Shown: positions 1 to 64,000, numbered from the stretch's first letter. The stretch is DNA of 64,000 nt from Minwuiaceae bacterium (GCA_028278525.1 JANQEE010000045.1:1-64000); one strand, 5' to 3'. Made by a program: numbers and translations. The notes: a model not told the origin generated them from the sequence alone.

Positions 1-2582
1 GGGTGGCCGTGATCAAAGGAAAACGCCTTGAAGAGTTCGATTTCGAAACAGCGAGCAAAAAGCCGCTAAAAGGCAATATCTACCTTGCAAAAGTAACCCG
101 TGTAGAGCCGTCGCTGCAGGCGGCGTTCGTCGACTATGGCGGCAACCGACATGGGTTTCTGGCGTTCAGCGAAATCCACCCGGACTATTACCAGATCCCG
201 ATCGAGGATCGCGAGGCGCTGATCGCGCAGGAGCGGGCCGAGGAGGTCGAGAGCGCCGAGGCCGAAGAGCAGGCCGCCGATGCCGAGGCCGAACACGCCG
301 ATAAAGACGACGGCGCATCCGAAGGCGACGGCGATGCGGCCGACGCCGAGGCCGTAGGGGCGAGCGACGCTGACGAGGGCGAAGACGCCCGGGCGAGCAG
401 CGATCCGGCCGGCGACGAAGAGGCCGATGAAAGCGACGAGGCGGCCGCGCAATCCGACGGCGACGACGACGCGGAAAGCGGCGACGACAAGGTCGACGCC
501 GTGGGCGGCGACGCCTACGACGAAGTGGACCGGCCGCGCCGGGTGCACCGCCGCCACTACAAGATCCAGGAAGTCATCAAACGTCGCCAGATCCTGCTGG
601 TGCAGGTGGTCAAGGAAGAGCGCGGCAACAAAGGCGCCGCGCTGACGACCTACATGTCGCTGGCCGGCCGGTACTGCGTGCTGATGCCGAATACCGGACG
701 CGGCGGCGGCATCAGCCGCAAGATCACCAGCCCGAACGATCGCAAGCGGCTGAAGACGATCGCCAAGGACCTGGATGTGCCGGACGGCATGGGCGTCATC
801 GTGCGCACCGCCGGAATGAGCCGGAACAAATCGGAGATCAAACGCGATTTCGAATACCTGCTGCGGATATGGGACCAGATCCGGGAACTGACCCTGCAGT
901 CGACGGCCCCCTGCCTAGTCTACGAGGAAGCCAACCAGATCAAACGGGCGATCCGCGATCTCTACAACAAGGATATCGAAGAGATCCAGATCGAGGGCGA
1001 GGAAGGCTATCGCACCGCGAAAGACTTCATGCGGATGCTGATGCCGTCCCATGCCAAGCGGGTGCAGCCGTACAAGGACCGCATCCCCCTCTTCCACCGC
1101 TACCAGATCGAGCAGCAGCTGGACGCGATGTACAGCCCGGTCGTCACCCTGCCGTCGGGCGGCTACATCGTGATCAACTCGACCGAGGCTCTGGTCGCCA
1201 TCGACGTCAACTCGGGCAAGTCGACCAAAGAGCACAACATCGAGGAAACCGCCCTCAAGACCAACACGGAGGCGGCCGAAGAGACAGCCAGGCAGCTTCG
1301 GCTGCGCGACCTTGCCGGACTGATCGTCATCGACTTCATCGATATGGAGGTCAATCGCAACAACCGGGCGGTCGAGCGCAAGCTGAAGGAATGCCTGAAG
1401 GCGGACCGCGCCCGCATTCAGGTCGGCCGGATCAGCGCGTTCGGCCTGCTGGAGATGTCGCGGCAGCGGCTTCGGCCGGGTGTCCATGAAGTCAACATGG
1501 AGACCTGCGGCCACTGCGCCGGCACCGGCGTCGTGCGCTCCACGGATTCGACGGCTCTGCACGTGCTGCGCGCCATCGAAGAAGAAGGCATTCGCGACCG
1601 GAGCGATGCGATATCCGTATACGTGCCGGCGAGTGTCGCCTTCTACATCCTCAACCAGAAGCGCCAGGCGCTGACGGAGATCGAGAGCCGCTATGGCTTT
1701 AGCGTGATGCTGGAGCCGGACGACACGCTGATCCCGCCGGACCACCGCATCGAACGGCTGCGCAACCGGACCGCTGAGGGTAAGGCAACGGCCAAGCCGA
1801 TCCAGGCCGGCACCGGCGATATGGACGCCATCGTCGACGAACCGGAAGAACAGCCCGAGGACCGGTTGGGAGGCCCCGAGCAGGACGGCGATCAGGAAGA
1901 GGCGAAAGGCAAGCGCCGCCGCCGCAGGCGCCGGCGCAAGAAGCCGGGCGACGCCGACGCAGCAGCCACACAAGCCGAGACGGTGGACGCCGAGGCCGAT
2001 TCCGTCGAGCCGGAAGCGGAAGCAACAGCCGAGGCCGATGAAGACGGCGAGAGCGCCGAAGCCGATGGCGACGCGGGTGAAGAAAGCATCGCCCAGAAAC
2101 GACGTCGGCGCGGACGCCGCGGCGGACGCCGCCGGACACGCCGGCGCGATGACGAGGGTGCCGAGGAAGCCGTTGCCGATGACGCCATCGAGCAGCCGGA
2201 CGAGGCCGAGCCGGCGCCGGAAGCGGCCGAGCCCCTGGCGGCGGTGGCATCGGCAGAGCCAATAGCGGCGGAGGAACCGGAAACGCCGGAACCGGCCGTA
2301 GAGAGCGAAGACCAGCCTGCGGAACCGGTGTCGGCGGCCGCCGAGGAACCGGCGCCGGTCGAGGAAACAACCGAAACGCCCGCAGGGCCTGAGGAAGAAC
2401 CGGCCGCCGCCGAGCCGGAGGTCATCCCCCTCGCCGCGGCCAACGATCCTACGGACGCGGAACCGGCCTGGGCCGTATCCGAGCCGGAACGGGAAGCGCC
2501 GCAGCAGGACAACGAAACCGTCGAAGAGCCGGCGGCGGAAGAAAAGCCGCGCCGCCGCGGCTGGTGGAGCCGGCGCGGCTGA
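1..2582 (+). CDS. rne: Ribonuclease E/G, 5' end missing
   Basis: Endoribonuclease that processes rRNA and decays mRNA and scaffolds the degradosome. The reading frame is open from the window edge; family members normally begin about 17 residues earlier, so the GTG at position 3 is only an internal codon. An S1 domain (GNIYLAKVTRVEPSLQAAFV) is split by a long Asp/Glu/Ala-rich insertion at about residues 75-175, as seen in other alphaproteobacterial RNase E. The catalytic DNase I-like region follows (AIDVNSGKS near residue 400, IVIDFIDM near 443), then the Zn-link CxxC pair at C502/C505 in the available numbering. The C-terminal third is low-complexity: Arg-rich patches (KRRRRRRRRKK, RRGRRGGRRRTRRR) between acidic stretches, typical of the disordered RNA- and partner-binding tail. 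It converges on the aminotransferase gene 6 bp away. Confidence 0.95.
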   Translation, partial: VAVIKGKRLEEFDFETASKKPLKGNIYLAKVTRVEPSLQAAFVDYGGNRHGFLAFSEIHPDYYQIPIEDREALIAQERAEEVESAEAEEQAADAEAEHADKDDGASEGDGDAADAEAVGASDADEGEDARASSDPAGDEEADESDEAAAQSDGDDDAESGDDKVDAVGGDAYDEVDRPRRVHRRHYKIQEVIKRRQILLVQVVKEERGNKGAALTTYMSLAGRYCVLMPNTGRGGGISRKITSPNDRKRLKTIAKDLDVPDGMGVIVRTAGMSRNKSEIKRDFEYLLRIWDQIRELTLQSTAPCLVYEEANQIKRAIRDLYNKDIEEIQIEGEEGYRTAKDFMRMLMPSHAKRVQPYKDRIPLFHRYQIEQQLDAMYSPVVTLPSGGYIVINSTEALVAIDVNSGKSTKEHNIEETALKTNTEAAEETARQLRLRDLAGLIVIDFIDMEVNRNNRAVERKLKECLKADRARIQVGRISAFGLLEMSRQRLRPGVHEVNMETCGHCAGTGVVRSTDSTALHVLRAIEEEGIRDRSDAISVYVPASVAFYILNQKRQALTEIESRYGFSVMLEPDDTLIPPDHRIERLRNRTAEGKATAKPIQAGTGDMDAIVDEPEEQPEDRLGGPEQDGDQEEAKGKRRRRRRRRKKPGDADAAATQAETVDAEADSVEPEAEATAEADEDGESAEADGDAGEESIAQKRRRRGRRGGRRRTRRRDDEGAEEAVADDAIEQPDEAEPAPEAAEPLAAVASAEPIAAEEPETPEPAVESEDQPAEPVSAAAEEPAPVEETTETPAGPEEEPAAAEPEVIPLAAANDPTDAEPAWAVSEPEREAPQQDNETVEEPAAEEKPRRRGWWSRRG

Positions 2583-2588
2583 ACCGCC

Positions 2589-3731
2589 CTAACTGAGCCA
2601 GGTCTTAAGACGCCGCGCCGCCTCGGCCATATCTTCGGTCGAGCCGGCGAAAGAAAACCGGACGAAGCCGCTGCCCTGGGTGGCATCGAAATCGATGCCC
2701 GGGGTGGCGGCAACGCCGACCTCCGCCAGCATTCGGCGGCAGAAATCCGGCGAATCGTTGGTGAAACGGCGGACGTCCGCGTAGATGTAGAACGCGCCGT
2801 CGGCGGGCGCCAGCTTGTCCAGGCCCGCCGCCGGAAGCTCGTTCAGCAGCAGGTCGCGGTTGACGCGGTAGCGGGCGACATTGGCGTCCAGTTCATCCCG
2901 GCAGTCGAACGCCGCCAAGCCGGCGCGCTGCGACAAGGTCGGCGCCGATATGAACATGTTCTGGGCCAGACATTCCACGGCCCGCAGCAGATCCTCCGGC
3001 ACCACCATCCAGCCAAGCCGCCAGCCGGTCATCGAGAAGTATTTCGAGAAGCTGTTGATGACGATGGCCTCGTCGGTCAGCGAGAGGACGGTCTCGGCCG
3101 GCCCGTGATAGGTGATGCCGTGATAGATCTCGTCAACGATCAGGCGTAACTGATTGATTTTGCAATGATCGACAAGCGCCTGCATCGCCGGCCCGTCGAG
3201 CATGGTACCCGTCGGATTGGCCGGGCTTGCGACCAGCAACCCGTCCAGCCCGCCGGGCGCGGCGGACAGAGACTGCGAGGTCGGCTGAAAGCGGCTGCCC
3301 TCGCCCGCCGGCAGCACCACCGGCTCTATGTCCAGCGCGGCGAGGATGTTGCGGTAACCCGGATAGTAGGGTTCGCCGATGGCGACCCGGGCGCCGGCGT
3401 CGAACGCCGCGATAAAGCCGAGCAGAAAGCCGCCCGACGAGCCGGTCGTCACGACGATCCGCCGCTCCGGCACGGTCACGCCGTAATAGTCACGGTAATG
3501 CTGTGCGATGCGGGCGCGCAGCTCGGGAATGCCGAGCGCTTCCGTATAGCCCAGCCGGTCTTCGGACAACGCCGCCTTCGCCGCCTCCAGCACACCGCGC
3601 GGGGCCGATGTGCTGGGCTGGCCGACCTCCAGATGCAGGACATCGCCGCCGGCGGCTTCGCGTTCGTTCGCCGCCTTCATGACCTCCATGACGATGAAGG
3701 GCGATATCTCACTGCGTTTGGACGATTTCAT
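2589..3731 (-). CDS. Class I/II PLP-dependent aminotransferase
   Basis: Cytosolic fold-type I aminotransferase of about 380 residues, in the aspartate/aromatic aminotransferase superfamily. Seen: substrate-side motif VGQPSTSAP, the cofactor stretch ASPANPTGT, VDEIYHGI, and SFSKYFSMTGWRLGW, whose Lys (about residue 230) should form the Schiff base. The chosen ATG gives MKSSKRSEISPF; an upstream in-frame ATG would add 23 residues with no family counterpart and would run into the neighbouring gene. It lies 11 bp downstream of the gamma-glutamyltransferase-like lipoprotein on the same strand, so they probably share a transcript. Substrate cannot be read from sequence; amino acid:2-oxoglutarate or pyruvate transamination is the family expectation. 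Confidence 0.88.
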   Translation of the reverse strand: MKSSKRSEISPFIVMEVMKAANEREAAGGDVLHLEVGQPSTSAPRGVLEAAKAALSEDRLGYTEALGIPELRARIAQHYRDYYGVTVPERRIVVTTGSSGGFLLGFIAAFDAGARVAIGEPYYPGYRNILAALDIEPVVLPAGEGSRFQPTSQSLSAAPGGLDGLLVASPANPTGTMLDGPAMQALVDHCKINQLRLIVDEIYHGITYHGPAETVLSLTDEAIVINSFSKYFSMTGWRLGWMVVPEDLLRAVECLAQNMFISAPTLSQRAGLAAFDCRDELDANVARYRVNRDLLLNELPAAGLDKLAPADGAFYIYADVRRFTNDSPDFCRRMLAEVGVAATPGIDFDATQGSGFVRFSFAGSTEDMAEAARRLKTWLS

Positions 3732-3742
3732 AAAGCTGTCTC

Positions 3743-5203
3743 TCAACTCGGTGTATCCAGCGCCTGGCCGAAACCGCGCGGATCGGATCGAAATTGGCAC
3801 TGGCCCGCGATCAGCCCGCCCGACCCCATCGCACAGAACACCGCATTAACACGGCCAAGCGCCGGTGTCTCGACGGTTTCCACGCCCTCGTCCCGCGGCA
3901 AAGCCGCATCAGGTTCGCGCAACACGATCTCGCCCGGCCCGATACGAAAGGCACGCGGCGCGGCCAAGGCCTGGGCAAGCGGCTGCCGGCGGCCGAGCGT
4001 CGCCCGCCCGACCCGGGCGAGAACGGCGGGCGCAATGGCGCCGCCACCGCCGGCCCCGGCAAAGACGACGCCGGAGGGCGCCGCGACAACGACCGGCGCC
4101 ATGTAGTCCCGGCCATCGAAACTGGTTTCACCGCCCGCCGCCGCGGCCGGCGCGACGAACAACCCGGTCAGCGGCAATCGAACGCCGGTGCCGAATGGCC
4201 GGAACATCGTGGCGACGCAGGCGACGGCATTGCCCGATCCGTCCATGGTGGCGAATCCCGTGGTGGCGACTCCGCCCAAAGGCGCGCCCCGCGGCAGCCC
4301 TGAGATCTCGAGGATATCGTCGCGGTCTTCCGCTTTGAGCCACGCCTGTCGCAGCCTGTCGCCGCCGGATGTGGCGATCGTATAGACGGTCGAGCCGTCG
4401 AACGGCAGACCACCTGCCGCGCCCCAGGTCGGACGATAGTTCCGCAGGTCCGCCCGGCTGATCGGCGCGCCGAGTTCGGCGAGTTCTCCGGCGACGGTCG
4501 CCGCCAACTGTCCGGTATAGAAATCGCCGGCGCCGAGCCGGCCGATGCGGGCCAGAACCGTCGACAGCGCGATCTGGCGCAGCCGGTCGCCGGGCCGCCG
4601 GCGGCCGTTTTCGTCCAGGCCATAGAGGGCCACGACACCGGGCGCCGCCGCGACCCGATTGGGCAGGCGGCCGATCGCATCGTCCAGAGACCGCGATATG
4701 GGATAGCCGGCCCGGGCGAACGCTTCCGCCGGGGCGACCAGCCGGGACCACGGCAGGCGGCCGAGACGGACATGCAAAGAGCCGAGGCCGCGCACGACGC
4801 CCGGCACCGACGCCCCGCCCCCGGCCGCCGGCGTTGCCGGCAAGAATACCACCGACCAGGCCCGGCCGGTCGACGCGACGTAGGCAACGCATACGCCACC
4901 GCCGCCCAGGCCGGCGGCGCTTGGATAGGTAACCGAAAGGGCAAAATAAAGCGCGACCGCCGCGTCCGCCGCGCTGCCGCCGTCCTCGAGCACATCGCGC
5001 GCCGCCAGGGCGGCATTCGGCTCGTCCGCGACCACACCGCCGGAAACCGCCACCCCCCGACCGCCAGGGGACCCTGCCCCGGTATCCAGGCAACCCGCCA
5101 CGCTCAACGCCGCGGCAATTGCAAGACCTACCGATTGACGATGCCCGGAACGGCACTTAGGTTGAGGTTTGGACCATGGAGAAAGCCACTTGAGAAGCCG
5201 CAT
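3743..5203 (-). CDS. Gamma-glutamyltransferase-like lipoprotein
   Basis: Ntn-hydrolase related to gamma-glutamyltranspeptidase (about 486 residues, shorter than the usual 560-580). The small-subunit start is recognisable as TTGFATMDGSGNAV; T314 of this model aligns with the catalytic, self-cleaving Thr, but the family His two positions on is Gly. A hydrophobic segment ending in the lipobox LSVAGC (Cys near residue 38) suggests an envelope lipoprotein after an unusually long n-region. The large-subunit signature DGGSAADAAVA is present. Start is uncertain: the ATG at 5203 is the only plausible one near the signal peptide (an in-frame ATG at 5221 adds six residues), and it makes the 5' ends of this gene and the divergent peptidase overlap. 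Activity on glutathione or another gamma-glutamyl compound is inferred only. Confidence 0.75.
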   Translation of the reverse strand: MRLLKWLSPWSKPQPKCRSGHRQSVGLAIAAALSVAGCLDTGAGSPGGRGVAVSGGVVADEPNAALAARDVLEDGGSAADAAVALYFALSVTYPSAAGLGGGGVCVAYVASTGRAWSVVFLPATPAAGGGASVPGVVRGLGSLHVRLGRLPWSRLVAPAEAFARAGYPISRSLDDAIGRLPNRVAAAPGVVALYGLDENGRRRPGDRLRQIALSTVLARIGRLGAGDFYTGQLAATVAGELAELGAPISRADLRNYRPTWGAAGGLPFDGSTVYTIATSGGDRLRQAWLKAEDRDDILEISGLPRGAPLGGVATTGFATMDGSGNAVACVATMFRPFGTGVRLPLTGLFVAPAAAAGGETSFDGRDYMAPVVVAAPSGVVFAGAGGGGAIAPAVLARVGRATLGRRQPLAQALAAPRAFRIGPGEIVLREPDAALPRDEGVETVETPALGRVNAVFCAMGSGGLIAGQCQFRSDPRGFGQALDTPS

Positions 5204-6536
5204 TCTCCCACTTTTTATCATTTTCGCGATTATCTTCGGAAACGTTCGCGCGAGCTGGGCTCAGCAAGGCGGACTGTCGTTGATTCGGGACGCGGAGATT
5301 GAAGATACCATCCGCCATTATGCCGCGCCAGTTTTCGAGGCCGCCGGCCTGGACGCGGGTGCGGTGAGCGTTCACCTGGTCAACAACAACCAACTGAACG
5401 CGTTCGTCGCAGGGGGGCAAAGAATATTCGTTTTCACAGGGTTATTGCTGAGAGTTGAGACGCCGAATCAATTGATCGGGGTGCTCGCCCACGAAACCGG
5501 CCACATTTCGGGCGGCCATCTGGCCCGGACCCAGGATGCCCTCCGCAGCGCCACCACCGCGTCGATCATTACGTTCATTCTGGGCGCGGCGGCGCTGGCC
5601 GCCGGCGGCGGCCAGGCGGCCGGCGCGATCATCGCCAGCGGCGGCGCCGTAGGCCAACGCCAGTTCCTTAAATATTCCCGCACCCAGGAGGGCGCGGCCG
5701 ATCAGGCCGCCATGACCTACCTGGAGGCGACCGGCCAATCGGGACGGGGTTTAGCGGAGTTTCTGGACGTCCTGGGCGACCAGGAGGCGCTGGTCACCTC
5801 GCGCCAGGACCCCTATGCCCGAAGCCACCCGATCAGCCGGGAACGGATCGCCGCGTTATCCGACCGGATCCGCAACTCGCCCTACCGCGATCAGCCGGAC
5901 ACCGCGGAAAACATCATGCGTCTGAAGCGGATGCAGGCGAAGCTTTACGGTTTTCTGAAGTCGAAATCCCGCACGCTGCGCAAATACCCGATCAGCGATC
6001 AGTCGCTGCCGGCCCGCTATGCCCGCGCAATCGCCTATTACCGCGTGCCGGAACTGGATGCGGCCCTGCCGGAGATCGACAAGCTGATCGCCGAGTCGCC
6101 GAACGACCCCTACTTCCGCGAACTGAAAGGCCAGGTTTTGTTCGAGAACGGACGCATCGCGGAATCGGTGCCGCCGAACGAGGCGGCCGTGAAGTTGAAG
6201 CCACAATCGCCACTGCTGCGGTTCGGCCTGGCGCGCGCCCAGATCGCGACCGGAGACCCCGCACTGAACCGCGCCGCGATCCGCCATCTGGAGGAGGTCG
6301 TGCGCCTGGACGACGAAATGCCGGGCGCCTGGGCGCAGCTTGCGATCGCCTATGGCCGCGACGGGCAGCTTGGGCTGTCGGCGCTGTCCAGCGCGGAGCA
6401 GTTCTTCCTGACCGGCAAAAAGAAAGACGCCCGGCAACAGGCCGCCCGCGCCCAGAAACGGCTGCCCGAAGGATCGCCGGGCTGGCTTCGCGCGGTCGAC
6501 ATCGAAAACGCCGCGAAGAAAGACAAAGATAAATGA
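5190..6536 (+). CDS. M48-family Zn metallopeptidase with C-terminal TPR repeats
   Basis: Periplasmic BepA/YfgC-like protease expected to act in outer-membrane protein quality control. An N-terminal signal peptide (RILPLFIIFAIIFGNVRASWAQ) precedes the peptidase domain. Zn-binding HETGH has H101, E102 and H105; the downstream region TQEGAADQAA contains the third ligand Glu. A hydrophobic Ala/Gly-rich segment follows the active site, and residues after about 270 form TPR-like helices. The start is a TTG at 5190 with GGAGA 8 bases upstream; an alternative TTG at 5169 adds seven residues and has a poorer ribosome site. The gene is divergent from, and overlaps the 5' end of, the lipoprotein gene. 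glpK follows 18 bp later. Confidence 0.88.
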   Translation: MRSRILPLFIIFAIIFGNVRASWAQQGGLSLIRDAEIEDTIRHYAAPVFEAAGLDAGAVSVHLVNNNQLNAFVAGGQRIFVFTGLLLRVETPNQLIGVLAHETGHISGGHLARTQDALRSATTASIITFILGAAALAAGGGQAAGAIIASGGAVGQRQFLKYSRTQEGAADQAAMTYLEATGQSGRGLAEFLDVLGDQEALVTSRQDPYARSHPISRERIAALSDRIRNSPYRDQPDTAENIMRLKRMQAKLYGFLKSKSRTLRKYPISDQSLPARYARAIAYYRVPELDAALPEIDKLIAESPNDPYFRELKGQVLFENGRIAESVPPNEAAVKLKPQSPLLRFGLARAQIATGDPALNRAAIRHLEEVVRLDDEMPGAWAQLAIAYGRDGQLGLSALSSAEQFFLTGKKKDARQQAARAQKRLPEGSPGWLRAVDIENAAKKDKDK

Positions 6537-6554
6537 CCGTGCCGGGATGCAGGC

Positions 6555-8063
6555 ATGGTTAGCGATCCGTTGGTGCTGGCGCTGGACCAGGGCACCACGT
6601 CCAGCCGCGCGATCCTGTTCGACCGACAGGGCAGCCCGCGAGGCACCGCCCAGGTCGAACTGCCGCAGATCTTCCCGAAACCGGGCTGGGTCGAGCACGA
6701 TGCCGAGCGCATCTGGCAGGACACCCTGAAAGTCGCCCGCACGGTCCTGTCCGAACAGGACGTTGCGGCCGACCGTATCGACAGCATCGGCATCACCAAC
6801 CAGCGCGAGACGGCGGTCCTGTGGGACCGGCAAAACGGCCGTCCGGTCCACAACGCAGTCGTGTGGCAGGACCGGCGGACGGCCGACCTCTGCCATCGAC
6901 TGAAGAACGATGGGCAAGAGGCTGTTGTACAAGAGAAATCCGGCCTTCTTCTGGACCCATACTTCTCCGCGACCAAAGTCGCTTGGCTGCTGGACAACAT
7001 CCCCGGGGCGCGCGCGGCGGCGGAACGCGGCGACCTGGCGTTCGGCACCGTGGATAGCTGGCTGCTGTGGAACCTGACCGGCGGCAAGGTGCATGCGACC
7101 GACGCGACCAACGCCGCGCGGACCATGCTCTACAATATCCACGATCAGGCGTGGGACGACGACCTGCTTCGCCTGTTCGACATCCCGCATGCGGTTCTGC
7201 CGGATGTTAAAGACTGCGCCGGGCCATTCGGCGAGACCGACCCTGCCCTGTTCGGCCACGCTATCCCGATCACCGGCATCGCCGGCGATCAGCAGGCGGC
7301 GACGTTCGGCCAGGCGGCGTTCGAGCCCGGCATGATCAAGAGCACCTACGGCACCGGCTGCTTCGCGCTGCTGAACACCGGCGAGCACGCGGTGCAGTCC
7401 GACAACCGGCTGCTGACGACCATTGCCTGGCGGCTGGGCGGCAAGGCGGTCTATGCCCTGGAAGGCAGCATCTTCGTCGCCGGCGCCGCGGTGCAATGGC
7501 TGCGCGACGACCTGAAGATCATCGGCGATGCGGCGGAGACCGAGCGCCTGGCCGGCGGGATCGAGGATTGCGGCGGCGTCTATCTGGTGCCGGCCTTCGT
7601 CGGGCTCGGCGCGCCGCACTGGGACCCGGAAGCGCGCGGCGCCCTGATCGGGCTGACGCGGAGCAGCGGCATCGCCGAAATCGCCCGCGCGGCGCTTGAA
7701 GCGGTCTGCTACCAGACCCGCGACCTGATGGGTGCGATGGCAGCGGACAGCTTCATTCAGGGACGCGCCGCGCCGTCGGCGCTGCGCGTCGACGGCGGCA
7801 TGGTCGCGAACGACTGGGCCATGCAGTTCCTGAGCGACATTCTGGACCTGCCGGTCGACCGGCCGACGGTGGCAGAAACGACAGCGCTGGGCGCCGCCTA
7901 TCTGGCCGGTTTGGAAACAGGCTTTTATGGGGGGCTGAAGGAGATCGCCGAGAACTGGCAGCGCGACCGGGCCTGGCAGCCGACCATGCCGGCGGCACGG
8001 CGGGACGCGCTCTATGCCGGATGGCGGGACGCCGTCGGCCGGGTCGCATCCGGCCGGGCTTAA
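6555..8063 (+). CDS. glpK: Glycerol kinase
   Basis: FGGY-family kinase that phosphorylates glycerol to sn-glycerol 3-phosphate with ATP. The 502-residue length is the family norm. Seen: N-terminal phosphate-binding [16 protein letters not shown], the PGWVEHD motif, [16 protein letters not shown], the central [22 protein letters not shown], and the C-terminal FGGY-type signature [20 protein letters not shown]. It follows the M48 peptidase by 18 bp on the same strand but is functionally unrelated. No glycerol facilitator, glpD or glpR is nearby, so the rest of glycerol metabolism must lie elsewhere. Confidence 0.96.
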
Positions 8064-8162
8064 GCCGGCGATCACCGGGTTTTGCATTGAGCCCGGAGCA
8101 TCGGGAAGCCATAGTCCGGGCCAGACAGTCGGAACCGAACGATGTACGGAGTTAAGGTGCCC

Positions 8163-8927
8163 ATGATCGACGCGCTTCGCAGTTTCGGCCGCATTGCCGC
8201 CGTATTGACGGCTCTTCTGATGCTGCCGGCACCGGCAACGGCGGCCGACCCGCAGGCTACGCCCGACCGGCAAGCGATCGAGAAGATCGTCCGGGACTAC
8301 CTGATCCGGAACCCGGAGGTCATCGTCGAGGCATTGGAGGAACTGGAACGGCGGCGCGAAGTCGCGGAGCAGGAACGCGCGCGGGAGGCCATCATCACCC
8401 ATCGGGCCGCCCTGCTCGACGACCCCGGCTCGTACGTCGCCGGCAACGCCGAAGGCGACGTCACCATCGTCGAGTTCTTCGACTACCGCTGCCCGTACTG
8501 CAAGCGCAGCCTGGGCGCGTTGATGGCGACGCTGGAGAACGACCCGAACGTCCGCGTCGTGTTCAAGGAGTTTCCGATCCTGGGCGAGGAATCGGTGCTG
8601 GCATCGCGCGCCGCCATCGCATCGATCCAACAGGGCAAGTATCTCGATTACCACAACGCCCTGATGGAATCCGGCAACGACCTGAACGAACAGTCAGTGC
8701 TGCAGATCGCCCGCGAGGTCGGCCTGGACGCCGACAAACTGATGGCCGACATGTTCAGCAACGAAGTAACGGAAATCATCCGGGCCAACTACCTGCTGGC
8801 CGAAGCCCTCGGCATTGGCGGCACGCCCGCCTTCGTGATCGGCGACACGCTGGTCCCCGGCGCGGTCGACGAGCAGCGTTTCGCCGAACTGATCCAGGAA
8901 GCGCGTACCGGCTGCCTGACCTGCTAA
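8163..8927 (+). CDS. DsbA-family thiol:disulfide oxidoreductase
   Basis: Secreted thioredoxin-fold protein of the DsbA/ScsC type, about 254 residues. A signal peptide (AAVLTALLMLPAPATAA) is followed by a helical N-terminal extension rich in Glu/Arg (about residues 30-80) that in this subgroup can mediate oligomerisation. The active site is C110-P-Y-C113 inside FFDYRCPYCKRS, and the cis-Pro loop is GIGGTPAFVIG. The protein ends in a second pair, CLTC, one residue from the C-terminus, which is unusual and may be redox active. The start at 8163 is preferred over an ATG at 8142 because AAGGTG precedes it and the signal peptide then has the usual n-region. Whether it oxidises or isomerises substrates is not evident. 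Confidence 0.88.
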   Translation: MIDALRSFGRIAAVLTALLMLPAPATAADPQATPDRQAIEKIVRDYLIRNPEVIVEALEELERRREVAEQERAREAIITHRAALLDDPGSYVAGNAEGDVTIVEFFDYRCPYCKRSLGALMATLENDPNVRVVFKEFPILGEESVLASRAAIASIQQGKYLDYHNALMESGNDLNEQSVLQIAREVGLDADKLMADMFSNEVTEIIRANYLLAEALGIGGTPAFVIGDTLVPGAVDEQRFAELIQEARTGCLTC

Positions 8928-8939
8928 AAGAGGCGGCCA

Positions 8940-9455
8940 TTGGGGCAACCACCGCAAACCGAGCCGCCAAGTGTAATCGTCCGCGATGCGGAGGCCGCCG
9001 ACCGGCCGGTACTGGTCCGCTTCATGGCCGCTTTGCAGGACGTCGAACGAACCCTGCATCCGAATCGCCTTCCCGGCAACGAGGTTGCCGACGGCCACCT
9101 TGCCTATCTTGAATCCCTGGTGCGCGACCGGCGGGGACGCGTGCTCGTGGCGGACTACAACGGCGCGCCGGCTGGATTCCTGATCTGCATGGTTGAAGCA
9201 GCGGAGAGCTACATCGCGCCGTCCGACCGAACATTCGGATTGATTTCCGATCTGTTTGTGGTCCCCGAGCGTCGCGGCGGCGGCATCGGACGGGCGTTGA
9301 TGGCGGAAGCCGAGGCGCATTTTCGCAGCCTCGGCATGGCCCAAATCCTGATCGCGACAATGGCGGCGAACCGCCCGGCCTATGAGACCTATCGGGAGCT
9401 CGGCTACGCCGATTACGAGATCGTGATGGAGAAACGGCTCGACCGGCCGGATTAG
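8940..9455 (+). CDS. GNAT-family N-acetyltransferase
   Basis: Cytosolic acetyl-CoA-dependent acyltransferase of 171 residues. The GNAT core is clear: the strand FGLISDLFVVPERRGGGIGRALM contains the acetyl-CoA pyrophosphate loop (RRGGGIG), followed by AEAHFRSLGMAQILIATMAANRPAYETYRELGY, the usual motif B end. Translation starts at a TTG with AGAGG about six bases upstream, 12 bp after the DsbA-like gene, so the two are probably co-transcribed. The acetyl acceptor (small molecule, tRNA or protein) cannot be inferred. Confidence 0.82.
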   Translation: MGQPPQTEPPSVIVRDAEAADRPVLVRFMAALQDVERTLHPNRLPGNEVADGHLAYLESLVRDRRGRVLVADYNGAPAGFLICMVEAAESYIAPSDRTFGLISDLFVVPERRGGGIGRALMAEAEAHFRSLGMAQILIATMAANRPAYETYRELGYADYEIVMEKRLDRPD

Positions 9456-9528
9456 CGGGTAGCGCCGTTTGACTATCTGACGGGACGGGCCACACTAAAT
9501 CGCGACGAAATCAACGGGAGGCGGAACA

Positions 9529-10497
9529 ATGGGGATGCTGGTCGACGGCAAGTGGACGACTGAGATGCCGGATGCGCGCAAGACCGGTGGCAGGTTCGTA
9601 CGCGCCGACGCGGCGTTTCGCAACTGGGTGACGGCCGACGGCAGTTCCGGCTTCAAGGCGGAGGCCGGGCGGTACCACCTCTATGTCAGCCACGCCTGCC
9701 CCTGGGCGCACCGCACCATGATCTACCGGGCACTGAAGGGCCTTAAGGACGCGATCTCGGTGACGGTGGTCGAGCCGCTGATGCTGGAACATGGCTGGGA
9801 AATCGCGGACGGCAACGATCCGGTCAACGGCGCGGCCTGTATGCATCAGGTCTATGCGAAGGCGAAGCCCGACTATACCGGCCGATGCAGCGTGCCGGTG
9901 CTGTGGGACAAGGAAAAGCAGACGATCGTCAGCAACGAGAGTTCCGAGATAATCCGCATGCTCAATTCCGCGTTCGACGGGATTGGCGACGCGGGCCTTG
10001 ATTTCTATCCGGAGCCGCTGCGCATGGAGATCGACGCGATCAACGAACTGACCTACGAGAACATCAACAACGGCGTCTATAAGAACGGCTTTGCGACGGC
10101 GCAGGACGCTTATGAAAACGCTTTCGATGCGCTTTTCGACGCTCTCGACAAATGCGAGGCGCGGCTGGCCGAACAGCGCTACCTGGTTGGCGACAGGATT
10201 ACCGAAGCGGACTGGCGGCTGTTCCCGACACTGGTGCGGTTCGACCCGGTCTATGTCGGCCACTTCAAGTGCAATCTGCGCCGGATCGCCGACTATCCGA
10301 ACCTGTCGAACTATACCCGCGAGCTATACCAGGTGCCGGGCGTCGCCGAGACGGTGCATCTGGACCACATCAAAACCCACTACTATGCCAGCCACCTTGG
10401 CGTGAACCCGACCGGCATCGTGCCGAAAGGGCCGGAAATAGACTACACCGCGCCGCACGACCGCGAGCGGTTCGGCAAAGCTGCCGCCGCGGAGTAG
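9529..10497 (+). CDS. Glutathionyl-hydroquinone reductase (Xi-class GST, YqjG/EcM4-like)
   Basis: Xi-class glutathione transferase that removes glutathione from glutathionyl-hydroquinones. It is 322 residues long, as expected. The catalytic motif is C57-P-W-A-H-R-T in a thioredoxin-like N-terminal domain, followed by VPVLWDKEKQTIVSNESSEIIRMLNSAFD, the glutathione-site cis-Pro/ESS region, and a helical C-terminal domain (GDRITEADWRLFPTLVRFDPVYVGHFKCN). The ATG has a strong GGGAGG 8 bases upstream. The gene stands alone on the plus strand and converges with the zeta-class GST gene, 3 bp away. Aromatic catabolism genes nearby make quinone detoxification a reasonable role. Confidence 0.93.
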   Translation: MGMLVDGKWTTEMPDARKTGGRFVRADAAFRNWVTADGSSGFKAEAGRYHLYVSHACPWAHRTMIYRALKGLKDAISVTVVEPLMLEHGWEIADGNDPVNGAACMHQVYAKAKPDYTGRCSVPVLWDKEKQTIVSNESSEIIRMLNSAFDGIGDAGLDFYPEPLRMEIDAINELTYENINNGVYKNGFATAQDAYENAFDALFDALDKCEARLAEQRYLVGDRITEADWRLFPTLVRFDPVYVGHFKCNLRRIADYPNLSNYTRELYQVPGVAETVHLDHIKTHYYASHLGVNPTGIVPKGPEIDYTAPHDRERFGKAAAAE

Positions 10498-10500
10498 CGC

Positions 10501-11139
10501 TTATGCCGCGTCCGGCTGTTTCTCCGGCGCGGCGTCGGCGAAGGCGGGCAGCTCGTTCAGGCTGTTGGCGATGCGGACGACGGTCGGATAGGGCGTGAGG
10601 TCGCAGTCGAACCGACGGGCGTTGAAGACCTGGGGCACCAGGCAGATATCGGCCAAGCCCGGCGTGTTGCCGTGACAGTATTTGCCGGTGCCCGGACGGT
10701 CGGTCAGCAGACCTTCCAGCCCGCGAAAGCCCTCCGCGACCCAGTGCTGATACCAGCGGCTTTTGACATCGTCCGCCAAGCCAAGTTCACCGGTCAAATA
10801 CTTGAGAACACGCAGATTGTTGAGCGGGTGGATCTCGCAGGCGATGGCCTGGGAGAGCGCGCGGACGCGGGCGCGGCCGAGCGCATCGGCCGGCAGTAAC
10901 GGCGGCTCGGGATGCTGCTCGTCGAGGTATTCGCAGATGGCAAGGGACTGCAGGATCACGTTGCCGTCGTCGACCAGCGCAGGCACCAGGCCCTGCGGAT
11001 TGACCGACAGGTAATCCGACATCGTCTGCGCGCCTTTCTGGAGATGGATGTATTCGTTGTCGGCCGAGAGGCCCTTGAGGTTCAAGGCGATGCGAACCCG
11101 ATAGGCCGCCGACGAACGAAAATAGCCGTATAGCTTCAT
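10501..11139 (-). CDS. maiA: Maleylacetoacetate isomerase (zeta-class GST)
   Basis: Glutathione-dependent cis-trans isomerase converting maleylacetoacetate to fumarylacetoacetate in tyrosine degradation. The 212-residue protein has the zeta signature SSAAYRVRIALNLKG near the N-terminus, NPQGLVPALVDDGNVILQSLAICEYLDEQHPEPPLLP, and the C-terminal LADICLVPQVFNARRFDCDL. It acts between HmgA and FahA, whose genes lie about 5 kb away on the same strand but outside the hpd-hmgA-fahA operon, with a TonB receptor and other genes in between. Family members can also isomerise maleylpyruvate, but the neighbouring homogentisate pathway favours this assignment. Confidence 0.92.
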   Translation of the reverse strand: MKLYGYFRSSAAYRVRIALNLKGLSADNEYIHLQKGAQTMSDYLSVNPQGLVPALVDDGNVILQSLAICEYLDEQHPEPPLLPADALGRARVRALSQAIACEIHPLNNLRVLKYLTGELGLADDVKSRWYQHWVAEGFRGLEGLLTDRPGTGKYCHGNTPGLADICLVPQVFNARRFDCDLTPYPTVVRIANSLNELPAFADAAPEKQPDAA

Positions 11140-11241
11140 GATACCGACCCCAAAGACGTGCGAAACTCAGCGACAGACTAACCCGGCCCGCAACGGCGCA
11201 GAACCCCGAGCTGGCCTTTATTCGCGCGATGTTTCGATTGC

Positions 11242-11292
11242 GTCCCCTCACCCCGGCCCTCTCCCGGCGGGAGAGGATGCGAAGCTGCGATG
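11242..11292. repeat. REP-like palindromic repeat, copy 1
   Basis: About 50 bases beginning GTCCCCTCACCCCGGCCCTC and containing an inverted core CTCCCGGCGGGAG. A second copy at 11925-11975 matches base for base for the first 26 positions and differs at only a few later ones. The two direct copies bracket the DUF899 gene. Such C-rich extragenic palindromes are dispersed in many alphaproteobacterial genomes. Confidence 0.75.
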
Positions 11293-11315
11293 GAGAAACC
11301 GATAGTGACTTTACT

Positions 11316-11337
11316 TATTTAACTCATTGGTTAAATA
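11316..11337. promoter_or_regulatory. Perfect 8+6+8 inverted repeat, candidate operator of the DUF899 gene
   Basis: TATTTAAC-TCATTG-GTTAAATA is a perfect palindrome with 8-base arms in an AT-rich patch 30 bases before the DUF899 start. The form TTTAAC-N6-GTTAAA resembles operators of ArsR/SmtB-type repressors that often sit beside DUF899 or SRPBCC genes, but no such regulator gene is in this window. The assignment to a regulator family is inference. Confidence 0.55.
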
Positions 11338-11366
11338 TTGAAGAACCATATCGGGGAGACCATGCG

Positions 11367-11924
11367 ATGACCGACGCGATGCATCAGCAACTTGCCGACA
11401 AGTACCAGCAAATGATGGCGCTGCAGCAGGAGATCATGGCACTGCAGGCGGCAGCGCCCAAACAAACCGTCGCAGATTATGAACTGACCGACTGGTCGGG
11501 CGAAAAGACGCCGCTGTCGACCCTGTTCGGGACTAAGGATGACCTGATCCTTATCCACAACATGGGCTTCTCCTGCCCTTACTGCACGATGTGGGCGGAC
11601 GGCTTCAACGCGGTGCTGCCGCACATCGAGGAACGCGCCGCGGTGGTGCTGACCAGCCCCGACGACGTCTCGGCGCAGAAGAAGGGCGCAGAGAAACGCG
11701 GCTGGAAATTCCGCATGCTGTCCAACGCCGGCACCAGCCTGAACAAGGACATGGGCTTCGAAGGCGACGACGGCGGGCCGATGCCCGGCTGTACCGTGTT
11801 CCATCGGCAGGACGACGGGACGATCGTCCGCTATGCCGGCGCGCCGTTCGGGCCGGGCGACAAGTTCTGTTCGGTGTTTAGCTTTTTCGAGTTGCTGCCG
11901 CCGGAGGACCAGAGCGGCAATTAA
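11367..11924 (+). CDS. DUF899-family thioredoxin-like protein
   Basis: Cytosolic protein of 185 residues in the DUF899 (thioredoxin-fold, AhpC/TSA-like) family, whose function is not established. Seen: a coiled N-terminal stretch rich in Gln/Met, YELTDWSGEKTPLSTLFG, a redox-like motif MGFSCPYCTMWADGFN with CPYC, then VVLTSPDDVSAQKKGAEKRGWKFRMLS. The ATG at 11367 has GGGGAG about 8 bases upstream; the long open frame before it runs through the repeat and operator and is not coding. The gene with its palindromic operator sits as a cassette between two copies of a REP-like repeat. Many relatives are under ArsR-type control, which fits the upstream palindrome. Confidence 0.85.
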   Translation: MTDAMHQQLADKYQQMMALQQEIMALQAAAPKQTVADYELTDWSGEKTPLSTLFGTKDDLILIHNMGFSCPYCTMWADGFNAVLPHIEERAAVVLTSPDDVSAQKKGAEKRGWKFRMLSNAGTSLNKDMGFEGDDGGPMPGCTVFHRQDDGTIVRYAGAPFGPGDKFCSVFSFFELLPPEDQSGN

Positions 11925-11975
11925 GTCCCCTCACCCCGGCCCTCTCCCGGTGGGAGAGGGTGCGAGGCGGCGATG
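11925..11975. repeat. REP-like palindromic repeat, copy 2
   Basis: Direct copy of the repeat at 11242-11292, starting immediately after the DUF899 stop codon. Its core CCCTCTCCCGGTGGGAGAGGG forms a stronger hairpin than copy 1 and could also serve as a transcript-end stem for the DUF899 mRNA, although no T-tract follows. Confidence 0.75.
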
Positions 11976-12030
11976 TCATCGAAAGGCCTCCCCTTGGGTG
12001 TTGTGTTTCCGGTGAGGGGAAAATTGCTGG

Positions 12031-12849
12031 CTAGTCGGCGCGTAACACCATCGGAAACGTGGCGCAGTCCATTGGGCTGCCGGGTTTGAGCGTCACTTCC
12101 TCGAAGGGCGGCGACATGAAGCCGTCGCGGCGGACGAAGCGGGCGTCATCGCCGGTCCATCGGGTGGCGACGGCGCGGCGGCGGTTGATCGCGGACATGT
12201 TGCCGGGCGCGCCGTGAACGGTGAGCGCGTGGAAGACGATGCAATCGCCGGGTTCCAGGTCCCAGCCGAGTAGCCGATAGGACTCGCGGTCGGCGTCGAT
12301 GTCCGGCACCGTCTCGCCTTCGTTGGACGGATGGTCGGCGCTATCGACGAAGCGCTTCGGCGTGTACCACGTGCCCCAGCGATGGGAGCCGGCCGCGAAC
12401 TCGACCGAGACGTCGCGCGAAACCGGGTCCAGCGGCAGCCAGATCGAGCAGACTTGCCGGCCGTCGACCACCCAGTAGGGTTGATCGTGGTGCCAGGGCG
12501 TGCGGTCGGCGGTGCCCGGTTCCTTGACCAGCACATGCTCGTGAAAGAAATTCACCTTGCGCGACCGCATCAGCCGGCCGGCGATGGCGGCAGCCGGCGA
12601 CTCGAAGGCGAAGGTGCGATACTCAGGGATGCGGTCCCAGTTGCAGTAGTCGCCGAAGAACAGGCCCGGATCGCCTTCGCCGGTGTAATGGTGGGCATAA
12701 CGGCCGGGCTCCGCCATGTTGCGCGCGACGCCACGGGCCAGCAAGTCGAGCCATTCGGGACCGAACAGGCCACGCAGGCAGACGGCGCCGTCGCGTTCGT
12801 AAGCCGCTACATCGTCGTCGGCGACGGCCGGAACATGAATTGCACACAT
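12031..12849 (-). CDS. Phytanoyl-CoA dioxygenase (PhyH) family protein
   Basis: Fe(II)/2-oxoglutarate-dependent dioxygenase of about 272 residues. Metal ligands are visible as the HxD motif in WHHDQPYW (H120, D122) and a distal His in FHALTVHGAPGN (H212), with the following Arg-rich strand NRRRAVATRW able to bind the 2-oxoglutarate carboxylate. FFGDYCNWDRIPEYRTF and DRESYRLLGWDLEPGDCIVF are typical of PhyH proteins. The start used is MCAIHVPAV; an ATG four codons upstream is an equal alternative. It is a monocistronic gene between the DUF899 cassette and the TonB receptor. The substrate is unknown; bacterial homologues hydroxylate varied amino acids, osmolytes and alkyl compounds. Confidence 0.87.
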   Translation of the reverse strand: MCAIHVPAVADDDVAAYERDGAVCLRGLFGPEWLDLLARGVARNMAEPGRYAHHYTGEGDPGLFFGDYCNWDRIPEYRTFAFESPAAAIAGRLMRSRKVNFFHEHVLVKEPGTADRTPWHHDQPYWVVDGRQVCSIWLPLDPVSRDVSVEFAAGSHRWGTWYTPKRFVDSADHPSNEGETVPDIDADRESYRLLGWDLEPGDCIVFHALTVHGAPGNMSAINRRRAVATRWTGDDARFVRRDGFMSPPFEEVTLKPGSPMDCATFPMVLRAD

Positions 12850-12900
12850 GCGTGGGAGCATAACCCCGGCGGCCGTTTGCGGCCACCCAGCCGATACCGG

Positions 12901-12940
12901 CCCCTCCCCCGCCCCCTCGGATGGGGAGGGAGCGGGGTGG
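12901..12940. repeat. C-rich imperfect palindrome, REP-like
   Basis: CCCCGCCCCCTC-GGAT-GGGGAGGGAGCGGGG, an imperfect inverted repeat about 50 bases upstream of the PhyH start. It resembles the repeats at 11.2 and 11.9 kb in composition but is a different sequence. The 274-bp gap from 12850 to 13123 otherwise shows no gene. Confidence 0.5.
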
Positions 12941-13046
12941 CGCCAATGCCGCGATACGCCCTCGACTACGCTACAGGAAGAGGGGTCATGGGGAAAACCG
13001 CGGCCATCGACGAAACGGAACCGGCCGACACCAGCCGGTTAGGGGT

Positions 13047-13091
13047 GGTGCAGCCGGCGCCGTCCCAGGCAAAGCAAGCACCGGCTGCACC
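13047..13091. repeat. 11-bp perfect inverted repeat downstream of TonB receptor
   Basis: GGTGCAGCCGG at 13047-13057 and its exact complement CCGGCTGCACC at 13081-13091 can form a hairpin with a 23-base loop. It lies 32 bases past the receptor stop codon. No T-run follows on either strand, so it is a transcript-stabilising or Rho-linked stem at best. Confidence 0.4.
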
Positions 13092-13123
13092 TTTGAGCGG
13101 CCCGCCATCCTCTTAGCGGTCCG

Positions 13124-15316
13124 TCAAAACTTCACGTCGAGCGAAACGCCGATCAGGCGGCCCGCCCCGGGCGTTTCGACGTCGTCTCTGTCCCTGTACA
13201 GCAGGTACTCCTCGTCAAAGATGTTCTCCGCAAAGACCGTCGCGGTGAGCTGATGGTATTGGAAGCCGAATTGAGCGTTGGCGATGACGAAGCCGTCAAT
13301 CCTGTTCGGCGGCGTCGATGCCAAGCGCGCGAGGGCGCGAAACTGGTCGGTGTATTCGGCATCCGCCCCGACGAAGAAGCCCGACCAGTGGCGATAGAAT
13401 GCACCCGCCGCGACGTTCCATTGCGGCGCCTCCGGCAGCGGATTGCCGGACAGGTCGCCGACCTGCGCGCTGTCGAAATCGTCGAACTCGGCGTCCACAA
13501 AGCCGACGGAGAGCAGCGCCGACAGCCCGTCCATCACCGCCGCCCGCGCCTCGACCTCGAAGCCGTAGGTCTGCGCCTCGCCATCGTTGTCCATAAACCT
13601 AGCCGAAGTCGGATCCAGCGGATCGGAGCGCACGATTACCTGTTGATCCTGCAGGTCCAGGTAGAACGCGTTGGCCGCGATATCGAGCCGGCCGCCGAAC
13701 AGGCGGCCCTTGTAGGACAGTTCATAGTTCCAGGCATATTCCGGGCCGTAATCGACGGCCCGGTACGGGGGAGCGCTGAGCACGCGGCTGCCGCCACCCT
13801 CGGTAAAGCCGCGCTGGACGACGAAACCGACCGTGTGGTTGGGGCCGAACTCCCTGATCAGACCGGCTTTCGGCAACAACACGGTGTCGGAGGGGGAAAT
13901 CGACAGGTCTCTGGCTGGACTCGGGGGTTCATACGTGCTGAGACGCCACTGAAAATCCGAAATGTCCTTTTCTGTATGGTCTACACGGCCGCCGACCAGG
14001 GCTTTCCAACCGGGCAGGAACTCATATGTCGCCTCGCCGAAACCGGCGACGTTCCAGGTCTCGCGACTAAACTCTGTGATAAACACCCTGGTGCCGAAGG
14101 CCGCTAAAATCCTGTTCCGATTACTGTCGTAGGCGTCTTCATAGGATCCGTAGACGCCAAGCGTCGCGTCCAGGAGCTCCCCGGAATAGTTGAGGCGGAA
14201 CTCCTGCGTGGCGAGATCCCGGGCGGAAAACCCCTTTCTTGTTTCGAACTCACCCGGCGCGCCGCGGTTGACGGACGGCCGCCGGGTGTGAGACCGCGAG
14301 TAGCCGGTATGCGACGTGAGTGTGACCCGGTCGGTCAAGCCGTGCGTCACTTCGAGCGCCGTATTGTGAACCCTCGCCCGCCTGACCTCGTACAGCGGGA
14401 AAACATTTGAAGGGTCGCCGCGTTCGTCGTCGAAGTCGAGGCCCCGGCCGGGCCCGAAAATCCTGCCGACGTCGGGCGAATCCTCGGCATAGGAGTAGCT
14501 GAGCAGCGCCCTCGTGTCGGACAACGCCTTCGGTTCCGCCAACAGCTTGCCGCGTACGTTGAGGTATTCGTCCTCGGCATACTCGTCCAGCCGGCGGAAC
14601 TGCTCCAGCGTCGGATAGTTGATGTCCGTCTCGCTCCGCTGATACTCCGCCGAGAAACGCGCGGCGAGCTGGTCCTGCACCACCGGCAGGTTGACCATCG
14701 CGGCCCAGGCCCGCTGTTCGTCCGTGCCGACGGTGCCCTCGCCCGTCGTCTCGAAGCCGTGGACGGGATCCCTGGTTCTCAGGTAGATCGCGCCGGCGAG
14801 CGCGCCGCGGCCGACGAGCGTCGATTGCGGCCCCCGATAAACCTCCACCTGTTCCACATCCCAAAGACCGCGCGCGCCGAGGGGCTGCCGCGAAAACACG
14901 TTCGTGAAGTCCGGAACCGGCGAAGCCTGGCGGACACCGTCGATGAAGACGGTTGCGGCCGGTTCGCTGAACACCGGTTGCACGCCCAACGACCCCATGC
15001 CGCGGATGACGAAGCCCGGATTCTCCGACTGGCGGACGTTACCCAGCAGGCGGAACGAATCGTTCAGCGTGCGCAGTTCCCGCTCCTCGATGTCGCCGCC
15101 GCTGACGATGCCGACGCTGGAGGTGACGTCCTGAAGCGAATCGGTGGTACGCGCGCCGTAGAGCTTGCGCGGCTCGTCCACAGGCGGCCGCGCGCCCGAT
15201 GCCGGCGACGCGGCAATTTCCTGCTGTGCGAACGCCGGAAAGGCGCCCGCAAAAGCCATCCCGGCCGTCGCCAGCAAACCGCCGCTCAGCCGACCGAAAC
15301 GCAACCTCGTTTTCAT
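13124..15316 (-). CDS. TonB-dependent outer-membrane receptor
   Basis: Outer-membrane active transporter of about 730 residues. A signal peptide ending GAFPAFAQQ is followed by a plug domain (VTSSVGIVSGGDIEERELRTLNDSFRLL, FVIRGMGSLG, TVFIDGVRQ, VEVYRGPQSTLVGRGALAGAIYLRTRDP) and a 22-strand-type barrel that ends in the aromatic C-terminal residue (GVSLDVKF). The ATG at 15316 has AGGGGG just upstream; the ATG ten codons earlier lacks a site. Barrel and plug features resemble siderophore receptors of the FyuA/FecA kind, but the ligand is not determined. No TonB-ExbBD, siderophore or ABC uptake genes are adjacent, and no Fur box or cobalamin riboswitch was recognised upstream. Confidence 0.9.
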   Translation of the reverse strand: MKTRLRFGRLSGGLLATAGMAFAGAFPAFAQQEIAASPASGARPPVDEPRKLYGARTTDSLQDVTSSVGIVSGGDIEERELRTLNDSFRLLGNVRQSENPGFVIRGMGSLGVQPVFSEPAATVFIDGVRQASPVPDFTNVFSRQPLGARGLWDVEQVEVYRGPQSTLVGRGALAGAIYLRTRDPVHGFETTGEGTVGTDEQRAWAAMVNLPVVQDQLAARFSAEYQRSETDINYPTLEQFRRLDEYAEDEYLNVRGKLLAEPKALSDTRALLSYSYAEDSPDVGRIFGPGRGLDFDDERGDPSNVFPLYEVRRARVHNTALEVTHGLTDRVTLTSHTGYSRSHTRRPSVNRGAPGEFETRKGFSARDLATQEFRLNYSGELLDATLGVYGSYEDAYDSNRNRILAAFGTRVFITEFSRETWNVAGFGEATYEFLPGWKALVGGRVDHTEKDISDFQWRLSTYEPPSPARDLSISPSDTVLLPKAGLIREFGPNHTVGFVVQRGFTEGGGSRVLSAPPYRAVDYGPEYAWNYELSYKGRLFGGRLDIAANAFYLDLQDQQVIVRSDPLDPTSARFMDNDGEAQTYGFEVEARAAVMDGLSALLSVGFVDAEFDDFDSAQVGDLSGNPLPEAPQWNVAAGAFYRHWSGFFVGADAEYTDQFRALARLASTPPNRIDGFVIANAQFGFQYHQLTATVFAENIFDEEYLLYRDRDDVETPGAGRLIGVSLDVKF

Positions 15317-15627
15317 GAATCCCCCTAGGACTATACTTCGGCGCAAGTCCTAGCGATAAGAATTCAGGAAAACAATACCAACTTCATATTACAATTCATG
15401 GCTATTTTTCAAAAGATACATCAATCTATCACGTAGTAATACGGAAAAATCGTTCCAGTCTTCTACTTATTATCAACACCAATACTAATGAATATCGAAC
15501 CCCATGCATGGTTCACGTGAACTAACGGGAGCCTGCACGGCCTTTGCCACGGCCGTTCGATGGCCATGTCATATACTCATATACGCTGTATGCGGGGGTC
15601 GGCCCGGCCGAAACCGGGCACTTGCGG
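15317..15627. other. AT-rich intergenic region upstream of the TonB receptor
   Basis: A 311-bp gap whose part from about 15350 to 15510 is strongly AT-rich against the surrounding GC-rich sequence. It must hold the receptor promoter. I see no convincing gene, Fur-type palindrome or riboswitch in it; the remainder up to 15627 lies past the fahA stop codon. Confidence 0.6.
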
Positions 15628-16617
15628 CTACGCGGGACCGGCGTAGCTGACCACCTGTTGATCGATTGCACCGAACAGGCTGTCGCCGGCTTCGTCGAAC
15701 ATTTCGATCCGGATGCGATCGCCGAAGCGCATGAACGGCGTTTCCGGCTTGCCGGATTCGATGGTCTCCAGCATACGCTTCTCGGCCAGACAGCAAGAGC
15801 CCTTGGAGCGGTCGACGTTCGACACCGTGCCGGAGCCGACGATGGCGCCCGCGCCTAAGGGGCGGGACTTGGCGGCATGGGCGATCAGGGCCGGGAAATC
15901 GAAGGTCATGTCGGTGCCGGCGTCCGGTTCGCCGAACAGGCCGCCGTTCAGATGGCAAACCAGCGGGCGATGCAGCTTGCCGCCGTCCCAGGCGTCGCCA
16001 AGCTCGTCCGGGGTGACGGCGACGGGCGAGAAGGCGCTGGACGGCTTGCCCTGGAAGAAGCCGAAGCCCTTGCCGAGTTCGCCGGGGATCAGGTTTCGCA
16101 GCGACACGTCATTGACCAGCATGACCAGCTTGATATGGCCGGCCGCGGAATCCGGCGACACGCCCATCTGCACGTCGTCGACGATGACGGCGACCTCCCC
16201 CTCGAAATCAATGCCCCAGTCTTCCGACGCGGCGGCAATGTCATCGCGCGGGCCCAGGAAGGCGTCGGAACCGCCCTGGTACATCAGCGGGTCGGTCCAG
16301 AAGCTCGGCGGCATCTCCGCGCCGCGCGCTTTGCGCACCAATTCCACGTGGTTGACGTAGGCCGAGCCGTCCGCCCACTGGTAGGCGCGCGGCAGGGGCG
16401 AGGCCACGGCGGACTGGTCGAAGTCATGGGCGTCGACTTCAGAGCCGGCGTTGAGTTTTTCGGACACTTCCGCAAGCTGTGGCGCGATCTCCGCCCAATC
16501 GTCCAACGCCGCCTGCATCGTCGGCGCGATATTCGGCACGGCAACGGCCTTCTTCAGGTCGCGGCTGACGACCAACAACAAGCCGTCGCGCCCGCGTTTC
16601 AGCGACGCAAGCTTCAT
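15628..16617 (-). CDS. fahA: Fumarylacetoacetate hydrolase (FAH) family protein
   Basis: Last enzyme of homogentisate breakdown, splitting fumarylacetoacetate into fumarate and acetoacetate; cytosolic, metal-dependent, 329 residues. The FAH fold is seen in YQWADGSAYVNHVELVRKARG, the metal-binding region DFEGEVAVIVDDV (acidic cluster), VMLVNDVSLRNLIPGELGKGFGFFQGKPSSAFSP and GSGTVSN. It is the third gene of the minus-strand operon, 27 bp after hmgA, and with maiA completes the pathway. Some family members act on other acylpyruvates; the operon context makes FAH activity by far the likeliest. Confidence 0.92.
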   Translation of the reverse strand: MKLASLKRGRDGLLLVVSRDLKKAVAVPNIAPTMQAALDDWAEIAPQLAEVSEKLNAGSEVDAHDFDQSAVASPLPRAYQWADGSAYVNHVELVRKARGAEMPPSFWTDPLMYQGGSDAFLGPRDDIAAASEDWGIDFEGEVAVIVDDVQMGVSPDSAAGHIKLVMLVNDVSLRNLIPGELGKGFGFFQGKPSSAFSPVAVTPDELGDAWDGGKLHRPLVCHLNGGLFGEPDAGTDMTFDFPALIAHAAKSRPLGAGAIVGSGTVSNVDRSKGSCCLAEKRMLETIESGKPETPFMRFGDRIRIEMFDEAGDSLFGAIDQQVVSYAGPA

Positions 16618-16644
16618 ACTTCCCTCCCGTAAGATATCGTTAGA

Positions 16645-17790
16645 CTATTCCGCCGCTTCGCGGTTCGCCGCGCCCCAGCTTTGTACGTATTCCAACCATT
16701 CCACGGATTCAGCCTCCGGAGCAATGTCCAGGGGGTCGCGGGTATCGACCATTACCGCGACCTCGTCGGTCGCCTCCGCCTTCTGCTTGAAAGCATTGGC
16801 CAGCGCCTTCGGATGCGGGCCGTGCGGGAAGCCGCAGGGGTGAAAGCTGACCATGCCGGGATGGATGTTGTCGCGGCTGAAGAAATTGCCGGCGTGATAG
16901 AAGATCACTTCGTCGAAATCGTTGTTCGAGTGGAAGAACGGCACTTTGAGCGCGCCCGGGTCGGTCTCGAACGGCCGCGGCACGAAGGTGCAGACGACGA
17001 ACCGCCCCGCCAGGAACGTGGTGTGCGCCGACGGCGGCACGTGATAGCGGTGGCTCATCAGCGGCCGGATGTCCCGCCAGTTCAGCTTGACCGGCGCCAG
17101 ATCGCCCTTCCAGCCGACCACGTCGAGCGGGTTGTAGGGATAGGTGACGGTGGAGATCTCGCCGCGCGCCTGGATCTTGATTCGCCAGGTGCCGTCGCCC
17201 GCCTGCGCCTTATAGGCCTCGTCGATCCTGGGCGTCTCCAGCACCGCGGGGTCGTAGATCGCGTGATCGCCGAGCAGACCCTTGTCCGGCAGCACGTAGG
17301 AATCGTTCGTCGCCTCGATCAGCAGCGCGACGACCGGCTCGGACGGCTCGATCCGCCACGTGGTCGCGCGCGGCAGCATGATGTAGTCGCCTTCCGAAAA
17401 CGGCAGATGGCCGAAATCGCAATAGAGGTCGCCGGCGCCGGCGTGGATGAACAGAAGCTCGTCGCCGTCGCCGTTACGCGCCAGGTGGTCCATCGGCTCG
17501 GAACAGCGCCAGACACGCATCTTGACCGCGCCGTTCGCCATCAGCGGCGTCGCGTCCCACGGGCCGTCATGCGACGCGTTCAGCTTGGTGGTGTCGAAGG
17601 CGCGGGGTTTCAGCGGCCCTTCCCAGTCGATCCAGCCGGTCGGCGGGTTGCGGTGGTAGAGATGCGCGGCCGGGCCGAAGAAGCCCTCCTTGCCGAACTC
17701 GCGCTCGTAGGTGCCGTCCGGCAGGTCCGCATGCGCCTGGCGCGACGCCTCGCCCTCAACCCGATGCAGGGAAATCCATTTCGTTGCCAT
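16645..17790 (-). CDS. hmgA: Homogentisate 1,2-dioxygenase
   Basis: Fe(II) ring-cleavage dioxygenase turning homogentisate into maleylacetoacetate. The protein has 381 residues, belonging to the shorter bacterial form rather than the about 430-residue classical one. Cupin-like segments carry the likely iron ligands in the C-terminal half (MSHRYHVPPSAHTTFLAG, VPFFHSNNDFDEVIFYHAGNFFSRDNIHPGMVSFHPCGFPHGPHP). It lies between hpd (13 bp upstream) and fahA (27 bp downstream) on the same strand, so tight co-transcription is expected. Confidence 0.94.
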   Translation of the reverse strand: MATKWISLHRVEGEASRQAHADLPDGTYEREFGKEGFFGPAAHLYHRNPPTGWIDWEGPLKPRAFDTTKLNASHDGPWDATPLMANGAVKMRVWRCSEPMDHLARNGDGDELLFIHAGAGDLYCDFGHLPFSEGDYIMLPRATTWRIEPSEPVVALLIEATNDSYVLPDKGLLGDHAIYDPAVLETPRIDEAYKAQAGDGTWRIKIQARGEISTVTYPYNPLDVVGWKGDLAPVKLNWRDIRPLMSHRYHVPPSAHTTFLAGRFVVCTFVPRPFETDPGALKVPFFHSNNDFDEVIFYHAGNFFSRDNIHPGMVSFHPCGFPHGPHPKALANAFKQKAEATDEVAVMVDTRDPLDIAPEAESVEWLEYVQSWGAANREAAE

Positions 17791-17803
17791 CTGAGTTGCT
17801 CCG

Positions 17804-18889
17804 TCAGGCGGGTTGCTGCGCGGGTTCGTCCTTCAGGACGCCGCGGCGGATCTGATCCTGCTCGATCGATTCGAACAGGGCCTTGAAGTTGCCTTCACCG
17901 AAACCCTCGTTGCCCTTGCGCTGGATGATCTCGAAGAAGATCGGGCCGATCACGGTGCTGGTGAAGATCTGCAACAGCAAGCCCTGTCCGTCGGTCGGCG
18001 CGCCGTCGATCAGAATGTTGTTGGCCTGCAGACGCGGCAGGTCCTCGCCGTGACCCGGCACCCGCGCGTCGACGGCCTCGTAGTAGGTGGCCGGCGTGTC
18101 CTGGAACGGCACATCGAGACCGCGCAGCCCCTCGACCGTTTCGTAGATGTCGTCGGTGCCGAGCGCGATGTGCTGGATCCCCTCGCCCCGGTATTCGTCG
18201 AGATATTCCTGGATCTGCGACTTGTCGTCGGAGCTTTCGTTGATGGGAATGCGGATCTTGCCGCAGGGGCTGGTCATCGCCTTGGACTTCAGGCCGGTCA
18301 GCTTGCCTTCGATATCGAAGTAGCGGATCTCGCGGAAATTGAACAGGCGCTCGTAGAACTCCGCCCACTCGTCCATGCGGCCGCGATGCACGTTGTGGGT
18401 CAGATGGTCGATGTAGGTGAGGCCCGCACCGGCGGGGTTCTGGTCGGCGCCCTCGATCGGCACGAAATCGACCTCGTAGATGCTGCCGTTGTCGCCATAG
18501 CGGTCGACCAGATAGATCAGCGAGTCGCCGATACCCTTGATGCAGGGAATGTTGAGCTCCATCGGCCCGACCCGGGTTTCCACGCCCCAGGCGCCGAGGT
18601 CGAGCGCGCGCCGGTAGGCCTCGGCCGCGTCGGCAACACGGAAGGCGATGGCGCAGGCGCTCGGCCCGTGCAGGCTGGCGAACGAGCGCGGGAAGCCGGT
18701 CGATTCGGCATTGAGGATGAAGTTCACGTCGCCCTGGCGATACAGGACGACATTCTTCGAGCGGTGTTTGGCGACGGCGGTAAAGCCCATCTGCTCGAAC
18801 AGGCGGCCCAATTGCTCGGGATCGGGCGCCGTATACTCGACGAACTCGAAACCGTCCGTCTTCATCGGATTTTCCCAAATGTCAGACAT
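17804..18889 (-). CDS. hpd: 4-hydroxyphenylpyruvate dioxygenase
   Basis: Non-haem Fe(II) oxygenase producing homogentisate from 4-hydroxyphenylpyruvate; 361 residues, normal for bacteria. Two vicinal-oxygen-chelate halves are visible: an N-terminal degenerate one (FVEYTAPDPEQLGRLFEQMGF) and a C-terminal catalytic one with metal ligands in YIDHLTHNVH, IQHIALGTDDI and FFEIIQRKGNEGFGEGNFKALFESIE. The ATG has AGGAGA seven bases upstream. It is the first gene of the hpd-hmgA-fahA operon; tyrosine aminotransferase is not obvious nearby, although the aminotransferase at 2.6 kb is a remote candidate. Confidence 0.97.
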   Translation of the reverse strand: MSDIWENPMKTDGFEFVEYTAPDPEQLGRLFEQMGFTAVAKHRSKNVVLYRQGDVNFILNAESTGFPRSFASLHGPSACAIAFRVADAAEAYRRALDLGAWGVETRVGPMELNIPCIKGIGDSLIYLVDRYGDNGSIYEVDFVPIEGADQNPAGAGLTYIDHLTHNVHRGRMDEWAEFYERLFNFREIRYFDIEGKLTGLKSKAMTSPCGKIRIPINESSDDKSQIQEYLDEYRGEGIQHIALGTDDIYETVEGLRGLDVPFQDTPATYYEAVDARVPGHGEDLPRLQANNILIDGAPTDGQGLLLQIFTSTVIGPIFFEIIQRKGNEGFGEGNFKALFESIEQDQIRRGVLKDEPAQQPA

Positions 18890-18994
18890 GGCATTCTCTC
18901 CTGAAAATGCGGTGGGCCGCGGTCCTCGCCTGATGCGCCAATCGATGGAAACCCCGCCCGAACGGACGCTCGGCAGGTTACTTTAGCATGATAA

Positions 18995-19012
18995 TAGTTT
19001 CAAATGTAACTA
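18995..19012. promoter_or_regulatory. Candidate operator of the hpd operon
   Basis: TAGTT-TCAAATGT-AACTA, a 5+8+5 inverted repeat in a local AT-rich segment about 110 bases before the hpd start. Homogentisate operons are commonly controlled by MarR- or IclR-type regulators that bind such sites; no regulator gene is adjacent. Assigned by form and place only. Confidence 0.4.
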
Positions 19013-19044
19013 ATTGCAAGCGCTGAAATCACGGCTTTCGCGGC

Positions 19045-19078
19045 AAAAAAAGGCGGCGGCCCTAGGGGAGCCGCCGCC
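19045..19078 (-). terminator. Intrinsic terminator, minus strand
   Basis: Read on the minus strand: a 9-bp perfect GC stem (GGCGGCGGC/GCCGCCGCC), a 9-base loop and then seven T residues. It points toward hpd, so it ends transcripts coming from the enolase-superfamily gene 330 bases upstream, or an unrecognised short transcript in between, and insulates the hpd operon. Confidence 0.8.
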
Positions 19079-19404
19079 GATGTCCGGCTTTGCGTGACAC
19101 GCTACGCTGTCAGACTCTACCGTCTATCAATATGCATTGCCGGACATGCCGGCCGGCCCGGGCCGCGCCGCCATCTGCGCCGCCCGGCCGTTGCCTCTCC
19201 GCCATCGCCATCCTCATCATCGGCCGGCGCGCGCCCTCATACATTCGGTCTTTCGCACAGCCATGGCGTGACGGATAGGTCAAACAAAGCAAGAGGTATG
19301 CCAATCCGTGAAAGCCCTGCGGCCATAACCGCCTAGCCCGGCGGCTTCAGCGCTGCCAACGCGGAAGTGTAAAATCCACCGACGGGTCGGCTTTCGAATA
19401 CGCC

Positions 19405-20505
19405 CTATTTGGCCTCAGCGCGGTAATCCGCCACCACCGCCGGATCCGGCTCCATACCGAGGCCCGGCCCGTCCGGCAGGCGGAACGCGCCCTCAACCGG
19501 GTCGATCAGGTCGCCATAGAGGCTGGCTTCCGGCGTCACGTAGAGCCGCTCCAGCAGGCTTTCGGCCGGCAGGGCCGAGGCCAGATGCAGGGTCGCCAGG
19601 AAGCCCGGCCCGAAATACGGCGAATGCGGCATCAAGGTCATGTTGTGGGTCTCGGCCAGAACGGCCACCTTGCGGAACTCGCTGACTCCGCCGACCTTGG
19701 TAACACTCGGCTGGGCAAAGGTGACGGCGTCGGCACGGAACATCTTGTCGAACTCGAAGGCGGTGCAGGCATTCTCGCCAGCCGCCAGCGCGATGCCGGA
19801 CTGCGCCTGCAGGGCGGCCAGCGCGGCGAAGTTCTCCGGCGGGAAGATCGGTTCTTCCAGCCAGGCGAGATCGTAAGGCTTCAGTCGCGCCGCCATCTCC
19901 CGGGCCTGGGCGGGGGTCCAGGGGCAGTTGGTGTCGACCATGATCGGCACGCCCTCGCCGGCCGCCTCGCGCGCGGCGGCGACCTCGGGCTCGTCGATCT
20001 CGTGCAGCTTGACGTAGTCGTAGCCGTCCGCCAGCGCGGCTGCCGTGCGCTCGGCGACCACGTCGGCGTCGCGGTATTTGAACAGGCTGGCATAGGCCGG
20101 GATGGTGTTGCGCGCCGCGCCGCCGAGCAGCCGGTGCAGCGGCATGCCCGCCGCCTTGCCGGCGATGTCCCAAAGCGCAATGTCCAGGCCGGACAGGGCG
20201 AACATGGTGATGCCGTAGCGACCGAACAGGTGTAGCTGCTGTTGCAAGTCGTACATCAGCCCGGCGATGTCCGAGGCGTCGCGGCCGACGACGACCGGCG
20301 CCACCATGTCCTCGACGGCGGCGGTCACCGCGCGGCGGCAGTTGTAGCTGAACGCCTCGCCGTAGCCGACGAGGCCTTCCTCGGTCTCGACCCGGACCAG
20401 CACGACGTCGAGCATCGTCCAGTCCTGGCCGCCCCAGCCGGCGGGCGCGCCGCCGTGCGAGAACGGAATTGCCAACGGTATCGCTTCGACCTTGCCGATC
20501 TTCAT
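19405..20505 (-). CDS. Mandelate racemase/muconate lactonizing enzyme family protein
   Basis: Enolase-superfamily enzyme of 366 residues that abstracts a proton alpha to a carboxylate. Seen: capping domain N-terminus, the barrel strand YDYVKLHEID with a catalytic-type Lys, metal ligands in IMVDTNCPW (Asp), WLEEPIFPPEN (Glu) and AAGENA (Glu), the strand FAQPSVTKVGGVSEF, and a late His in LMPHSPYFGPGF. The KxH rather than KxK motif and the late His point to an acid sugar dehydratase or racemase-like subgroup, but the substrate is unknown. It is divergent from nothing and lies behind the LysR gene on the same strand, 69 bp downstream of it. Confidence 0.87.
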   Translation of the reverse strand: MKIGKVEAIPLAIPFSHGGAPAGWGGQDWTMLDVVLVRVETEEGLVGYGEAFSYNCRRAVTAAVEDMVAPVVVGRDASDIAGLMYDLQQQLHLFGRYGITMFALSGLDIALWDIAGKAAGMPLHRLLGGAARNTIPAYASLFKYRDADVVAERTAAALADGYDYVKLHEIDEPEVAAAREAAGEGVPIMVDTNCPWTPAQAREMAARLKPYDLAWLEEPIFPPENFAALAALQAQSGIALAAGENACTAFEFDKMFRADAVTFAQPSVTKVGGVSEFRKVAVLAETHNMTLMPHSPYFGPGFLATLHLASALPAESLLERLYVTPEASLYGDLIDPVEGAFRLPDGPGLGMEPDPAVVADYRAEAK

Positions 20506-20574
20506 GAGATGCCCCTCCCTGCCATCGCGGCGCGGAGGATAGCCCCTGGACGGCCCGCGTCCAAGAGCCGGTGG

Positions 20575-21480
20575 TTACGGGTGAAGGCCCGCCCGCGCCT
20601 TTTCGCATCGGTCGACGAGAAAATCGACGAAGACGCGCACCTTGGCGGACAGGTTCTGCCGGTGCGGATAGATCGCATAGATGCCGTACTCGTCGGTCCG
20701 GTAGTCGGGCAGCACCTGGATCAGGGAGCCATCGTCCAGATCGTCGGCCACGATGAAATCGGGCAGGAAGGCGATTCCGACGCCGGCCCTTGCGGCGTCG
20801 CGGGCCGCATCGGCGCTGTTCACCGTAAGGTTGCCGGCGACCGGCACGCTCAACGCCTCGTCGCCGTCATAGATGCGCCAGTTGTTCAGGGAGCGCCGAT
20901 TGCGGTCGACGATACAGTTGTGCTGTTTCAGATCGTCCGGTGCCGCCGGCACGCCCGCCGCCTCCAGATAAGACGGCGCGGCGCAGAAGACCGGGGCAGC
21001 CGGTTGCAGCCTGCGCGCGATGTAGGTCGAGTCCGCAAGCTTTGAGACCCGAATGGCGACGTCGACGTTTTGGTCGACCAGGTCGATGAAGACGTCCGTA
21101 AGTGTCAGGTCGACGGCTACATCCGGATAGGTGGCCAGGAATTCCGGGATCGCCGGCACGATGTGACGGTGCCCGAACGTCAGCGGTGCGTTGACCCTGA
21201 GCGTGCCGCGCGGCGCCGAGCGGTGATCGCCGGTGTCGCGCTCCAACTCCTCGATGTCGGCGAGGAGTCCGGTGGCGCGCTCGACGTAAGAAGCGCCGGC
21301 TTCGGTCAGGCTGATGCGCCGCGTCGTCCGGTTCAACAGGCGGACGCCGAGATGGTCTTCCAGCGCGGCCAGATGGCGGCTGACGGCGGAGGTCGACATG
21401 CCGAGTTCGCGGCTGGCGGCGGTCACGCTGCCATGGGCGGCGACGCGGGTGAGGATGCGCATGGCGGTCAATCTATCCAT
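20575..21480 (-). CDS. LysR-family transcriptional regulator
   Basis: DNA-binding regulator of 301 residues. The N-terminal winged helix-turn-helix is typical ([56 protein letters not shown] in outline), followed by a periplasmic-binding-fold effector domain ([34 protein letters not shown]). It belongs to the CrgA/YafC-like group in which sequence RRISLTEAG is usual. It is divergent from wrbA across a 119-bp intergenic region, so control of wrbA, and of itself, is the natural inference. The enolase-superfamily gene downstream could be a co-transcribed target. Confidence 0.93.
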
Positions 21481-21599
21481 CCGCCGATATTATCCCGGAC
21501 AGCGGGATTGTTATTCCCGAGATTGCTACATTTTCCCAAATTCCTCCGGCCCCACCTTGGTTGTCAGCCTGTGACAACGGAACCCGAGAGGAACAATCG

Positions 21600-22202
21600 A
21601 TGACCAAGGTACTTGTCCTGTATTTCAGCTCCTACGGCCATGTGGAGACGATGGCCAACGCGGTCGCGGAAGGCGCCGGCGCGGTCGACGGCGTCGAAGT
21701 CGTCGTCAAGCGCGTGCCGGACCTGGTGCCGGAGGATGTCGCGCGCAAGTCAGGCGCGAAGCTCGACCAGGCGGCCCCGATCGCGACCGTAGACGAACTG
21801 GCCGACTACGACGCCATCGTCTTCGGCACGCCGACCCGGTTCGGCAACATGGCGTCTCAGATGCGCAACTTCCTCGATCAGACCGGCGGCCTGTGGCAGA
21901 AGGGCGCGCTGATCGGCAAGGTCGGCAGCGTGTTCGCCAGCACCGCCACCCAGCATGGCGGCCAGGAGACGACCATCACCTCGTTCCATACCACGTTGCT
22001 GCACCAGGGCATGGTAATCGTCGGCCTGCCCTACTCCGCCGCCGGCCAGATGACGCTGGACGAGATCAGCGGCGGGTCGCCCTACGGCGCGACGACCATC
22101 GCCGCGGGCGACGGCAGCCGCCAGCCATCGGAAAACGAACTGGGCCTAGCCCGATTCCAAGGCGGGCATGTGGCGACAATCGCCAAGAAACTGGCCAGCT
22201 AA
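21600..22202 (+). CDS. wrbA: NAD(P)H:quinone oxidoreductase, WrbA type
   Basis: Flavodoxin-like FMN protein that reduces quinones by two electrons and so limits redox cycling. It has 200 residues, as usual. The FMN phosphate loop is [12 protein letters not shown], and [25 protein letters not shown] plus the conserved [14 protein letters not shown] region identify the WrbA family; [24 protein letters not shown] is the standard C-terminal active-site loop. The ATG at 21600 follows GAGAGG; an upstream in-frame alternative would add 13 unconserved residues. It is divergent from the LysR gene and is followed by a palindrome at 22219-22249. Confidence 0.96.
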
Positions 22203-22218
22203 GTAGTCCTTCAAGAAT

Positions 22219-22249
22219 GGGGTCAGGTGTAAAGTAAGGACCTGACCCC
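22219..22249. repeat. Perfect 10-bp inverted repeat between wrbA and ACP genes
   Basis: GGGGTCAGGT and ACCTGACCCC (22219-22228 and 22240-22249) around an 11-base loop. It sits between convergent genes where a bidirectional terminator would be expected but lacks a T-tract. Sequences of the GGGGTCAGGT...ACCTGACCCC kind recur as extragenic palindromes in many proteobacteria, so a REP-like element is the alternative. Confidence 0.55.
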
Positions 22250-22267
22250 CGCCGCCATCTGCAGCGG

Positions 22268-22513
22268 TCAGCTCAGCCGCGACGACAGGTACTCGACCGC
22301 GCCGTTCAGACTGGCGAGTTGCGGGGCCTCCGCTTCCGGAATTTCCAGCCCAGTCGCTTCGTGCAGGCCGGTAACGAAGTTTAGAAAATCCATCGAGTCG
22401 AATTCGAACTGATCGCGGAACAAGGCGTCCGGGTCGATCGGCTCGCCCTCGATGTCCGGCGCGACGTCGGCCAGCGTCCTGCGCACCAGCTCCGTAATCT
22501 CGTCCCTGGTCAT
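22268..22513 (-). CDS. Acyl carrier protein
   Basis: Small acidic carrier of 81 residues. The 4'-phosphopantetheine attachment Ser is S40 in FEFDSMDFLNFV, matching the DSL/DSM box of ACPs; helix II follows. Its start overlaps the E2 stop codon by 4 bases (ATGA), making it the fifth, translationally coupled gene of the acs-pdh operon. It is clearly not the housekeeping AcpP, which normally lies with fabD-fabG-fabF. A carrier for octanoate used in E2 lipoylation, or for a stress-induced acyl product fed by PDH acetyl-CoA, are both possible; neither is shown. Confidence 0.87.
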   Translation of the reverse strand: MTRDEITELVRRTLADVAPDIEGEPIDPDALFRDQFEFDSMDFLNFVTGLHEATGLEIPEAEAPQLASLNGAVEYLSSRLS

Positions 22514-23658
22514 AGCTTTTCCGGCTCCTGCAAGAGGTCGTTCAAGGTTTTCAGGAAACGGCTGCCGCGGCGGCCGTCGACGACCCGGTGATCGGCGGCG
22601 AGCGTCACTGTCTGCACACGCCTAAGGTCAATCGCACCATCAACCGGCCAGGGCCGCTCGACCACTGCGCCAAAGCCGATCATGGCGACCTGGGGCGGAT
22701 AAATCACCGGGTAGACCACCTCCGCGCCGTCGTCGCCCAGGCTGGTCACCGTGACCGTCGAGTCGCTCAGTTCGGAGCTTCTCAACGCACCTTTGCGGGC
22801 CCGCGCCACAACGTCGCGGAGCGTGCGCATCAGGTCGTCGAGGTCCCGCTTATCGATGTCGCGGATCGCCGGCGCGACCAGACCGCCGCCGCGCAGGGAA
22901 ACGGCATTACCGAGATGGATCGATTCCGCGGGACGAAATGCGCCGTCGATCCAGTGTCCATTCAGGTCGGGCGTCGCGCGCAGAGCCAGCGCGACCGCCT
23001 TCAACAGCGGCGCGATGGCAAGCAGGCGGCCCAGCACCGGTCTCATCGCGTTCTCCCGCTCGATCCAATCGAGCATGTTGCTCATATCGGCGGTGGCGGC
23101 GAGATAGAAATGCGGGATCTCCCGCTTTGAGCGTTCCATCGCGGCGGCAATGGCCCGCCGCATTTCCGTAGGATCGAACGCCGTGCGTCGAGGCGCGGCT
23201 TTCGGCGCAGCCGACGCCACCGATTCCACATCCGCAAGGGTGACCGCACCGCCGGGGCCCGTACCCGCCAAACCGGACGGATCGATACCGAGTGCCGCAG
23301 CCCGCCGACGCGCCACAGGGGAGACTTTGGTGCGACCGTTACGCGGCGGCATGGGCGCCGCCGGTTGCGGTTCCGGCCGTACCGAAACCGGAGCGGGCTC
23401 GGGCGCCGCAACCGGTTCCAAAGCCGGTCCATCGATCAATGCGAGAACGGCGCCGACCGGGACGCATTCGCCTTCCGTGACCTTCAACTCGGTGAGCTGA
23501 CCATCCTCGAAAACTTCGATCTCGATGGCGCCTTTCTGGGTCTCCACCACCGCGATGATGTCGCCGCGATGGACGGCGTCGCCCGGATGCTTCAGCCATT
23601 CGATCAGGATGCCGTCATCCATATCGGCACCGAGCGACGGCATCCGAAACTCAGCCAT
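22510..23658 (-). CDS. Dihydrolipoamide acyltransferase (E2) of a pyruvate dehydrogenase-type complex
   Basis: E2 subunit of 382 residues that carries the acyl group on lipoyl-lysine and transfers it to CoA. Domains in order: lipoyl domain (about 1-75, lipoylated Lys in [13 protein letters not shown]), a Pro/Ala linker, a peripheral-subunit-binding domain ([33 protein letters not shown]), and a catalytic domain ending in [14 protein letters not shown] with H357 and D361. The catalytic domain is short but has the key residues. The start is the ATG at 23658, 8 bases inside the end of the E1beta gene; the frame open upstream of it is the antisense shadow of E1beta. No E3 gene is present, so E3 must be shared. 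Confidence 0.92.
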
Positions 23659-24634
23659 CGCGGCCGATCGTCCGGTTGACCGCGGCAACAATGTCGTCGA
23701 TTTGCGGCGTCGCGGCGGTTTCCAGGTGCTTGGGATAGGGGATCGGCACCTCGACGGCGGTGACGCGCGCGACCGGCGCGTCCAATTCGTAAAATGCCTG
23801 TTCGGTAATCCGCGCGCTGATCTCGGCGGCGAAACCGACACTGCGCCAACATTCGTCAACCACCACGGCGCTGTGGGTCTTTGTGACCGAGCGCATAATC
23901 GTCGCGTCGTCGAGCGGCCTGAGCGAGCGGAGGTCGATGACCTCACATTCGACGCCGGCAGCGGACAGGCTCTCGGCCGCGGCAAGCGCCTTGCGCAGGC
24001 TGCCGCCGTAGGTGATGAGCGTGACGTCCCCGCCCGCACGCGCGACATCGGCGCCTTCGATCGGCACGGGGCCGGCGCCGTCCGGCAACGGACCGGTGTC
24101 GTTGTAGAGGGTGACATGCTCGAAGATGATCACCGGGTCGGGATCCTGCAGCGCCGTCCACAACATGCCGCGCGCGTCCGTCACCGTCGCCGGCGCCAGC
24201 ACCTTGATGCCCGGCACGTGGGCGTACCAGTTCTCCAGGCTGTGGGAATGCTGGGCGGCAAGCTGGCGGCCGGCGCCGGTCGACATGCGGATCACGATGG
24301 GGATCGAGAACTGGCCGCCGGACATATGTCGGATGGTGGCCGCGTTGTTGACGATCTGGTCAAGCGCCAGCAGGCTGAAGTTGACCGTCATGACTTCGAC
24401 GATGGGGCGCAGGCCGCCGAGCGCCGCGCCGATGCCGGCACCGACGAAACCGGCTTCCGAGAGCGGCGTGTCGCGGACCCGGTCCGGCCCGAACTCGTCC
24501 AGCAGGCCCTTGCTGCAGGCGTAGGCGCCGCCGTAAGCGCCGACATCCTCGCCCATCAGCAGAACGCGGTCGTCCCGCTGCAGCGCCTCCTGCAGCGCCG
24601 ACCGGACGGCGTCGCGGTAGGTGATATCGCTCAT
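23651..24634 (-). CDS. Pyruvate dehydrogenase E1 component, beta subunit
   Basis: Thiamin-diphosphate-dependent E1beta subunit (327 residues) of a 2-oxoacid dehydrogenase. Seen: [68 protein letters not shown], then [31 protein letters not shown], a typical PDH-type beta pattern. The ATG at 24634 overlaps the E1alpha stop by 4 bases. Unlike housekeeping alphaproteobacterial PdhB, it carries no N-terminal lipoyl domain. It forms the E1 heterotetramer with the upstream gene. Confidence 0.93.
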
Positions 24635-25631
24635 GGCGCGACCTCTCCGGCGGGCGTGTAGACGTCGCGTGTGAGCTCCTCGATCGCCTCCCATTTGCCC
24701 GCTTCGGCATAGGCGACCGCCGCTTCGATCTCCGCCGCCACCTCGTCCTCTATCTTCGCCATATCGTCCTCGCGGATCGCGGACGCGGCGATCAAACGAT
24801 CATGAAAGCCGGTGATCGGATCGCGTTCCTTCCATTCTTCGACCTCCGCTTTGTCGCGATAGAGTTCCGGATCGAACATCGAATGGGCGCGAAAACGGTA
24901 GGTTCGGTTCTCCAGGAAATACGGGCCGTTGCCCGCGCGGATCGACTTGAGCGCATGACGCGTCGCAACCTCGACGGCGATGACATCCATGCCGTCGACC
25001 AACTCGCCGGGAATACCGTAGGCGTCCGCATGGCGGCAGAAATCGGTTTGCGATTCCGACCGGTCCAGCGCCGTGCCCATGGCGTAGCCGTTGTTCTCGC
25101 AGACGAACAGGACCGGCAGGTTCCAGAGCGCGGCGAGGTTCAGCGATTCATGGAACTCGCCTTCCGCCGCCGCCCCTTCGCCGAAGAAGCAGCAAGTGAC
25201 GTTGTCACGTTTCTGCATCTTGTCGGCGAGCGCAAGGCCGACCGCGATCGGCAATCCGCCAGCGACGATGGCATTGCCGCCGTAGAACCGCGTTTCCTTG
25301 TCGAAGATGTGCATAGAGCCGCCGCGGCCGCGGCTGCAGCCTTCGACCTTGCCGAACATCTCTGCCATGACCTTGTCGGCCGGGATGCCGCGGGCCAGGG
25401 CGTGGCCGTGCTCCCGGTAGGTTGCGACGATGGCGTCTTGCGGCGACAGCGCGCGCATGACGCCGACGGCGTTCGCCTCCTCGCCGATGTAAAGATGCAG
25501 AAAGCCTCTGATCTTGCCGGCACTGTAGAGCTCGGCGCATTTCTCCTCGAAGCGGCGGATCAACACCATCTGCCGCAACAGGCCCAATACATGCTCACGG
25601 CTCAAATGCGGCTTGTCGGATGTGTCCAGAT

Positions 25632-25635
<4 letters not shown>
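24631..25635 (-). CDS. Pyruvate dehydrogenase E1 component, alpha subunit
   Basis: E1alpha subunit of 334 residues that decarboxylates the 2-oxoacid using thiamin diphosphate. [32 protein letters not shown] is the usual N-terminal pattern; the cofactor-binding motif runs from [33 protein letters not shown], and [23 protein letters not shown] contains the phosphorylation-loop His/Arg region. [30 protein letters not shown] is conserved in PDH-type rather than branched-chain enzymes. The start codon overlaps the acetyl-CoA synthetase stop by 4 bases. Confidence 0.94.
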
Positions 25636-27395
<1,760 letters not shown>

Positions 27396-27451
27396 ACACA
27401 GCCTTCCCTGAACTGGTGCGTGAAGTCTGGGTGGGCGAGCCGGCGCTCACA

Positions 27452-27465
27452 TTGACCTGGGTCAA
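27452..27465. promoter_or_regulatory. FNR/CRP-family box upstream of acs-pdhABC-ACP
   Basis: TTGACCTGGGTCAA, a perfect TTGAC-N4-GTCAA palindrome and a match to the TTGA-N6-TCAA form bound by FNR, FixK and DNR proteins. Centred at 27458.5; a class II promoter would start near 27417, about 22 bases before the acs ATG. It overlaps the last codons of the ATPase gene. Identity of the binding protein is inferred. Confidence 0.7.
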
Positions 27466-30161
27466 GCTGTACGCCGGCCGATCAACCGCCCGATGACCGC
27501 CTTTTCCAGTTCAACCAAGACGAATACACCGACAGCAAAGGCCAGGATCTTGGCCCAGTCGGGCGGCGACAGCGGCGCAGTCCGGAACAGAAACTGCATC
27601 GCCGGCAGATAGGTGAATAGTATCTGGGCCAGGGCCACCAGGGCGATTGACAGCAGGACGGGTCGGCTGCCGAACAGGCCGCTCAGGGTCCAGGCGGGGC
27701 CGTAGATACGGCGGCAGTTCACCAGATAGACCGCTTCGCCGGCGACGATCGCATTGGTCGCAATGGTGCGCGCCGCTTCCAGACTGCCGCCGGCGGCGCG
27801 TTCAGCGACGAACAGCCCGAACGCACCGGCAACCAAAAAGACGGAGACCAATGCCGTCCGCCAAACCAGCAAAGGCGAGAGAATGGGCTCGCCCGGACGG
27901 CGGGGCGGCCGCCGCATCACGCCGGGCTCCACCGGCTCGAAACCGAGAGCCAGTGCCAGCGTGACGGTTGTTACCATGTTGATCCACAGAATTTGGACCG
28001 GTGTGATCGGCAGGGTGTGACCGAGCATGACCGCCGCGATAATCGTCAGCGCCTCGCCGAAGCTGGTCGGCAGGATGAACAGAATCGACTTCTTCAGATT
28101 GTCATAGATCGTTCGCCCCTCCTCCACCGCATGGGCGATGGAGGCGAAGTTGTCATCGACAATCACCATCTCGGCGGCTTCCTTGGCGGCCTCTGTGCCT
28201 TTGCGGCCCATGGCGACGCCGATGTCGGCGCGTTGCAGCGCCGGCGCGTCGTTCACGCCGTCGCCGGTCATGGCGATGACGTCGCCGCGTTTCTGCAGGG
28301 CTTCGATCAGCCGCAACTTATGCGCGGGCGTGGTGCGCGCGAAGACATCCGCCTCAACCGCAAGCGCCGCAAACGCGTCGTCGTCCGCGGCGTCAAGCTG
28401 ACGGCCGGTCACGACACCGCGGCCTTTGCCGATGCCGAGTGCCCGGCCCACGGCCCTGGCGGTTTCGGCGTGGTCGCCCGTGATCATCTTCACACGGATG
28501 CCTGCCTCCCGGCACTCGGCGACCGCTGCAATTGCCGATTGACGCGGCGGATCGATCAGGCCGAACAGACCGATCAGGATCAGCCCCTGTTCGACGTCGT
28601 CAAAGGCGAGCTCGCCCATCGCCCGGTCCGTCTGCCGGCCGGCGATGGCGATGACCCGTTGGCCACTGGCCGCGTGTTCCCGGGTCCTCTCGTGCCAGTG
28701 GGCATGATCGATCGGACAGGCCTCGCCGTCTTCGTACTGCCAGGCGCACATTTCCAATACGCGTTCGGGCGCACCCTTGACGAACATGTATCCGCTGCCC
28801 ATCGCTTCGCGGTGCGCGGTGGCCATGAACTTGTGTTCGGAATCGAACGGGATCAGCCCGACCCGCGGCAGGGTGCCGGACAGGTCGACAGAGTCGAACC
28901 CCGCTTTGATTGCGAACGACAACAGCGCGCCGTCGGTCGGACTACCGACCAAACGCATCTGACCGTTCGAGGGCGCCAACTGCGCATCGTTGCAAAGCGC
29001 CGCGCCCTGGGCGGCTCTAACGAGATCCGGATGATCGTCGAGCCGCACCGCGGCATCGTCCAACAGGATGCGGCCTTCACCGTTATAGCCGGTACCGGTG
29101 ACATGAAAGGTGTGCTTGGCCGTGACAAGCACCTGCACGGTCAGTTCGTTGCGCGTCAGTGTCCCTGTCTTGTCGGCACAGATAACGGAGACCGATCCCA
29201 GTGTCTCGACCGCCGGGAGACGGCGCACGATGGCGTGGCGCCGCGCCATTCGGGTCACACCGATGGCCAGGGCAATGGTCATGATCGCCGGCAGGCCTTC
29301 GGGAATGGCGGCAACCGAGAGGCCGACGGCGGCGAGAAACATCTCCGACACCGAATAGCCCTGCAACATGACGCCATAGAAAAACGTCGCCGCAGCCAGC
29401 AACAGAATGGCCACGCTCAACCATCGCCCGAAAACCGCGATTTGGCGCAGCAACGGTGTCGACATATCGGAAATGCCGGCCAACATCGCGCCGATGCGGC
29501 CGACCTCAGTCGCCGCGCCCGTTACCACGACGACGCCCTGGCCGGTGCCTTGCGCGACAAGGGTTCCGGAATAGGCCATGCACTGCCGGTCGCCGAGGTC
29601 GGTGTCGGCGGCGACCGGGTCCGGCTCCTTGCCCACCGCGAGCGACTCGCCGGTAAGGGCTGCTTCCTGGATCAGCAGGCTGTGAGCGTCGAACAGCCGC
29701 AGATCGGCGGGAACCTTGTCGCCCGACTTCAGCAGCACGATATCGCCGGGAACAAGATCCACCGCCGGCACGCGCGAACGAACCCCGTCGCGTACGACGA
29801 TGGCCTCCGGCGCCAGCATGTCGCTGATCGCTTCAAGGGCCCGTTCGGCCTGGCCTTCCTGAAGGAACCCGATTATCGCGTTGATGACGACGACACCCAG
29901 AATGACGCCGGCATCGATCCAATGGTCGAGGACCGCGGTAATCGCCGCGGCGACCAACAAGATGTAGATCAGGACGTTGTGGAACTGTTTGAGCAGCCGC
30001 GCAAAAGGACCCGGACGCGGCAATGTCGGCGTCGTGTTCGGCCCGAACCGGGCGAGACGCGCGTTGGCCTCAATGCCGGACAGACCGTCGGGCCCGCTGT
30101 CAAGCCGCTCGAAAACATCCCGGAACGGGATGGCGTGCCAGGGGGCGGAGATTTCGCTCAT
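27462..30161 (-). CDS. P2-type cation-transporting ATPase
   Basis: Membrane ATPase of about 899 residues, resembling the P2A (calcium-type) pumps. Seen: N-terminal cation ATPase domain (HAIPFRDVFERLDSGPDGLSG), actuator region with TGES, the TM4 motif IPEGLPAIMT, the phosphorylation site DKTGTLTRNELTV with D330, MITGDH, and MTGDGVNDAPALQ; six further C-terminal helices follow. The start used, MSEISAPW at 30161, is preferred because the FNR-type box at 30222-30235 would place the transcript start near 30187; an ATG at 30200 is the alternative. Ca2+ or Mn2+ export is the family expectation, not proven here. It ends 66 bases before the acs start, with a separate box between. Confidence 0.9.
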   Translation of the reverse strand: MSEISAPWHAIPFRDVFERLDSGPDGLSGIEANARLARFGPNTTPTLPRPGPFARLLKQFHNVLIYILLVAAAITAVLDHWIDAGVILGVVVINAIIGFLQEGQAERALEAISDMLAPEAIVVRDGVRSRVPAVDLVPGDIVLLKSGDKVPADLRLFDAHSLLIQEAALTGESLAVGKEPDPVAADTDLGDRQCMAYSGTLVAQGTGQGVVVVTGAATEVGRIGAMLAGISDMSTPLLRQIAVFGRWLSVAILLLAAATFFYGVMLQGYSVSEMFLAAVGLSVAAIPEGLPAIMTIALAIGVTRMARRHAIVRRLPAVETLGSVSVICADKTGTLTRNELTVQVLVTAKHTFHVTGTGYNGEGRILLDDAAVRLDDHPDLVRAAQGAALCNDAQLAPSNGQMRLVGSPTDGALLSFAIKAGFDSVDLSGTLPRVGLIPFDSEHKFMATAHREAMGSGYMFVKGAPERVLEMCAWQYEDGEACPIDHAHWHERTREHAASGQRVIAIAGRQTDRAMGELAFDDVEQGLILIGLFGLIDPPRQSAIAAVAECREAGIRVKMITGDHAETARAVGRALGIGKGRGVVTGRQLDAADDDAFAALAVEADVFARTTPAHKLRLIEALQKRGDVIAMTGDGVNDAPALQRADIGVAMGRKGTEAAKEAAEMVIVDDNFASIAHAVEEGRTIYDNLKKSILFILPTSFGEALTIIAAVMLGHTLPITPVQILWINMVTTVTLALALGFEPVEPGVMRRPPRRPGEPILSPLLVWRTALVSVFLVAGAFGLFVAERAAGGSLEAARTIATNAIVAGEAVYLVNCRRIYGPAWTLSGLFGSRPVLLSIALVALAQILFTYLPAMQFLFRTAPLSPPDWAKILAFAVGVFVLVELEKAVIGRLIGRRTA

Positions 30162-30221
30162 GTGACGACAGCTGAGGAACGTCGGATGATGCGACGACAT
30201 ACCCTCCGCGCCTACACCGCA

Positions 30222-30235
30222 TTGAGGCAAGTCAA
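30222..30235. promoter_or_regulatory. FNR/CRP-family box between the P-type ATPase and Sel1 genes
   Basis: TTGAGGCAAGTCAA fits TTGA-N6-TCAA. It lies between divergent genes, and a site at -41.5 would give transcript starts near 30187 (leftward, ATPase) and 30270 (rightward, Sel1 protein), both just ahead of the start codons. One site could therefore serve both genes. Confidence 0.65.
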
Positions 30236-30304
30236 AGTAGCGACGCCGCAACCAACGTATGAATTGGTCGAGATCGAAATCCGTTCTACCGGGAGCAATT
30301 CGAT

Positions 30305-31012
30305 ATGCGTCGGACTCTTCTCGCGATCGTCGCTGCGCTGACGCTGCTGTTCGTGGCTGGCCCGGCGGTCTCCGCGGACATCGACGACGGCATTCAGGCC
30401 TTTCGCGCAAGCCAGTTCGAGCGGGCCTGGCGGTTGCTCGAACCGTCGGCGGAAGCCGGCGACGACAAGGCGCAGTATATCGTCGGCGTGATGTACGATC
30501 ATGGCTACGCCCGCCCGCGCAATTACGCCAAGGCGGCTGAGTGGTTCGAACGGGCCGCGCGCCAGGGCAACGGCGACGCCGCCTTCAATCTGGGGCTCTT
30601 GTATTGGCGCGGCGCCGAAGCCGAGGCCGGCAGCCTCGCCCAGGACCCGGCTGAGGCTGCGGAGTGGCTGAGCCAGGCCGCGGACGCCGGTTTCGCGATG
30701 GCCCAGCAGATTCTGGCCGACATGTATCTTGCCGGGCGTGGCGTCGCGGTCGACGAAAGCAAGGCCTGCGACCTGGCCAAAGCGGCCGCCGATCGTGGCC
30801 TGGTCGGCGCGCAATTCACCGCCGGCCTGCTATATGGGCAAGGCCGGGGCTGCCGGAAGGACATAGTCGAGGCCTACAAGTGGTTCCGGCTCGGCGCGGA
30901 TGCGGGCTATCCCGGCGCGACGCAGAACGTTGATATCCTCCGCAGAGCGATGACCGACAGCGAGATCGCCGAGGCGGAAAGCGCGACGCGAAGCTGGCGC
31001 GCCACGCGCTGA
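30305..31012 (+). CDS. Secreted Sel1-repeat protein
   Basis: Exported protein of 235 residues with a signal peptide (LLAIVAALTLLFVAGPAVSA) and about four Sel1-like TPR repeats: AGDDKAQYIVGVMYDHGYARPRNYAKAAEWFERAA, then repeats with GDAAFNLGLLYWRG, AMAQQILADMYLAGRGVAVDESKA and VGAQFTAGLLYGQGRGCRKDIVEAYKWFRLGA. Sel1 proteins act as scaffolds for protein complexes, often in the envelope. The partner is unknown. It is divergent from the P-type ATPase gene and appears to share its FNR-type box, so it is probably part of the same regulon. Confidence 0.88.
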   Translation: MRRTLLAIVAALTLLFVAGPAVSADIDDGIQAFRASQFERAWRLLEPSAEAGDDKAQYIVGVMYDHGYARPRNYAKAAEWFERAARQGNGDAAFNLGLLYWRGAEAEAGSLAQDPAEAAEWLSQAADAGFAMAQQILADMYLAGRGVAVDESKACDLAKAAADRGLVGAQFTAGLLYGQGRGCRKDIVEAYKWFRLGADAGYPGATQNVDILRRAMTDSEIAEAESATRSWRATR

Positions 31013-31034
31013 CGATTTCCGCCTTCGATCGACG

Positions 31035-31484
31035 CTAAACGTCCAATACCGACCCCAGGTGATTGGCGAGGTCGCCAATCGGCAGGTGCGTCAGATCCTT
31101 ATTGAGTTCGGCCGAAACCACTTTACGGACAGATGGCGACAGCGCCTCGCGCAGATCGCCAAGCGACTTCGGCGGCGCCGCGATGATCAGGCGGTCGTAA
31201 GACCCTTTGGCGGCGTGCCGGTCCAGAAACGCGGCGATGTCGTGCGCAAACATGCGCTTGGCGTCCCGGCGCGGATCGGTCCTCGGTTCCATCGCGTGGC
31301 GCCCCTGCCCCATGCGGTCGAAGCTCCGGCCGGCCCGGTCGTTGTTAAACTCGCTGCCCGGCAGGTTTTCGCCCTCGATGTCTTTGTCGAATGCCCAGGT
31401 CACACCGCGCTGCGGCCCGTCGTTTTGGGCGATGCGCGCTCTTGCGCCGTCGGCGATCAGTATCCAGGTGGTGATCTTTTTCAT
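31035..31484 (-). CDS. Host attachment family protein
   Basis: Small protein of 149 residues of the family named 'protein required for attachment to host cells' (PF10116). Typical segments: ITTWILIADGARARIAQNDG at the N-terminus, an ERTDPRR-like central motif (AMEPRTDPRRDAKRMFAHDIAAFLD), YDRLIIAAPPKSLGDLREALS, and VSAELNKDLTHLPIGDLANHL. The start at 31484 has GAGGAG upstream. The biochemical role is unknown; structurally the family resembles translation-release-factor eRF1 middle domain-like (Baeyer) folds, so a link to ribosomes or RNA is plausible. It follows the HPF-CspA gene by 95 bp on the same strand and is likely co-regulated. Confidence 0.87.
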   Translation of the reverse strand: MKKITTWILIADGARARIAQNDGPQRGVTWAFDKDIEGENLPGSEFNNDRAGRSFDRMGQGRHAMEPRTDPRRDAKRMFAHDIAAFLDRHAAKGSYDRLIIAAPPKSLGDLREALSPSVRKVVSAELNKDLTHLPIGDLANHLGSVLDV

Positions 31485-31579
31485 GATGGCTCCTCGGGTC
31501 ATCTCAATTTGCGTGCATCGACGACCGGCAGGTGAACAGACCGCGACCTCGCCGCCCCGGCCCAACGCTTTGCAGCGGT

Positions 31580-32179
31580 CTAAGAACGACTTCCATCGTC
31601 CCGTACGGCCGTCCGCCGGGCGCGCACCGTTTCCACAACGTCCACGGTGCTTGCCTGCAGGCCTTTCTCCCCCAATTCCTCGACGAACCGAACCGCGATG
31701 CCAGGCGCGAGGTCGTCGAAGTCGGCGTTCACCACGCTGTTGCGATGGAAATAGACCTCGCTGCCATCGGCGGTTTCGATAAAGCCATAGCCCCCGTCGG
31801 GCAACAGCCGCGCGATCCTGCCGTGCGGCTCGGCTTCGTGGAATTTCACCTTGCCGCGGCTGACTCGCACATGGTCCTGAAGCTGCCGGCGCGCGGCATC
31901 GAACGCATCGCGGATGGCGACATACGGATCCTCGTGCGCGTGATGCTGCGACGGCGAACGTTTGACGACGAGGTCCTGGCGGCCCGGTACGGTCAGTTGG
32001 ATGCGCACCTGAAACAGCCGTCCCTGGTGGTGGTGCCTATGCGGCTCTTCGACGGTGACCCGGCAGGATGTGATGCGCCCGTGAAACCGGTCCAGCTTAG
32101 CGGCCTCGGACCGGATACGGGCTTCGACGGCGGGGGAAGACGGCAGTCCCTTAAACGAAATGACCAATGGTAATTGCAT
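31580..32179 (-). CDS. HPF/RaiA ribosome-hibernation domain fused to a cold-shock domain
   Basis: Two-domain protein of 199 residues. The N-terminal part (about 1-110) is HPF/RaiA-like: MQLPLVISFKGLPSSPAVEARIRSEAAKLDRF, SCRVTVEEPHRHHHQGRLFQVRIQLTVPG, and DPYVAIRDAFDAARRQLQD, which should bind the 30S decoding centre. The C-terminal part (about 120-185) is CspA-like, with GRIARLLPDGGYGFIETADGSEVYFHRNSV replacing the usual KGYGFI and FVHFS motifs. The ATG at 32179 was chosen because an upstream in-frame start adds 23 residues before the domain begins. The FNR-type box lies 88 bases upstream. It probably inactivates ribosomes and holds RNA during energy stress. Confidence 0.9.
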   Translation of the reverse strand: MQLPLVISFKGLPSSPAVEARIRSEAAKLDRFHGRITSCRVTVEEPHRHHHQGRLFQVRIQLTVPGRQDLVVKRSPSQHHAHEDPYVAIRDAFDAARRQLQDHVRVSRGKVKFHEAEPHGRIARLLPDGGYGFIETADGSEVYFHRNSVVNADFDDLAPGIAVRFVEELGEKGLQASTVDVVETVRARRTAVRDDGSRS

Positions 32180-32266
32180 CGCGGCAGGCTCTTCTGAAGA
32201 CGACCCGGCGATCACAATCGGATGCGCCTCGCAGCCCAAAGCTGGCACGGCCCGACAACGGTCACT

Positions 32267-32280
32267 TTGACCTGAATCAA
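32267..32280. promoter_or_regulatory. FNR/CRP-family box upstream of the HPF-CspA gene
   Basis: TTGACCTGAATCAA matches TTGAC-N4-ATCAA, the form closest to the FNR/FixK consensus in this window. Its centre is about 95 bases from the HPF-CspA ATG; activation at -41.5 would start the transcript near 32232 with a leader of about 53 bases. It shares the left half TTGACCTG with the box upstream of acs. Confidence 0.7.
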
Positions 32281-32342
32281 GATGACGGAAGAACGGTCCC
32301 GACCGGTTCCTGTACGGTCGGCCTGGTTGCTCTATAGGGTTC

Positions 32343-33494
32343 TCAAAGCGTGGATGGTTCCGAAAGCAGGCGGCGCGCGATGATCACGCGCATGATCTCG
32401 TTGGTGCCTTCCAGGATCTGGTGTACCCGGGTATCGCGCAGGTAGCGCTCGACGGGGTAGTCCTGCAGGTAACCGTAGCCGCCGTGCAGCTGGAGCGCCT
32501 GGTTGCAGATCTCGAAACCGGCGTCCGTGGCGAAGCGCTTGCCCATGGCGCAGTACATGGTCGCTTCCGGGTCGCCGGCGTCCAGCTTGGCGGCAGCCTG
32601 GCGGATCATCAGGCGCGCCGCCTCCAGCTCCGTCGCCATGTCCGCCAGCTTGAACTGTGTCGCCTGAAAGTCGGCGATGGCGCGGCCGAACTGTCGGCGG
32701 TCCTGCACGTAGGAGCGCGCGGCGGTTAGGCAGGCACGGGCGCCACCGATGGAGCAGGCGCCGATATTAATACGGCCGCCGTCGAGCCCCATCATCGCGA
32801 TCTTAAAGCCCTCGCCTTCATCGCCGACCCGGTTCGCGACCGGCACTCGGCAATCTTCAAAGATCACCATAGACGTCGGTTGCGAATTCCAGCCGAGCTT
32901 GCGTTCCTGGGCACCGAAGCTGAGGCCGGGGGTGCCGGCCTCCACTGCCAGGCAAGTCACGCCGCCCGACCCGTCGTCGCCGGTGCGCACCATGGTGACG
33001 TAGACGTCCGACCGGCCGCCCCCTGAAATAAACGCCTTGGTGCCGTTCAGCACATAATGATCACCGTCCCGCACCGCCCGGGTGCGAAGCGCCGCGGCGT
33101 CGGAACCGGAGCCCGGTTCCGTCAGGCAATAGCTGGCGAACAAGTCCATGGAACAAAGGCCCGGCAGAAACTTTTGCCGGACCGTATCGCCCCCGAACCG
33201 GTCGATCATCCAGGCCGCCATGTTGTGGATCGAGATATAGGCGGCCGTCGAGGTACAACCGGCGGACAATTCCTCGAAGATCAGTGCGGCGTCGAGCCGC
33301 TTCAGGCCGGAGCCGCCGACATCGTCGGACACGTAGATGCCGGCGAAACCCAATGCCGCTCCGCGCCTCAGCACATCCTCCGGAAACGTCTTGTCGGCGT
33401 CCCAGTCGGCGGCTTGCGGCGCCATTTCCTGCTCAGCGAAGTCCCGCGCCGTTTGCTGGAAAGCCCGTTGGTCTTCAGTCAGCTCGAAATTCAT
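32343..33494 (-). CDS. Acyl-CoA dehydrogenase, isobutyryl-CoA dehydrogenase-like
   Basis: FAD-dependent acyl-CoA dehydrogenase of 383 residues catalysing alpha,beta-desaturation. Seen: [23 protein letters not shown], the FAD-binding [19 protein letters not shown], and the C-terminal [45 protein letters not shown]. The region around EGTNEIMR carries the catalytic Glu. [16 protein letters not shown] and [15 protein letters not shown] resemble the valine-pathway isobutyryl-CoA enzyme (ACAD8), a subgroup call by pattern only. No other branched-chain genes are adjacent, though a 3-hydroxyisobutyrate dehydrogenase-family gene lies at 41.5 kb. Confidence 0.9.
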
Positions 33495-33557
33495 GGTGAC
33501 CGGTGATAGGCAAGCCGCCCGGGGCTGTCAACGTCCCGAGGCGTTGACCCGTGCCGC

Positions 33558-35153
33558 TCAGGCCGCGGCGGCGGGGGCCGCCTTCGCTTCGGTCTCGTAC
33601 TTGACCTCGCCGGAATCCCGGTCGACGCCGACGAGACTGACATCGTACCCCCATAGCCGGCGGACATGCTTCAGCACTTCCTTGCGGCTCTTTTCGTCGA
33701 GCGGAATGCCGTTGCGCATGCGGTGCTCCAGGCGCAAGTGGCGGTCGCCGCGCAGGTCCACGTCGACGATCTGGATGTCTGGGTCGATCGTGCTGATATC
33801 GTAGCTGCGGGCAACGGCCTCGCGCACCCGCCGATAGCCCTGCTCGTCATGGATAGGACCGACCGTGTAGTGGCTGTCCTTCTCATCGTCGGTCAAGGCG
33901 AATAGCTTGAACTGCCGGATCAGGTTGGGGCTCAGGAACTGCTGAATGAACGACTCGTCGCGGTAGTTCGCCCACGCATCCTTAAGCACACTGCGCCAAT
34001 CGCCGCAGCCGGCGATGTCCGGGAACCAGTGCTTATCCTCATCGGTCGGCTCGGTGCAGATGCGCTGAATATCCTGCATCATGGCCAGACCCAGCGCGTA
34101 AGGATTGATGCCATTGTAACGGGGATCGTCGAAGTCCGGCTGAAAGACGACGTTCGAATGGCTGTGCAGAATCTCCAGCATGGTGCCTTCGCTCAGCAGC
34201 CCTTTGTCGTACAACGCGGTGCAGATGTAATGGTGGACGAAGGTGGCGCAACCCTCGTTCATTACCTTGGTCTGCTTTTGCGGATAGAAGTACTGGGCGA
34301 CATTACGAACGATGCGCAACACTTCCCGCTGCCACGGCTCCAGCGCCGGGCTGTTCTTCTCGAAGAAGTAAAGCAGGTTTTCCTGCGGCAGTTTCAACCG
34401 CTTCTTGCGCGCGGCGAGATCCGCCTCGTCTTCGGTCGGGTCCGCGGCGCCCGGCCCCTTGGGAACCGTCCGCCACAGGTCGTTGAAGCTCTGCTGTTCG
34501 TAATCCTCACGCTCCTGCACACGGCGCTTGCGTTCACGTTCGCTCAGCTTCGGCGGCCGGCGGTAGCGGAATACGCCGTGGTCCATGATCGCGTGCGCGG
34601 CATCGAGAATTTCCTCGACCGCGTTCAGGCCCTCACGCTCTTCGCATTCGGCGATATAGCTTTTGGCGAACTGCAGATATTCCAGAATACCCTCGGCATC
34701 GGTCCACTGCCGGAACAGGTAATTGTTCTTGAAGAAGTGGTTGTGGCCGAACGCGGCGTGCGCCATGACCAACGCCTGCAGCGCCATGGTGTTCTCTTCC
34801 ATGTTGTAGCTGATGCAGGGATTGGAGTTGATCACGATCTCATAGGCAAGGCCGGCGTAGCCCTTGCGGTACATCCGCTCTTCGCGGGCGAAATGCTTGC
34901 CGAACGACCAGTGCGAATACATCAACGGCATGCCGATCGACGAATAGGCGTCGAGCATCTGTTCCGATGAAATAATCTCGACCTGGTTCGGATAGACGTC
35001 GAGCCCGAGGTCGTTCAATGCGACCTCTTCGATTGCATCATAGGTGCGCTGCAAGGTCTCGAACGTCCATTCGGACCCCTCGAACAGGGGTTCTACGTCG
35101 CTCTTCTTTGCCATGGTCGCCGACCGCTTCTGCGGCTCCTCGATGATGGCCAT
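33558..35153 (-). CDS. ycgB: SpoVR/YcgB family protein
   Basis: Cytosolic protein of about 531 residues, very close to E. coli YcgB through its length. Landmarks: EIISSEQMLDAYSSIGMPLMYSHWSFGK, AYEIVINSNPCISYNMEENTMALQALVMAHAAFGHNHFFKNNYLFRQWTDAEGILEYL, QYFYPQKQTKVMNEGCATFVHHYI, HSHSNVVFQPDFDDPRYNGINPYALGLAMMQDIQRIC, and ESFIQQFLSPNLIRQFKLF. Its ATG shares one base with the stop of the YeaH-like gene; an alternative ATG at 35114 exists. In Bacillus SpoVR affects cortex formation and in E. coli it joins YeaG and YeaH in stationary or nitrogen-stress physiology; the mechanism is unknown. Position in the operon behind prkA and yeaH matches the conserved trio. Confidence 0.95.
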   Translation of the reverse strand: MAIIEEPQKRSATMAKKSDVEPLFEGSEWTFETLQRTYDAIEEVALNDLGLDVYPNQVEIISSEQMLDAYSSIGMPLMYSHWSFGKHFAREERMYRKGYAGLAYEIVINSNPCISYNMEENTMALQALVMAHAAFGHNHFFKNNYLFRQWTDAEGILEYLQFAKSYIAECEEREGLNAVEEILDAAHAIMDHGVFRYRRPPKLSERERKRRVQEREDYEQQSFNDLWRTVPKGPGAADPTEDEADLAARKKRLKLPQENLLYFFEKNSPALEPWQREVLRIVRNVAQYFYPQKQTKVMNEGCATFVHHYICTALYDKGLLSEGTMLEILHSHSNVVFQPDFDDPRYNGINPYALGLAMMQDIQRICTEPTDEDKHWFPDIAGCGDWRSVLKDAWANYRDESFIQQFLSPNLIRQFKLFALTDDEKDSHYTVGPIHDEQGYRRVREAVARSYDISTIDPDIQIVDVDLRGDRHLRLEHRMRNGIPLDEKSRKEVLKHVRRLWGYDVSLVGVDRDSGEVKYETEAKAAPAAAA

Positions 35154-36466
35154 CAGCTCGCTTGCTGATCGGCGGAAAACAACTCGCGGAAGACCGGGTA
35201 AATGTCGCCCGGCTGAGCGATACGCTTCATCTCGAAATTCGCCCACCGGTCACTGACATTGCGATAGCCCTGCCAAAGAGCCGTCCCGTTGGTCGAGTTC
35301 TGGAAAATCTGCATCTCGCGCTCGTCGAGGATTTCGACATATGCGTAATACTGACAAAGCGGCATCAGCTCGCTATCCAGAAGGCCGATGCATTTTTCGG
35401 TGTCGCCCGAGAAGTTCTCGCCATCGGACGCCTGGGCCGCGTAGATGTTCCACTCGTCGACCGGATAGCGTGCCTTCAAAACCTTCTGCATTTCGATCAG
35501 CGCCGTGCTGACCACCGTGCCGCCGGTCTCCCGGCTATAGAAGAAGGTTTGCTCGTCGACTTCCTGGGCCAGGTGCGTATGTCGGATAAACACGACGTCG
35601 ATCCGCTCATATCGGCGCTTCAGGAACAGATGCAGAAGGATAAAGAACCGTTTGGCCAGGTCCTTCTCCCGCTCGCCCATCGAACCGGACACGTCCATCA
35701 GGCAGAACATGACCGCCTTCGTGTTGGGTTCGGGGTGCTGCACGAAATTGTTGTAGCGAATGTCGAATGGATCGATGTAGGGCACGCTCCGCCGCTTGTG
35801 CTGCAACGCCTCGTACTCTTCGTGCAGCGCGGCAAGACGACTGTGTTCCTCGGCACAACGATTCGACTTGCGCTCGAGATCGATAATCTCCTGCGCAATC
35901 CTGTTCAACTCATCGGAGGACGGACGTTTCAGTGCCAGCCGCCGGCCGAAAGCATTCCGCATCGACCGCAGGACGTTGATGTTCGTCGGCGTGCCCGAGT
36001 TGGTGTAACCGGCCCGGTGCGGTTTTACGGAGCAGATCTCCTTGAGATCCGTTTTGACCAGATCCGGCAGTTCCAGATCCTCAAAAAACAACTCAAGGAA
36101 TTCTTCCCGCGACAGCGCGAACTCGAACTGGTCCTCGCCCTCGCCATCTTCCGCGCCTTGCTTGCCGCCCTCGCCCTGTCCGCCGGACGGCGGCTTCTTC
36201 ACCTTGTCGCCGGAGCTGAACTCCTTGTTGCCGGGGAAAACCCGCTCCCGATAACCGCCGGTGGGAGAATGGCGAAAACGCGGTTCGCCAATTCCCTTCG
36301 ACGGGATCGTGATGGTCTCGCCGGTACCGATGTCGGAAATGGCGCGCTCGGTTACCGAGCGATTGACCACTTCCTTGATCTGGGCACGCGCGCGCCGCAT
36401 GAACCTTTGCCGGTTGCCAAGGCTCTTATCCTTCGGATTCTGGCGGCGGTCGATAAAAAAGGGCAT
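35153..36466 (-). CDS. yeaH: YeaH/DUF444 family protein with vWA-type domain
   Basis: Protein of 437 residues. The N-terminus MPFFIDRRQNPKDKSLGNRQRFMRRARAQIKEVV and GGYRERVFPGNKEFSSGDKVKKPP are diagnostic for DUF444. A disordered Gly/Glu/Asp stretch lies near 95-115. The C-terminal half is a von Willebrand A-like domain with a MIDAS-type DVSGSMGEREKDLAKRF and SRETGGTVVSTALIEM. It lies between prkA (17 bp upstream) and ycgB (coupled downstream). Its partner is presumably the PrkA AAA+ kinase, by analogy to MoxR-type ATPase/vWA pairs. Confidence 0.95.
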   Translation of the reverse strand: MPFFIDRRQNPKDKSLGNRQRFMRRARAQIKEVVNRSVTERAISDIGTGETITIPSKGIGEPRFRHSPTGGYRERVFPGNKEFSSGDKVKKPPSGGQGEGGKQGAEDGEGEDQFEFALSREEFLELFFEDLELPDLVKTDLKEICSVKPHRAGYTNSGTPTNINVLRSMRNAFGRRLALKRPSSDELNRIAQEIIDLERKSNRCAEEHSRLAALHEEYEALQHKRRSVPYIDPFDIRYNNFVQHPEPNTKAVMFCLMDVSGSMGEREKDLAKRFFILLHLFLKRRYERIDVVFIRHTHLAQEVDEQTFFYSRETGGTVVSTALIEMQKVLKARYPVDEWNIYAAQASDGENFSGDTEKCIGLLDSELMPLCQYYAYVEILDEREMQIFQNSTNGTALWQGYRNVSDRWANFEMKRIAQPGDIYPVFRELFSADQQAS

Positions 36467-36483
36467 GAATTATACGCCAATCG

Positions 36484-38418
36484 TTATCCAGCCTTGTTGA
36501 CCCGCATGTACCACTCGACCAGCCTGCGGACTTGCCGTTCGGTATAACCCCGCCCAGTCAGTCGGGCGACGAACTCGGTATGCTTCTTGTCGGACTCGCT
36601 GTCCTTCTTGCTGCCGAAGCTGATCACCGGCAGCAGGTCCTCGACCTGTCCGAACATGCGCTTCTCGATGACGTCGCGCAGCTTTTCGTAGCTGGTCCAG
36701 GACGGATTCTTACCGTCGTTCTGGGCCCGCGCCCGCAGAGCGAACTTCACGACTTCGTTGCGGAAGTCTTTCGGGTTGGCGATGCCGGCCGGCTTCTCGA
36801 TCTTGGAAAGCTCGGCGTCCAGGATCTCGCGGTCGAAGATCTGGCCGGTATCCGGATCCTTGTAGTCCTGTTCTTCGATCCACGCATCGGCGTAGGCGAT
36901 GTAGCGGTCGAACAGGTTCTGGCCGTACTCGGTGTAGGATTCCAAATATGCCTTTTGGATCTCGTTGCCGATGAATTCGGCGTAACGCGGCGCCAACTCG
37001 GACTTGATGAATTCCAGATAGCGGTTTTCCGTCTCGTCCGGGAACTGCTCGCGCTTGATCGCCTGCTCCAGGATGTACATCAAGTGCACGGGATCGGCCG
37101 CGATCTCCTTGGTGTCGTAGTTGAAGGTTTCCGACAGCACCTTGAACGCGAATCGCGTGCTGACACCGTTCATGCCTTCGTCGACGCCGGCGGTATCGCG
37201 ATACTCCTGCATCGACTTGGCCTTTGGATCGGTGTCCTTCAGGTTCTCGCCGTCGTAGATGCGCATCTTCGAATAGAGCGACGAGTTCTCATGGTCGTGC
37301 AAACGCGTCAGCACGCAGAACCGGCTGAGAATATCCAGGGTCTCAGGCGCGCAGGACGCATCGCCAAGCTCGCTCGACTTTAGCAGTTTCTCGTAGATGT
37401 TCGCTTCCTCGGACACGCGCAGGCAATACGGCACCTTGACGACGCAGATGCGGTCCAGGAACGCTTCGTTGTTCTTGTTGTTCCGGAACTGCTGCCATTC
37501 GGCTTCGTTCGAGTGCGCCAGAACGATACCCTGATACGGGAAAGCGCCGAAGCCTTCCGTGCCCTGATAGTTCCCTTCCTGGGTCGCCGTCAGCAGCGGG
37601 TGCAGCACTTTGATCGGCGCCTTGAACATCTCGACGAACTCCAGCAGACCCTGGGTCGTGCGGTTGAGCCCGCCGAAATAGCTGTAGGCATCCGGATCGT
37701 GCTGGCTGTAGTGCTCCAGCTTGCGGATGTCGATCTTGCCGACCAGCGCGGAAATATCCTGGTTGTTCTCGTCGCCCGGCTCGGTCTTCGCGATGCCCAC
37801 CTGGCGAAGACGCGAGGGTGACATCTTGACGACGGTGAACTTGGAGATATCCCCGCCGAACTCGTCCAGCCGCTTGATCACCCAAGGCGACATCAGGCCG
37901 TTCAGCCGGCGCCTGGCGATGCCGTACTTATCCTCAAGCAGGTCGCCCGCGGAATGCGGGTCGAACAGGCCCAAGGGCGATTCGAACAGCGGGCTAATCT
38001 CTTCGCCGGCCTTCAGCACATAGATGGGCTGCTCTTCCATCAGAAGCTTGAGCCGCTCGGCAAGTGTCGACTTGCCGCCGCCGACCGGACCGAGCAGGTA
38101 CAGGATCTGCTTGCGCTCTTCCAGGCCCTGCGCGGCATAACGGAAGTACCCCACGATGCGCTCGATGGTGTCTTCCATGCCGTAGAAATCATGGAACGCC
38201 GGGTAGCGTTTGATGGTCCGATTCAGGAAGATGCGGCCCAGACGCGAATCGGTGCTGGTGTCGATCAACTTCGGTTCGCCGATCGCCTTGATCATCCGCT
38301 CGCCAGCAGTCGCGAACATCATCGGGTCGTCGCGACAGCCTAAGAGATAGTCTTGCAGACTGATCTCTTCCTGTTCGTTGCGGTTGTAGACATCTGACAG
38401 CTGATCAAAGAAGTTCAT
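36484..38418 (-). CDS. prkA: PrkA-family serine protein kinase / AAA+ ATPase
   Basis: Protein of about 644 residues, YeaG in E. coli. The N-terminal AAA_PrkA domain has Walker A GPVGGGKSTLAERL and IYVLKAGEEISPLFESPLGLFDP; the C-terminal PrkA kinase-like domain follows (NEAFLDRICVVKVPYCLRVSEEANIYEKLL, ELAPRYAEFIGNEIQKAYLESYTEYGQNLFDRYIAYADAW). The ATG at 38418 has AGAGGAT upstream; an ATG seven codons earlier is less well placed. It is first gene of the prkA-yeaH-ycgB operon, which is RpoS- or NtrC-dependent in enteric bacteria. The promoter here was not identified. Confidence 0.96.
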   Translation of the reverse strand: MNFFDQLSDVYNRNEQEEISLQDYLLGCRDDPMMFATAGERMIKAIGEPKLIDTSTDSRLGRIFLNRTIKRYPAFHDFYGMEDTIERIVGYFRYAAQGLEERKQILYLLGPVGGGKSTLAERLKLLMEEQPIYVLKAGEEISPLFESPLGLFDPHSAGDLLEDKYGIARRRLNGLMSPWVIKRLDEFGGDISKFTVVKMSPSRLRQVGIAKTEPGDENNQDISALVGKIDIRKLEHYSQHDPDAYSYFGGLNRTTQGLLEFVEMFKAPIKVLHPLLTATQEGNYQGTEGFGAFPYQGIVLAHSNEAEWQQFRNNKNNEAFLDRICVVKVPYCLRVSEEANIYEKLLKSSELGDASCAPETLDILSRFCVLTRLHDHENSSLYSKMRIYDGENLKDTDPKAKSMQEYRDTAGVDEGMNGVSTRFAFKVLSETFNYDTKEIAADPVHLMYILEQAIKREQFPDETENRYLEFIKSELAPRYAEFIGNEIQKAYLESYTEYGQNLFDRYIAYADAWIEEQDYKDPDTGQIFDREILDAELSKIEKPAGIANPKDFRNEVVKFALRARAQNDGKNPSWTSYEKLRDVIEKRMFGQVEDLLPVISFGSKKDSESDKKHTEFVARLTGRGYTERQVRRLVEWYMRVNKAG

Positions 38419-39204
38419 CGCGCATCCTCTTCCGAGCACCAGTACGTTGGACCTTCGCAGGAGCCGGATAGACCGGCGCTTGCGACCCCTATTGCACTCA
38501 TCGCGGAGTATCTGCGGACGCTATCTTCTGTTGTGCCGAACGAATGCCCGAAGGCTCCGCCGGCTTGCGTCAGGTTGCAGGCCTAAAGAAGGTCTACCAC
38601 CTAAACGATGACGACACGTTGCTGGCCGCCACCGTTCCACGGTACGCCGCGTCTAGTTAACAATGTGTGAATCGTATCGTCTGATTAAATCGTTTGGTCA
38701 CAATGATTTTACAAATCAAAATGGCCTATTGGTTATCTGCTTTATAGAAAAAACAATTATACAACAAAGTGGTAACGTGTATCCGATCACATTTCTGCAC
38801 CACTCAACAGGCGCTCATTTCAAATTGAAAAATAAACAGCTTCGAATCATCTATATCTGAATCGTATTGACACATAAAGACTATGTCAACTGAATCGACT
38901 TCATCAAACGCATCTTTTCCCCAGTTGTGGTCAAGCTGCACACCAGAACGGCTCAATGCTTGCGAATTAGCCGATCCGTGCCGCCATAATCGGCGAGCGA
39001 GGCTGCTCTGTGCAACAACGCAACCGCCGTTACGGTACCGCCCTTTGCAATGATCGTGCCGTGGCCTTCCGCACAACCGGAGCCGCGCCGGGTTATGATA
39101 AAGAATGTTGGCGTGTGTCGGCCGGCAATCAAGGATTGGAAAGCACGAACTGTGACGACTGACGCATAAGCGTCACATGCCGGAACCGACGTCGGTCGAA
39201 CCGG
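38419..39204. other. Long AT-rich intergenic gap
   Basis: 786 bases without a supported gene. 38440-38640 is GC-normal and must hold the prkA promoter. From about 38650 to 38890 the sequence is strikingly AT-rich with long A/T runs. A 65-codon open frame on the plus strand (38663-38860) lacks a ribosome site and recognisable homology. At 38867-38889 an inverted repeat TTGACA-N11-TGTCAA occurs. No transposase remnant or tRNA was seen. Confidence 0.65.
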
Positions 39205-40344
39205 TCAGCTTTCGATCTCGACGAAAGTTTCCGCGGCGAAACCGTTGAATTGACTTGCTAAAGCGTTGGAGTAGGCGCCGAGCGTGCCGACCTCTATCCA
39301 ATCGCCTTCTCGGACGTCGGCCGGCAGACGCCATGTTTCGGGCAGCACGTCGACCGAATCGCAGGTAGGCCCGAATATCGTGAAATCGTCGAACAAATCC
39401 GCCGGTTTTTCGTTCGGGCGAATCAACCGCGCCGGCATGACCAGGCCCGACGCCTTCAAATCGGTCAGACTGCCGTATACGCCGTCATTGATGTAGAGTT
39501 TGCAGTCTTTGCGCAGCAATACCTGCACCACCAACGACTGCCCTTCCGCGACCAGCGCCCGCCCCGGCTCGCAAATCAAATTGCAATTTGCAATGCCAAG
39601 TGCGTCATAGGATTGCGTTATCGCTTCGAAGTAGAGATCCAACGCCGGTGCAGGCGAATTGACGTAGTTGACTGGAAACCCGCCGCCGACATCGAAAACC
39701 ACGGGATCGACCGCGGCGTCTTCGATCACCTTGCCGGCAACGGCAACGGCATCGCTGTATGCAGACGGCGTACGGCATTGCGATCCGACATGGAAACTGA
39801 TGCCGGTCTTGAGACCTGCCGCCGCGGCGGCCTTTAAGATCGCCACCGCCGTTTCGGGCGGCGCGCCGAACTTCGCGGCGAGATCGAATACGGCATCGGT
39901 TTTCGGCGTTTGAATGCGGACGACGGCAACGGCGTCCTTGTCGGCCCGCTCGATGACCTTGTCGAGTTCGTCGAGGTGATCGAGTGCATAGTAGCGGATG
40001 CCCCAGACCGAGCTTGCCGTCTCTATCATCGCGCGCGATTTGACCGGGTGGTGGTAATAGGCGGTCGTATCGGGAAACATCTCGCCGATCAGGCCGATCT
40101 CCGCCAGCGAGGCCGTATCGAAGTGACGAATTCCGCCGTCATACATCGCTTTGAGTACCGTCGGGTGCGGGTTGCACTTCACGGCATAGAGAACATCGCC
40201 CGGAAACGACTTTACGAATTGCGCGGCCGCATTGCGCAGCACGCTCGGCCAGAGGCAGTTGACCGGATAGCTTGGCCGCAATCGGTCGATCATATCCTCG
40301 ACGGATGCGAAACGCGTGGTGTCTTGTTGGATTACGCGGCCCAT
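39205..40344 (-). CDS. Type III PLP-dependent decarboxylase (ornithine/lysine decarboxylase-like)
   Basis: Fold-type III (alanine-racemase fold) decarboxylase of about 379 residues, making putrescine or cadaverine from a basic amino acid. The cofactor Lys is in DVLYAVKCNPHPTVL; ISFHVGSQC, FDVGGGFPVNY, ICEPGRALVAEGQSLVVQV, and the substrate-side FGPTCDSVDVLPE are the usual marks of ornithine/diaminopimelate-type decarboxylases. The ATG at 40344 is used; one at 40353 adds three residues. A perfect CtrA-type box lies 49 bases upstream, between this gene and the divergent desaturase. The ODC or LDC preference cannot be decided by eye. Confidence 0.88.
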   Translation of the reverse strand: MGRVIQQDTTRFASVEDMIDRLRPSYPVNCLWPSVLRNAAAQFVKSFPGDVLYAVKCNPHPTVLKAMYDGGIRHFDTASLAEIGLIGEMFPDTTAYYHHPVKSRAMIETASSVWGIRYYALDHLDELDKVIERADKDAVAVVRIQTPKTDAVFDLAAKFGAPPETAVAILKAAAAAGLKTGISFHVGSQCRTPSAYSDAVAVAGKVIEDAAVDPVVFDVGGGFPVNYVNSPAPALDLYFEAITQSYDALGIANCNLICEPGRALVAEGQSLVVQVLLRKDCKLYINDGVYGSLTDLKASGLVMPARLIRPNEKPADLFDDFTIFGPTCDSVDVLPETWRLPADVREGDWIEVGTLGAYSNALASQFNGFAAETFVEIES

Positions 40345-40392
40345 TGGCTTCATCCTGCGCCGATCATCGGTTGCAACCGTCGCACGGCATCG

Positions 40393-40407
40393 TTAAACCG
40401 CTGTTAA
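40393..40407. promoter_or_regulatory. CtrA-type box TTAA-N7-TTAA
   Basis: TTAA-ACCGCTG-TTAA is an exact match to the alphaproteobacterial CtrA consensus TTAA-N7-TTAA, in the 118-bp region between the divergent decarboxylase and sterol-desaturase-family genes. Such a match is rare by chance in GC-rich DNA. Binding is inferred from sequence alone. Confidence 0.5.
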
Positions 40408-40462
40408 AGCACTGCACAAAGGGCGCGACCGGCCGGGCCGGACCTCCAGCTTGTCGAGAACC

Positions 40463-41464
40463 ATGACCGCCGAAACACTGGATGCCGTCACCCGGCACAT
40501 TGCGACGATCACGGAGGCGGTGATCACGCCGTTTGTCGTGTTTCTGCATCGGGACTCGGTTTTCTACTGGCCATATCTGCTGTCGGCGCTGGCAATCGCC
40601 GTCGTACTCTATGGCTGGAACGCGCGGCGCGGCGGCAAATCGATAAGAGCGGGTCTGGCCGGCTATTTCAACAAGCGAATCTGGTGGCACCGTTCCGCCA
40701 AAGTCGATTACCGCTTTCACCTGTTGAACGGCGTGGTTTGGCCGACGGTATTTTTCCCACTGCTGATCACAGGTGCCGCAATCGGCATCAACGTGCGCGA
40801 CCTCCTTACCTGGGTTTTCGGCCCGGTCGAAACATCGTTGGCCGGCGGCCTGACCGCGACCGTCACATACTCGGTCGCCTTCTTCCTAGCCTACGATTTC
40901 GGCCGCTACTGTGGCCATAGTCTGCAGCACAATGTGCCTTTTCTATGGCAGTTCCATAAAGTGCACCATTCTGCGGAAGTCCTGACGCCGGTCACGAGTT
41001 CGCGCGCGCATCCAGTCGATCTGGCGGTCATGGCGATTTGCGGCAATATCGGCATCGGTCTGGCAACCGGCCCGTTCCTGTATCTGTTCGGCGGCGAAGT
41101 CGGACTGGTCACATTTCTGAAATTGCACGTCGCCCTGTTCGCCTATCAGTTGGTCGCGAACCTCCGCCACACCCATGTCTGGCTGTCCTACGGGCCGGTT
41201 TTCGGTCGGCTGTTCATCAGCCCGGCGCAGCATCAGATTCACCACAGCACCAACCCAGCGCATTTCGGCAAGAACCGGGGCTTCGGCCTGGCCATCTGGG
41301 ACTGGATGTTCGGCACCCTTTACCTCACCGGGCCGGAAGAAAAACTCGCGTTCGGCCTGGGCGACGATTCGGAACCGCGTTACCGCTCCGCATGGCGGCT
41401 TTACCTGGTCCCGCTCAAAGACGCGTTCTCTTACTTGCGAACGCGCTCGGGAAACGCCGGTTAG
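40463..41464 (+). CDS. Sterol desaturase / fatty acid hydroxylase family membrane protein
   Basis: Integral membrane di-iron enzyme of 333 residues. Several hydrophobic segments (WPYLLSALAIAVVLYGW, VWPTVFFPLLITGAAIGI, TYSVAFFLAYDFGRYCGH) surround the His clusters HSLQH, FHKVHHSAE and QHQIHHS that bind the metal pair. The start used is the ATG at 40463; a TTG four codons earlier is possible. These enzymes hydroxylate or desaturate lipids such as sterols, hopanoid-like lipids, fatty acids or carotenoids; the substrate is unknown. It is divergent from the decarboxylase and shares its intergenic CtrA-type box. Confidence 0.9.
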   Translation: MTAETLDAVTRHIATITEAVITPFVVFLHRDSVFYWPYLLSALAIAVVLYGWNARRGGKSIRAGLAGYFNKRIWWHRSAKVDYRFHLLNGVVWPTVFFPLLITGAAIGINVRDLLTWVFGPVETSLAGGLTATVTYSVAFFLAYDFGRYCGHSLQHNVPFLWQFHKVHHSAEVLTPVTSSRAHPVDLAVMAICGNIGIGLATGPFLYLFGGEVGLVTFLKLHVALFAYQLVANLRHTHVWLSYGPVFGRLFISPAQHQIHHSTNPAHFGKNRGFGLAIWDWMFGTLYLTGPEEKLAFGLGDDSEPRYRSAWRLYLVPLKDAFSYLRTRSGNAG

Positions 41465-41503
41465 AGAGAACTCTCCACGGCGCTTGCCGATCGCGACCCG
41501 CCG

Positions 41504-42397
41504 TTACTTCTTGACGTATTTCCGGTCCAGTTGACGGAGGCGCCGGATCAGGCTGGAGGTATCCCACCGGCCGCCGCCCATGCCCTGAACGTCGCCATAG
41601 AACTGGTCGACCAGGGCGATGGCGGGCAGGCTGATGTTCATTCTGTCTGCTTCAGTCAGGGCGATGCCGAGGTCCTTGCGCATCCAATCGACGGCGAACC
41701 CGAAGTCGAACTTGTCGTCGACCATGGTCTCGCCGCGGTTTTCCATCTGCCAGGACTGAGCGGCCCCCTTGGAGATCACGCCCAGCACCTGCTTGGCATC
41801 CAATCCGGCTTTCTGGGCGAAGTGCAGGCCTTCGCTTAGGCCCTGGACCAGACCGGCGATGCAGATCTGATTGACCATCTTGGTCAGCTGTCCGGACCCA
41901 ACCGGCCCAAGCAGGGTGACCGCCCTTGCATAAGCGTCGATGATCGGCTTGGCTTTATTGAAGTCCACCTTCCGGCCGCCGCACATCACCGTCAGTATGC
42001 CGTTCTCGGCGCCGGCCTGGCCGCCGGAAACGGGCGCATCGATGAAGGCAACGCCTTTCTTCTTACCCTCTGCCGCCAGTTCGCGCGCGACGTCGGCGGA
42101 GGCGGTCGTATGATCGACCAGGATCGTCCCCTTGCGCATGCCGGCCAGCGCGCCGTCTTTGCCCAACGTCACGCTCCGAAGATCGTCGTCATTGCCGACG
42201 CAGACCATGACGAAGTCCGCCCCCTTTGCCGCTTCCCGCGGTGTCTTGGCGGTCGCGCCTTTGTACTGCTTTTTCCACTTCGCGGCCTTAGCCGCCGTGC
42301 GGTTGTAGACCGTGACAGTGTGGCCTTCCTTGGCAAGGAAACCAGCCATCGGATATCCCATCACACCCAATCCGATGAAAGCGACCTTCGAACCCAT
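41504..42397 (-). CDS. NAD(P)-dependent oxidoreductase, 3-hydroxyisobutyrate dehydrogenase family
   Basis: Beta-hydroxyacid dehydrogenase of 297 residues. N-terminal Rossmann motif KVAFIGLGVMGYPMAGFL followed by YNRTAAKA, whose Arg after Asn suggests NADP preference. DAPVSGGQAGAENGILTVMCGG is the substrate-binding signature, and GSGQLTKMVNQI contains the catalytic Lys. Family members include 3-hydroxyisobutyrate dehydrogenase, tartronate semialdehyde reductase (GarR/GlxR) and 6-phosphogluconate relatives; the choice is open. It converges with the desaturase gene and is divergent from the penicillin acylase gene. Confidence 0.9.
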   Translation of the reverse strand: MGSKVAFIGLGVMGYPMAGFLAKEGHTVTVYNRTAAKAAKWKKQYKGATAKTPREAAKGADFVMVCVGNDDDLRSVTLGKDGALAGMRKGTILVDHTTASADVARELAAEGKKKGVAFIDAPVSGGQAGAENGILTVMCGGRKVDFNKAKPIIDAYARAVTLLGPVGSGQLTKMVNQICIAGLVQGLSEGLHFAQKAGLDAKQVLGVISKGAAQSWQMENRGETMVDDKFDFGFAVDWMRKDLGIALTEADRMNISLPAIALVDQFYGDVQGMGGGRWDTSSLIRRLRQLDRKYVKK

Positions 42398-42566
42398 TCA
42401 TTCCTCCCGTTACATCGCGCTGTTCGCGGCAGGCCTCTATCTACACGGTGAACGACCGCCCCGAAAGAGCGACCACACCCGAGAGGGGAAATTCTGGGTG
42501 CGGCTCACCGAAAATTGCGCGATAAACGCGTTCGCACGCAGCACGGTTTGGAAACATGTCGACACC

Positions 42567-44960
42567 ATGAAATGGGTCACCGGGATTCTGGGCCTGATCC
42601 TGTTGATCGTCGCCGCTGGCGGCGGCGGTGCCTGGTGGTGGGCCCATGGATCCCTGCCCCAGACATCCGGCACCCTGACCGTTCAGGGCCTGGCCGAACC
42701 GGTTGAGATCGTACGCGACCGCCACGGGGTGCCGCATATCTACGCACAATCCATGCCCGACGCATCCTTCGCGCTCGGCTACGTGCATGCCCAGGACAGG
42801 CTGTGGCAGATGGAAATGAACCGGCGCATCGGGGCCGGCCGACTGTCGGAATTGTTCGGCGAACGCAGTCTCGGCGCCGACAAGTTTCTCCGTACATTGG
42901 GGGTCTACCGCGTCGCCGAGCGGACGGTTCTGAACCTGGAAGGCGACGCGCGGGCGGCGTTGGACGCCTATGCCGCCGGCGTCAATGCGTATATCGACGG
43001 CCTGGACGGTCCGTTGCCGCCCGAGTTCCTGATACTGCGGCACCGCCCCGAACCGTGGACGCCCGCAGACTCCGTTGTCTGGGCCAAGATGATGGCGTTC
43101 AACCTCAGCACCAACTGGCGCAACGAACTGCTGCGCGCCCGGTTGGCACGGGTCCTGACCGCACAGCAAATCGCGGAAGCGTTTCCCCCGTACCCGGACG
43201 ACGCGCCGGTGGCCCTGGCCGATCTCACGGGACTGTACAAGCAGCTTCCGGATCGGGTCATGCAGGCGTCCGGCTGGTATCCGCCGACCTTGCGCGACGG
43301 GTCGAACAACTGGGTCGTCGACGGCAACCGCACGGCGAGCGGCAAACCGCTGCTCGCCAACGACCCGCATCTTGGCCTGTCGACGCCGGCGGTCTGGTAC
43401 TTCGTCCATGTCGACATCGCCGGCAAAGGCGTCATCGGCGCCAGCCTGCCCGGTACACCCGCCGTACTGCTGGGCCGCAACGACCGCACCGCCTGGGGCT
43501 TCACCAACACCGGATCCGACAACCAGGACATCTTTATCGAGAAAATCGACCCGTCCGACCCCAACCGCTACATCACGCCGATGGGACCGGCGCAATTCGA
43601 GACCCGGCGCGAAACGATCGACATACGCGGCGGGGACCCGATTGACCTGACCATACGCGCCACCCGCCACGGCCCGGTGATTTCGGACGTACTGGGCAGC
43701 GCGTCCGACTTGCTGACGGACGAATACGCGCTGGCGTTCGCCTGGCCGGCGCTCGCCGACGACGACATGACGGTGCGCGCAGGCCTGAACATAATGCGGG
43801 CAGAGAACTGGGACGACTTCCTGGCGGCGGTGCGCGATTTTCACGTCGCCCAACAGAACATCGTCTACGCCGATGTCGATGGCAATATCGGCTTTGTGGC
43901 GCCCGGGCGGGTCCCGGTCAGGAAACCCGAGAACGATGTCCGCGGCATGATGCCGGTGCCGGGATGGGACGCGCGTTACGACTGGGACGGATGGATTCCG
44001 TTCGAGCAATTGCCGCAGGCGTTCAATCCGCCGTCCGGCCTGGTCGTCACCGCCAACAACAAAATCGTCCCCGAAACCTATCCGCATCACCTGACGTTCG
44101 AATGGGACGCGCCGTTTCGGGCACAGCGGATCAAGACCCTGCTGCAGACCCGGTCCAGTCACAGCCTGCAGAGTTTCATGGCCATGCAGTCCGATGTGCT
44201 GTCGACCATGGCGACCACCCTGCTGCCCTGGCTGCGCCAGGTTGAGCCCATGAGCGAGGAGGCGAAACGCGCGCTGCGCCTGCTGGAAGCCTGGGACGGC
44301 ACCATGGGCGGCAACAGCATCGAGCCGACGATCTTCAGCGCGTGGCTTCGGGAGCTGACTCGGCTGGTCTTCGAGGACGAGTTCGGCGACCTGTTCGCGG
44401 ACTATTGGGGCTACCGGCCGCTGTTCACCCACAACGTGCTGCGCGACATGCTGGGACAGAGCCGCTGGTGCGACGACGTACGCACGGCGGAGACGGAGAC
44501 CTGCGCCGGGATGCTCTCTGTCTCGCTGGACTTGGCGCTGGCCGACCTTGCGGACCGCTACGGCGAAGACCCCGCCGGGTGGCGCTGGTCGATCGCCCAT
44601 CCGGTCAGGCAGGCCCATAGGCCGTTCAGCGACGTCCCCCTGCTGAACCGGCTGTTCGAAATCAAACAGCCTTTCGAGGGCGGCAACTATACGATCAACC
44701 GGGCAGCCAGCCGCTTGGCGGACGACGACGAGCCATTTACCGCCGTGCACGGCTCCTCACTGCGGGCTATCTACGATCTCAGCGACCCGGACTCCTCGGT
44801 CTATATCCATTCGACCGGACAGTCGGGCAATCCGCTGTCGCCGCACTACGACGACCTTAGCCGGATCTGGCTGGATGGCGGCTACATTCCGATGACGATG
44901 AACCGCGCCGACATAGAGGACGACGCAATCGGCATGATGCGGATTCGGCCGCCGGAGTGA
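42567..44960 (+). CDS. Penicillin acylase family protein (Ntn hydrolase)
   Basis: Secreted amidase of 797 residues, family S45. An N-terminal hydrophobic segment (TGILGLILLIVAAGGGGAWWWAHG) is a signal or membrane anchor. The alpha-chain pattern DRHGVPHIYAQSMPDASFALGYVHAQDRLWQMEMNRR leads to the autocatalytic site DGS246NNWVVDG, where Ser would become the N-terminal nucleophile of the beta chain. NDPHLGLSTPAVWYFVHV and NIVYADVDGNIGFVAPG are typical of the beta chain. The start is the ATG directly before KWVTG; the open frame upstream lacks protein-like composition. Homologues hydrolyse acyl-homoserine lactones, beta-lactam side chains or peptides; the substrate is unknown. Confidence 0.93.
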   Translation: MKWVTGILGLILLIVAAGGGGAWWWAHGSLPQTSGTLTVQGLAEPVEIVRDRHGVPHIYAQSMPDASFALGYVHAQDRLWQMEMNRRIGAGRLSELFGERSLGADKFLRTLGVYRVAERTVLNLEGDARAALDAYAAGVNAYIDGLDGPLPPEFLILRHRPEPWTPADSVVWAKMMAFNLSTNWRNELLRARLARVLTAQQIAEAFPPYPDDAPVALADLTGLYKQLPDRVMQASGWYPPTLRDGSNNWVVDGNRTASGKPLLANDPHLGLSTPAVWYFVHVDIAGKGVIGASLPGTPAVLLGRNDRTAWGFTNTGSDNQDIFIEKIDPSDPNRYITPMGPAQFETRRETIDIRGGDPIDLTIRATRHGPVISDVLGSASDLLTDEYALAFAWPALADDDMTVRAGLNIMRAENWDDFLAAVRDFHVAQQNIVYADVDGNIGFVAPGRVPVRKPENDVRGMMPVPGWDARYDWDGWIPFEQLPQAFNPPSGLVVTANNKIVPETYPHHLTFEWDAPFRAQRIKTLLQTRSSHSLQSFMAMQSDVLSTMATTLLPWLRQVEPMSEEAKRALRLLEAWDGTMGGNSIEPTIFSAWLRELTRLVFEDEFGDLFADYWGYRPLFTHNVLRDMLGQSRWCDDVRTAETETCAGMLSVSLDLALADLADRYGEDPAGWRWSIAHPVRQAHRPFSDVPLLNRLFEIKQPFEGGNYTINRAASRLADDDEPFTAVHGSSLRAIYDLSDPDSSVYIHSTGQSGNPLSPHYDDLSRIWLDGGYIPMTMNRADIEDDAIGMMRIRPPE

Positions 44961-44966
44961 TCGGCG

Positions 44967-45467
44967 TTACCCGCCCGCCTGTTGCAGCGCCGCGTCGAGC
45001 CTCGCATAGCTTCCGCAGTAATAAAGCAGCGGCTTGCCGACTTCGACCAAATCGACATGATCCACGCGGCCGACGAAGATGATGTGATCGCCGCCGTCGT
45101 GCGTCGTCTCCGTCGTGCATTCGACCGTAGCCAGAACCCCGTCGAACAGCGGGCATCCGTTGTTCCCGGGACGCCACGGGATACCGTCGAACTTGTCGTC
45201 ATCCTGGCGCGCGAAGTTCTGCGACAGGTCGGCCTGGTCCTCGTGCAGGACATTGACCGAAAAGTGCCGCCCGCTTGAAAACGGTTCCAGGCTGTTCGCT
45301 CCACGATCCAGGCTGAACAGGACCAGCGGCGGCGATAGCGAGACCGAGCTGAAGGAGTTCACGGTAACGCCGACGGGCGACCCGTCCGGCGCGACCCCGG
45401 TCACAATGGTGACGCCGGTCGCGAAACGGCCCATCGCATCGCGGAAATCGCGGGGGGAAAATGACAT
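44967..45467 (-). CDS. Flavin reductase family protein
   Basis: FMN-binding split-barrel reductase of 166 residues. Seen: DFRDAMGRFATGVTIVTGVAPDG, GVTVNSFSSVSLSPPLVLFSLDRGANSL (flavin site), FSVNVLHEDQADLSQNFA and HIIFVGRVDHVDL. It supplies reduced flavin to two-component monooxygenases or acts as a flavoprotein oxygenase subunit; no partner oxygenase is adjacent. The start used is at 45467, with another ATG five codons upstream. It ends 6 bases after the convergent penicillin acylase gene. Confidence 0.9.
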   Translation of the reverse strand: MSFSPRDFRDAMGRFATGVTIVTGVAPDGSPVGVTVNSFSSVSLSPPLVLFSLDRGANSLEPFSSGRHFSVNVLHEDQADLSQNFARQDDDKFDGIPWRPGNNGCPLFDGVLATVECTTETTHDGGDHIIFVGRVDHVDLVEVGKPLLYYCGSYARLDAALQQAGG

Positions 45468-45584
45468 ACACGGCCTCGGCAAGGATCTGATCGGTCGATC
45501 CCAGTATACCCGGTCGCCCTCTGGACAACACAGCCACGCCCAAAAATCGGCCGGTTACGGGCGGGTTCTCGTCTATTTGCACTA

Positions 45585-45601
45585 ACTGGTTCTTAACCAG
45601 T
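45585..45601. promoter_or_regulatory. 17-bp palindrome upstream of motA
   Basis: ACTGGTT-CTT-AACCAGT is a perfect 7+3+7 inverted repeat 57 bases before the motA start. The included TTAACCAG resembles the CtrA half-site TTAACCAT. Either a dedicated regulator site or a CtrA half-site is possible. Confidence 0.4.
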
Positions 45602-45657
45602 ATCCGCGACCCTGCAAGCTCCCGACCGGTTCGGGCGCGGCGGCAGTAGGTCCAGAC

Positions 45658-46515
45658 ATGTTTGTCATAATCGGTATTGTGGTGGTGTTCGGCTCCGTTC
45701 TCGGGGGCTATTTGCCGCATGGCTCGTTCGCCGTGCTGATACAGCCTTTGGAATGGCTGATCATTCTGGGGGCGGCCACAGGCGGCTTCATCATCGGAAA
45801 CCCGAAATGGGTCCTGTTCAAGGTCGGGTCCCATTTCGGCCGGTTAATGAAGGGTGCCCCTTATACCAAGGAGGCTTACCTGGAACTGCTGACGATGCTC
45901 TATACGATCTTCAAGCTGGCCAAAACCAAGGGCATGCTGGCACTGGAAAGCCACATTGAGAACCCAGAAGAGAGCACGCTGTTCCAGAATTTTCCCAACT
46001 TCATGAGCAACCATCACGCCATGGATTTTCTCTGCGACTATCTCCGGCTGATGACGATGGGAACCGAAAATCCACATGAGCTGGAGGCTCTGATGGACGA
46101 GGATATCGAGACCCACCATCACGAGGCCCATGCCGTCGCAGGCGCCGTAAGCACAATGGGCGACGCGCTTCCGGCATTCGGTATCGTCGCCGCGGTGCTT
46201 GGTGTGATCGTGACCATGGGCTCGATCTCGGAGCCGCCGGAGGTCCTTGGCGGTCTAATCGGCGCGGCGCTGGTCGGGACGTTTTTCGGTATTTTCATGG
46301 CCTACGGCTTTGTCTCGCCGATGGGCGCCAACCTGGCCGCTTATGCGGATGCCGATACCAAATATTACCAGTGCATGAAGGCCGGCATCCTGGCGCACCT
46401 GCAGGGTTACGCGCCGGCGGTATCCGTCGAATTCGCGCGCAAGATGCTTTACAGCCACGAACGGCCGAGCTTCGCGGAAGTGGAAGAAGCAGCCGATAAC
46501 GCGCCGACGGCGTGA
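45658..46515 (+). CDS. motA: Flagellar motor stator protein MotA
   Basis: Inner-membrane proton-channel subunit of the flagellar stator, 285 residues. Four hydrophobic helices: FVIIGIVVVFGSVLGGYL and LEWLIILGAATGGFII at the N-terminus, and ALPAFGIVAAVLGVIVTMGSI and GTFFGIFMAYGFVSPMGANL in the C-terminal half. The cytoplasmic loop between TM2 and TM3 holds charged residues that touch the rotor. motB follows 31 bp later. No other flagellar genes are present, so the stator pair is separate from the flagellar cluster. Confidence 0.96.
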   Translation: MFVIIGIVVVFGSVLGGYLPHGSFAVLIQPLEWLIILGAATGGFIIGNPKWVLFKVGSHFGRLMKGAPYTKEAYLELLTMLYTIFKLAKTKGMLALESHIENPEESTLFQNFPNFMSNHHAMDFLCDYLRLMTMGTENPHELEALMDEDIETHHHEAHAVAGAVSTMGDALPAFGIVAAVLGVIVTMGSISEPPEVLGGLIGAALVGTFFGIFMAYGFVSPMGANLAAYADADTKYYQCMKAGILAHLQGYAPAVSVEFARKMLYSHERPSFAEVEEAADNAPTA

Positions 46516-46546
46516 GCCGCGGCGTCGACGCTGAGCCGCCCTCAGA

Positions 46547-47464
46547 ATGTCCAACGAAGAACAGCCGATAATCATCAAAAAGGTCGTCAAGGGCGGCCAC
46601 GGCGGCCACCATGGCGGCGCCTGGAAAGTGGCCTACGCCGACTTCGTGACCGCGATGATGGCGTTCTTCCTGCTGCTGTGGCTGTTGAACGTAACCACCG
46701 ACGAGCAAAAGGCCGGCATCGCCGACTACTTCAGCCCGTCAACGGCCAGCGTGTCGACATCCGGCGCCAACGGCATGCTGGGCGGACAGACTCTGGTCAC
46801 CGACGGCGCCAAGATTTCCGATACCGGCGTGCCGACCGTGGTGATGAACCTGACGCCGCCCGAAAGCACGGACGGCGCATCCGACGCCGGGGAGGAAGAA
46901 GGGTCCTCGACGGAATCGATCGAAGAGCTCAGCGACGAGGAATTGGAACACGAACTCGCCGAACGAGAGCAGGAAGCTTTCGACGAAGCGGTCGACGCCA
47001 TACAGCAGGCCATCCAGGACGTGCCGGAACTGGCCGATCTTTCCAAGAACCTGATCATCGACATGACGCCGGAGGGCATGCGCATCCAACTTGTCGACCA
47101 GGACCGCAAGTCGATGTTCGAAAGCGGTAAGGCCGACCTGCTTGAACATACGTCGAGCCTGATCCAGATGATCACCCGCGTTGTCGAGCGCCTTCCCAAC
47201 AAGATCAAGATAACCGGACATACGGACGCGACGCCGTTCAGGGCGGACGACGGGTACGGCAACTGGGAGCTTTCCAGCGACCGCGCCAATGCCAGTCGTC
47301 GCGCCCTGCTTCAGGCCGGGTTGGCGCCTGAGCGAATTGCCATGGTAACCGGCAAGGCGGAAACCGAACCGCTATTTCCAGAGGAGCCCCAGGCACCGTC
47401 GAACAGGCGGATCAGCATCGTTCTGCTGCGCGAATCCAGAGCGCCCCTGCCGAACCTGGAATAG
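46547..47464 (+). CDS. motB: Flagellar motor protein MotB
   Basis: Stator subunit of 305 residues. A single N-terminal membrane helix (WKVAYADFVTAMMAFFLLLWLLNV) contains the Asp of YADF that carries protons. An acidic linker (about 100-150, ESTDGASDAGEEEGSSTESIEELSDEE in part) leads to an OmpA-like peptidoglycan-binding domain (IKITGHTDATPF, WELSSDRANASRRALLQAGL, RIAMVTGKAETEPLFPEEPQAPSNRRISIVLL). The His/Gly-rich stretch at 15-25 (KGGHGGHHGG) is common in alphaproteobacterial MotB. It forms the stator with MotA, co-transcribed. Confidence 0.96.
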   Translation: MSNEEQPIIIKKVVKGGHGGHHGGAWKVAYADFVTAMMAFFLLLWLLNVTTDEQKAGIADYFSPSTASVSTSGANGMLGGQTLVTDGAKISDTGVPTVVMNLTPPESTDGASDAGEEEGSSTESIEELSDEELEHELAEREQEAFDEAVDAIQQAIQDVPELADLSKNLIIDMTPEGMRIQLVDQDRKSMFESGKADLLEHTSSLIQMITRVVERLPNKIKITGHTDATPFRADDGYGNWELSSDRANASRRALLQAGLAPERIAMVTGKAETEPLFPEEPQAPSNRRISIVLLRESRAPLPNLE

Positions 47465-47473
47465 CCGAACCGC

Positions 47474-48280
47474 TCACATTCGCCATACATTGAGGGTGGT
47501 TCCACGCCGGTCGTCAAGCTCGACAGTCTCGTCCGGTGGCGCGCCGGGAACCTGGAACGAGTTGCTGATCAACATGCTGCCGGGGCGCATCTCCGCGCAC
47601 GCCTTCTCAAACAGCTTCGGCATCGGTTCCGGCGACAGGAAGCAATAGACGACGTCGTGTTCCGCAAGATCGGTCTGCCAGAAATCGCCATAGCGAAACG
47701 TCAGATTGGGAAACCGATGGATGCGGTGCCGTGCCCACGCGATCACGAACGGCAGCGGCGCCGACTCGATTCCGACAAATTGGCTGTCCGGGCGACTGCC
47801 CGCCAGATACAACCCCACGCCGCCCAAACCGCTGCCGAGGTCGATGACTCTGACCGGCCGGTCCTCAGGCAGCAAACGCGCGAGCGCGTCCCAGGTTCGT
47901 CGATTGGTCAGGTAAAGCGGCACGCGGTCGCCCGCGCTGTTCCAGAAGACCAAAGCAAGTAGCGCGAAGCCAACAGGATAAATCCAGGCCGGCAGGCCAG
48001 CTGCTTGCACCACCAACACCGCCGGCGGAAGCGTCAGATGCAAAGGCACCCACCACCATGCCAGGCCGGCGAAACGTCCGAGCGCCGCGGCAAGAGCGCC
48101 CTGCATGATAACGAACAGCCAGATCGGCGGGCGGGGTAACTCAGACAAGCGAAGCAGATAGGCAGCAGCGGCCAGGCCAAGCGCAGCGCCAAGCTGGCAG
48201 CCGACAGCAACGATTACCGGCGAACGCAGCCGACGGCTGAACGAAGCGGAGAGCGTCAAGCGGTGCGGGTCATGAGCCAT
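47474..48280 (-). CDS. Membrane-associated class I SAM-dependent methyltransferase
   Basis: Protein of 268 residues with two parts. The N-terminal about 115 residues contain three or four hydrophobic helices (IVAVGCQLGAALGLAAAAYLL, PPIWLFVIMQGALAAALG, LHLTLPPAVLVVQAAGLPAWIYPVGFALLALVFW). The rest is a Rossmann methyltransferase domain with VIDLGSGLGGVGLYLA as SAM motif I, FVGIESAPLP as motif II and VVYCFLSPEPM. The substrate is unknown. The start at 48280 is favoured over 48313. The gene is convergent with motB (gap 9 bases) and divergent from the RDD gene. Confidence 0.82.
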   Translation of the reverse strand: MAHDPHRLTLSASFSRRLRSPVIVAVGCQLGAALGLAAAAYLLRLSELPRPPIWLFVIMQGALAAALGRFAGLAWWWVPLHLTLPPAVLVVQAAGLPAWIYPVGFALLALVFWNSAGDRVPLYLTNRRTWDALARLLPEDRPVRVIDLGSGLGGVGLYLAGSRPDSQFVGIESAPLPFVIAWARHRIHRFPNLTFRYGDFWQTDLAEHDVVYCFLSPEPMPKLFEKACAEMRPGSMLISNSFQVPGAPPDETVELDDRRGTTLNVWRM

Positions 48281-48416
48281 GCAGCCCCTTCCGATAGCCC
48301 GAATCCGCGCCACCTTAGCGATGGCGTCGGCGAGCGGCCAGCTTGTCCTGCCGCCGCGAGGCGACGGTTATGTCAACCTGGTTGCCCTGGTATGCTGGCG
48401 TAAAGGAGCAAGGCAT

Positions 48417-48875
48417 GTGATAAGCGAACAGGATCTTCAGCCTCACCTGGATGTCGAAAACCCAAATTTGTACCGCGGCATAATCCTGCGGCGGATACTG
48501 GCCTATCTGATCGACCTGACCGTTATCGCCGTTATCGTTGCTATCGCCTGGTTCGCTTTTCCATTGATCACAGCCCTTACGCTGGGGCTGCTGACGCCGT
48601 TCCTGCTCTTGTTCACGGCGTTGGTGCCTGCGATCTACCACACCCTGCTAATCGGCGGGCCGGCTTCGGCCACCTTCGGCATGCGGTTCTTCGGGATACA
48701 GGTTTGGACGTCCGACGGTCTTAAGCCCGGTTACGCCCAGGCATTGATCAACACCGTTGTGTTTTATCTGTCGGTGGCGACGACCAGTTGGCTCATCCTG
48801 ATCATTGCCTTGCTCAACAGCAAAAACCGGTGCCTGCACGACCTGCTTGCCGGTACCGTGGTCGTTCGGCAATAA
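48417..48875 (+). CDS. RDD family membrane protein
   Basis: Integral membrane protein of 152 residues. After a short soluble N-terminus comes the RDD motif region GIILRRILAYLIDLTVIAVIVAIAWFA, then LLTPFLLLFTALVPAIYHTLLIGG, the characteristic SATFGMRFFGIQVW, and a last helix FYLSVATTSWLILIIALLNSKNRCLHDLLAGTVVV. The start is a GTG at 48417 with AAGGAG 8 bases upstream; the open frame for 46 codons before it does not look protein-like. Function is not known; some RDD proteins exchange ions. It converges with the polyamine ABC ATPase gene. Confidence 0.83.
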   Translation: MISEQDLQPHLDVENPNLYRGIILRRILAYLIDLTVIAVIVAIAWFAFPLITALTLGLLTPFLLLFTALVPAIYHTLLIGGPASATFGMRFFGIQVWTSDGLKPGYAQALINTVVFYLSVATTSWLILIIALLNSKNRCLHDLLAGTVVVRQ

Positions 48876-48889
48876 GCAATCGCCGTCAT

Positions 48890-50011
48890 TCAAGCAGGCA
48901 GAGCGGGGTCGAGCGCACGGCAATAGCCGGGTTCCCAGGCGATCTCCAGTCCGTCGCCGGCCGACAGATCGTCGGCAGCGGAGGCTGGCGCCTTGGCCAC
49001 CAGGTCGCCGTCACCGGGTACGGTCATGCGCACCATCGAATGGTCGCCCGAATAGACGATCTCAGTCACCGACGCTTTTAGCCGGTTCCGATCGGCGGAC
49101 CCATTGCCTGCCAGTTCGATACGTTCCGGCCGCAGCGACACAGTCGTCGGATCGCCGACATTCTTCGCACGGACCGGGCGGGCCATGACAGCCGCGCCGG
49201 AGCGAAGACGAACAGTGCAGAGCTCTCCATCCACCTGTTCAACAACGCCGTGCAGATTATTGTTTTCACCCACGAAATTGGCGACGAAAGAGGTGTCGGG
49301 AAATTCATACACTTCTCGCGGACCATCTACCTGCTGGATCACGCCGTCGCTGAAGATCGCGACGCGGTCCGACATCGTCAGGGCCTCGCCCTGATCGTGG
49401 GTCACATAGACCACCGTCATTCCCAACTGCTCGTGCAGGTGCTTAATCTCCAATTGCATCTGTTCGCGCAGCTTCTTGTCCAACGCGCCCAGCGGTTCAT
49501 CCATCAAAACCAGTTCGGGCTCGAAGACCAGGGCCCGCGCCAGCGCGACGCGCTGCTGCTGACCGCCGGACAATTGGGCCGGCCGGCGCGCTGCGAACGC
49601 ATCCAGCTCGACCATGCCCAGCGCCCGCCGCGTGCGTTCCTCTATCTCGGCTTTGCCGAGCCGCCTTTGCACAAGCGGGTACGCAACGTTTTGGGCGACG
49701 GTCTTGTGCGGGAACAGGGCGTAGTTCTGAAATACGACACCCATATTGCGCCGATAGGGCGGCACGCTTCGCAACGACTGGCCGTTGAGAATAATGTCGC
49801 CGGCCGTCGGGTCCTCGAAACCGGCCAACATCATAAGCGTGGTCGTCTTGCCGGACCCGGACGGCCCCAACAGGGTCAGGAATTCGCCGCGGCGAATTTC
49901 CAGGACCAGGTTCTTCACGACATTGGTTTCACCGTCATACGTCTTTTCGACGTTTACGAAACTGACGATCGAGTCCGGCTTGTCCGTCACGCGCCTACCT
50001 GCTTTTGCCAT
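48890..50011 (-). CDS. potA: ABC transporter ATP-binding protein, polyamine type
   Basis: Cytoplasmic ATPase of 373 residues for a spermidine/putrescine-type importer. Walker A is LGPSGSGKTTTLMMLAG, Q-loop VVFQNYALFPHKTV, signature LSGGQQQRVALARAL, Walker B ELVLMDEPLGALD, switch His in VTHDQGEALTMSDRVAI. A TOBE/OB-fold regulatory domain follows from about residue 285 (VSLRPERIELAG). The ATG at 50011 lacks a clear ribosome site; a GTG seven codons later (49990) has AGGTAGG-like sequence upstream and is an alternative. It is divergent from the binding-protein and permease genes and supplies their ATPase. Confidence 0.92.
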   Translation of the reverse strand: MAKAGRRVTDKPDSIVSFVNVEKTYDGETNVVKNLVLEIRRGEFLTLLGPSGSGKTTTLMMLAGFEDPTAGDIILNGQSLRSVPPYRRNMGVVFQNYALFPHKTVAQNVAYPLVQRRLGKAEIEERTRRALGMVELDAFAARRPAQLSGGQQQRVALARALVFEPELVLMDEPLGALDKKLREQMQLEIKHLHEQLGMTVVYVTHDQGEALTMSDRVAIFSDGVIQQVDGPREVYEFPDTSFVANFVGENNNLHGVVEQVDGELCTVRLRSGAAVMARPVRAKNVGDPTTVSLRPERIELAGNGSADRNRLKASVTEIVYSGDHSMVRMTVPGDGDLVAKAPASAADDLSAGDGLEIAWEPGYCRALDPALPA

Positions 50012-50293
50012 TTCAAGCCGGCGAAGGGTGCACGTCGCCGCAGCAGCAGCGCAACCGGAAAGTTCGGCCCGACGTGTAGTAAATTCTCTTCATTCCCGAA
50101 TAACGAGTTGACCTGGCGGTTTGTGCTTCTGGTTTTCCCCTGTGCTAGTCTTCGCCCATTGGAATACACCGTCCACGAATTAAGGGGGCGGGAACCGTAG
50201 AAAGGCGTGCCGAATACGCATTCTGCATTTGGGCAACCCCCGACGTGGTGAACAAAGCGCCATGAGCGGGCGTTTCGACTGGGAGGCCGAAAC

Positions 50294-51352
50294 ATGACGA
50301 CACAAAGACTTTTGCATATTGCTCTTGCCGGCGCCGTCGCCGGCATGCTGACCGCCGGCACGGCGCAGGCCCGCGATTTCACGATCGCGTCCTGGGGCGG
50401 CGGTTACCAGGACTCGCAGCGCAAACACTTCTTCACCCCGTTCGCCAAGGAACAGGGCATCAATTTGCTGGAAGACACCTATCTCGGCGGCTGGGCGCAG
50501 TTCAAAGCCATGCAGGAGACCAACAACCTGCCGTGGGACGTGGTTCAGGTCGAAACGTCGGAGCGCATCCGCGGCTGCGAAGAAGGACTGTTCCTGGAAC
50601 TGGACTGGTCGCGGATCGGCGACAAGTCCCAGTTCGTAGAGCCGGCGGTCGACGATTGCGGCCTGGGCGTGGTGGGCGTATCGCAACTGGTGGCGTGGAA
50701 CGCCGACCTGGTCAAAGCGGAGCCGACCAGCATCGCCGACTTCTTCGACCTGGAGAAGATTCCGGGCAAACGCGGGATGCGCAGCGATCCGAAAGGCACC
50801 CTGGAATTCGCCTTGATGGCCGACGGCGTGGAACCGGCGGACGTCTACAAAGTGATGAGCACCAAGGAAGGATTGGATCGGGCCTTTGCGAAGCTGGAAT
50901 CGATCAAACCGCAGATCCAGTGGTGGGAAGCCGGCGCCCAGGCACCGGAATGGCTGCTGAGCGGTGACGTCGCCATGAGCATCGCCTACAACGGCCGTAT
51001 CGAAGCGGCCAACAAAGAGGGCAAGAACCTCAAGATGCTGTGGGAGAAGAACGTCCTCTATTTCGACAACTGGGTGATCTTCAAGGACTCTCCACATGTG
51101 GATATGGCCTACGCCTTCCTGAAGTCCTACACCGATCCGAAGCGGGAAGCGGCCTTCACCGAGGACTACACTTACGGCCCGCCGAACAAGGCTGCGCTGC
51201 AATACATCAAGCCGGAGGTGGTCGCGAAACTGCCGGCCGGCGACAACATCAAGGATGCGCTGTTTACGGGCAGCGAGGAATCGGTGGATTTCTGGTTGGA
51301 TAACCTGGACGAGATCACCGAACGGTGGACAGCCTGGAAGGCGCGGAACTGA
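50294..51352 (+). CDS. Periplasmic polyamine-type substrate-binding protein
   Basis: ABC importer binding protein of 352 residues (SBP_bac_8/PotD-PotF family). Signal peptide: LLHIALAGAVAGMLTAGTAQA. The mature protein starts RDFTIASWGGGYQDSQRKHFFTPFAKEQG, a usual beginning of this group, and has PWDVVQVETSERIRGCEEGLFLELDWSRIG, DFFDLEKIPGKRGM and VAMSIAYNGRIEAANKEGKN. The ATG has GGGAGG upstream. The ligand is likely a polyamine or related cation because the next genes are PotB- and PotC-like and a polyamine oxidase-type gene lies at the end; a different organic cation is possible. The 281-bp region to potA is the divergent promoter region. Confidence 0.9.
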   Translation: MTTQRLLHIALAGAVAGMLTAGTAQARDFTIASWGGGYQDSQRKHFFTPFAKEQGINLLEDTYLGGWAQFKAMQETNNLPWDVVQVETSERIRGCEEGLFLELDWSRIGDKSQFVEPAVDDCGLGVVGVSQLVAWNADLVKAEPTSIADFFDLEKIPGKRGMRSDPKGTLEFALMADGVEPADVYKVMSTKEGLDRAFAKLESIKPQIQWWEAGAQAPEWLLSGDVAMSIAYNGRIEAANKEGKNLKMLWEKNVLYFDNWVIFKDSPHVDMAYAFLKSYTDPKREAAFTEDYTYGPPNKAALQYIKPEVVAKLPAGDNIKDALFTGSEESVDFWLDNLDEITERWTAWKARN

Positions 51353-51434
51353 TCCGCGAAGCCGTAACGGAGACGGGAGCGGCCCGGCCGCTCCCGCCTC
51401 TTTCAACGATGCGAACGATGATCGCCACCCAACA

Positions 51435-52679
51435 ATGACCGTCCTGGTCGAGCGCCATGCGCCCGCCAACGATATCGCCCTGAAGAGCAAGCTGGCGAAG
51501 GCCGACCGCCGCCGCAAGCTTCAGGCGCTTGGCCTGATCGCGCCTTTGTTCCTGTTCCTCGTCGTGATTTTCGCCGTGCCGATCGGCTCGGTCCTGTATT
51601 TCAGTATCAACAACCCGGAAGTCGGCACCATCATGCCGCGGGTAACCGCCGCCCTCGAATCCTGGGACGGCGACACATTACCCGGCGAACCGGCGTTCGC
51701 CGCCCTGGCCGAGGACTTGAAGGCCTCCTACGCCGCGAAAACGCTACCGCGGGCCGCTTTGCGCCTGAACTACGAGATCAGCGGCTTTCGCAGCCTGGTG
51801 ATGAAAAGCGCGCGCAAGGCAAAGCGTTTCGAGCCGCCCTACAAGGATGCGCTGATCGCGGTCAACGAGAAATGGGCAGATATCACCTATTGGCGGTATC
51901 TCAAGGCCGCCGGTTCCAGGTTTACGGCGCATTACTTGCTGGCTGCGGTGGATCTGGACCTGCAATGGGACGGCAGCGTAAAACCCGCGCCGGAAGAGCG
52001 CCGCATCTATATCGACAATCTGGCGCGGACATTCTGGATCGCCTTCGTGGTCACGGTCTGCTGCATTCTGATCGGCTATCCCATCGCTTACCTGATAGCG
52101 ACGGCGCCGGCTCGCTGGACGAAGCTGCTGATCGTCCTTGTCCTGCTGCCGTTCTGGACTTCTTTGCTGGTGCGGACCGCCGCCTGGGTGATCCTGTTAC
52201 AGAAGGAAGGCGTGGTGAACGACGCCCTGCTTTGGATCGGATTGATCGACGAACCGATGCAACTGATCTTCAACCGTATCGGCGTCTATATCGCAATGGT
52301 CCATATTCTGCTGCCGTTCATGATCCTGCCGCTGTACAGCGTTATGAAAGGCATACCGCGCGAACATATGAAGGCGGCCGCGTCGCTCGGCGCGAAACCA
52401 GCGACGGCGTTCATCGGTATTTACCTGCCGCAGACGGTGCCGGGCCTCGCCGCCGGCTGCATGCTGGTGTTCGTCATCGCGCTCGGCTTCTACATCACGC
52501 CCGCGCTGATCGGCGGCGGCAGCGACCAGATGCTGGCTTATCTGATCGCGCAATTCGCGACCGGCACCGCGAACTGGGGCATGGCGGGGGCCCTGGCGAT
52601 GTTGTTGTTGCTCTGCATCGCCGTGCTTTATCCGGTCTACAACCGGTTCGCCGGATCCGGCGGCATTCGGTTGGGATGA
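51435..52679 (+). CDS. potB: ABC transporter permease, PotB type, with large periplasmic loop
   Basis: Inner-membrane permease of 414 residues. TM1 (ALGLIAPLFLFLVVIFAVPIGSVLYFS) is followed by a soluble insertion of about 140 residues (51-195; helical, rich in Lys/Glu/Trp, including YKDALIAVNEKWADITYWRYLKAAG), then the usual five helices. The EAA loop is MKAAASLGAKPATAFIGIYLPQTVPGL. Ordinary PotB is about 285 residues, so the insertion is its notable feature, though relatives with it occur. The ATG at 51435 lies 82 bases after the binding-protein stop; the frame is open further upstream only by chance. Confidence 0.9.
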   Translation: MTVLVERHAPANDIALKSKLAKADRRRKLQALGLIAPLFLFLVVIFAVPIGSVLYFSINNPEVGTIMPRVTAALESWDGDTLPGEPAFAALAEDLKASYAAKTLPRAALRLNYEISGFRSLVMKSARKAKRFEPPYKDALIAVNEKWADITYWRYLKAAGSRFTAHYLLAAVDLDLQWDGSVKPAPEERRIYIDNLARTFWIAFVVTVCCILIGYPIAYLIATAPARWTKLLIVLVLLPFWTSLLVRTAAWVILLQKEGVVNDALLWIGLIDEPMQLIFNRIGVYIAMVHILLPFMILPLYSVMKGIPREHMKAAASLGAKPATAFIGIYLPQTVPGLAAGCMLVFVIALGFYITPALIGGGSDQMLAYLIAQFATGTANWGMAGALAMLLLLCIAVLYPVYNRFAGSGGIRLG

Positions 52680-52693
52680 GGCGGACCTGACCG

Positions 52694-53515
52694 ATGGCGA
52701 TGCCGGTTCATGCAACGACGGGACAGCGCGTTTGGCACGTCGCCTTTCGCATCATCTGCTTTCTGGGTTTCCTGTTTCTGGTCGGCCCCATCGTGGCGAT
52801 CATCCCGATCGCCTTCAGCGCGGGAAGCCACCTGAACTACCCCCTGCCCGGCCTGTCGTTACGGTGGTTCGAGGAGATCTTCATCCCCTATCCGTGGATG
52901 CTGGCGCTGAAGAACAGCCTTGTCGTCGCGTCGGTCACCACGGTACTGGCGACCGCTCTCGGCACGCTGGCGGCCTACGGTCTGAACAGCGCGGAATTCC
53001 GGCTGAAGCCGCTGGTGGTCGGGCTGCTGCTGTCGCCGATGATGGTGCCGCTGGTGATCACCGCCCTGGCCGTTTACTTCTTCTTCGCCAGGATTGGCCT
53101 GATCGGTACCTTCACCGGACTGATCCTGGCGCACACGGTTTTGGCCGTTCCCTTCGTCGTGATCACCGTGTCGGCGACCTTGCAGGGCTTCGACCGCAAC
53201 ATGGTGCGCGCGGCGGCCAGTCTCGGTGCGCGACCGCTGACAGCTTTCTTCGGCGTGACACTGCCGTTGATCATGCCCGGTGTCGTCTCCGGCGCGATCT
53301 TCGCCTTCGTCACCTCCTTCGACGAGATCGTGGTCGCATTGTTCATCGCCTCACCGGCGCAATTCACGCTTCCCCGCCAACTATTCTCCGGTCTGCGCGA
53401 CCATCTTGACCCATCGATCGTTGCCATCGCCACGCTGCTGATCGTGGTATCGGTGTTATTGATGGCAGTGGTCGAAGGTTTGAGAGCGCGCAGCGAAAGA
53501 ATTCGAGGCGGCTAG
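52694..53515 (+). CDS. potC: ABC transporter permease, PotC type
   Basis: Second permease of the polyamine-type importer, 273 residues with six hydrophobic segments: FRIICFLGFLFLVGPIVAIIPIAF, ALKNSLVVASVTTVLATALGTLAAYGL, LVVGLLLSPMMVPLVITALAVYFFF, TGLILAHTVLAVPFVVITV, IFAFVTSFDEIVVALFI, and IVAIATLLIVVSVLLMAVV. The EAA loop is MVRAAASLGARPLTAFFGVTLPLIMPG. It is 14 bases after potB and its end overlaps the end of the convergent oxidase gene by 4 bases. Confidence 0.93.
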   Translation: MAMPVHATTGQRVWHVAFRIICFLGFLFLVGPIVAIIPIAFSAGSHLNYPLPGLSLRWFEEIFIPYPWMLALKNSLVVASVTTVLATALGTLAAYGLNSAEFRLKPLVVGLLLSPMMVPLVITALAVYFFFARIGLIGTFTGLILAHTVLAVPFVVITVSATLQGFDRNMVRAAASLGARPLTAFFGVTLPLIMPGVVSGAIFAFVTSFDEIVVALFIASPAQFTLPRQLFSGLRDHLDPSIVAIATLLIVVSVLLMAVVEGLRARSERIRGG

Positions 53516-54795
53516 ATAAGATCTCGCATTCGGTACCAGGTGGTCGCCAGCACCAGCATGGGCGTGCGCATCAGGCTGCCGCCGGGGAACGGCCGGTGGC
53601 GGATACGACCGAACACGTCGAAGCGTTCCGCCGTGCCGGACACGGCCTCCGCCAGCAGCTTGCCCGCCAGTCCGGTCAGCGCCACGCCCTGGCCGGAGAA
53701 GCCCTGTGCGTAATACACCGATCCTTCAAGGCGACCGATATCCGGCAGTCGGTTCATCGTGATCGACACGAAACCGCCCCAGACATGGTTCGCGCGAAGG
53801 TCGGCAAGTTGTGGATAGGTGCGCAACATCCGCTTGCGCATTGTAGCGGTCAGACCGGGAGGTGCTTCCGTGCCGCCATAGCTTACCCGCCCGCCGAACA
53901 GCATACGGTGGTCGGCGGAGAGCCGGAAGTAGTCGAGGACGAAGTTGCTGTCGCAGATCGCCTCGCCACCGGGGATCAGCGCCCTCGCCCGATTTTCGCC
54001 CATGGATTCGGTCGCCAATATGAAGGTGCCAACCGGCATGACCCGCGGCCGGATCTGTGGCGCCAAACCGCCGAGGTAGGCGTTGCCGGCCAGGATTAGG
54101 TGGCGCGACGTAATCTGCCCACGATCCGTGCGGGCCGACGGACGCGTCCCTCCCTCGATCCTGGTAACGGCGCTGTTCTCGAAGATCCGGACGCCGGCCG
54201 CTTTTGCCGCATCCGCCAAGCCAAGCACGTAGTTCAAGGGATGCAGGTGCCCGGCCCCGGAATCAGCCAGCGCCCCAGCAAACCGCTCCGTCCCCATCGC
54301 GGCGCAGGCTTCGTCGCGCTCCAGAAGACGGAGTTTTCCATACTGATACGTATCCTCCATCAGGCGTTGTTCGGCCCGAAAATCGTCCATATGCGAGGGC
54401 TTCGATGCCGCGTAGAAGTAGCCGAATTTGAGATCGCAGGCGATGCGGTGCCGCTCCACACGGTCCACGATAATCGCCTTCGACTCTTCTGCCATATCCC
54501 AGAGGCGTTTGGCATCGTCATGGCCGATGAGTCTGCGAGCGGCGGCCATGCCCGGCGAATAGCCGGTATTGATCTGGCCGCCGTTCCGGCCCGAAGCCCC
54601 CCAGCCGACCCGTTCGGCTTCCAACACCACGACATCGAAGCCGCGCTCGGCCAGGTTGAGCGCGGCGCTTAGTCCGGTAAAACCGGCGCCGACGACACAG
54701 ACGTCGCAATCGATATCCTCCACCAATTGCGGATGCGACGGATGCGGATTCGCCGTGGCGGCATAGTAGGAATCGATATGCCGAGATCCGTTCAT
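53512..54795 (-). CDS. FAD-dependent oxidoreductase, PuuB-like
   Basis: DAO-family flavoenzyme of 427 residues. The N-terminal dinucleotide site is CDVCVVGAGFTGLSAALNLAERGFDVVVLEAERVGWGASGRNGGQINTGYSPGM; the GRNGGQ motif is typical of gamma-glutamylputrescine oxidase and related glycine-oxidase-like enzymes. YYAQGFSGQGVALTGLAGKLLAEAV forms the C-terminal FAD site. An oxidase acting on polyamines or their gamma-glutamyl derivatives fits with the importer next door; no PuuA-type ligase is seen. The ATG at 54795 is chosen; upstream in-frame codons are not conserved. It is divergent from the DASS transporter gene across 140 bp. Confidence 0.88.
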   Translation of the reverse strand: MNGSRHIDSYYAATANPHPSHPQLVEDIDCDVCVVGAGFTGLSAALNLAERGFDVVVLEAERVGWGASGRNGGQINTGYSPGMAAARRLIGHDDAKRLWDMAEESKAIIVDRVERHRIACDLKFGYFYAASKPSHMDDFRAEQRLMEDTYQYGKLRLLERDEACAAMGTERFAGALADSGAGHLHPLNYVLGLADAAKAAGVRIFENSAVTRIEGGTRPSARTDRGQITSRHLILAGNAYLGGLAPQIRPRVMPVGTFILATESMGENRARALIPGGEAICDSNFVLDYFRLSADHRMLFGGRVSYGGTEAPPGLTATMRKRMLRTYPQLADLRANHVWGGFVSITMNRLPDIGRLEGSVYYAQGFSGQGVALTGLAGKLLAEAVSGTAERFDVFGRIRHRPFPGGSLMRTPMLVLATTWYRMRDLI

Positions 54796-54935
54796 GGGCG
54801 CGACACTATCTCCAACGCCATGCTGGTCAAGTCTGCTTGGCAAGGAGGTTATCGCACCGCATGATGGAATTGATTCGCCAATTCGGCGCAGAGCGTACGG
54901 AACATGGAAACCCTCGGCATTACTGACCAACAGTC

Positions 54936-56786
54936 ATGATCTTAATCGAGCCCACTTTCCATATGTGGATCGTGATCGCGACGATCGTCGTGGCCGTGAT
55001 CAGCTACGCCAGCGAGAAAGCAACGCTGGAGATGACTTCCATCGGCGTTGTCGCGTTCCTGGTCCTGTACTTCCACTTGTTTCCGTTCGGCCCGACGGGA
55101 GAGAACCTGCTGGACGCCCGCAGGCTGATCGCCGGGCTCGCCGACCCGGCCCTGATTTCGGTCTTGGGGCTGCTGGTGATCGGCCAAGGCATCGTACAAA
55201 CCGGCGCCCTGGAGGATCCTGCCCGCCGTCTGGCGGCGCTGCGCCGCAACCGGCCGGTATTGGCCATTGCACTGACGCTTACCGTCGCCGCCTGTATCAG
55301 CGCGGTGATGAACAACACCCCGGTGGTGGTCATCTTCATCCCACTTATGACCGCTCTCGCCGAACGCGTCGGCCGGTCGGTCAGCAGCATCATGATGCCG
55401 CTCAGCTTCGCCTGCATCCTGGGCGGTATGACGACGATGATCGGCTCCAGCACCAATCTGCTGGTGGCAAGCGCCGCAACCCAAACCGGCTTGGACCCCA
55501 TCGGTTTCTTCGACTTCACCGTGCCCGGACTGGTGCTGGCGGCGGTCGGCCTGGGCTACGTACTGTTCGTGGTGCCGCGCGTTCTGCCCGACCGGGCGTC
55601 GCTGGCCGCGTCCCTGGTCGGTCCCGACGGCAAGCAGTTCATCACCGAGATCGTCATCACGGAGGATTCGCCGCTGATCGGCGAGCGGGCGGTCGCCGGC
55701 ATGTTCCCGGGCCTACGCGACATCACGGTGCGGATGATCCAACGGGGCGAAGAAGCCATCCTGCCGCCGTTCGACGACGTCGACCTGCGCACCGGCGACG
55801 AGGTCGTCGTGGCCGCGACGCGCAAGGCTCTGACAGAGGCGTACGCCGGCAATCCGAATCTACTGGCCAGCGTCGACGGCAGCGACGACCTGACATCGAC
55901 CAAGGGCGTCGACGAGCGACTGGAGGGCGACCTGGTCCTGGCCGAGGTGGTCATGGCGCCCGCCTCCCGGATGATCAGCCGAAACCTGAAACAGATCATC
56001 TTCCACCACCGGACTGGCTGCATCGTGCTGGGCATCCAACGCCGATCCCGGATGATCCGCCAGACAATGACCGAAATTCGCCTTGAAGCCGGCGACGTCC
56101 TGCTGATCCTCGGCCCCCGACGGAACGTCGAACAGCTCCGCGGCAACCCTGATGTCATTCTGCTGGAATGGTCGGCGCGCGACATGCCCGCGGTGGAACA
56201 CGCAAGACGGGCCCAGATCATCTTCGGAACCGTGATCGTGGCCGCCGCCAGCGGGATGGTGCCGGTGGTCGTCGCCGCCGTTGCCGGCGCCGCCGCGATG
56301 ATCGCTGCCGGCTGCCTGAACATCCACCAGGCGCAACGGGCTATCGACCGGCGCGTGATCCTGCTGATCTGGGCCGCCCTGGCCATGGGGACCGCGCTGC
56401 AGACGACCGGCGGCGCCGACTACCTGGCGCACGAGTTGGTTAATGCGCTCTCGGGATCGCCGCCCGCAGTGATCCTCTCCGCCTTCTTCCTGCTGGTCGC
56501 GCTGTTTACCAATGTGCTCAGCAACAACGCGACCGCCGTGCTGTTCACGCCGATCGCCGCCGGCATCGCACATGGCCTGGATGTGCCCCCGACCGCCTTC
56601 GTCTTCGCGGTGGTGTTCGCTGCCAACTGCTCGTTCGCCTCGCCGATCGGCTACCAGACGAACCTGCTGGTCATGGGCCCCGGACACTACCGTTTCTCCG
56701 ATTTTTTGCGCGCCGGCCTGCCTCTGGTGATCTTGCTGTGGATTGCCTACAGCCTGTTTGCCCCCTGGTACTACGGCCTGATGTGA
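54936..56786 (+). CDS. DASS/SLC13-type anion transporter with central TrkA-C (RCK) domains
   Basis: Inner-membrane transporter of 616 residues. Two halves of five or six hydrophobic helices (1-205 and 425-616) flank a cytoplasmic block at about 215-410 that looks like two TrkA-C/RCK_C domains (ITEDSPLIGERAV...GDEVVVAATRKAL and EVVMAPASRMISRNLKQIIFHHRTGCIVLGIQR...AGDVLLILGP). The transporter motif is duplicated: MTTMIGSSTNLLV and SPIGYQTNLLVMGPG; both have the SNT-type substrate and Na+ loops. Relatives carry sulfate, dicarboxylates or other anions; here the ligand is unknown. The start follows at 140 bases from the divergent oxidase gene. Confidence 0.9.
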   Translation: MILIEPTFHMWIVIATIVVAVISYASEKATLEMTSIGVVAFLVLYFHLFPFGPTGENLLDARRLIAGLADPALISVLGLLVIGQGIVQTGALEDPARRLAALRRNRPVLAIALTLTVAACISAVMNNTPVVVIFIPLMTALAERVGRSVSSIMMPLSFACILGGMTTMIGSSTNLLVASAATQTGLDPIGFFDFTVPGLVLAAVGLGYVLFVVPRVLPDRASLAASLVGPDGKQFITEIVITEDSPLIGERAVAGMFPGLRDITVRMIQRGEEAILPPFDDVDLRTGDEVVVAATRKALTEAYAGNPNLLASVDGSDDLTSTKGVDERLEGDLVLAEVVMAPASRMISRNLKQIIFHHRTGCIVLGIQRRSRMIRQTMTEIRLEAGDVLLILGPRRNVEQLRGNPDVILLEWSARDMPAVEHARRAQIIFGTVIVAAASGMVPVVVAAVAGAAAMIAAGCLNIHQAQRAIDRRVILLIWAALAMGTALQTTGGADYLAHELVNALSGSPPAVILSAFFLLVALFTNVLSNNATAVLFTPIAAGIAHGLDVPPTAFVFAVVFAANCSFASPIGYQTNLLVMGPGHYRFSDFLRAGLPLVILLWIAYSLFAPWYYGLM

Positions 56787-56880
56787 CCCCGGTCGGCCGG
56801 CCCGCGCGGACACTGAAAAACCGCCCGTGAAGCGGTGCCAATGAGTCGACACCGGAAAAATTTGCGTTAAGCTGAGACCT

Positions 56881-57627
56881 ATGAAGAGGGTCCAGATACC
56901 GCTGCGTCATTTCTTTGCGACGCCGCCAACGCCGTGTCCTTATTTACCAAACCGGCTGGAGCGGAAGGTGGTCACCCTGCTGTCCGGCGACAGCCCGGAC
57001 CAACTGCACGAGGCCCTCTCACAGGCCGGTTTTCGGCGCAGCCAGGACCTGGCCTACAGGCCGGCCTGCGACGGCTGCAATGCCTGCGTCCCGGTCAGAA
57101 TTCCGGTGGCGGAGTTCGTGCCCGGCAAATCCCAACGCCGGATCGCGAAGCGTAACCTGGGAGTCGCCGGCCGCGCCATGCCGCCGATCGCGACCCGCGA
57201 GCATTTCGCCCTGTTTCGACGCTATCTGATCGCCCGGCATCCGGGCGGCGGGATGGCCGATATGGGCTTCGCCGATTATCGCGCCATGGTCGAGGATACG
57301 CCGGTTGACAGTCACCTCGTCGAATACCGGGATACGGATGGCAGCCTCTACGGCATTTGCCTGACCGACCGGATGGCGGACGGCCTGTCCCTCGTATACA
57401 GCTTTTTCGACCCGGACTGGTCCGGCCGCAGCCCTGGCACCTTCGTCATTCTGTGGCATGTGGACCGCGCCCGCGAAATGGGCCTCGACTACGTCTATCT
57501 GGGCTACTGGATCGAGGACAGCTCGAAAATGGCCTACAAGGCCCGCTTCGCGCCGATCGAGGCGCTGACGCCCGTTGGATGGCAACGCATCCAAAAGGAA
57601 AATGGCGGCCCACAGGCGGCGACGTGA
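56881..57627 (+). CDS. bpt: Aspartate/glutamate leucyltransferase
   Basis: Cytosolic transferase of 248 residues that adds leucine from tRNA to N-terminal Asp/Glu, giving a bacterial N-degron for ClpS/ClpAP. Seen: FFATPPTPCPYLPNRLERKVVT with the N-terminal conserved Cys, SQAGFRRSQDLAYRPACDGCNACVPVRIPVAEF with a CDGC cluster, YRDTDGSLYGICLTDRMADGLSLVYSFFDPDW, and LDYVYLGYWIEDSSKMAYKARFAPIE. The gene stands alone between two transporter loci. Confidence 0.95.
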   Translation: MKRVQIPLRHFFATPPTPCPYLPNRLERKVVTLLSGDSPDQLHEALSQAGFRRSQDLAYRPACDGCNACVPVRIPVAEFVPGKSQRRIAKRNLGVAGRAMPPIATREHFALFRRYLIARHPGGGMADMGFADYRAMVEDTPVDSHLVEYRDTDGSLYGICLTDRMADGLSLVYSFFDPDWSGRSPGTFVILWHVDRAREMGLDYVYLGYWIEDSSKMAYKARFAPIEALTPVGWQRIQKENGGPQAAT

Positions 57628-57759
57628 CGCAACGACGCACCGGACTGTTACTTGCCAGACCGACGCCCTATAATTAACGCTATAGTATTCGCCGGTACCA
57701 AGGGGACCGGTATCGGGAGTGGAAACGGACCGAAAATTCCATCATGGGAGGGATAAAAA

Positions 57760-58863
57760 ATGAGTCGCCGTAAATTCCTTAAGGGCGCCGCCGCAACCGG
57801 CGCCGCAGCCGCCGCGGCGGCTGCATCGAGTTTTCCGGCACCTGCAATTGCGCAGGGAATCAAAGAACTTAAGATGGTCACGTCGTTCCCGAAGAACTTT
57901 CCGGGACTGGGCACATCGGCCAATCGTTTCGTCAAACGGGTCGAACAGGCATCGGGCGGAACACTTAAGATAAAGCTCTTCAACGCCGGAGAATTGGTCG
58001 GCGCTTTCGAGGTTTTCGACGCCGTCTCGAAGGGCGACGCGGATCTGTATTTCTCGGCCGAATACTACTTCCCCGGGAAATCAAAGGCGTTTAATTTCTT
58101 TACCGCTGTTCCATTCGGCATGACTGCGCCTGAGACTTTTGCTTGGATCTACTACGGCGGCGGTCAAGAGCTTTGGGATGAACTGTCCGGCGGATTCAAC
58201 CTTAAGCCGTTTATCGCGCCGTCGACCGGCGTGCAGATGGGCGGCTGGCTCAACAAGGAAATCAACACGCTGGACGACTTCAAGGGCCTGAAGTTCCGCA
58301 TGCCGGGGCTCGGCGGCGAAGTGCTGCGCGCGCTCGGCGTCGCGGTGGTGAATCTGCCCGGCGGTGAGATCTTCCCGGCGCTGCAGTCCGGCGCGATCGA
58401 CGGCACGGAGTGGGTCGGCCCCTGGCACGACCTCGCCTTCGGTTTCCACAAGGTGGCCAAATTCTACTACTGGCCGGGTTTCCACGAGCCGGGCACCTGT
58501 GGCAGCTACGCGATGAACCGCTCGACTTGGGACAGCCTGTCGGAAGAGCATCAGATGATCGTGCAGTTGGCGATCGAAGCCGAGGCGCAAATCCAAACGG
58601 CGGAGTACAATGCCCGCAGCCCGGAATCGCTCGACAAGCTGGTCAACGAGAACGGCGTTCAATTGCGCAAGTACAACGACGAGCTGCTAAACGCGATCGG
58701 CGGCATTGCCGGCGAGGTCGTCGCCGAAATCGGCAATTCCGATGCGATGACCCGCAAGGTTTACGACAGCTACATCAAATTCCGCAAAACAGCGATCGGC
58801 TGGTCGAAAATCGGCATTCACGGATATATGGAAGCACGGACACTGCCGTTTAAATACGGCTGA
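57760..58863 (+). CDS. TRAP transporter substrate-binding protein (DctP/TakP type), Tat-exported
   Basis: Periplasmic binding protein of 367 residues. The N-terminus [31 protein letters not shown] has the twin-arginine motif, so folded export by Tat is likely. DctP pattern: KMVTSFPKNFPGLGTSANRFVKRVEQASGGTLKIKLFNAGELVGAFEVFDAVSKGDADLYFSAEYYFPGKSKAFNFFTAVPFG, LKFRMPGLGGEVLRALGVAVVNLPGGEIFPALQSGAIDGTEWVGPWHDLAFGFHKVAKFYYWPGFHEPG. This matches the TakP-like group that binds 2-oxoacids as dimers. A terminator separates it from the membrane subunits, which probably makes it much more abundant than they are. Confidence 0.93.
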   Translation: MSRRKFLKGAAATGAAAAAAAASSFPAPAIAQGIKELKMVTSFPKNFPGLGTSANRFVKRVEQASGGTLKIKLFNAGELVGAFEVFDAVSKGDADLYFSAEYYFPGKSKAFNFFTAVPFGMTAPETFAWIYYGGGQELWDELSGGFNLKPFIAPSTGVQMGGWLNKEINTLDDFKGLKFRMPGLGGEVLRALGVAVVNLPGGEIFPALQSGAIDGTEWVGPWHDLAFGFHKVAKFYYWPGFHEPGTCGSYAMNRSTWDSLSEEHQMIVQLAIEAEAQIQTAEYNARSPESLDKLVNENGVQLRKYNDELLNAIGGIAGEVVAEIGNSDAMTRKVYDSYIKFRKTAIGWSKIGIHGYMEARTLPFKYG

Positions 58864-58892
58864 TCGTCGCCGAACGCGATGCCGTTCCAGGG

Positions 58893-58928
58893 AAGCCCGC
58901 ACCACCTTCGATGGTGCGGGCTTTCTTT
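58893..58928 (+). terminator. Intrinsic terminator between TRAP dctP and dctQ
   Basis: AAGCCCGCACCA pairs with TGGTGCGGGCTT around a 7-base loop, followed by TTTCTTT. It lies 29 bases after the binding-protein stop and 120 bases before the small permease start, so partial read-through would set the ratio of binding protein to membrane parts. Confidence 0.85.
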
Positions 58929-59049
58929 GTGCGCGGCGATCACGTTGGTTTGATGACTTGGCCCGGCGCTGTACAGGCCATTCACCGACCGCCATAATTC
59001 GTAGCGACCTGTGCCTACTTAAGAAGCGCAGGCGAACAGGAGGCTTAAA

Positions 59050-59595
59050 TTGACGCTCATTGAATCGATCGTGCGGGCGATCGACGCGGTCAACGAACAC
59101 ATCGGCCGGGTCATCGCCTGGCTCGCCCTTTTCATGGTGCTCGTTCAGTTCATCGTCGTCGTTATGCGGTATGTTTTCGGTATCGGTTCCATCTTCATGC
59201 AGGAATCGATCGTTTACATGCATGCCATGGTTTTCCTGGTCGCCGCCGGATACACGCTGCTGCACGGCGGACATGTCAGGGTCGATATCTTCTACGGCAG
59301 CGCCTCGCCCAAGCGGAAAGCGCTGATCGACTTCTGCGGCGTCTTTTTGGTTCTGCTGCCGGTCTGCGTGCTGATCTGGTGGACGGCATTTCCCTATGTG
59401 TCGGCCTCCTGGGCGGTGCGCGAAGGCTCGCCGGAGACAAGCGGCATTCAGGCGGTATTCCTGCTCAAGACCTGCATCCTGGCATTCGCAACGCTGCTTG
59501 CGTTCCAAGGCCTTTCGCTGGCGGCAAAATCGCTGTTCGTCCTGAGGGGCATCGACTCATCGGTCACGGCCGACGATGACGGTGTGACGGTATGA
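59050..59595 (+). CDS. TRAP transporter small permease (DctQ)
   Basis: Inner-membrane subunit of 181 residues with four hydrophobic helices (HIGRVIAWLALFMVLVQFIVVVMRYVFG, FMQESIVYMHAMVFLVAAGYTLL, ALIDFCGVFLVLLPVCVLIWWTAF, AVFLLKTCILAFATLLAFQGLSLA). The VDIFYG motif after helix 2 is standard. Translation starts at a TTG with a perfect AGGAGG six bases upstream; the first residues are then MTLIESIV. It works with the DctP-like protein upstream and the large permease, whose start overlaps its stop by 4 bases. Confidence 0.93.
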   Translation: MTLIESIVRAIDAVNEHIGRVIAWLALFMVLVQFIVVVMRYVFGIGSIFMQESIVYMHAMVFLVAAGYTLLHGGHVRVDIFYGSASPKRKALIDFCGVFLVLLPVCVLIWWTAFPYVSASWAVREGSPETSGIQAVFLLKTCILAFATLLAFQGLSLAAKSLFVLRGIDSSVTADDDGVTV

Positions 59596-61166
59596 CCGTC
59601 AACGAAATCCTTGTCGTCGTCATGTTCCTGGGCGTCTGCGGCGTCCTGATGGCTGGTTTCCCGGTCGCGTTCTCCCTGGCCGGCGCGGCGATGATCTTCG
59701 GCGGCATCGGCTATTTGCTAGGTATCTTCGACCCGCATTTCTTCGGCTTTTTCCCGAACCGCATCTACGGGATCATGATCAACGAGGTGCTGATCGCCGT
59801 TCCCCTGTTCGTGTTCATGGGCGTGATGCTGGAGCGATCCAAAGTGGCCGAGGAACTCCTCGACACAATGGGCCAGTTGTTCGGCACGATGCGCGGCGGG
59901 CTCGGCATATCCGTCTGCGTGGTCGGTGCCCTGCTCGCGGCGTCCACCGGCATCGTAGGCGCCACCGTCGTCACCATGGGTCTGCTGTCGCTGCCGACCA
60001 TGATGCGGCGCGGCTACAACCCGTCGCTCGCCTGCGGGACGATTGCCGCCTCCGGCACGCTTGGCCAGATCATCCCGCCCTCCATCGTGCTGGTCGTGCT
60101 TGGCGACCAGATTTCCAATGCCTACCAGGAAGCGCAGCGGTCCCTCGGCAACTTCTCCCCCGATCCGGTCTCGGTCGGTGACCTGTTCGCCGGCGCGCTG
60201 ATCCCCGGGCTCGGGCTGGTTGGCCTCTATATCGTCTACCAACTGATCGTCGCCTGGTTCAATCCGGAAGCATCGCCGGCAATTCCGAAAGATGAACTAC
60301 GCGGCGACGGAGAGAGCATCGGCAAACGTGTCTCTCATGCGCTGGTCGCGCCGATCGTCCTGATCGTCGCGGTTCTGGGCTCCATTCTCGGCGGCATCGC
60401 CACGCCGACGGAAGCGGCAGCCGTCGGCGCCATCGGCGCGACGTTGCTCGGCGGCGTGCGCCTGGCGCCGGATCGCGGCCTGCCGATTTACGTCGCCGGC
60501 GCCAGCCTGGTGCTGCTTCTGATCCTGACCTCGACCATCGATCTGCGCCTCGGCCGGACCGACACGACCACAATACAGTCGATCGGCATCGTCGCGGCGG
60601 CCATCGCCTGCATCGGCGTAACCTGGGGCCTGATAGTCAGCCTGGCCCGTGTGCACAGGATCGGCACGCTGACGGAAGTCAATCAGTCGACCATCAAGAT
60701 CAGCGCGATGGTTTTCGGCATCGTCATCGGCGCTCAACTGTTCTCGTTGGTCTTTCGCGGGCTCGGCGGCGACGACATGGTGCACGAATTCCTGACCTCG
60801 CTGCCCGGCGGCGCCTTCGGCGCCATGCTTGTGGTCATGCTGGTCATGTTCATCATGGGCTTCTTTCTGGACTTCATCGAGATCACGTTCGTGGTCGTCC
60901 CGATCGTGGCCCCCGTGCTACTCGCCATGGACCTCAACCCGGTCTGGCTCGGCATCATGATCGCGGTGAACATCCAGACGTCGTTCCTGACCCCGCCGTT
61001 CGGCTTCGCCCTGTTCTACCTAAGGGGTGTCGCACCGCAGACGATCAGCACCATGCAGATCTATCGGGGCGTCATACCGTTCGTTTCGCTGCAACTGCTG
61101 ACGCTGGTAATCCTGGCGATGTTCCCCGCTCTGACCACCTGGTTGCCGAAACTGATCTACGGCTGA
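59592..61166 (+). CDS. TRAP transporter large permease (DctM), extended form
   Basis: Inner-membrane, Na+-coupled transport subunit of 524 residues, about 100 longer than usual DctM. It begins with VVVMFLGVCGVLMAGFPVAFSLAGAAMIFGG and has the family motifs IAVPLFVFMGVMLERS, GIVGATVVTMGLLSLPTMMRRGYNPSLACGTIAASGTLGQIIPPSIVLVVLGD and TPTEAAAVGAIGATLL. The extra length is two added hydrophobic segments (about 295-317 and 330-355) between the standard halves, as in the TakM-like group. TPPFGFALFYLRGVAP is the C-terminal motif. It ends the operon; the gamma-glutamyltransferase gene converges 23 bases later. Confidence 0.94.
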   Translation: MTVNEILVVVMFLGVCGVLMAGFPVAFSLAGAAMIFGGIGYLLGIFDPHFFGFFPNRIYGIMINEVLIAVPLFVFMGVMLERSKVAEELLDTMGQLFGTMRGGLGISVCVVGALLAASTGIVGATVVTMGLLSLPTMMRRGYNPSLACGTIAASGTLGQIIPPSIVLVVLGDQISNAYQEAQRSLGNFSPDPVSVGDLFAGALIPGLGLVGLYIVYQLIVAWFNPEASPAIPKDELRGDGESIGKRVSHALVAPIVLIVAVLGSILGGIATPTEAAAVGAIGATLLGGVRLAPDRGLPIYVAGASLVLLLILTSTIDLRLGRTDTTTIQSIGIVAAAIACIGVTWGLIVSLARVHRIGTLTEVNQSTIKISAMVFGIVIGAQLFSLVFRGLGGDDMVHEFLTSLPGGAFGAMLVVMLVMFIMGFFLDFIEITFVVVPIVAPVLLAMDLNPVWLGIMIAVNIQTSFLTPPFGFALFYLRGVAPQTISTMQIYRGVIPFVSLQLLTLVILAMFPALTTWLPKLIYG

Positions 61167-61189
61167 GACATTCCGAGCTTCCCTTCGCG

Positions 61190-62896
61190 TCACCAACCCA
61201 TGGCGCGCGAGGGGCGCCGGGGATCGGCGCCGCCGCTTAACTGCCCGGTTTTCTGGTCCGCCTCGATGATGCAGATCCCGGCAACGCCCTGTGCAAGGTC
61301 GTCCAGTCGCGTAACCTGATGGCCCAAATCGGCCAACCGTTCTGTGTGCTGGGAGGCAACACGCCCTTCCACCTCCAGCAAGCCGGGGAAGTATTTGTGC
61401 GGCTCGAAGGAGTTCGGGAAGCTGTGGGTGACGAAGCGCGGCGCCTCTACCGCTTCCTGCACATCCATGCCGAACACCTGCCTGTTCAGAAACACCTGCA
61501 GCATGCCCTGGGTCTGCGCATCGCCGCCCGGCGTGCCGAACGGCATCACGAACTCCCCTTCCCGGACCGCCATGGCCGGATTGGGAGTCAGCCGTGGCCG
61601 TTTACCGGGCGCCACGCTGGACGCATGGCCCGGGATGGCGAATGACTGGGAGCCACGCGACGATGGACAGAAGCCGGTGCCCGGGATAACCGGGCCTTCG
61701 AACGACACGTCGCTGGGGGTCGCCGAGAACGCGTTGCCTTCCCGGTCGACGACACAGACGTACGACGTGTCGGCGGCAAGTCCCGGACCGCCGTCCGACG
61801 ACGGATAAGTCGCACCGTCCCCAGCCTCGCCAATATCGCCTGGCAGCGGCATCTCTGGACAGGCGCGGTCCCAATCGATCATCTCCCGCCGTTTCGCCGC
61901 GTAGCCCGACGACAGCAGGGTCTCCATCGGCACATCGACGAACCGCGGGTCGCCGTAATAGCGCTCTCTGTCCGCGAACGACAGCTTCATCGCCTCGGTG
62001 AGCAGATGAATATACTGCAGCGAATTGTGGCCTAGCTCGCCGAGGTCATAGCCGTCCAACAGCGAAAGCATTTGCGCGAGCACCGGCCCCTGGCACCAAG
62101 GCCCGCAGGTATAGACATCCGTTCCCTGGAAAGTGACCTTGACCGGCGGCTCGATGCCGACCCGGAACTCGGCCATGTCCTCGGCGGTCATCAGGCCGCC
62201 GTTCTCTGCGTGGAACCTGACAATTTCAGATGCCAGATCGCCGCGATAGAAGGCATCGCGCGCCGCGTTAAGGCCGGCGTCGCGCCCGCCCGACGATGCC
62301 GCCGCCTCCTGATCCGCCATAAATTGCAACGAGCGTCCAAGGTCTGTCTGCACGAACAGTTCGCCCGGCTGCGGCGGCCGCCCGTCCGGCAGATAGATAG
62401 CCGCATTGGTCGGCCATTCTCGATAGGCGTCGATGCAGCTTTCAATGTACTGGGTCATCCAGCGGTGCATGGCGAACCCGTCGCGCGCGAACCGGATCGC
62501 CGAAGCGGCGACCTCGCCGAACGACATGGTGCCGTAGCGCTGCAACGCAGTGATCCATGCGTCGGGAGCGGCCGGCACCACGGTCCGCAGAAGCCCGGTC
62601 GGGATCGTGCCGCCGTGCTGCTCGACGAACAGTTCCAGGGACGCGGCCTTCGGCCACCAGCCGAGACCGCTGATGGTCAGCACCTCGCCGGTTTCCGCCA
62701 GTCGGATCATGATCGGCGCGACACCCGGCACCTGGACGATATCGCTCTGCACCACACCCAGGGCGATCCCCGCCGCGACGCCGGCATCTATGGCGTTGCC
62801 GCCCGCCTCCAGGATATCGAATCCGGCCTGCGTCGCCAGATAGTGGCCGGCGCTGATCATATATCGCGTCCCGGCGACGGTCGGTTGGTAGGGCAT
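61190..62896 (-). CDS. Gamma-glutamyltransferase family protein
   Basis: Ntn hydrolase of 568 residues acting on glutathione or other gamma-glutamyl amides. Large subunit pattern ILEAGGNAIDAGVAAGIALGVVQSDIVQVPGVAPI; the autocleavage site is DT377SYVCVVDREGNAF, with T377 the expected nucleophile, and GTPGGDAQTQGMLQVFLNRQ is a conserved small-subunit segment. No signal peptide is visible at the N-terminus (MPYQPTVAGTRYMISAG), so it may be cytosolic, unlike E. coli Ggt. The ATG has GGGAGG upstream. It is a second member of the family in this window, only distantly similar to the short lipoprotein at 3.7 kb. It follows an amidohydrolase gene by 38 bp. Confidence 0.93.
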   Translation of the reverse strand: MPYQPTVAGTRYMISAGHYLATQAGFDILEAGGNAIDAGVAAGIALGVVQSDIVQVPGVAPIMIRLAETGEVLTISGLGWWPKAASLELFVEQHGGTIPTGLLRTVVPAAPDAWITALQRYGTMSFGEVAASAIRFARDGFAMHRWMTQYIESCIDAYREWPTNAAIYLPDGRPPQPGELFVQTDLGRSLQFMADQEAAASSGGRDAGLNAARDAFYRGDLASEIVRFHAENGGLMTAEDMAEFRVGIEPPVKVTFQGTDVYTCGPWCQGPVLAQMLSLLDGYDLGELGHNSLQYIHLLTEAMKLSFADRERYYGDPRFVDVPMETLLSSGYAAKRREMIDWDRACPEMPLPGDIGEAGDGATYPSSDGGPGLAADTSYVCVVDREGNAFSATPSDVSFEGPVIPGTGFCPSSRGSQSFAIPGHASSVAPGKRPRLTPNPAMAVREGEFVMPFGTPGGDAQTQGMLQVFLNRQVFGMDVQEAVEAPRFVTHSFPNSFEPHKYFPGLLEVEGRVASQHTERLADLGHQVTRLDDLAQGVAGICIIEADQKTGQLSGGADPRRPSRAMGW

Positions 62897-62934
62897 ATTC
62901 GTCCTCCCTGGATGCTGTATGGGCAAGTGTAGCC

Positions 62935-63849
62935 TCAGCCCGCCAGCCGGTAAAACCGCGCTGCGTTGTCGTGGAACAGCTTCTCCTGATCGCCTCGAAC
63001 AAAACCGGCGACGACGGCCTTGAAGCCGCTGTAAATCGCGTCGAAATCGGCGACCAGGCTATCGACCGGGTAATTGCTGGCGAACATGCAACGGTCGACC
63101 CCGAAGATGTCGATGGTATCCAGAATGACCGTCCGGTAGTTGTCTATCGTCCAGGGCCGACCGGCGACGCCGAGCCCGGATATCTTGATCGCTACATTGG
63201 GCCGGTCCGCCACCATCTGCATCGCTTCGCGCCAGGCCTGGAAGCCGGCCTCGGTCTCGAACACCAGGTCCGACAGAGCGCCGGTATGATTGAGGATGAT
63301 TTGCGTATCGGGAAAGTCGCGCGCCAGGTCGGCCGCTTCCGCCATATGCCAGTAGGGCGTGATCAGATCGAACGACAGGCGGTGCTTGTCCAGCAGCGCG
63401 ATCCCCGCCCGATACGCCGGGTCGTCCATGGTGCCGGGCGCCCCGCGCACCACGGCCTCCGGAGACCGTGCGGGCACCGGCCGATTACGGACACCGCTGA
63501 CCAAGGGGAAGTCGGCCTGCGCCTTCAGAACCTCCGCGATATCGTCGCGCGCGGGCCACGCCTGGGCGACGATCCCGTGCGGATAGCCGCACTTGTCCTT
63601 CACCTGCATCAGCCATCGGGTTTCGCCGACCGGGTCGGCCGGGTTCCAATCTGCCTCCACATGTACGGTCCGAGTCACATTATGACCGGCAATGTCACGA
63701 AAATAGTCCTCGGGCATGTACGTGCGGCGGATCGCCGAATAGTCCCGATACCGGAACGGCACCATCGGGTCGTCGCAAAGCCAAGGATAGTAGTTCTGGC
63801 CGATGTCCCAGAAATGCTGGTGCGGATCGCAGATCTTTATGTCATCCAT
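62935..63849 (-). CDS. Amidohydrolase family 2 protein (TIM-barrel hydrolase)
   Basis: Hydrolase of 304 residues. N-terminal metal-binding motif KICDPHQHFWDIGQNYYPWL, TVHVEADWNPADPVGETRWLMQV, a central His in IILNHTGALSD, and CMFASNYPVDSLVADFDAIYSGF with the late Asp of the family. The pattern resembles lactonases and L-rhamnono- or fuconolactonase-type proteins, but the substrate cannot be told. It lies upstream of the gamma-glutamyltransferase gene on the same strand, in a likely two-gene operon next to the TRAP genes. Confidence 0.88.
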   Translation of the reverse strand: MDDIKICDPHQHFWDIGQNYYPWLCDDPMVPFRYRDYSAIRRTYMPEDYFRDIAGHNVTRTVHVEADWNPADPVGETRWLMQVKDKCGYPHGIVAQAWPARDDIAEVLKAQADFPLVSGVRNRPVPARSPEAVVRGAPGTMDDPAYRAGIALLDKHRLSFDLITPYWHMAEAADLARDFPDTQIILNHTGALSDLVFETEAGFQAWREAMQMVADRPNVAIKISGLGVAGRPWTIDNYRTVILDTIDIFGVDRCMFASNYPVDSLVADFDAIYSGFKAVVAGFVRGDQEKLFHDNAARFYRLAG

Positions 63850-63921
63850 TCCCGCCGAACCTCCCTGTTCGAAGCGCCGCCACGCAATGCGGCACGCCGG
63901 GAGTCTACGGGATGGCGCACA

Positions 63922-64000
63922 TCAGCTGAACCTGTTCGACTTGTTAAAGCCGCGCGGCACGATCCTGCCGGCCTGGGCGCGCTTGCCCTGCCAATCACGC
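63922..64000 (-). CDS. C-terminal fragment of an unidentified gene at the window edge
   Basis: Reading leftwards from the edge, a frame codes for DWQGKRAQAGRIVPRGFNKSNRFS and stops at a TGA at 63922. The basic Arg/Lys/Gly composition and lack of internal stops suggest a true gene end. I do not recognise the family. Most of the gene lies beyond the window. Confidence 0.35.
   Translation of the reverse strand, partial: RDWQGKRAQAGRIVPRGFNKSNRFS

Follow-up and report, generated by a model that had tools for sequence, protein, structure and literature searches.

FNR/FixK-type boxes place acs-pdhABC-ACP and HPFcold genes in a putative low-oxygen regulon of a Minwuiaceae bacterium

Do three copies of the palindrome TTGA-N6-TCAA within 4.8 kb of a Minwuiaceae bacterium genome mark genes under common control, and is their grouping itself unusual? 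Here, we analyze the 64,000-nucleotide stretch of DNA in which they lie (the window; GCA_028278525.1, JANQEE010000045.1:1-64000), for which a sequence-only reading had proposed a compact FNR/CRP-type energy-stress regulon. The exact 14-mers were confirmed at the positions given in Table 1, and the 64-kb window contains no others; dinucleotide-shuffled windows have a mean of 0.45 matches, and none of 100 shuffles reached three. Gene calls and domain searches bear out the gene names of that reading as well (acs-pdhABC-ACP, P-type ATPase with Sel1, HPF-CspA with a host-attachment protein). Gene starts were taken from a simple caller of our own, and the distances given below may shift with alternative starts.

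Table 1. Boxes and genes of the block (positions counted from the first letter of the window)
Feature	Coordinates	Strand	Description
Acyl carrier protein (ACP)	22268-22513	-	PF00550; terminal gene of the conserved acs-pdhABC-ACP operon
pdhC, E2	22510-23658	-	One lipoyl domain; PF00364, PF02817, PF00198
pdhB, E1 beta	23651-24634	-	PF02779, PF02780
pdhA, 2-oxoacid dehydrogenase E1 alpha	24631-25635	-	PF00676
acs, AMP-forming acetate--CoA ligase	25632-27395	-	NF003313, 893 bits (above cut-off); heads the operon
FNR/FixK box 1	27452-27465	-	Read toward acs: TTGACCCAGGTCAA
P-type ATPase, type II	27462-30161	-	Top-scoring models are PMR1/SERCA Ca2+ types, with scores under equivalog cut-offs
FNR/FixK box 2	30222-30235	.	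Divergent ATPase/Sel1 intergenic region
Sel1-repeat secreted protein	30305-31012	+	Divergent from ATPase
"Host attachment" protein, baeRF family 12	31035-31484	-	Downstream of HPFcold, same strand
HPF-CspA (HPFcold)	31580-32179	-	S30AE/sigma-54-modulation domain and cold-shock domain
FNR/FixK box 3	32267-32280	-	Read toward HPF: TTGATTCAGGTCAA

Box 1 overlaps the TGA stop (27462-27464) of the ATPase gene, and its center precedes the start codon of acs by 63.5 nt; because it touches that stop and lies ahead of acs, transcription running on from the ATPase gene could be a second route to acs. Box 2 has its center 67.5 nt from the start codon of the ATPase gene (ATG at 30161) and 76.5 nt from that of Sel1 (ATG at 30305). 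It is the weakest of the three, with a TTGAG half-site that departs from the TTGAY...RTCAA consensus. The center of box 3 precedes the start codon of HPF-CspA (ATG at 32179) by 94.5 nt. Two of the three boxes do have TTGACCTG in common, as had been pointed out, but this is not special to the island: TTGACCTG occurs in at least 7 of the genome's 46 strong sites, so the sharing is a property of the whole regulon.

Scanning the 5.95-Mb genome, as suggested with the sequence-only reading, revealed strong enrichment and upstream placement of such sites, with 93 matches to the loose pattern TTGA-N6-TCAA (50 of them individually listed) vs 22 to the reversed pattern, and 46 matches to the strong pattern TTGAY-N4-RTCAA vs 4 to its reversed control. 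Of the strong sites beyond the window, 43 were examined in their surroundings, i.e. all but one on contig C70; 35 of these 43 are intergenic, or 37 of 45 (about 82%) with the two strong sites of the window, against a non-coding baseline of about 8% (about 92% of the window is coding; P about 2e-32). Behind the strong sites are ccoNOQPGHIS, a gene for a HemN-type enzyme, nosR with its divergent regulator and fnr itself, along with genes for Usp, CBS-BON, Hsp20, hemerythrins, FtsH and a phosphotransferase-AAA protein, and with ccoNOQP, hemN, nosR, fnr, Usp, CBS and Hsp20 among them the targets match those expected of an FNR/FixK regulon. These data support the assignment of the three window boxes to a predicted genome-wide FNR/FixK-type regulon. 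The genes of two diiron proteins (rubrerythrin/AurF-like) also have strong boxes ahead of them, at distances of 42.5 and 136.5 nt (L050 4303-5400 and L059 1816-2871).

The grouping of the boxes in one stretch, which had been put forward as the notable feature, does not hold up as such: given 93 randomly placed genome sites, three boxes in 4.8 kb are expected with P about 0.22 from spacing alone, and similar islands are already known. We accordingly do not regard the clustering as statistically striking. Elsewhere (L266 5621-6595, on contig C37 of G000), three boxes fall in 1 kb between Usp and CBS-BON genes, and the chance of three boxes that close is P about 0.01.

At class II promoters the activator box is centered near -41.5, which puts the -10 element about 22 nt past the box. 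Of 49 aligned box-to-gene stretches, 17 have the -10-like pattern NANNNT at exactly 22 nt past the box, vs about 2 of 49 at other offsets (P about 7e-12 for the excess); class II FNR promoters have this spacing, and a class II architecture is thus supported. The proposal of class II activation with short leaders fits acs and HPF-CspA, which have the candidate -10 elements CAGACT (22 nt after box 1) and CAGCTT (22 nt after box 3) and predicted leaders of about 22 and 53 nt, respectively. It fits Sel1 in part, with TATGAA 22 nt after box 2, and appears not to fit on the ATPase side, where the sequence at the same distance is TGTCGT and no good -10 is seen.

Conservation of the boxes was examined at orthologues from sampled genomes of the class, with loci oriented by tblastn and 250 nt upstream of each gene searched, allowing at most 1 mismatch. 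Other genes in the same loci served as controls, since mononucleotide shuffles overstate significance. A box is present at 11 of 17 acs orthologues vs 1 of 44 control genes (Fisher test, 3e-7), at 13 of 29 ATPase orthologues vs 5 of 64 (8e-5) and at 16 of 33 HPF orthologues vs 15 of 78 (0.002), and 79 further HPFcold loci from public genomes gave 29 of 79 vs 130 of 868 controls (6e-6); boxes are common at genes around HPF generally, so that part of the HPF enrichment reflects its neighborhood. Exact boxes are rarer (acs 5/17, ATPase 2/29, HPF 6/33), and many acs, ATPase and HPF orthologues are missing a recognizable box. The genome L255 has HPF and acs as divergent neighbors flanking a single box; in other relatives the distance between the two genes ranges from a few kb to 24 kb, and HPF, baeRF, Hsp20, Usp and FtsH genes with boxes are found near acs-pdhABC-ACP. 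This proximity of boxed HPF and acs genes in relatives makes the grouping recurrent, although the spacing in the window is unexceptional by itself. Around HPFcold, FtsH and acs, a 12-kb stretch of a Rhodospirillaceae genome (L225 6504-18447) holds eight exact boxes.

The acs-pdhABC-ACP genes are kept as an operon in most of the relatives' loci that were read, and the ACP gene is terminal in all full copies read. Several other E1 paralogues are encoded elsewhere in the genome, so the pyruvate dehydrogenase (PDH) of the window is one of several isoenzymes. No acetate kinase was found in the genome, which does have Pta-type domains and a membrane pyrophosphatase. Acs has been shown to run toward ATP in Syntrophus (PMC4992975), and we speculate that the window Acs may do so too, which would fit the absent acetate kinase and the membrane pyrophosphatase. 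We found no report in the open-licence literature of acs, PDH or ACP control by a FixK or FNR box.

The ATPase passed no ion-specific equivalog cut-off in NCBIfam. A second P-type ATPase, 55% identical to it, is encoded near a strong box that is also flanked by a Usp gene and a gene for a 65-aa HTH_17 protein (L267 10622-14683, on contig C53 of G000), and both paralogues may belong to the putative regulon. Sel1 was rejected as a conserved partner because it is not kept beside the ATPase in orthologue loci, which also makes its predicted membership in the regulon doubtful.

From its full-length match (E 4.8e-41) to the HPFcold chain of PDB 9T0Z/9TZE, HPF-CspA is an orthologue of this ribosome-bound protein; in the available portion of the Coxiella burnetii study, HPFcold binds the 30S subunit with its cold-shock domain over the anti-Shine-Dalgarno sequence (PMC13392368). 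The adjacent baeRF protein scores 129 bits against the family 12 model PF18856 (cut-off 27.7) and is the only PF10116 match in the genome, and the two genes probably form one operon. HPF-baeRF adjacency was rejected as a general rule, as it was seen at few loci besides the window (L080, L083, L108 and L223). No report of an HPF with a cold-shock domain under an FNR-type box was found in the open-licence literature. Just past the block, SpoVR-like, YeaH-like and PrkA-like genes (putative names, from gene calls) stand in a row on the minus strand (33558-38418).

Which regulator could act here? Six CRP/FNR-type proteins in the genome score over the Pfam cut-off, and a search among them for candidates, likewise suggested earlier, yielded three with FNR/FixK/DNR-type recognition helices. 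L016 has N-terminal CAACAVRDRAIC (C-x2-C-x7-C), an internal Cys and the helix ETVSR, i.e. the features of a four-cysteine FNR, and scores 173 bits against NCBIfam FnrL, whose equivalog cut-off is 300. L017 has the helix ETVSR without the cysteine cluster, i.e. it appears FixK-like, and its gene lies beside those for an OmpR-type regulator and a PAS histidine kinase. The predicted NnrR-like regulator, L021, is encoded on the same contig as the three boxes; it has the helix ESLSR, and its gene is divergent from nosR-like (nosRZ-type) genes with a TTGA-N6-TCAA box between. The NCBIfam scores of all three are under the equivalog cut-offs. We take ETVSR and ESLSR (E-x2-S-R) to be TTGA-reading helices and the Cys cluster of L016 to be an Fe-S cluster signature, and judging from known family specificity all three proteins could read TTGA-N6-TCAA.

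The boxes are very probably operators of a CRP/FNR-family activator governing a low-oxygen regulon, which is the best explanation of the site enrichment, the regulators present, the class II spacing and the boxes at orthologues, and in these respects the energy-stress proposal stands. That they are instead chance palindromes in a GC-rich genome, with no regulatory meaning, is barely credible: their unexceptional spacing within 4.8 kb would suit chance, but the intergenic bias, the fixed -10 spacing, the canonical targets and the recurrence at orthologues contradict it. It is improbable, too, that the boxes serve mainly a nitrosative response, driven on NO by the NnrR-like (NnrR/DNR-type) regulator. 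The position of that regulator's gene opposite nosRZ-type genes across a box speaks for such a role, and FNR, FixK-like and NnrR-like proteins are not separable by site sequence; the regulon's cco, hemN, fnr, Usp, CBS and Hsp20 genes nevertheless fit FNR/FixK, and an FNR and a FixK-like protein with the ETVSR helix are both encoded.

A narrower reading, in which only the acs and HPFcold boxes function while box 2 is a chance match and neither ATPase nor Sel1 is a direct target, is unlikely overall but carries more weight than either of these. It draws on the TTGAG half-site of box 2, outside the strong consensus, on the ATPase side having no -10 at +22, and on Sel1 not being conserved beside the ATPase. 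The ATPase orthologues argue against it, with a box within one mismatch far more often than control genes, as does the paralogous ATPase on contig C53, which also adjoins a strong box and a Usp gene.

In the favored explanation of a low-oxygen regulon, we infer binding, oxygen response, acting regulator and physiological roles from sequence features. The activator would be the four-Cys FNR, or a FixK-like or NnrR-like protein reading the same sequence. As oxygen falls, the activated dimer would bind at a site about 41.5 bp ahead of the start, recruiting RNA polymerase to a weak -10 in class II fashion and switching on acs-pdhABC-ACP as a dedicated pyruvate/acetyl-CoA/acetate module, the type-II P-type ATPase, and HPFcold with the baeRF protein, which would hold ribosomes idle and shield them. 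Together these genes would form a compact island for energy saving and survival. Observation of HPFcold on a ribosome is recent, and the conserved FNR-type box ahead of its gene offers a concrete candidate trigger in oxygen limitation, with baeRF as a candidate partner; the conserved acs-pdhABC-ACP operon, which has a box of the same type, may be an energy module for low oxygen.

The predicted low-oxygen island is real but of a largely familiar kind, as the same genes carry the same box in many distant relatives; what appears new is the putative oxygen link for HPFcold-baeRF and acs-PDH-ACP, which we did not find reported as targets. The accessible text on alphaproteobacterial FNR/FixK/DNR regulons (Dufour et al., 2010; PMC2908626) describes the box, regulator family and core targets also seen in the present genome (cytochrome oxidase, HemN-type enzyme, Usp and FNR); unlike here, acs-pdhABC-ACP and HPF were not found as targets in that text, and its P-type ATPase is of the heavy-metal type, whereas that of the window is type II. 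Under microoxia, Bradyrhizobium diazoefficiens induces Usp, CBS and host-attachment proteins (bll5315, bll4645), with induced genes clustered around bll4644-blr4659 and some of them putative FixK2 targets, according to the available portion of PMC6515984, in which neither acs-pdhABC-ACP nor HPFcold was found. The lxa locus of Burkholderia cenocepacia, described in the accessible part of its source as 50 genes for survival of oxygen limitation that include Usp, Hsp20 and metabolism genes (PMC6127331), resembles the window block as a cluster of low-oxygen survival genes. The lxa locus is betaproteobacterial, however, and in that text neither control by this type of box nor an HPFcold gene is established for it. 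No Usp gene is named within the 22-33 kb block or close to it (the Usp genes found with boxes are on other contigs), so the block is not a large contiguous cluster of the lxa type with many Usp genes. The C. burnetii HPFcold, CBU_0020, is the same two-domain fusion as HPF-CspA; oxygen control is not described in the available portion of its source (PMC13392368), whereas the HPFcold gene of the window is preceded by an FNR-type box and followed by baeRF. Finally, an association of baeRF and HPF genes with a proposed role in translational shutdown has been described (Burroughs and Aravind, 2019; PMC6514570), with baeRF next to an HPF gene as in the window; that account makes no mention of cold-shock domains, whereas the pair found here joins baeRF to HPFcold under a putative low-oxygen box.
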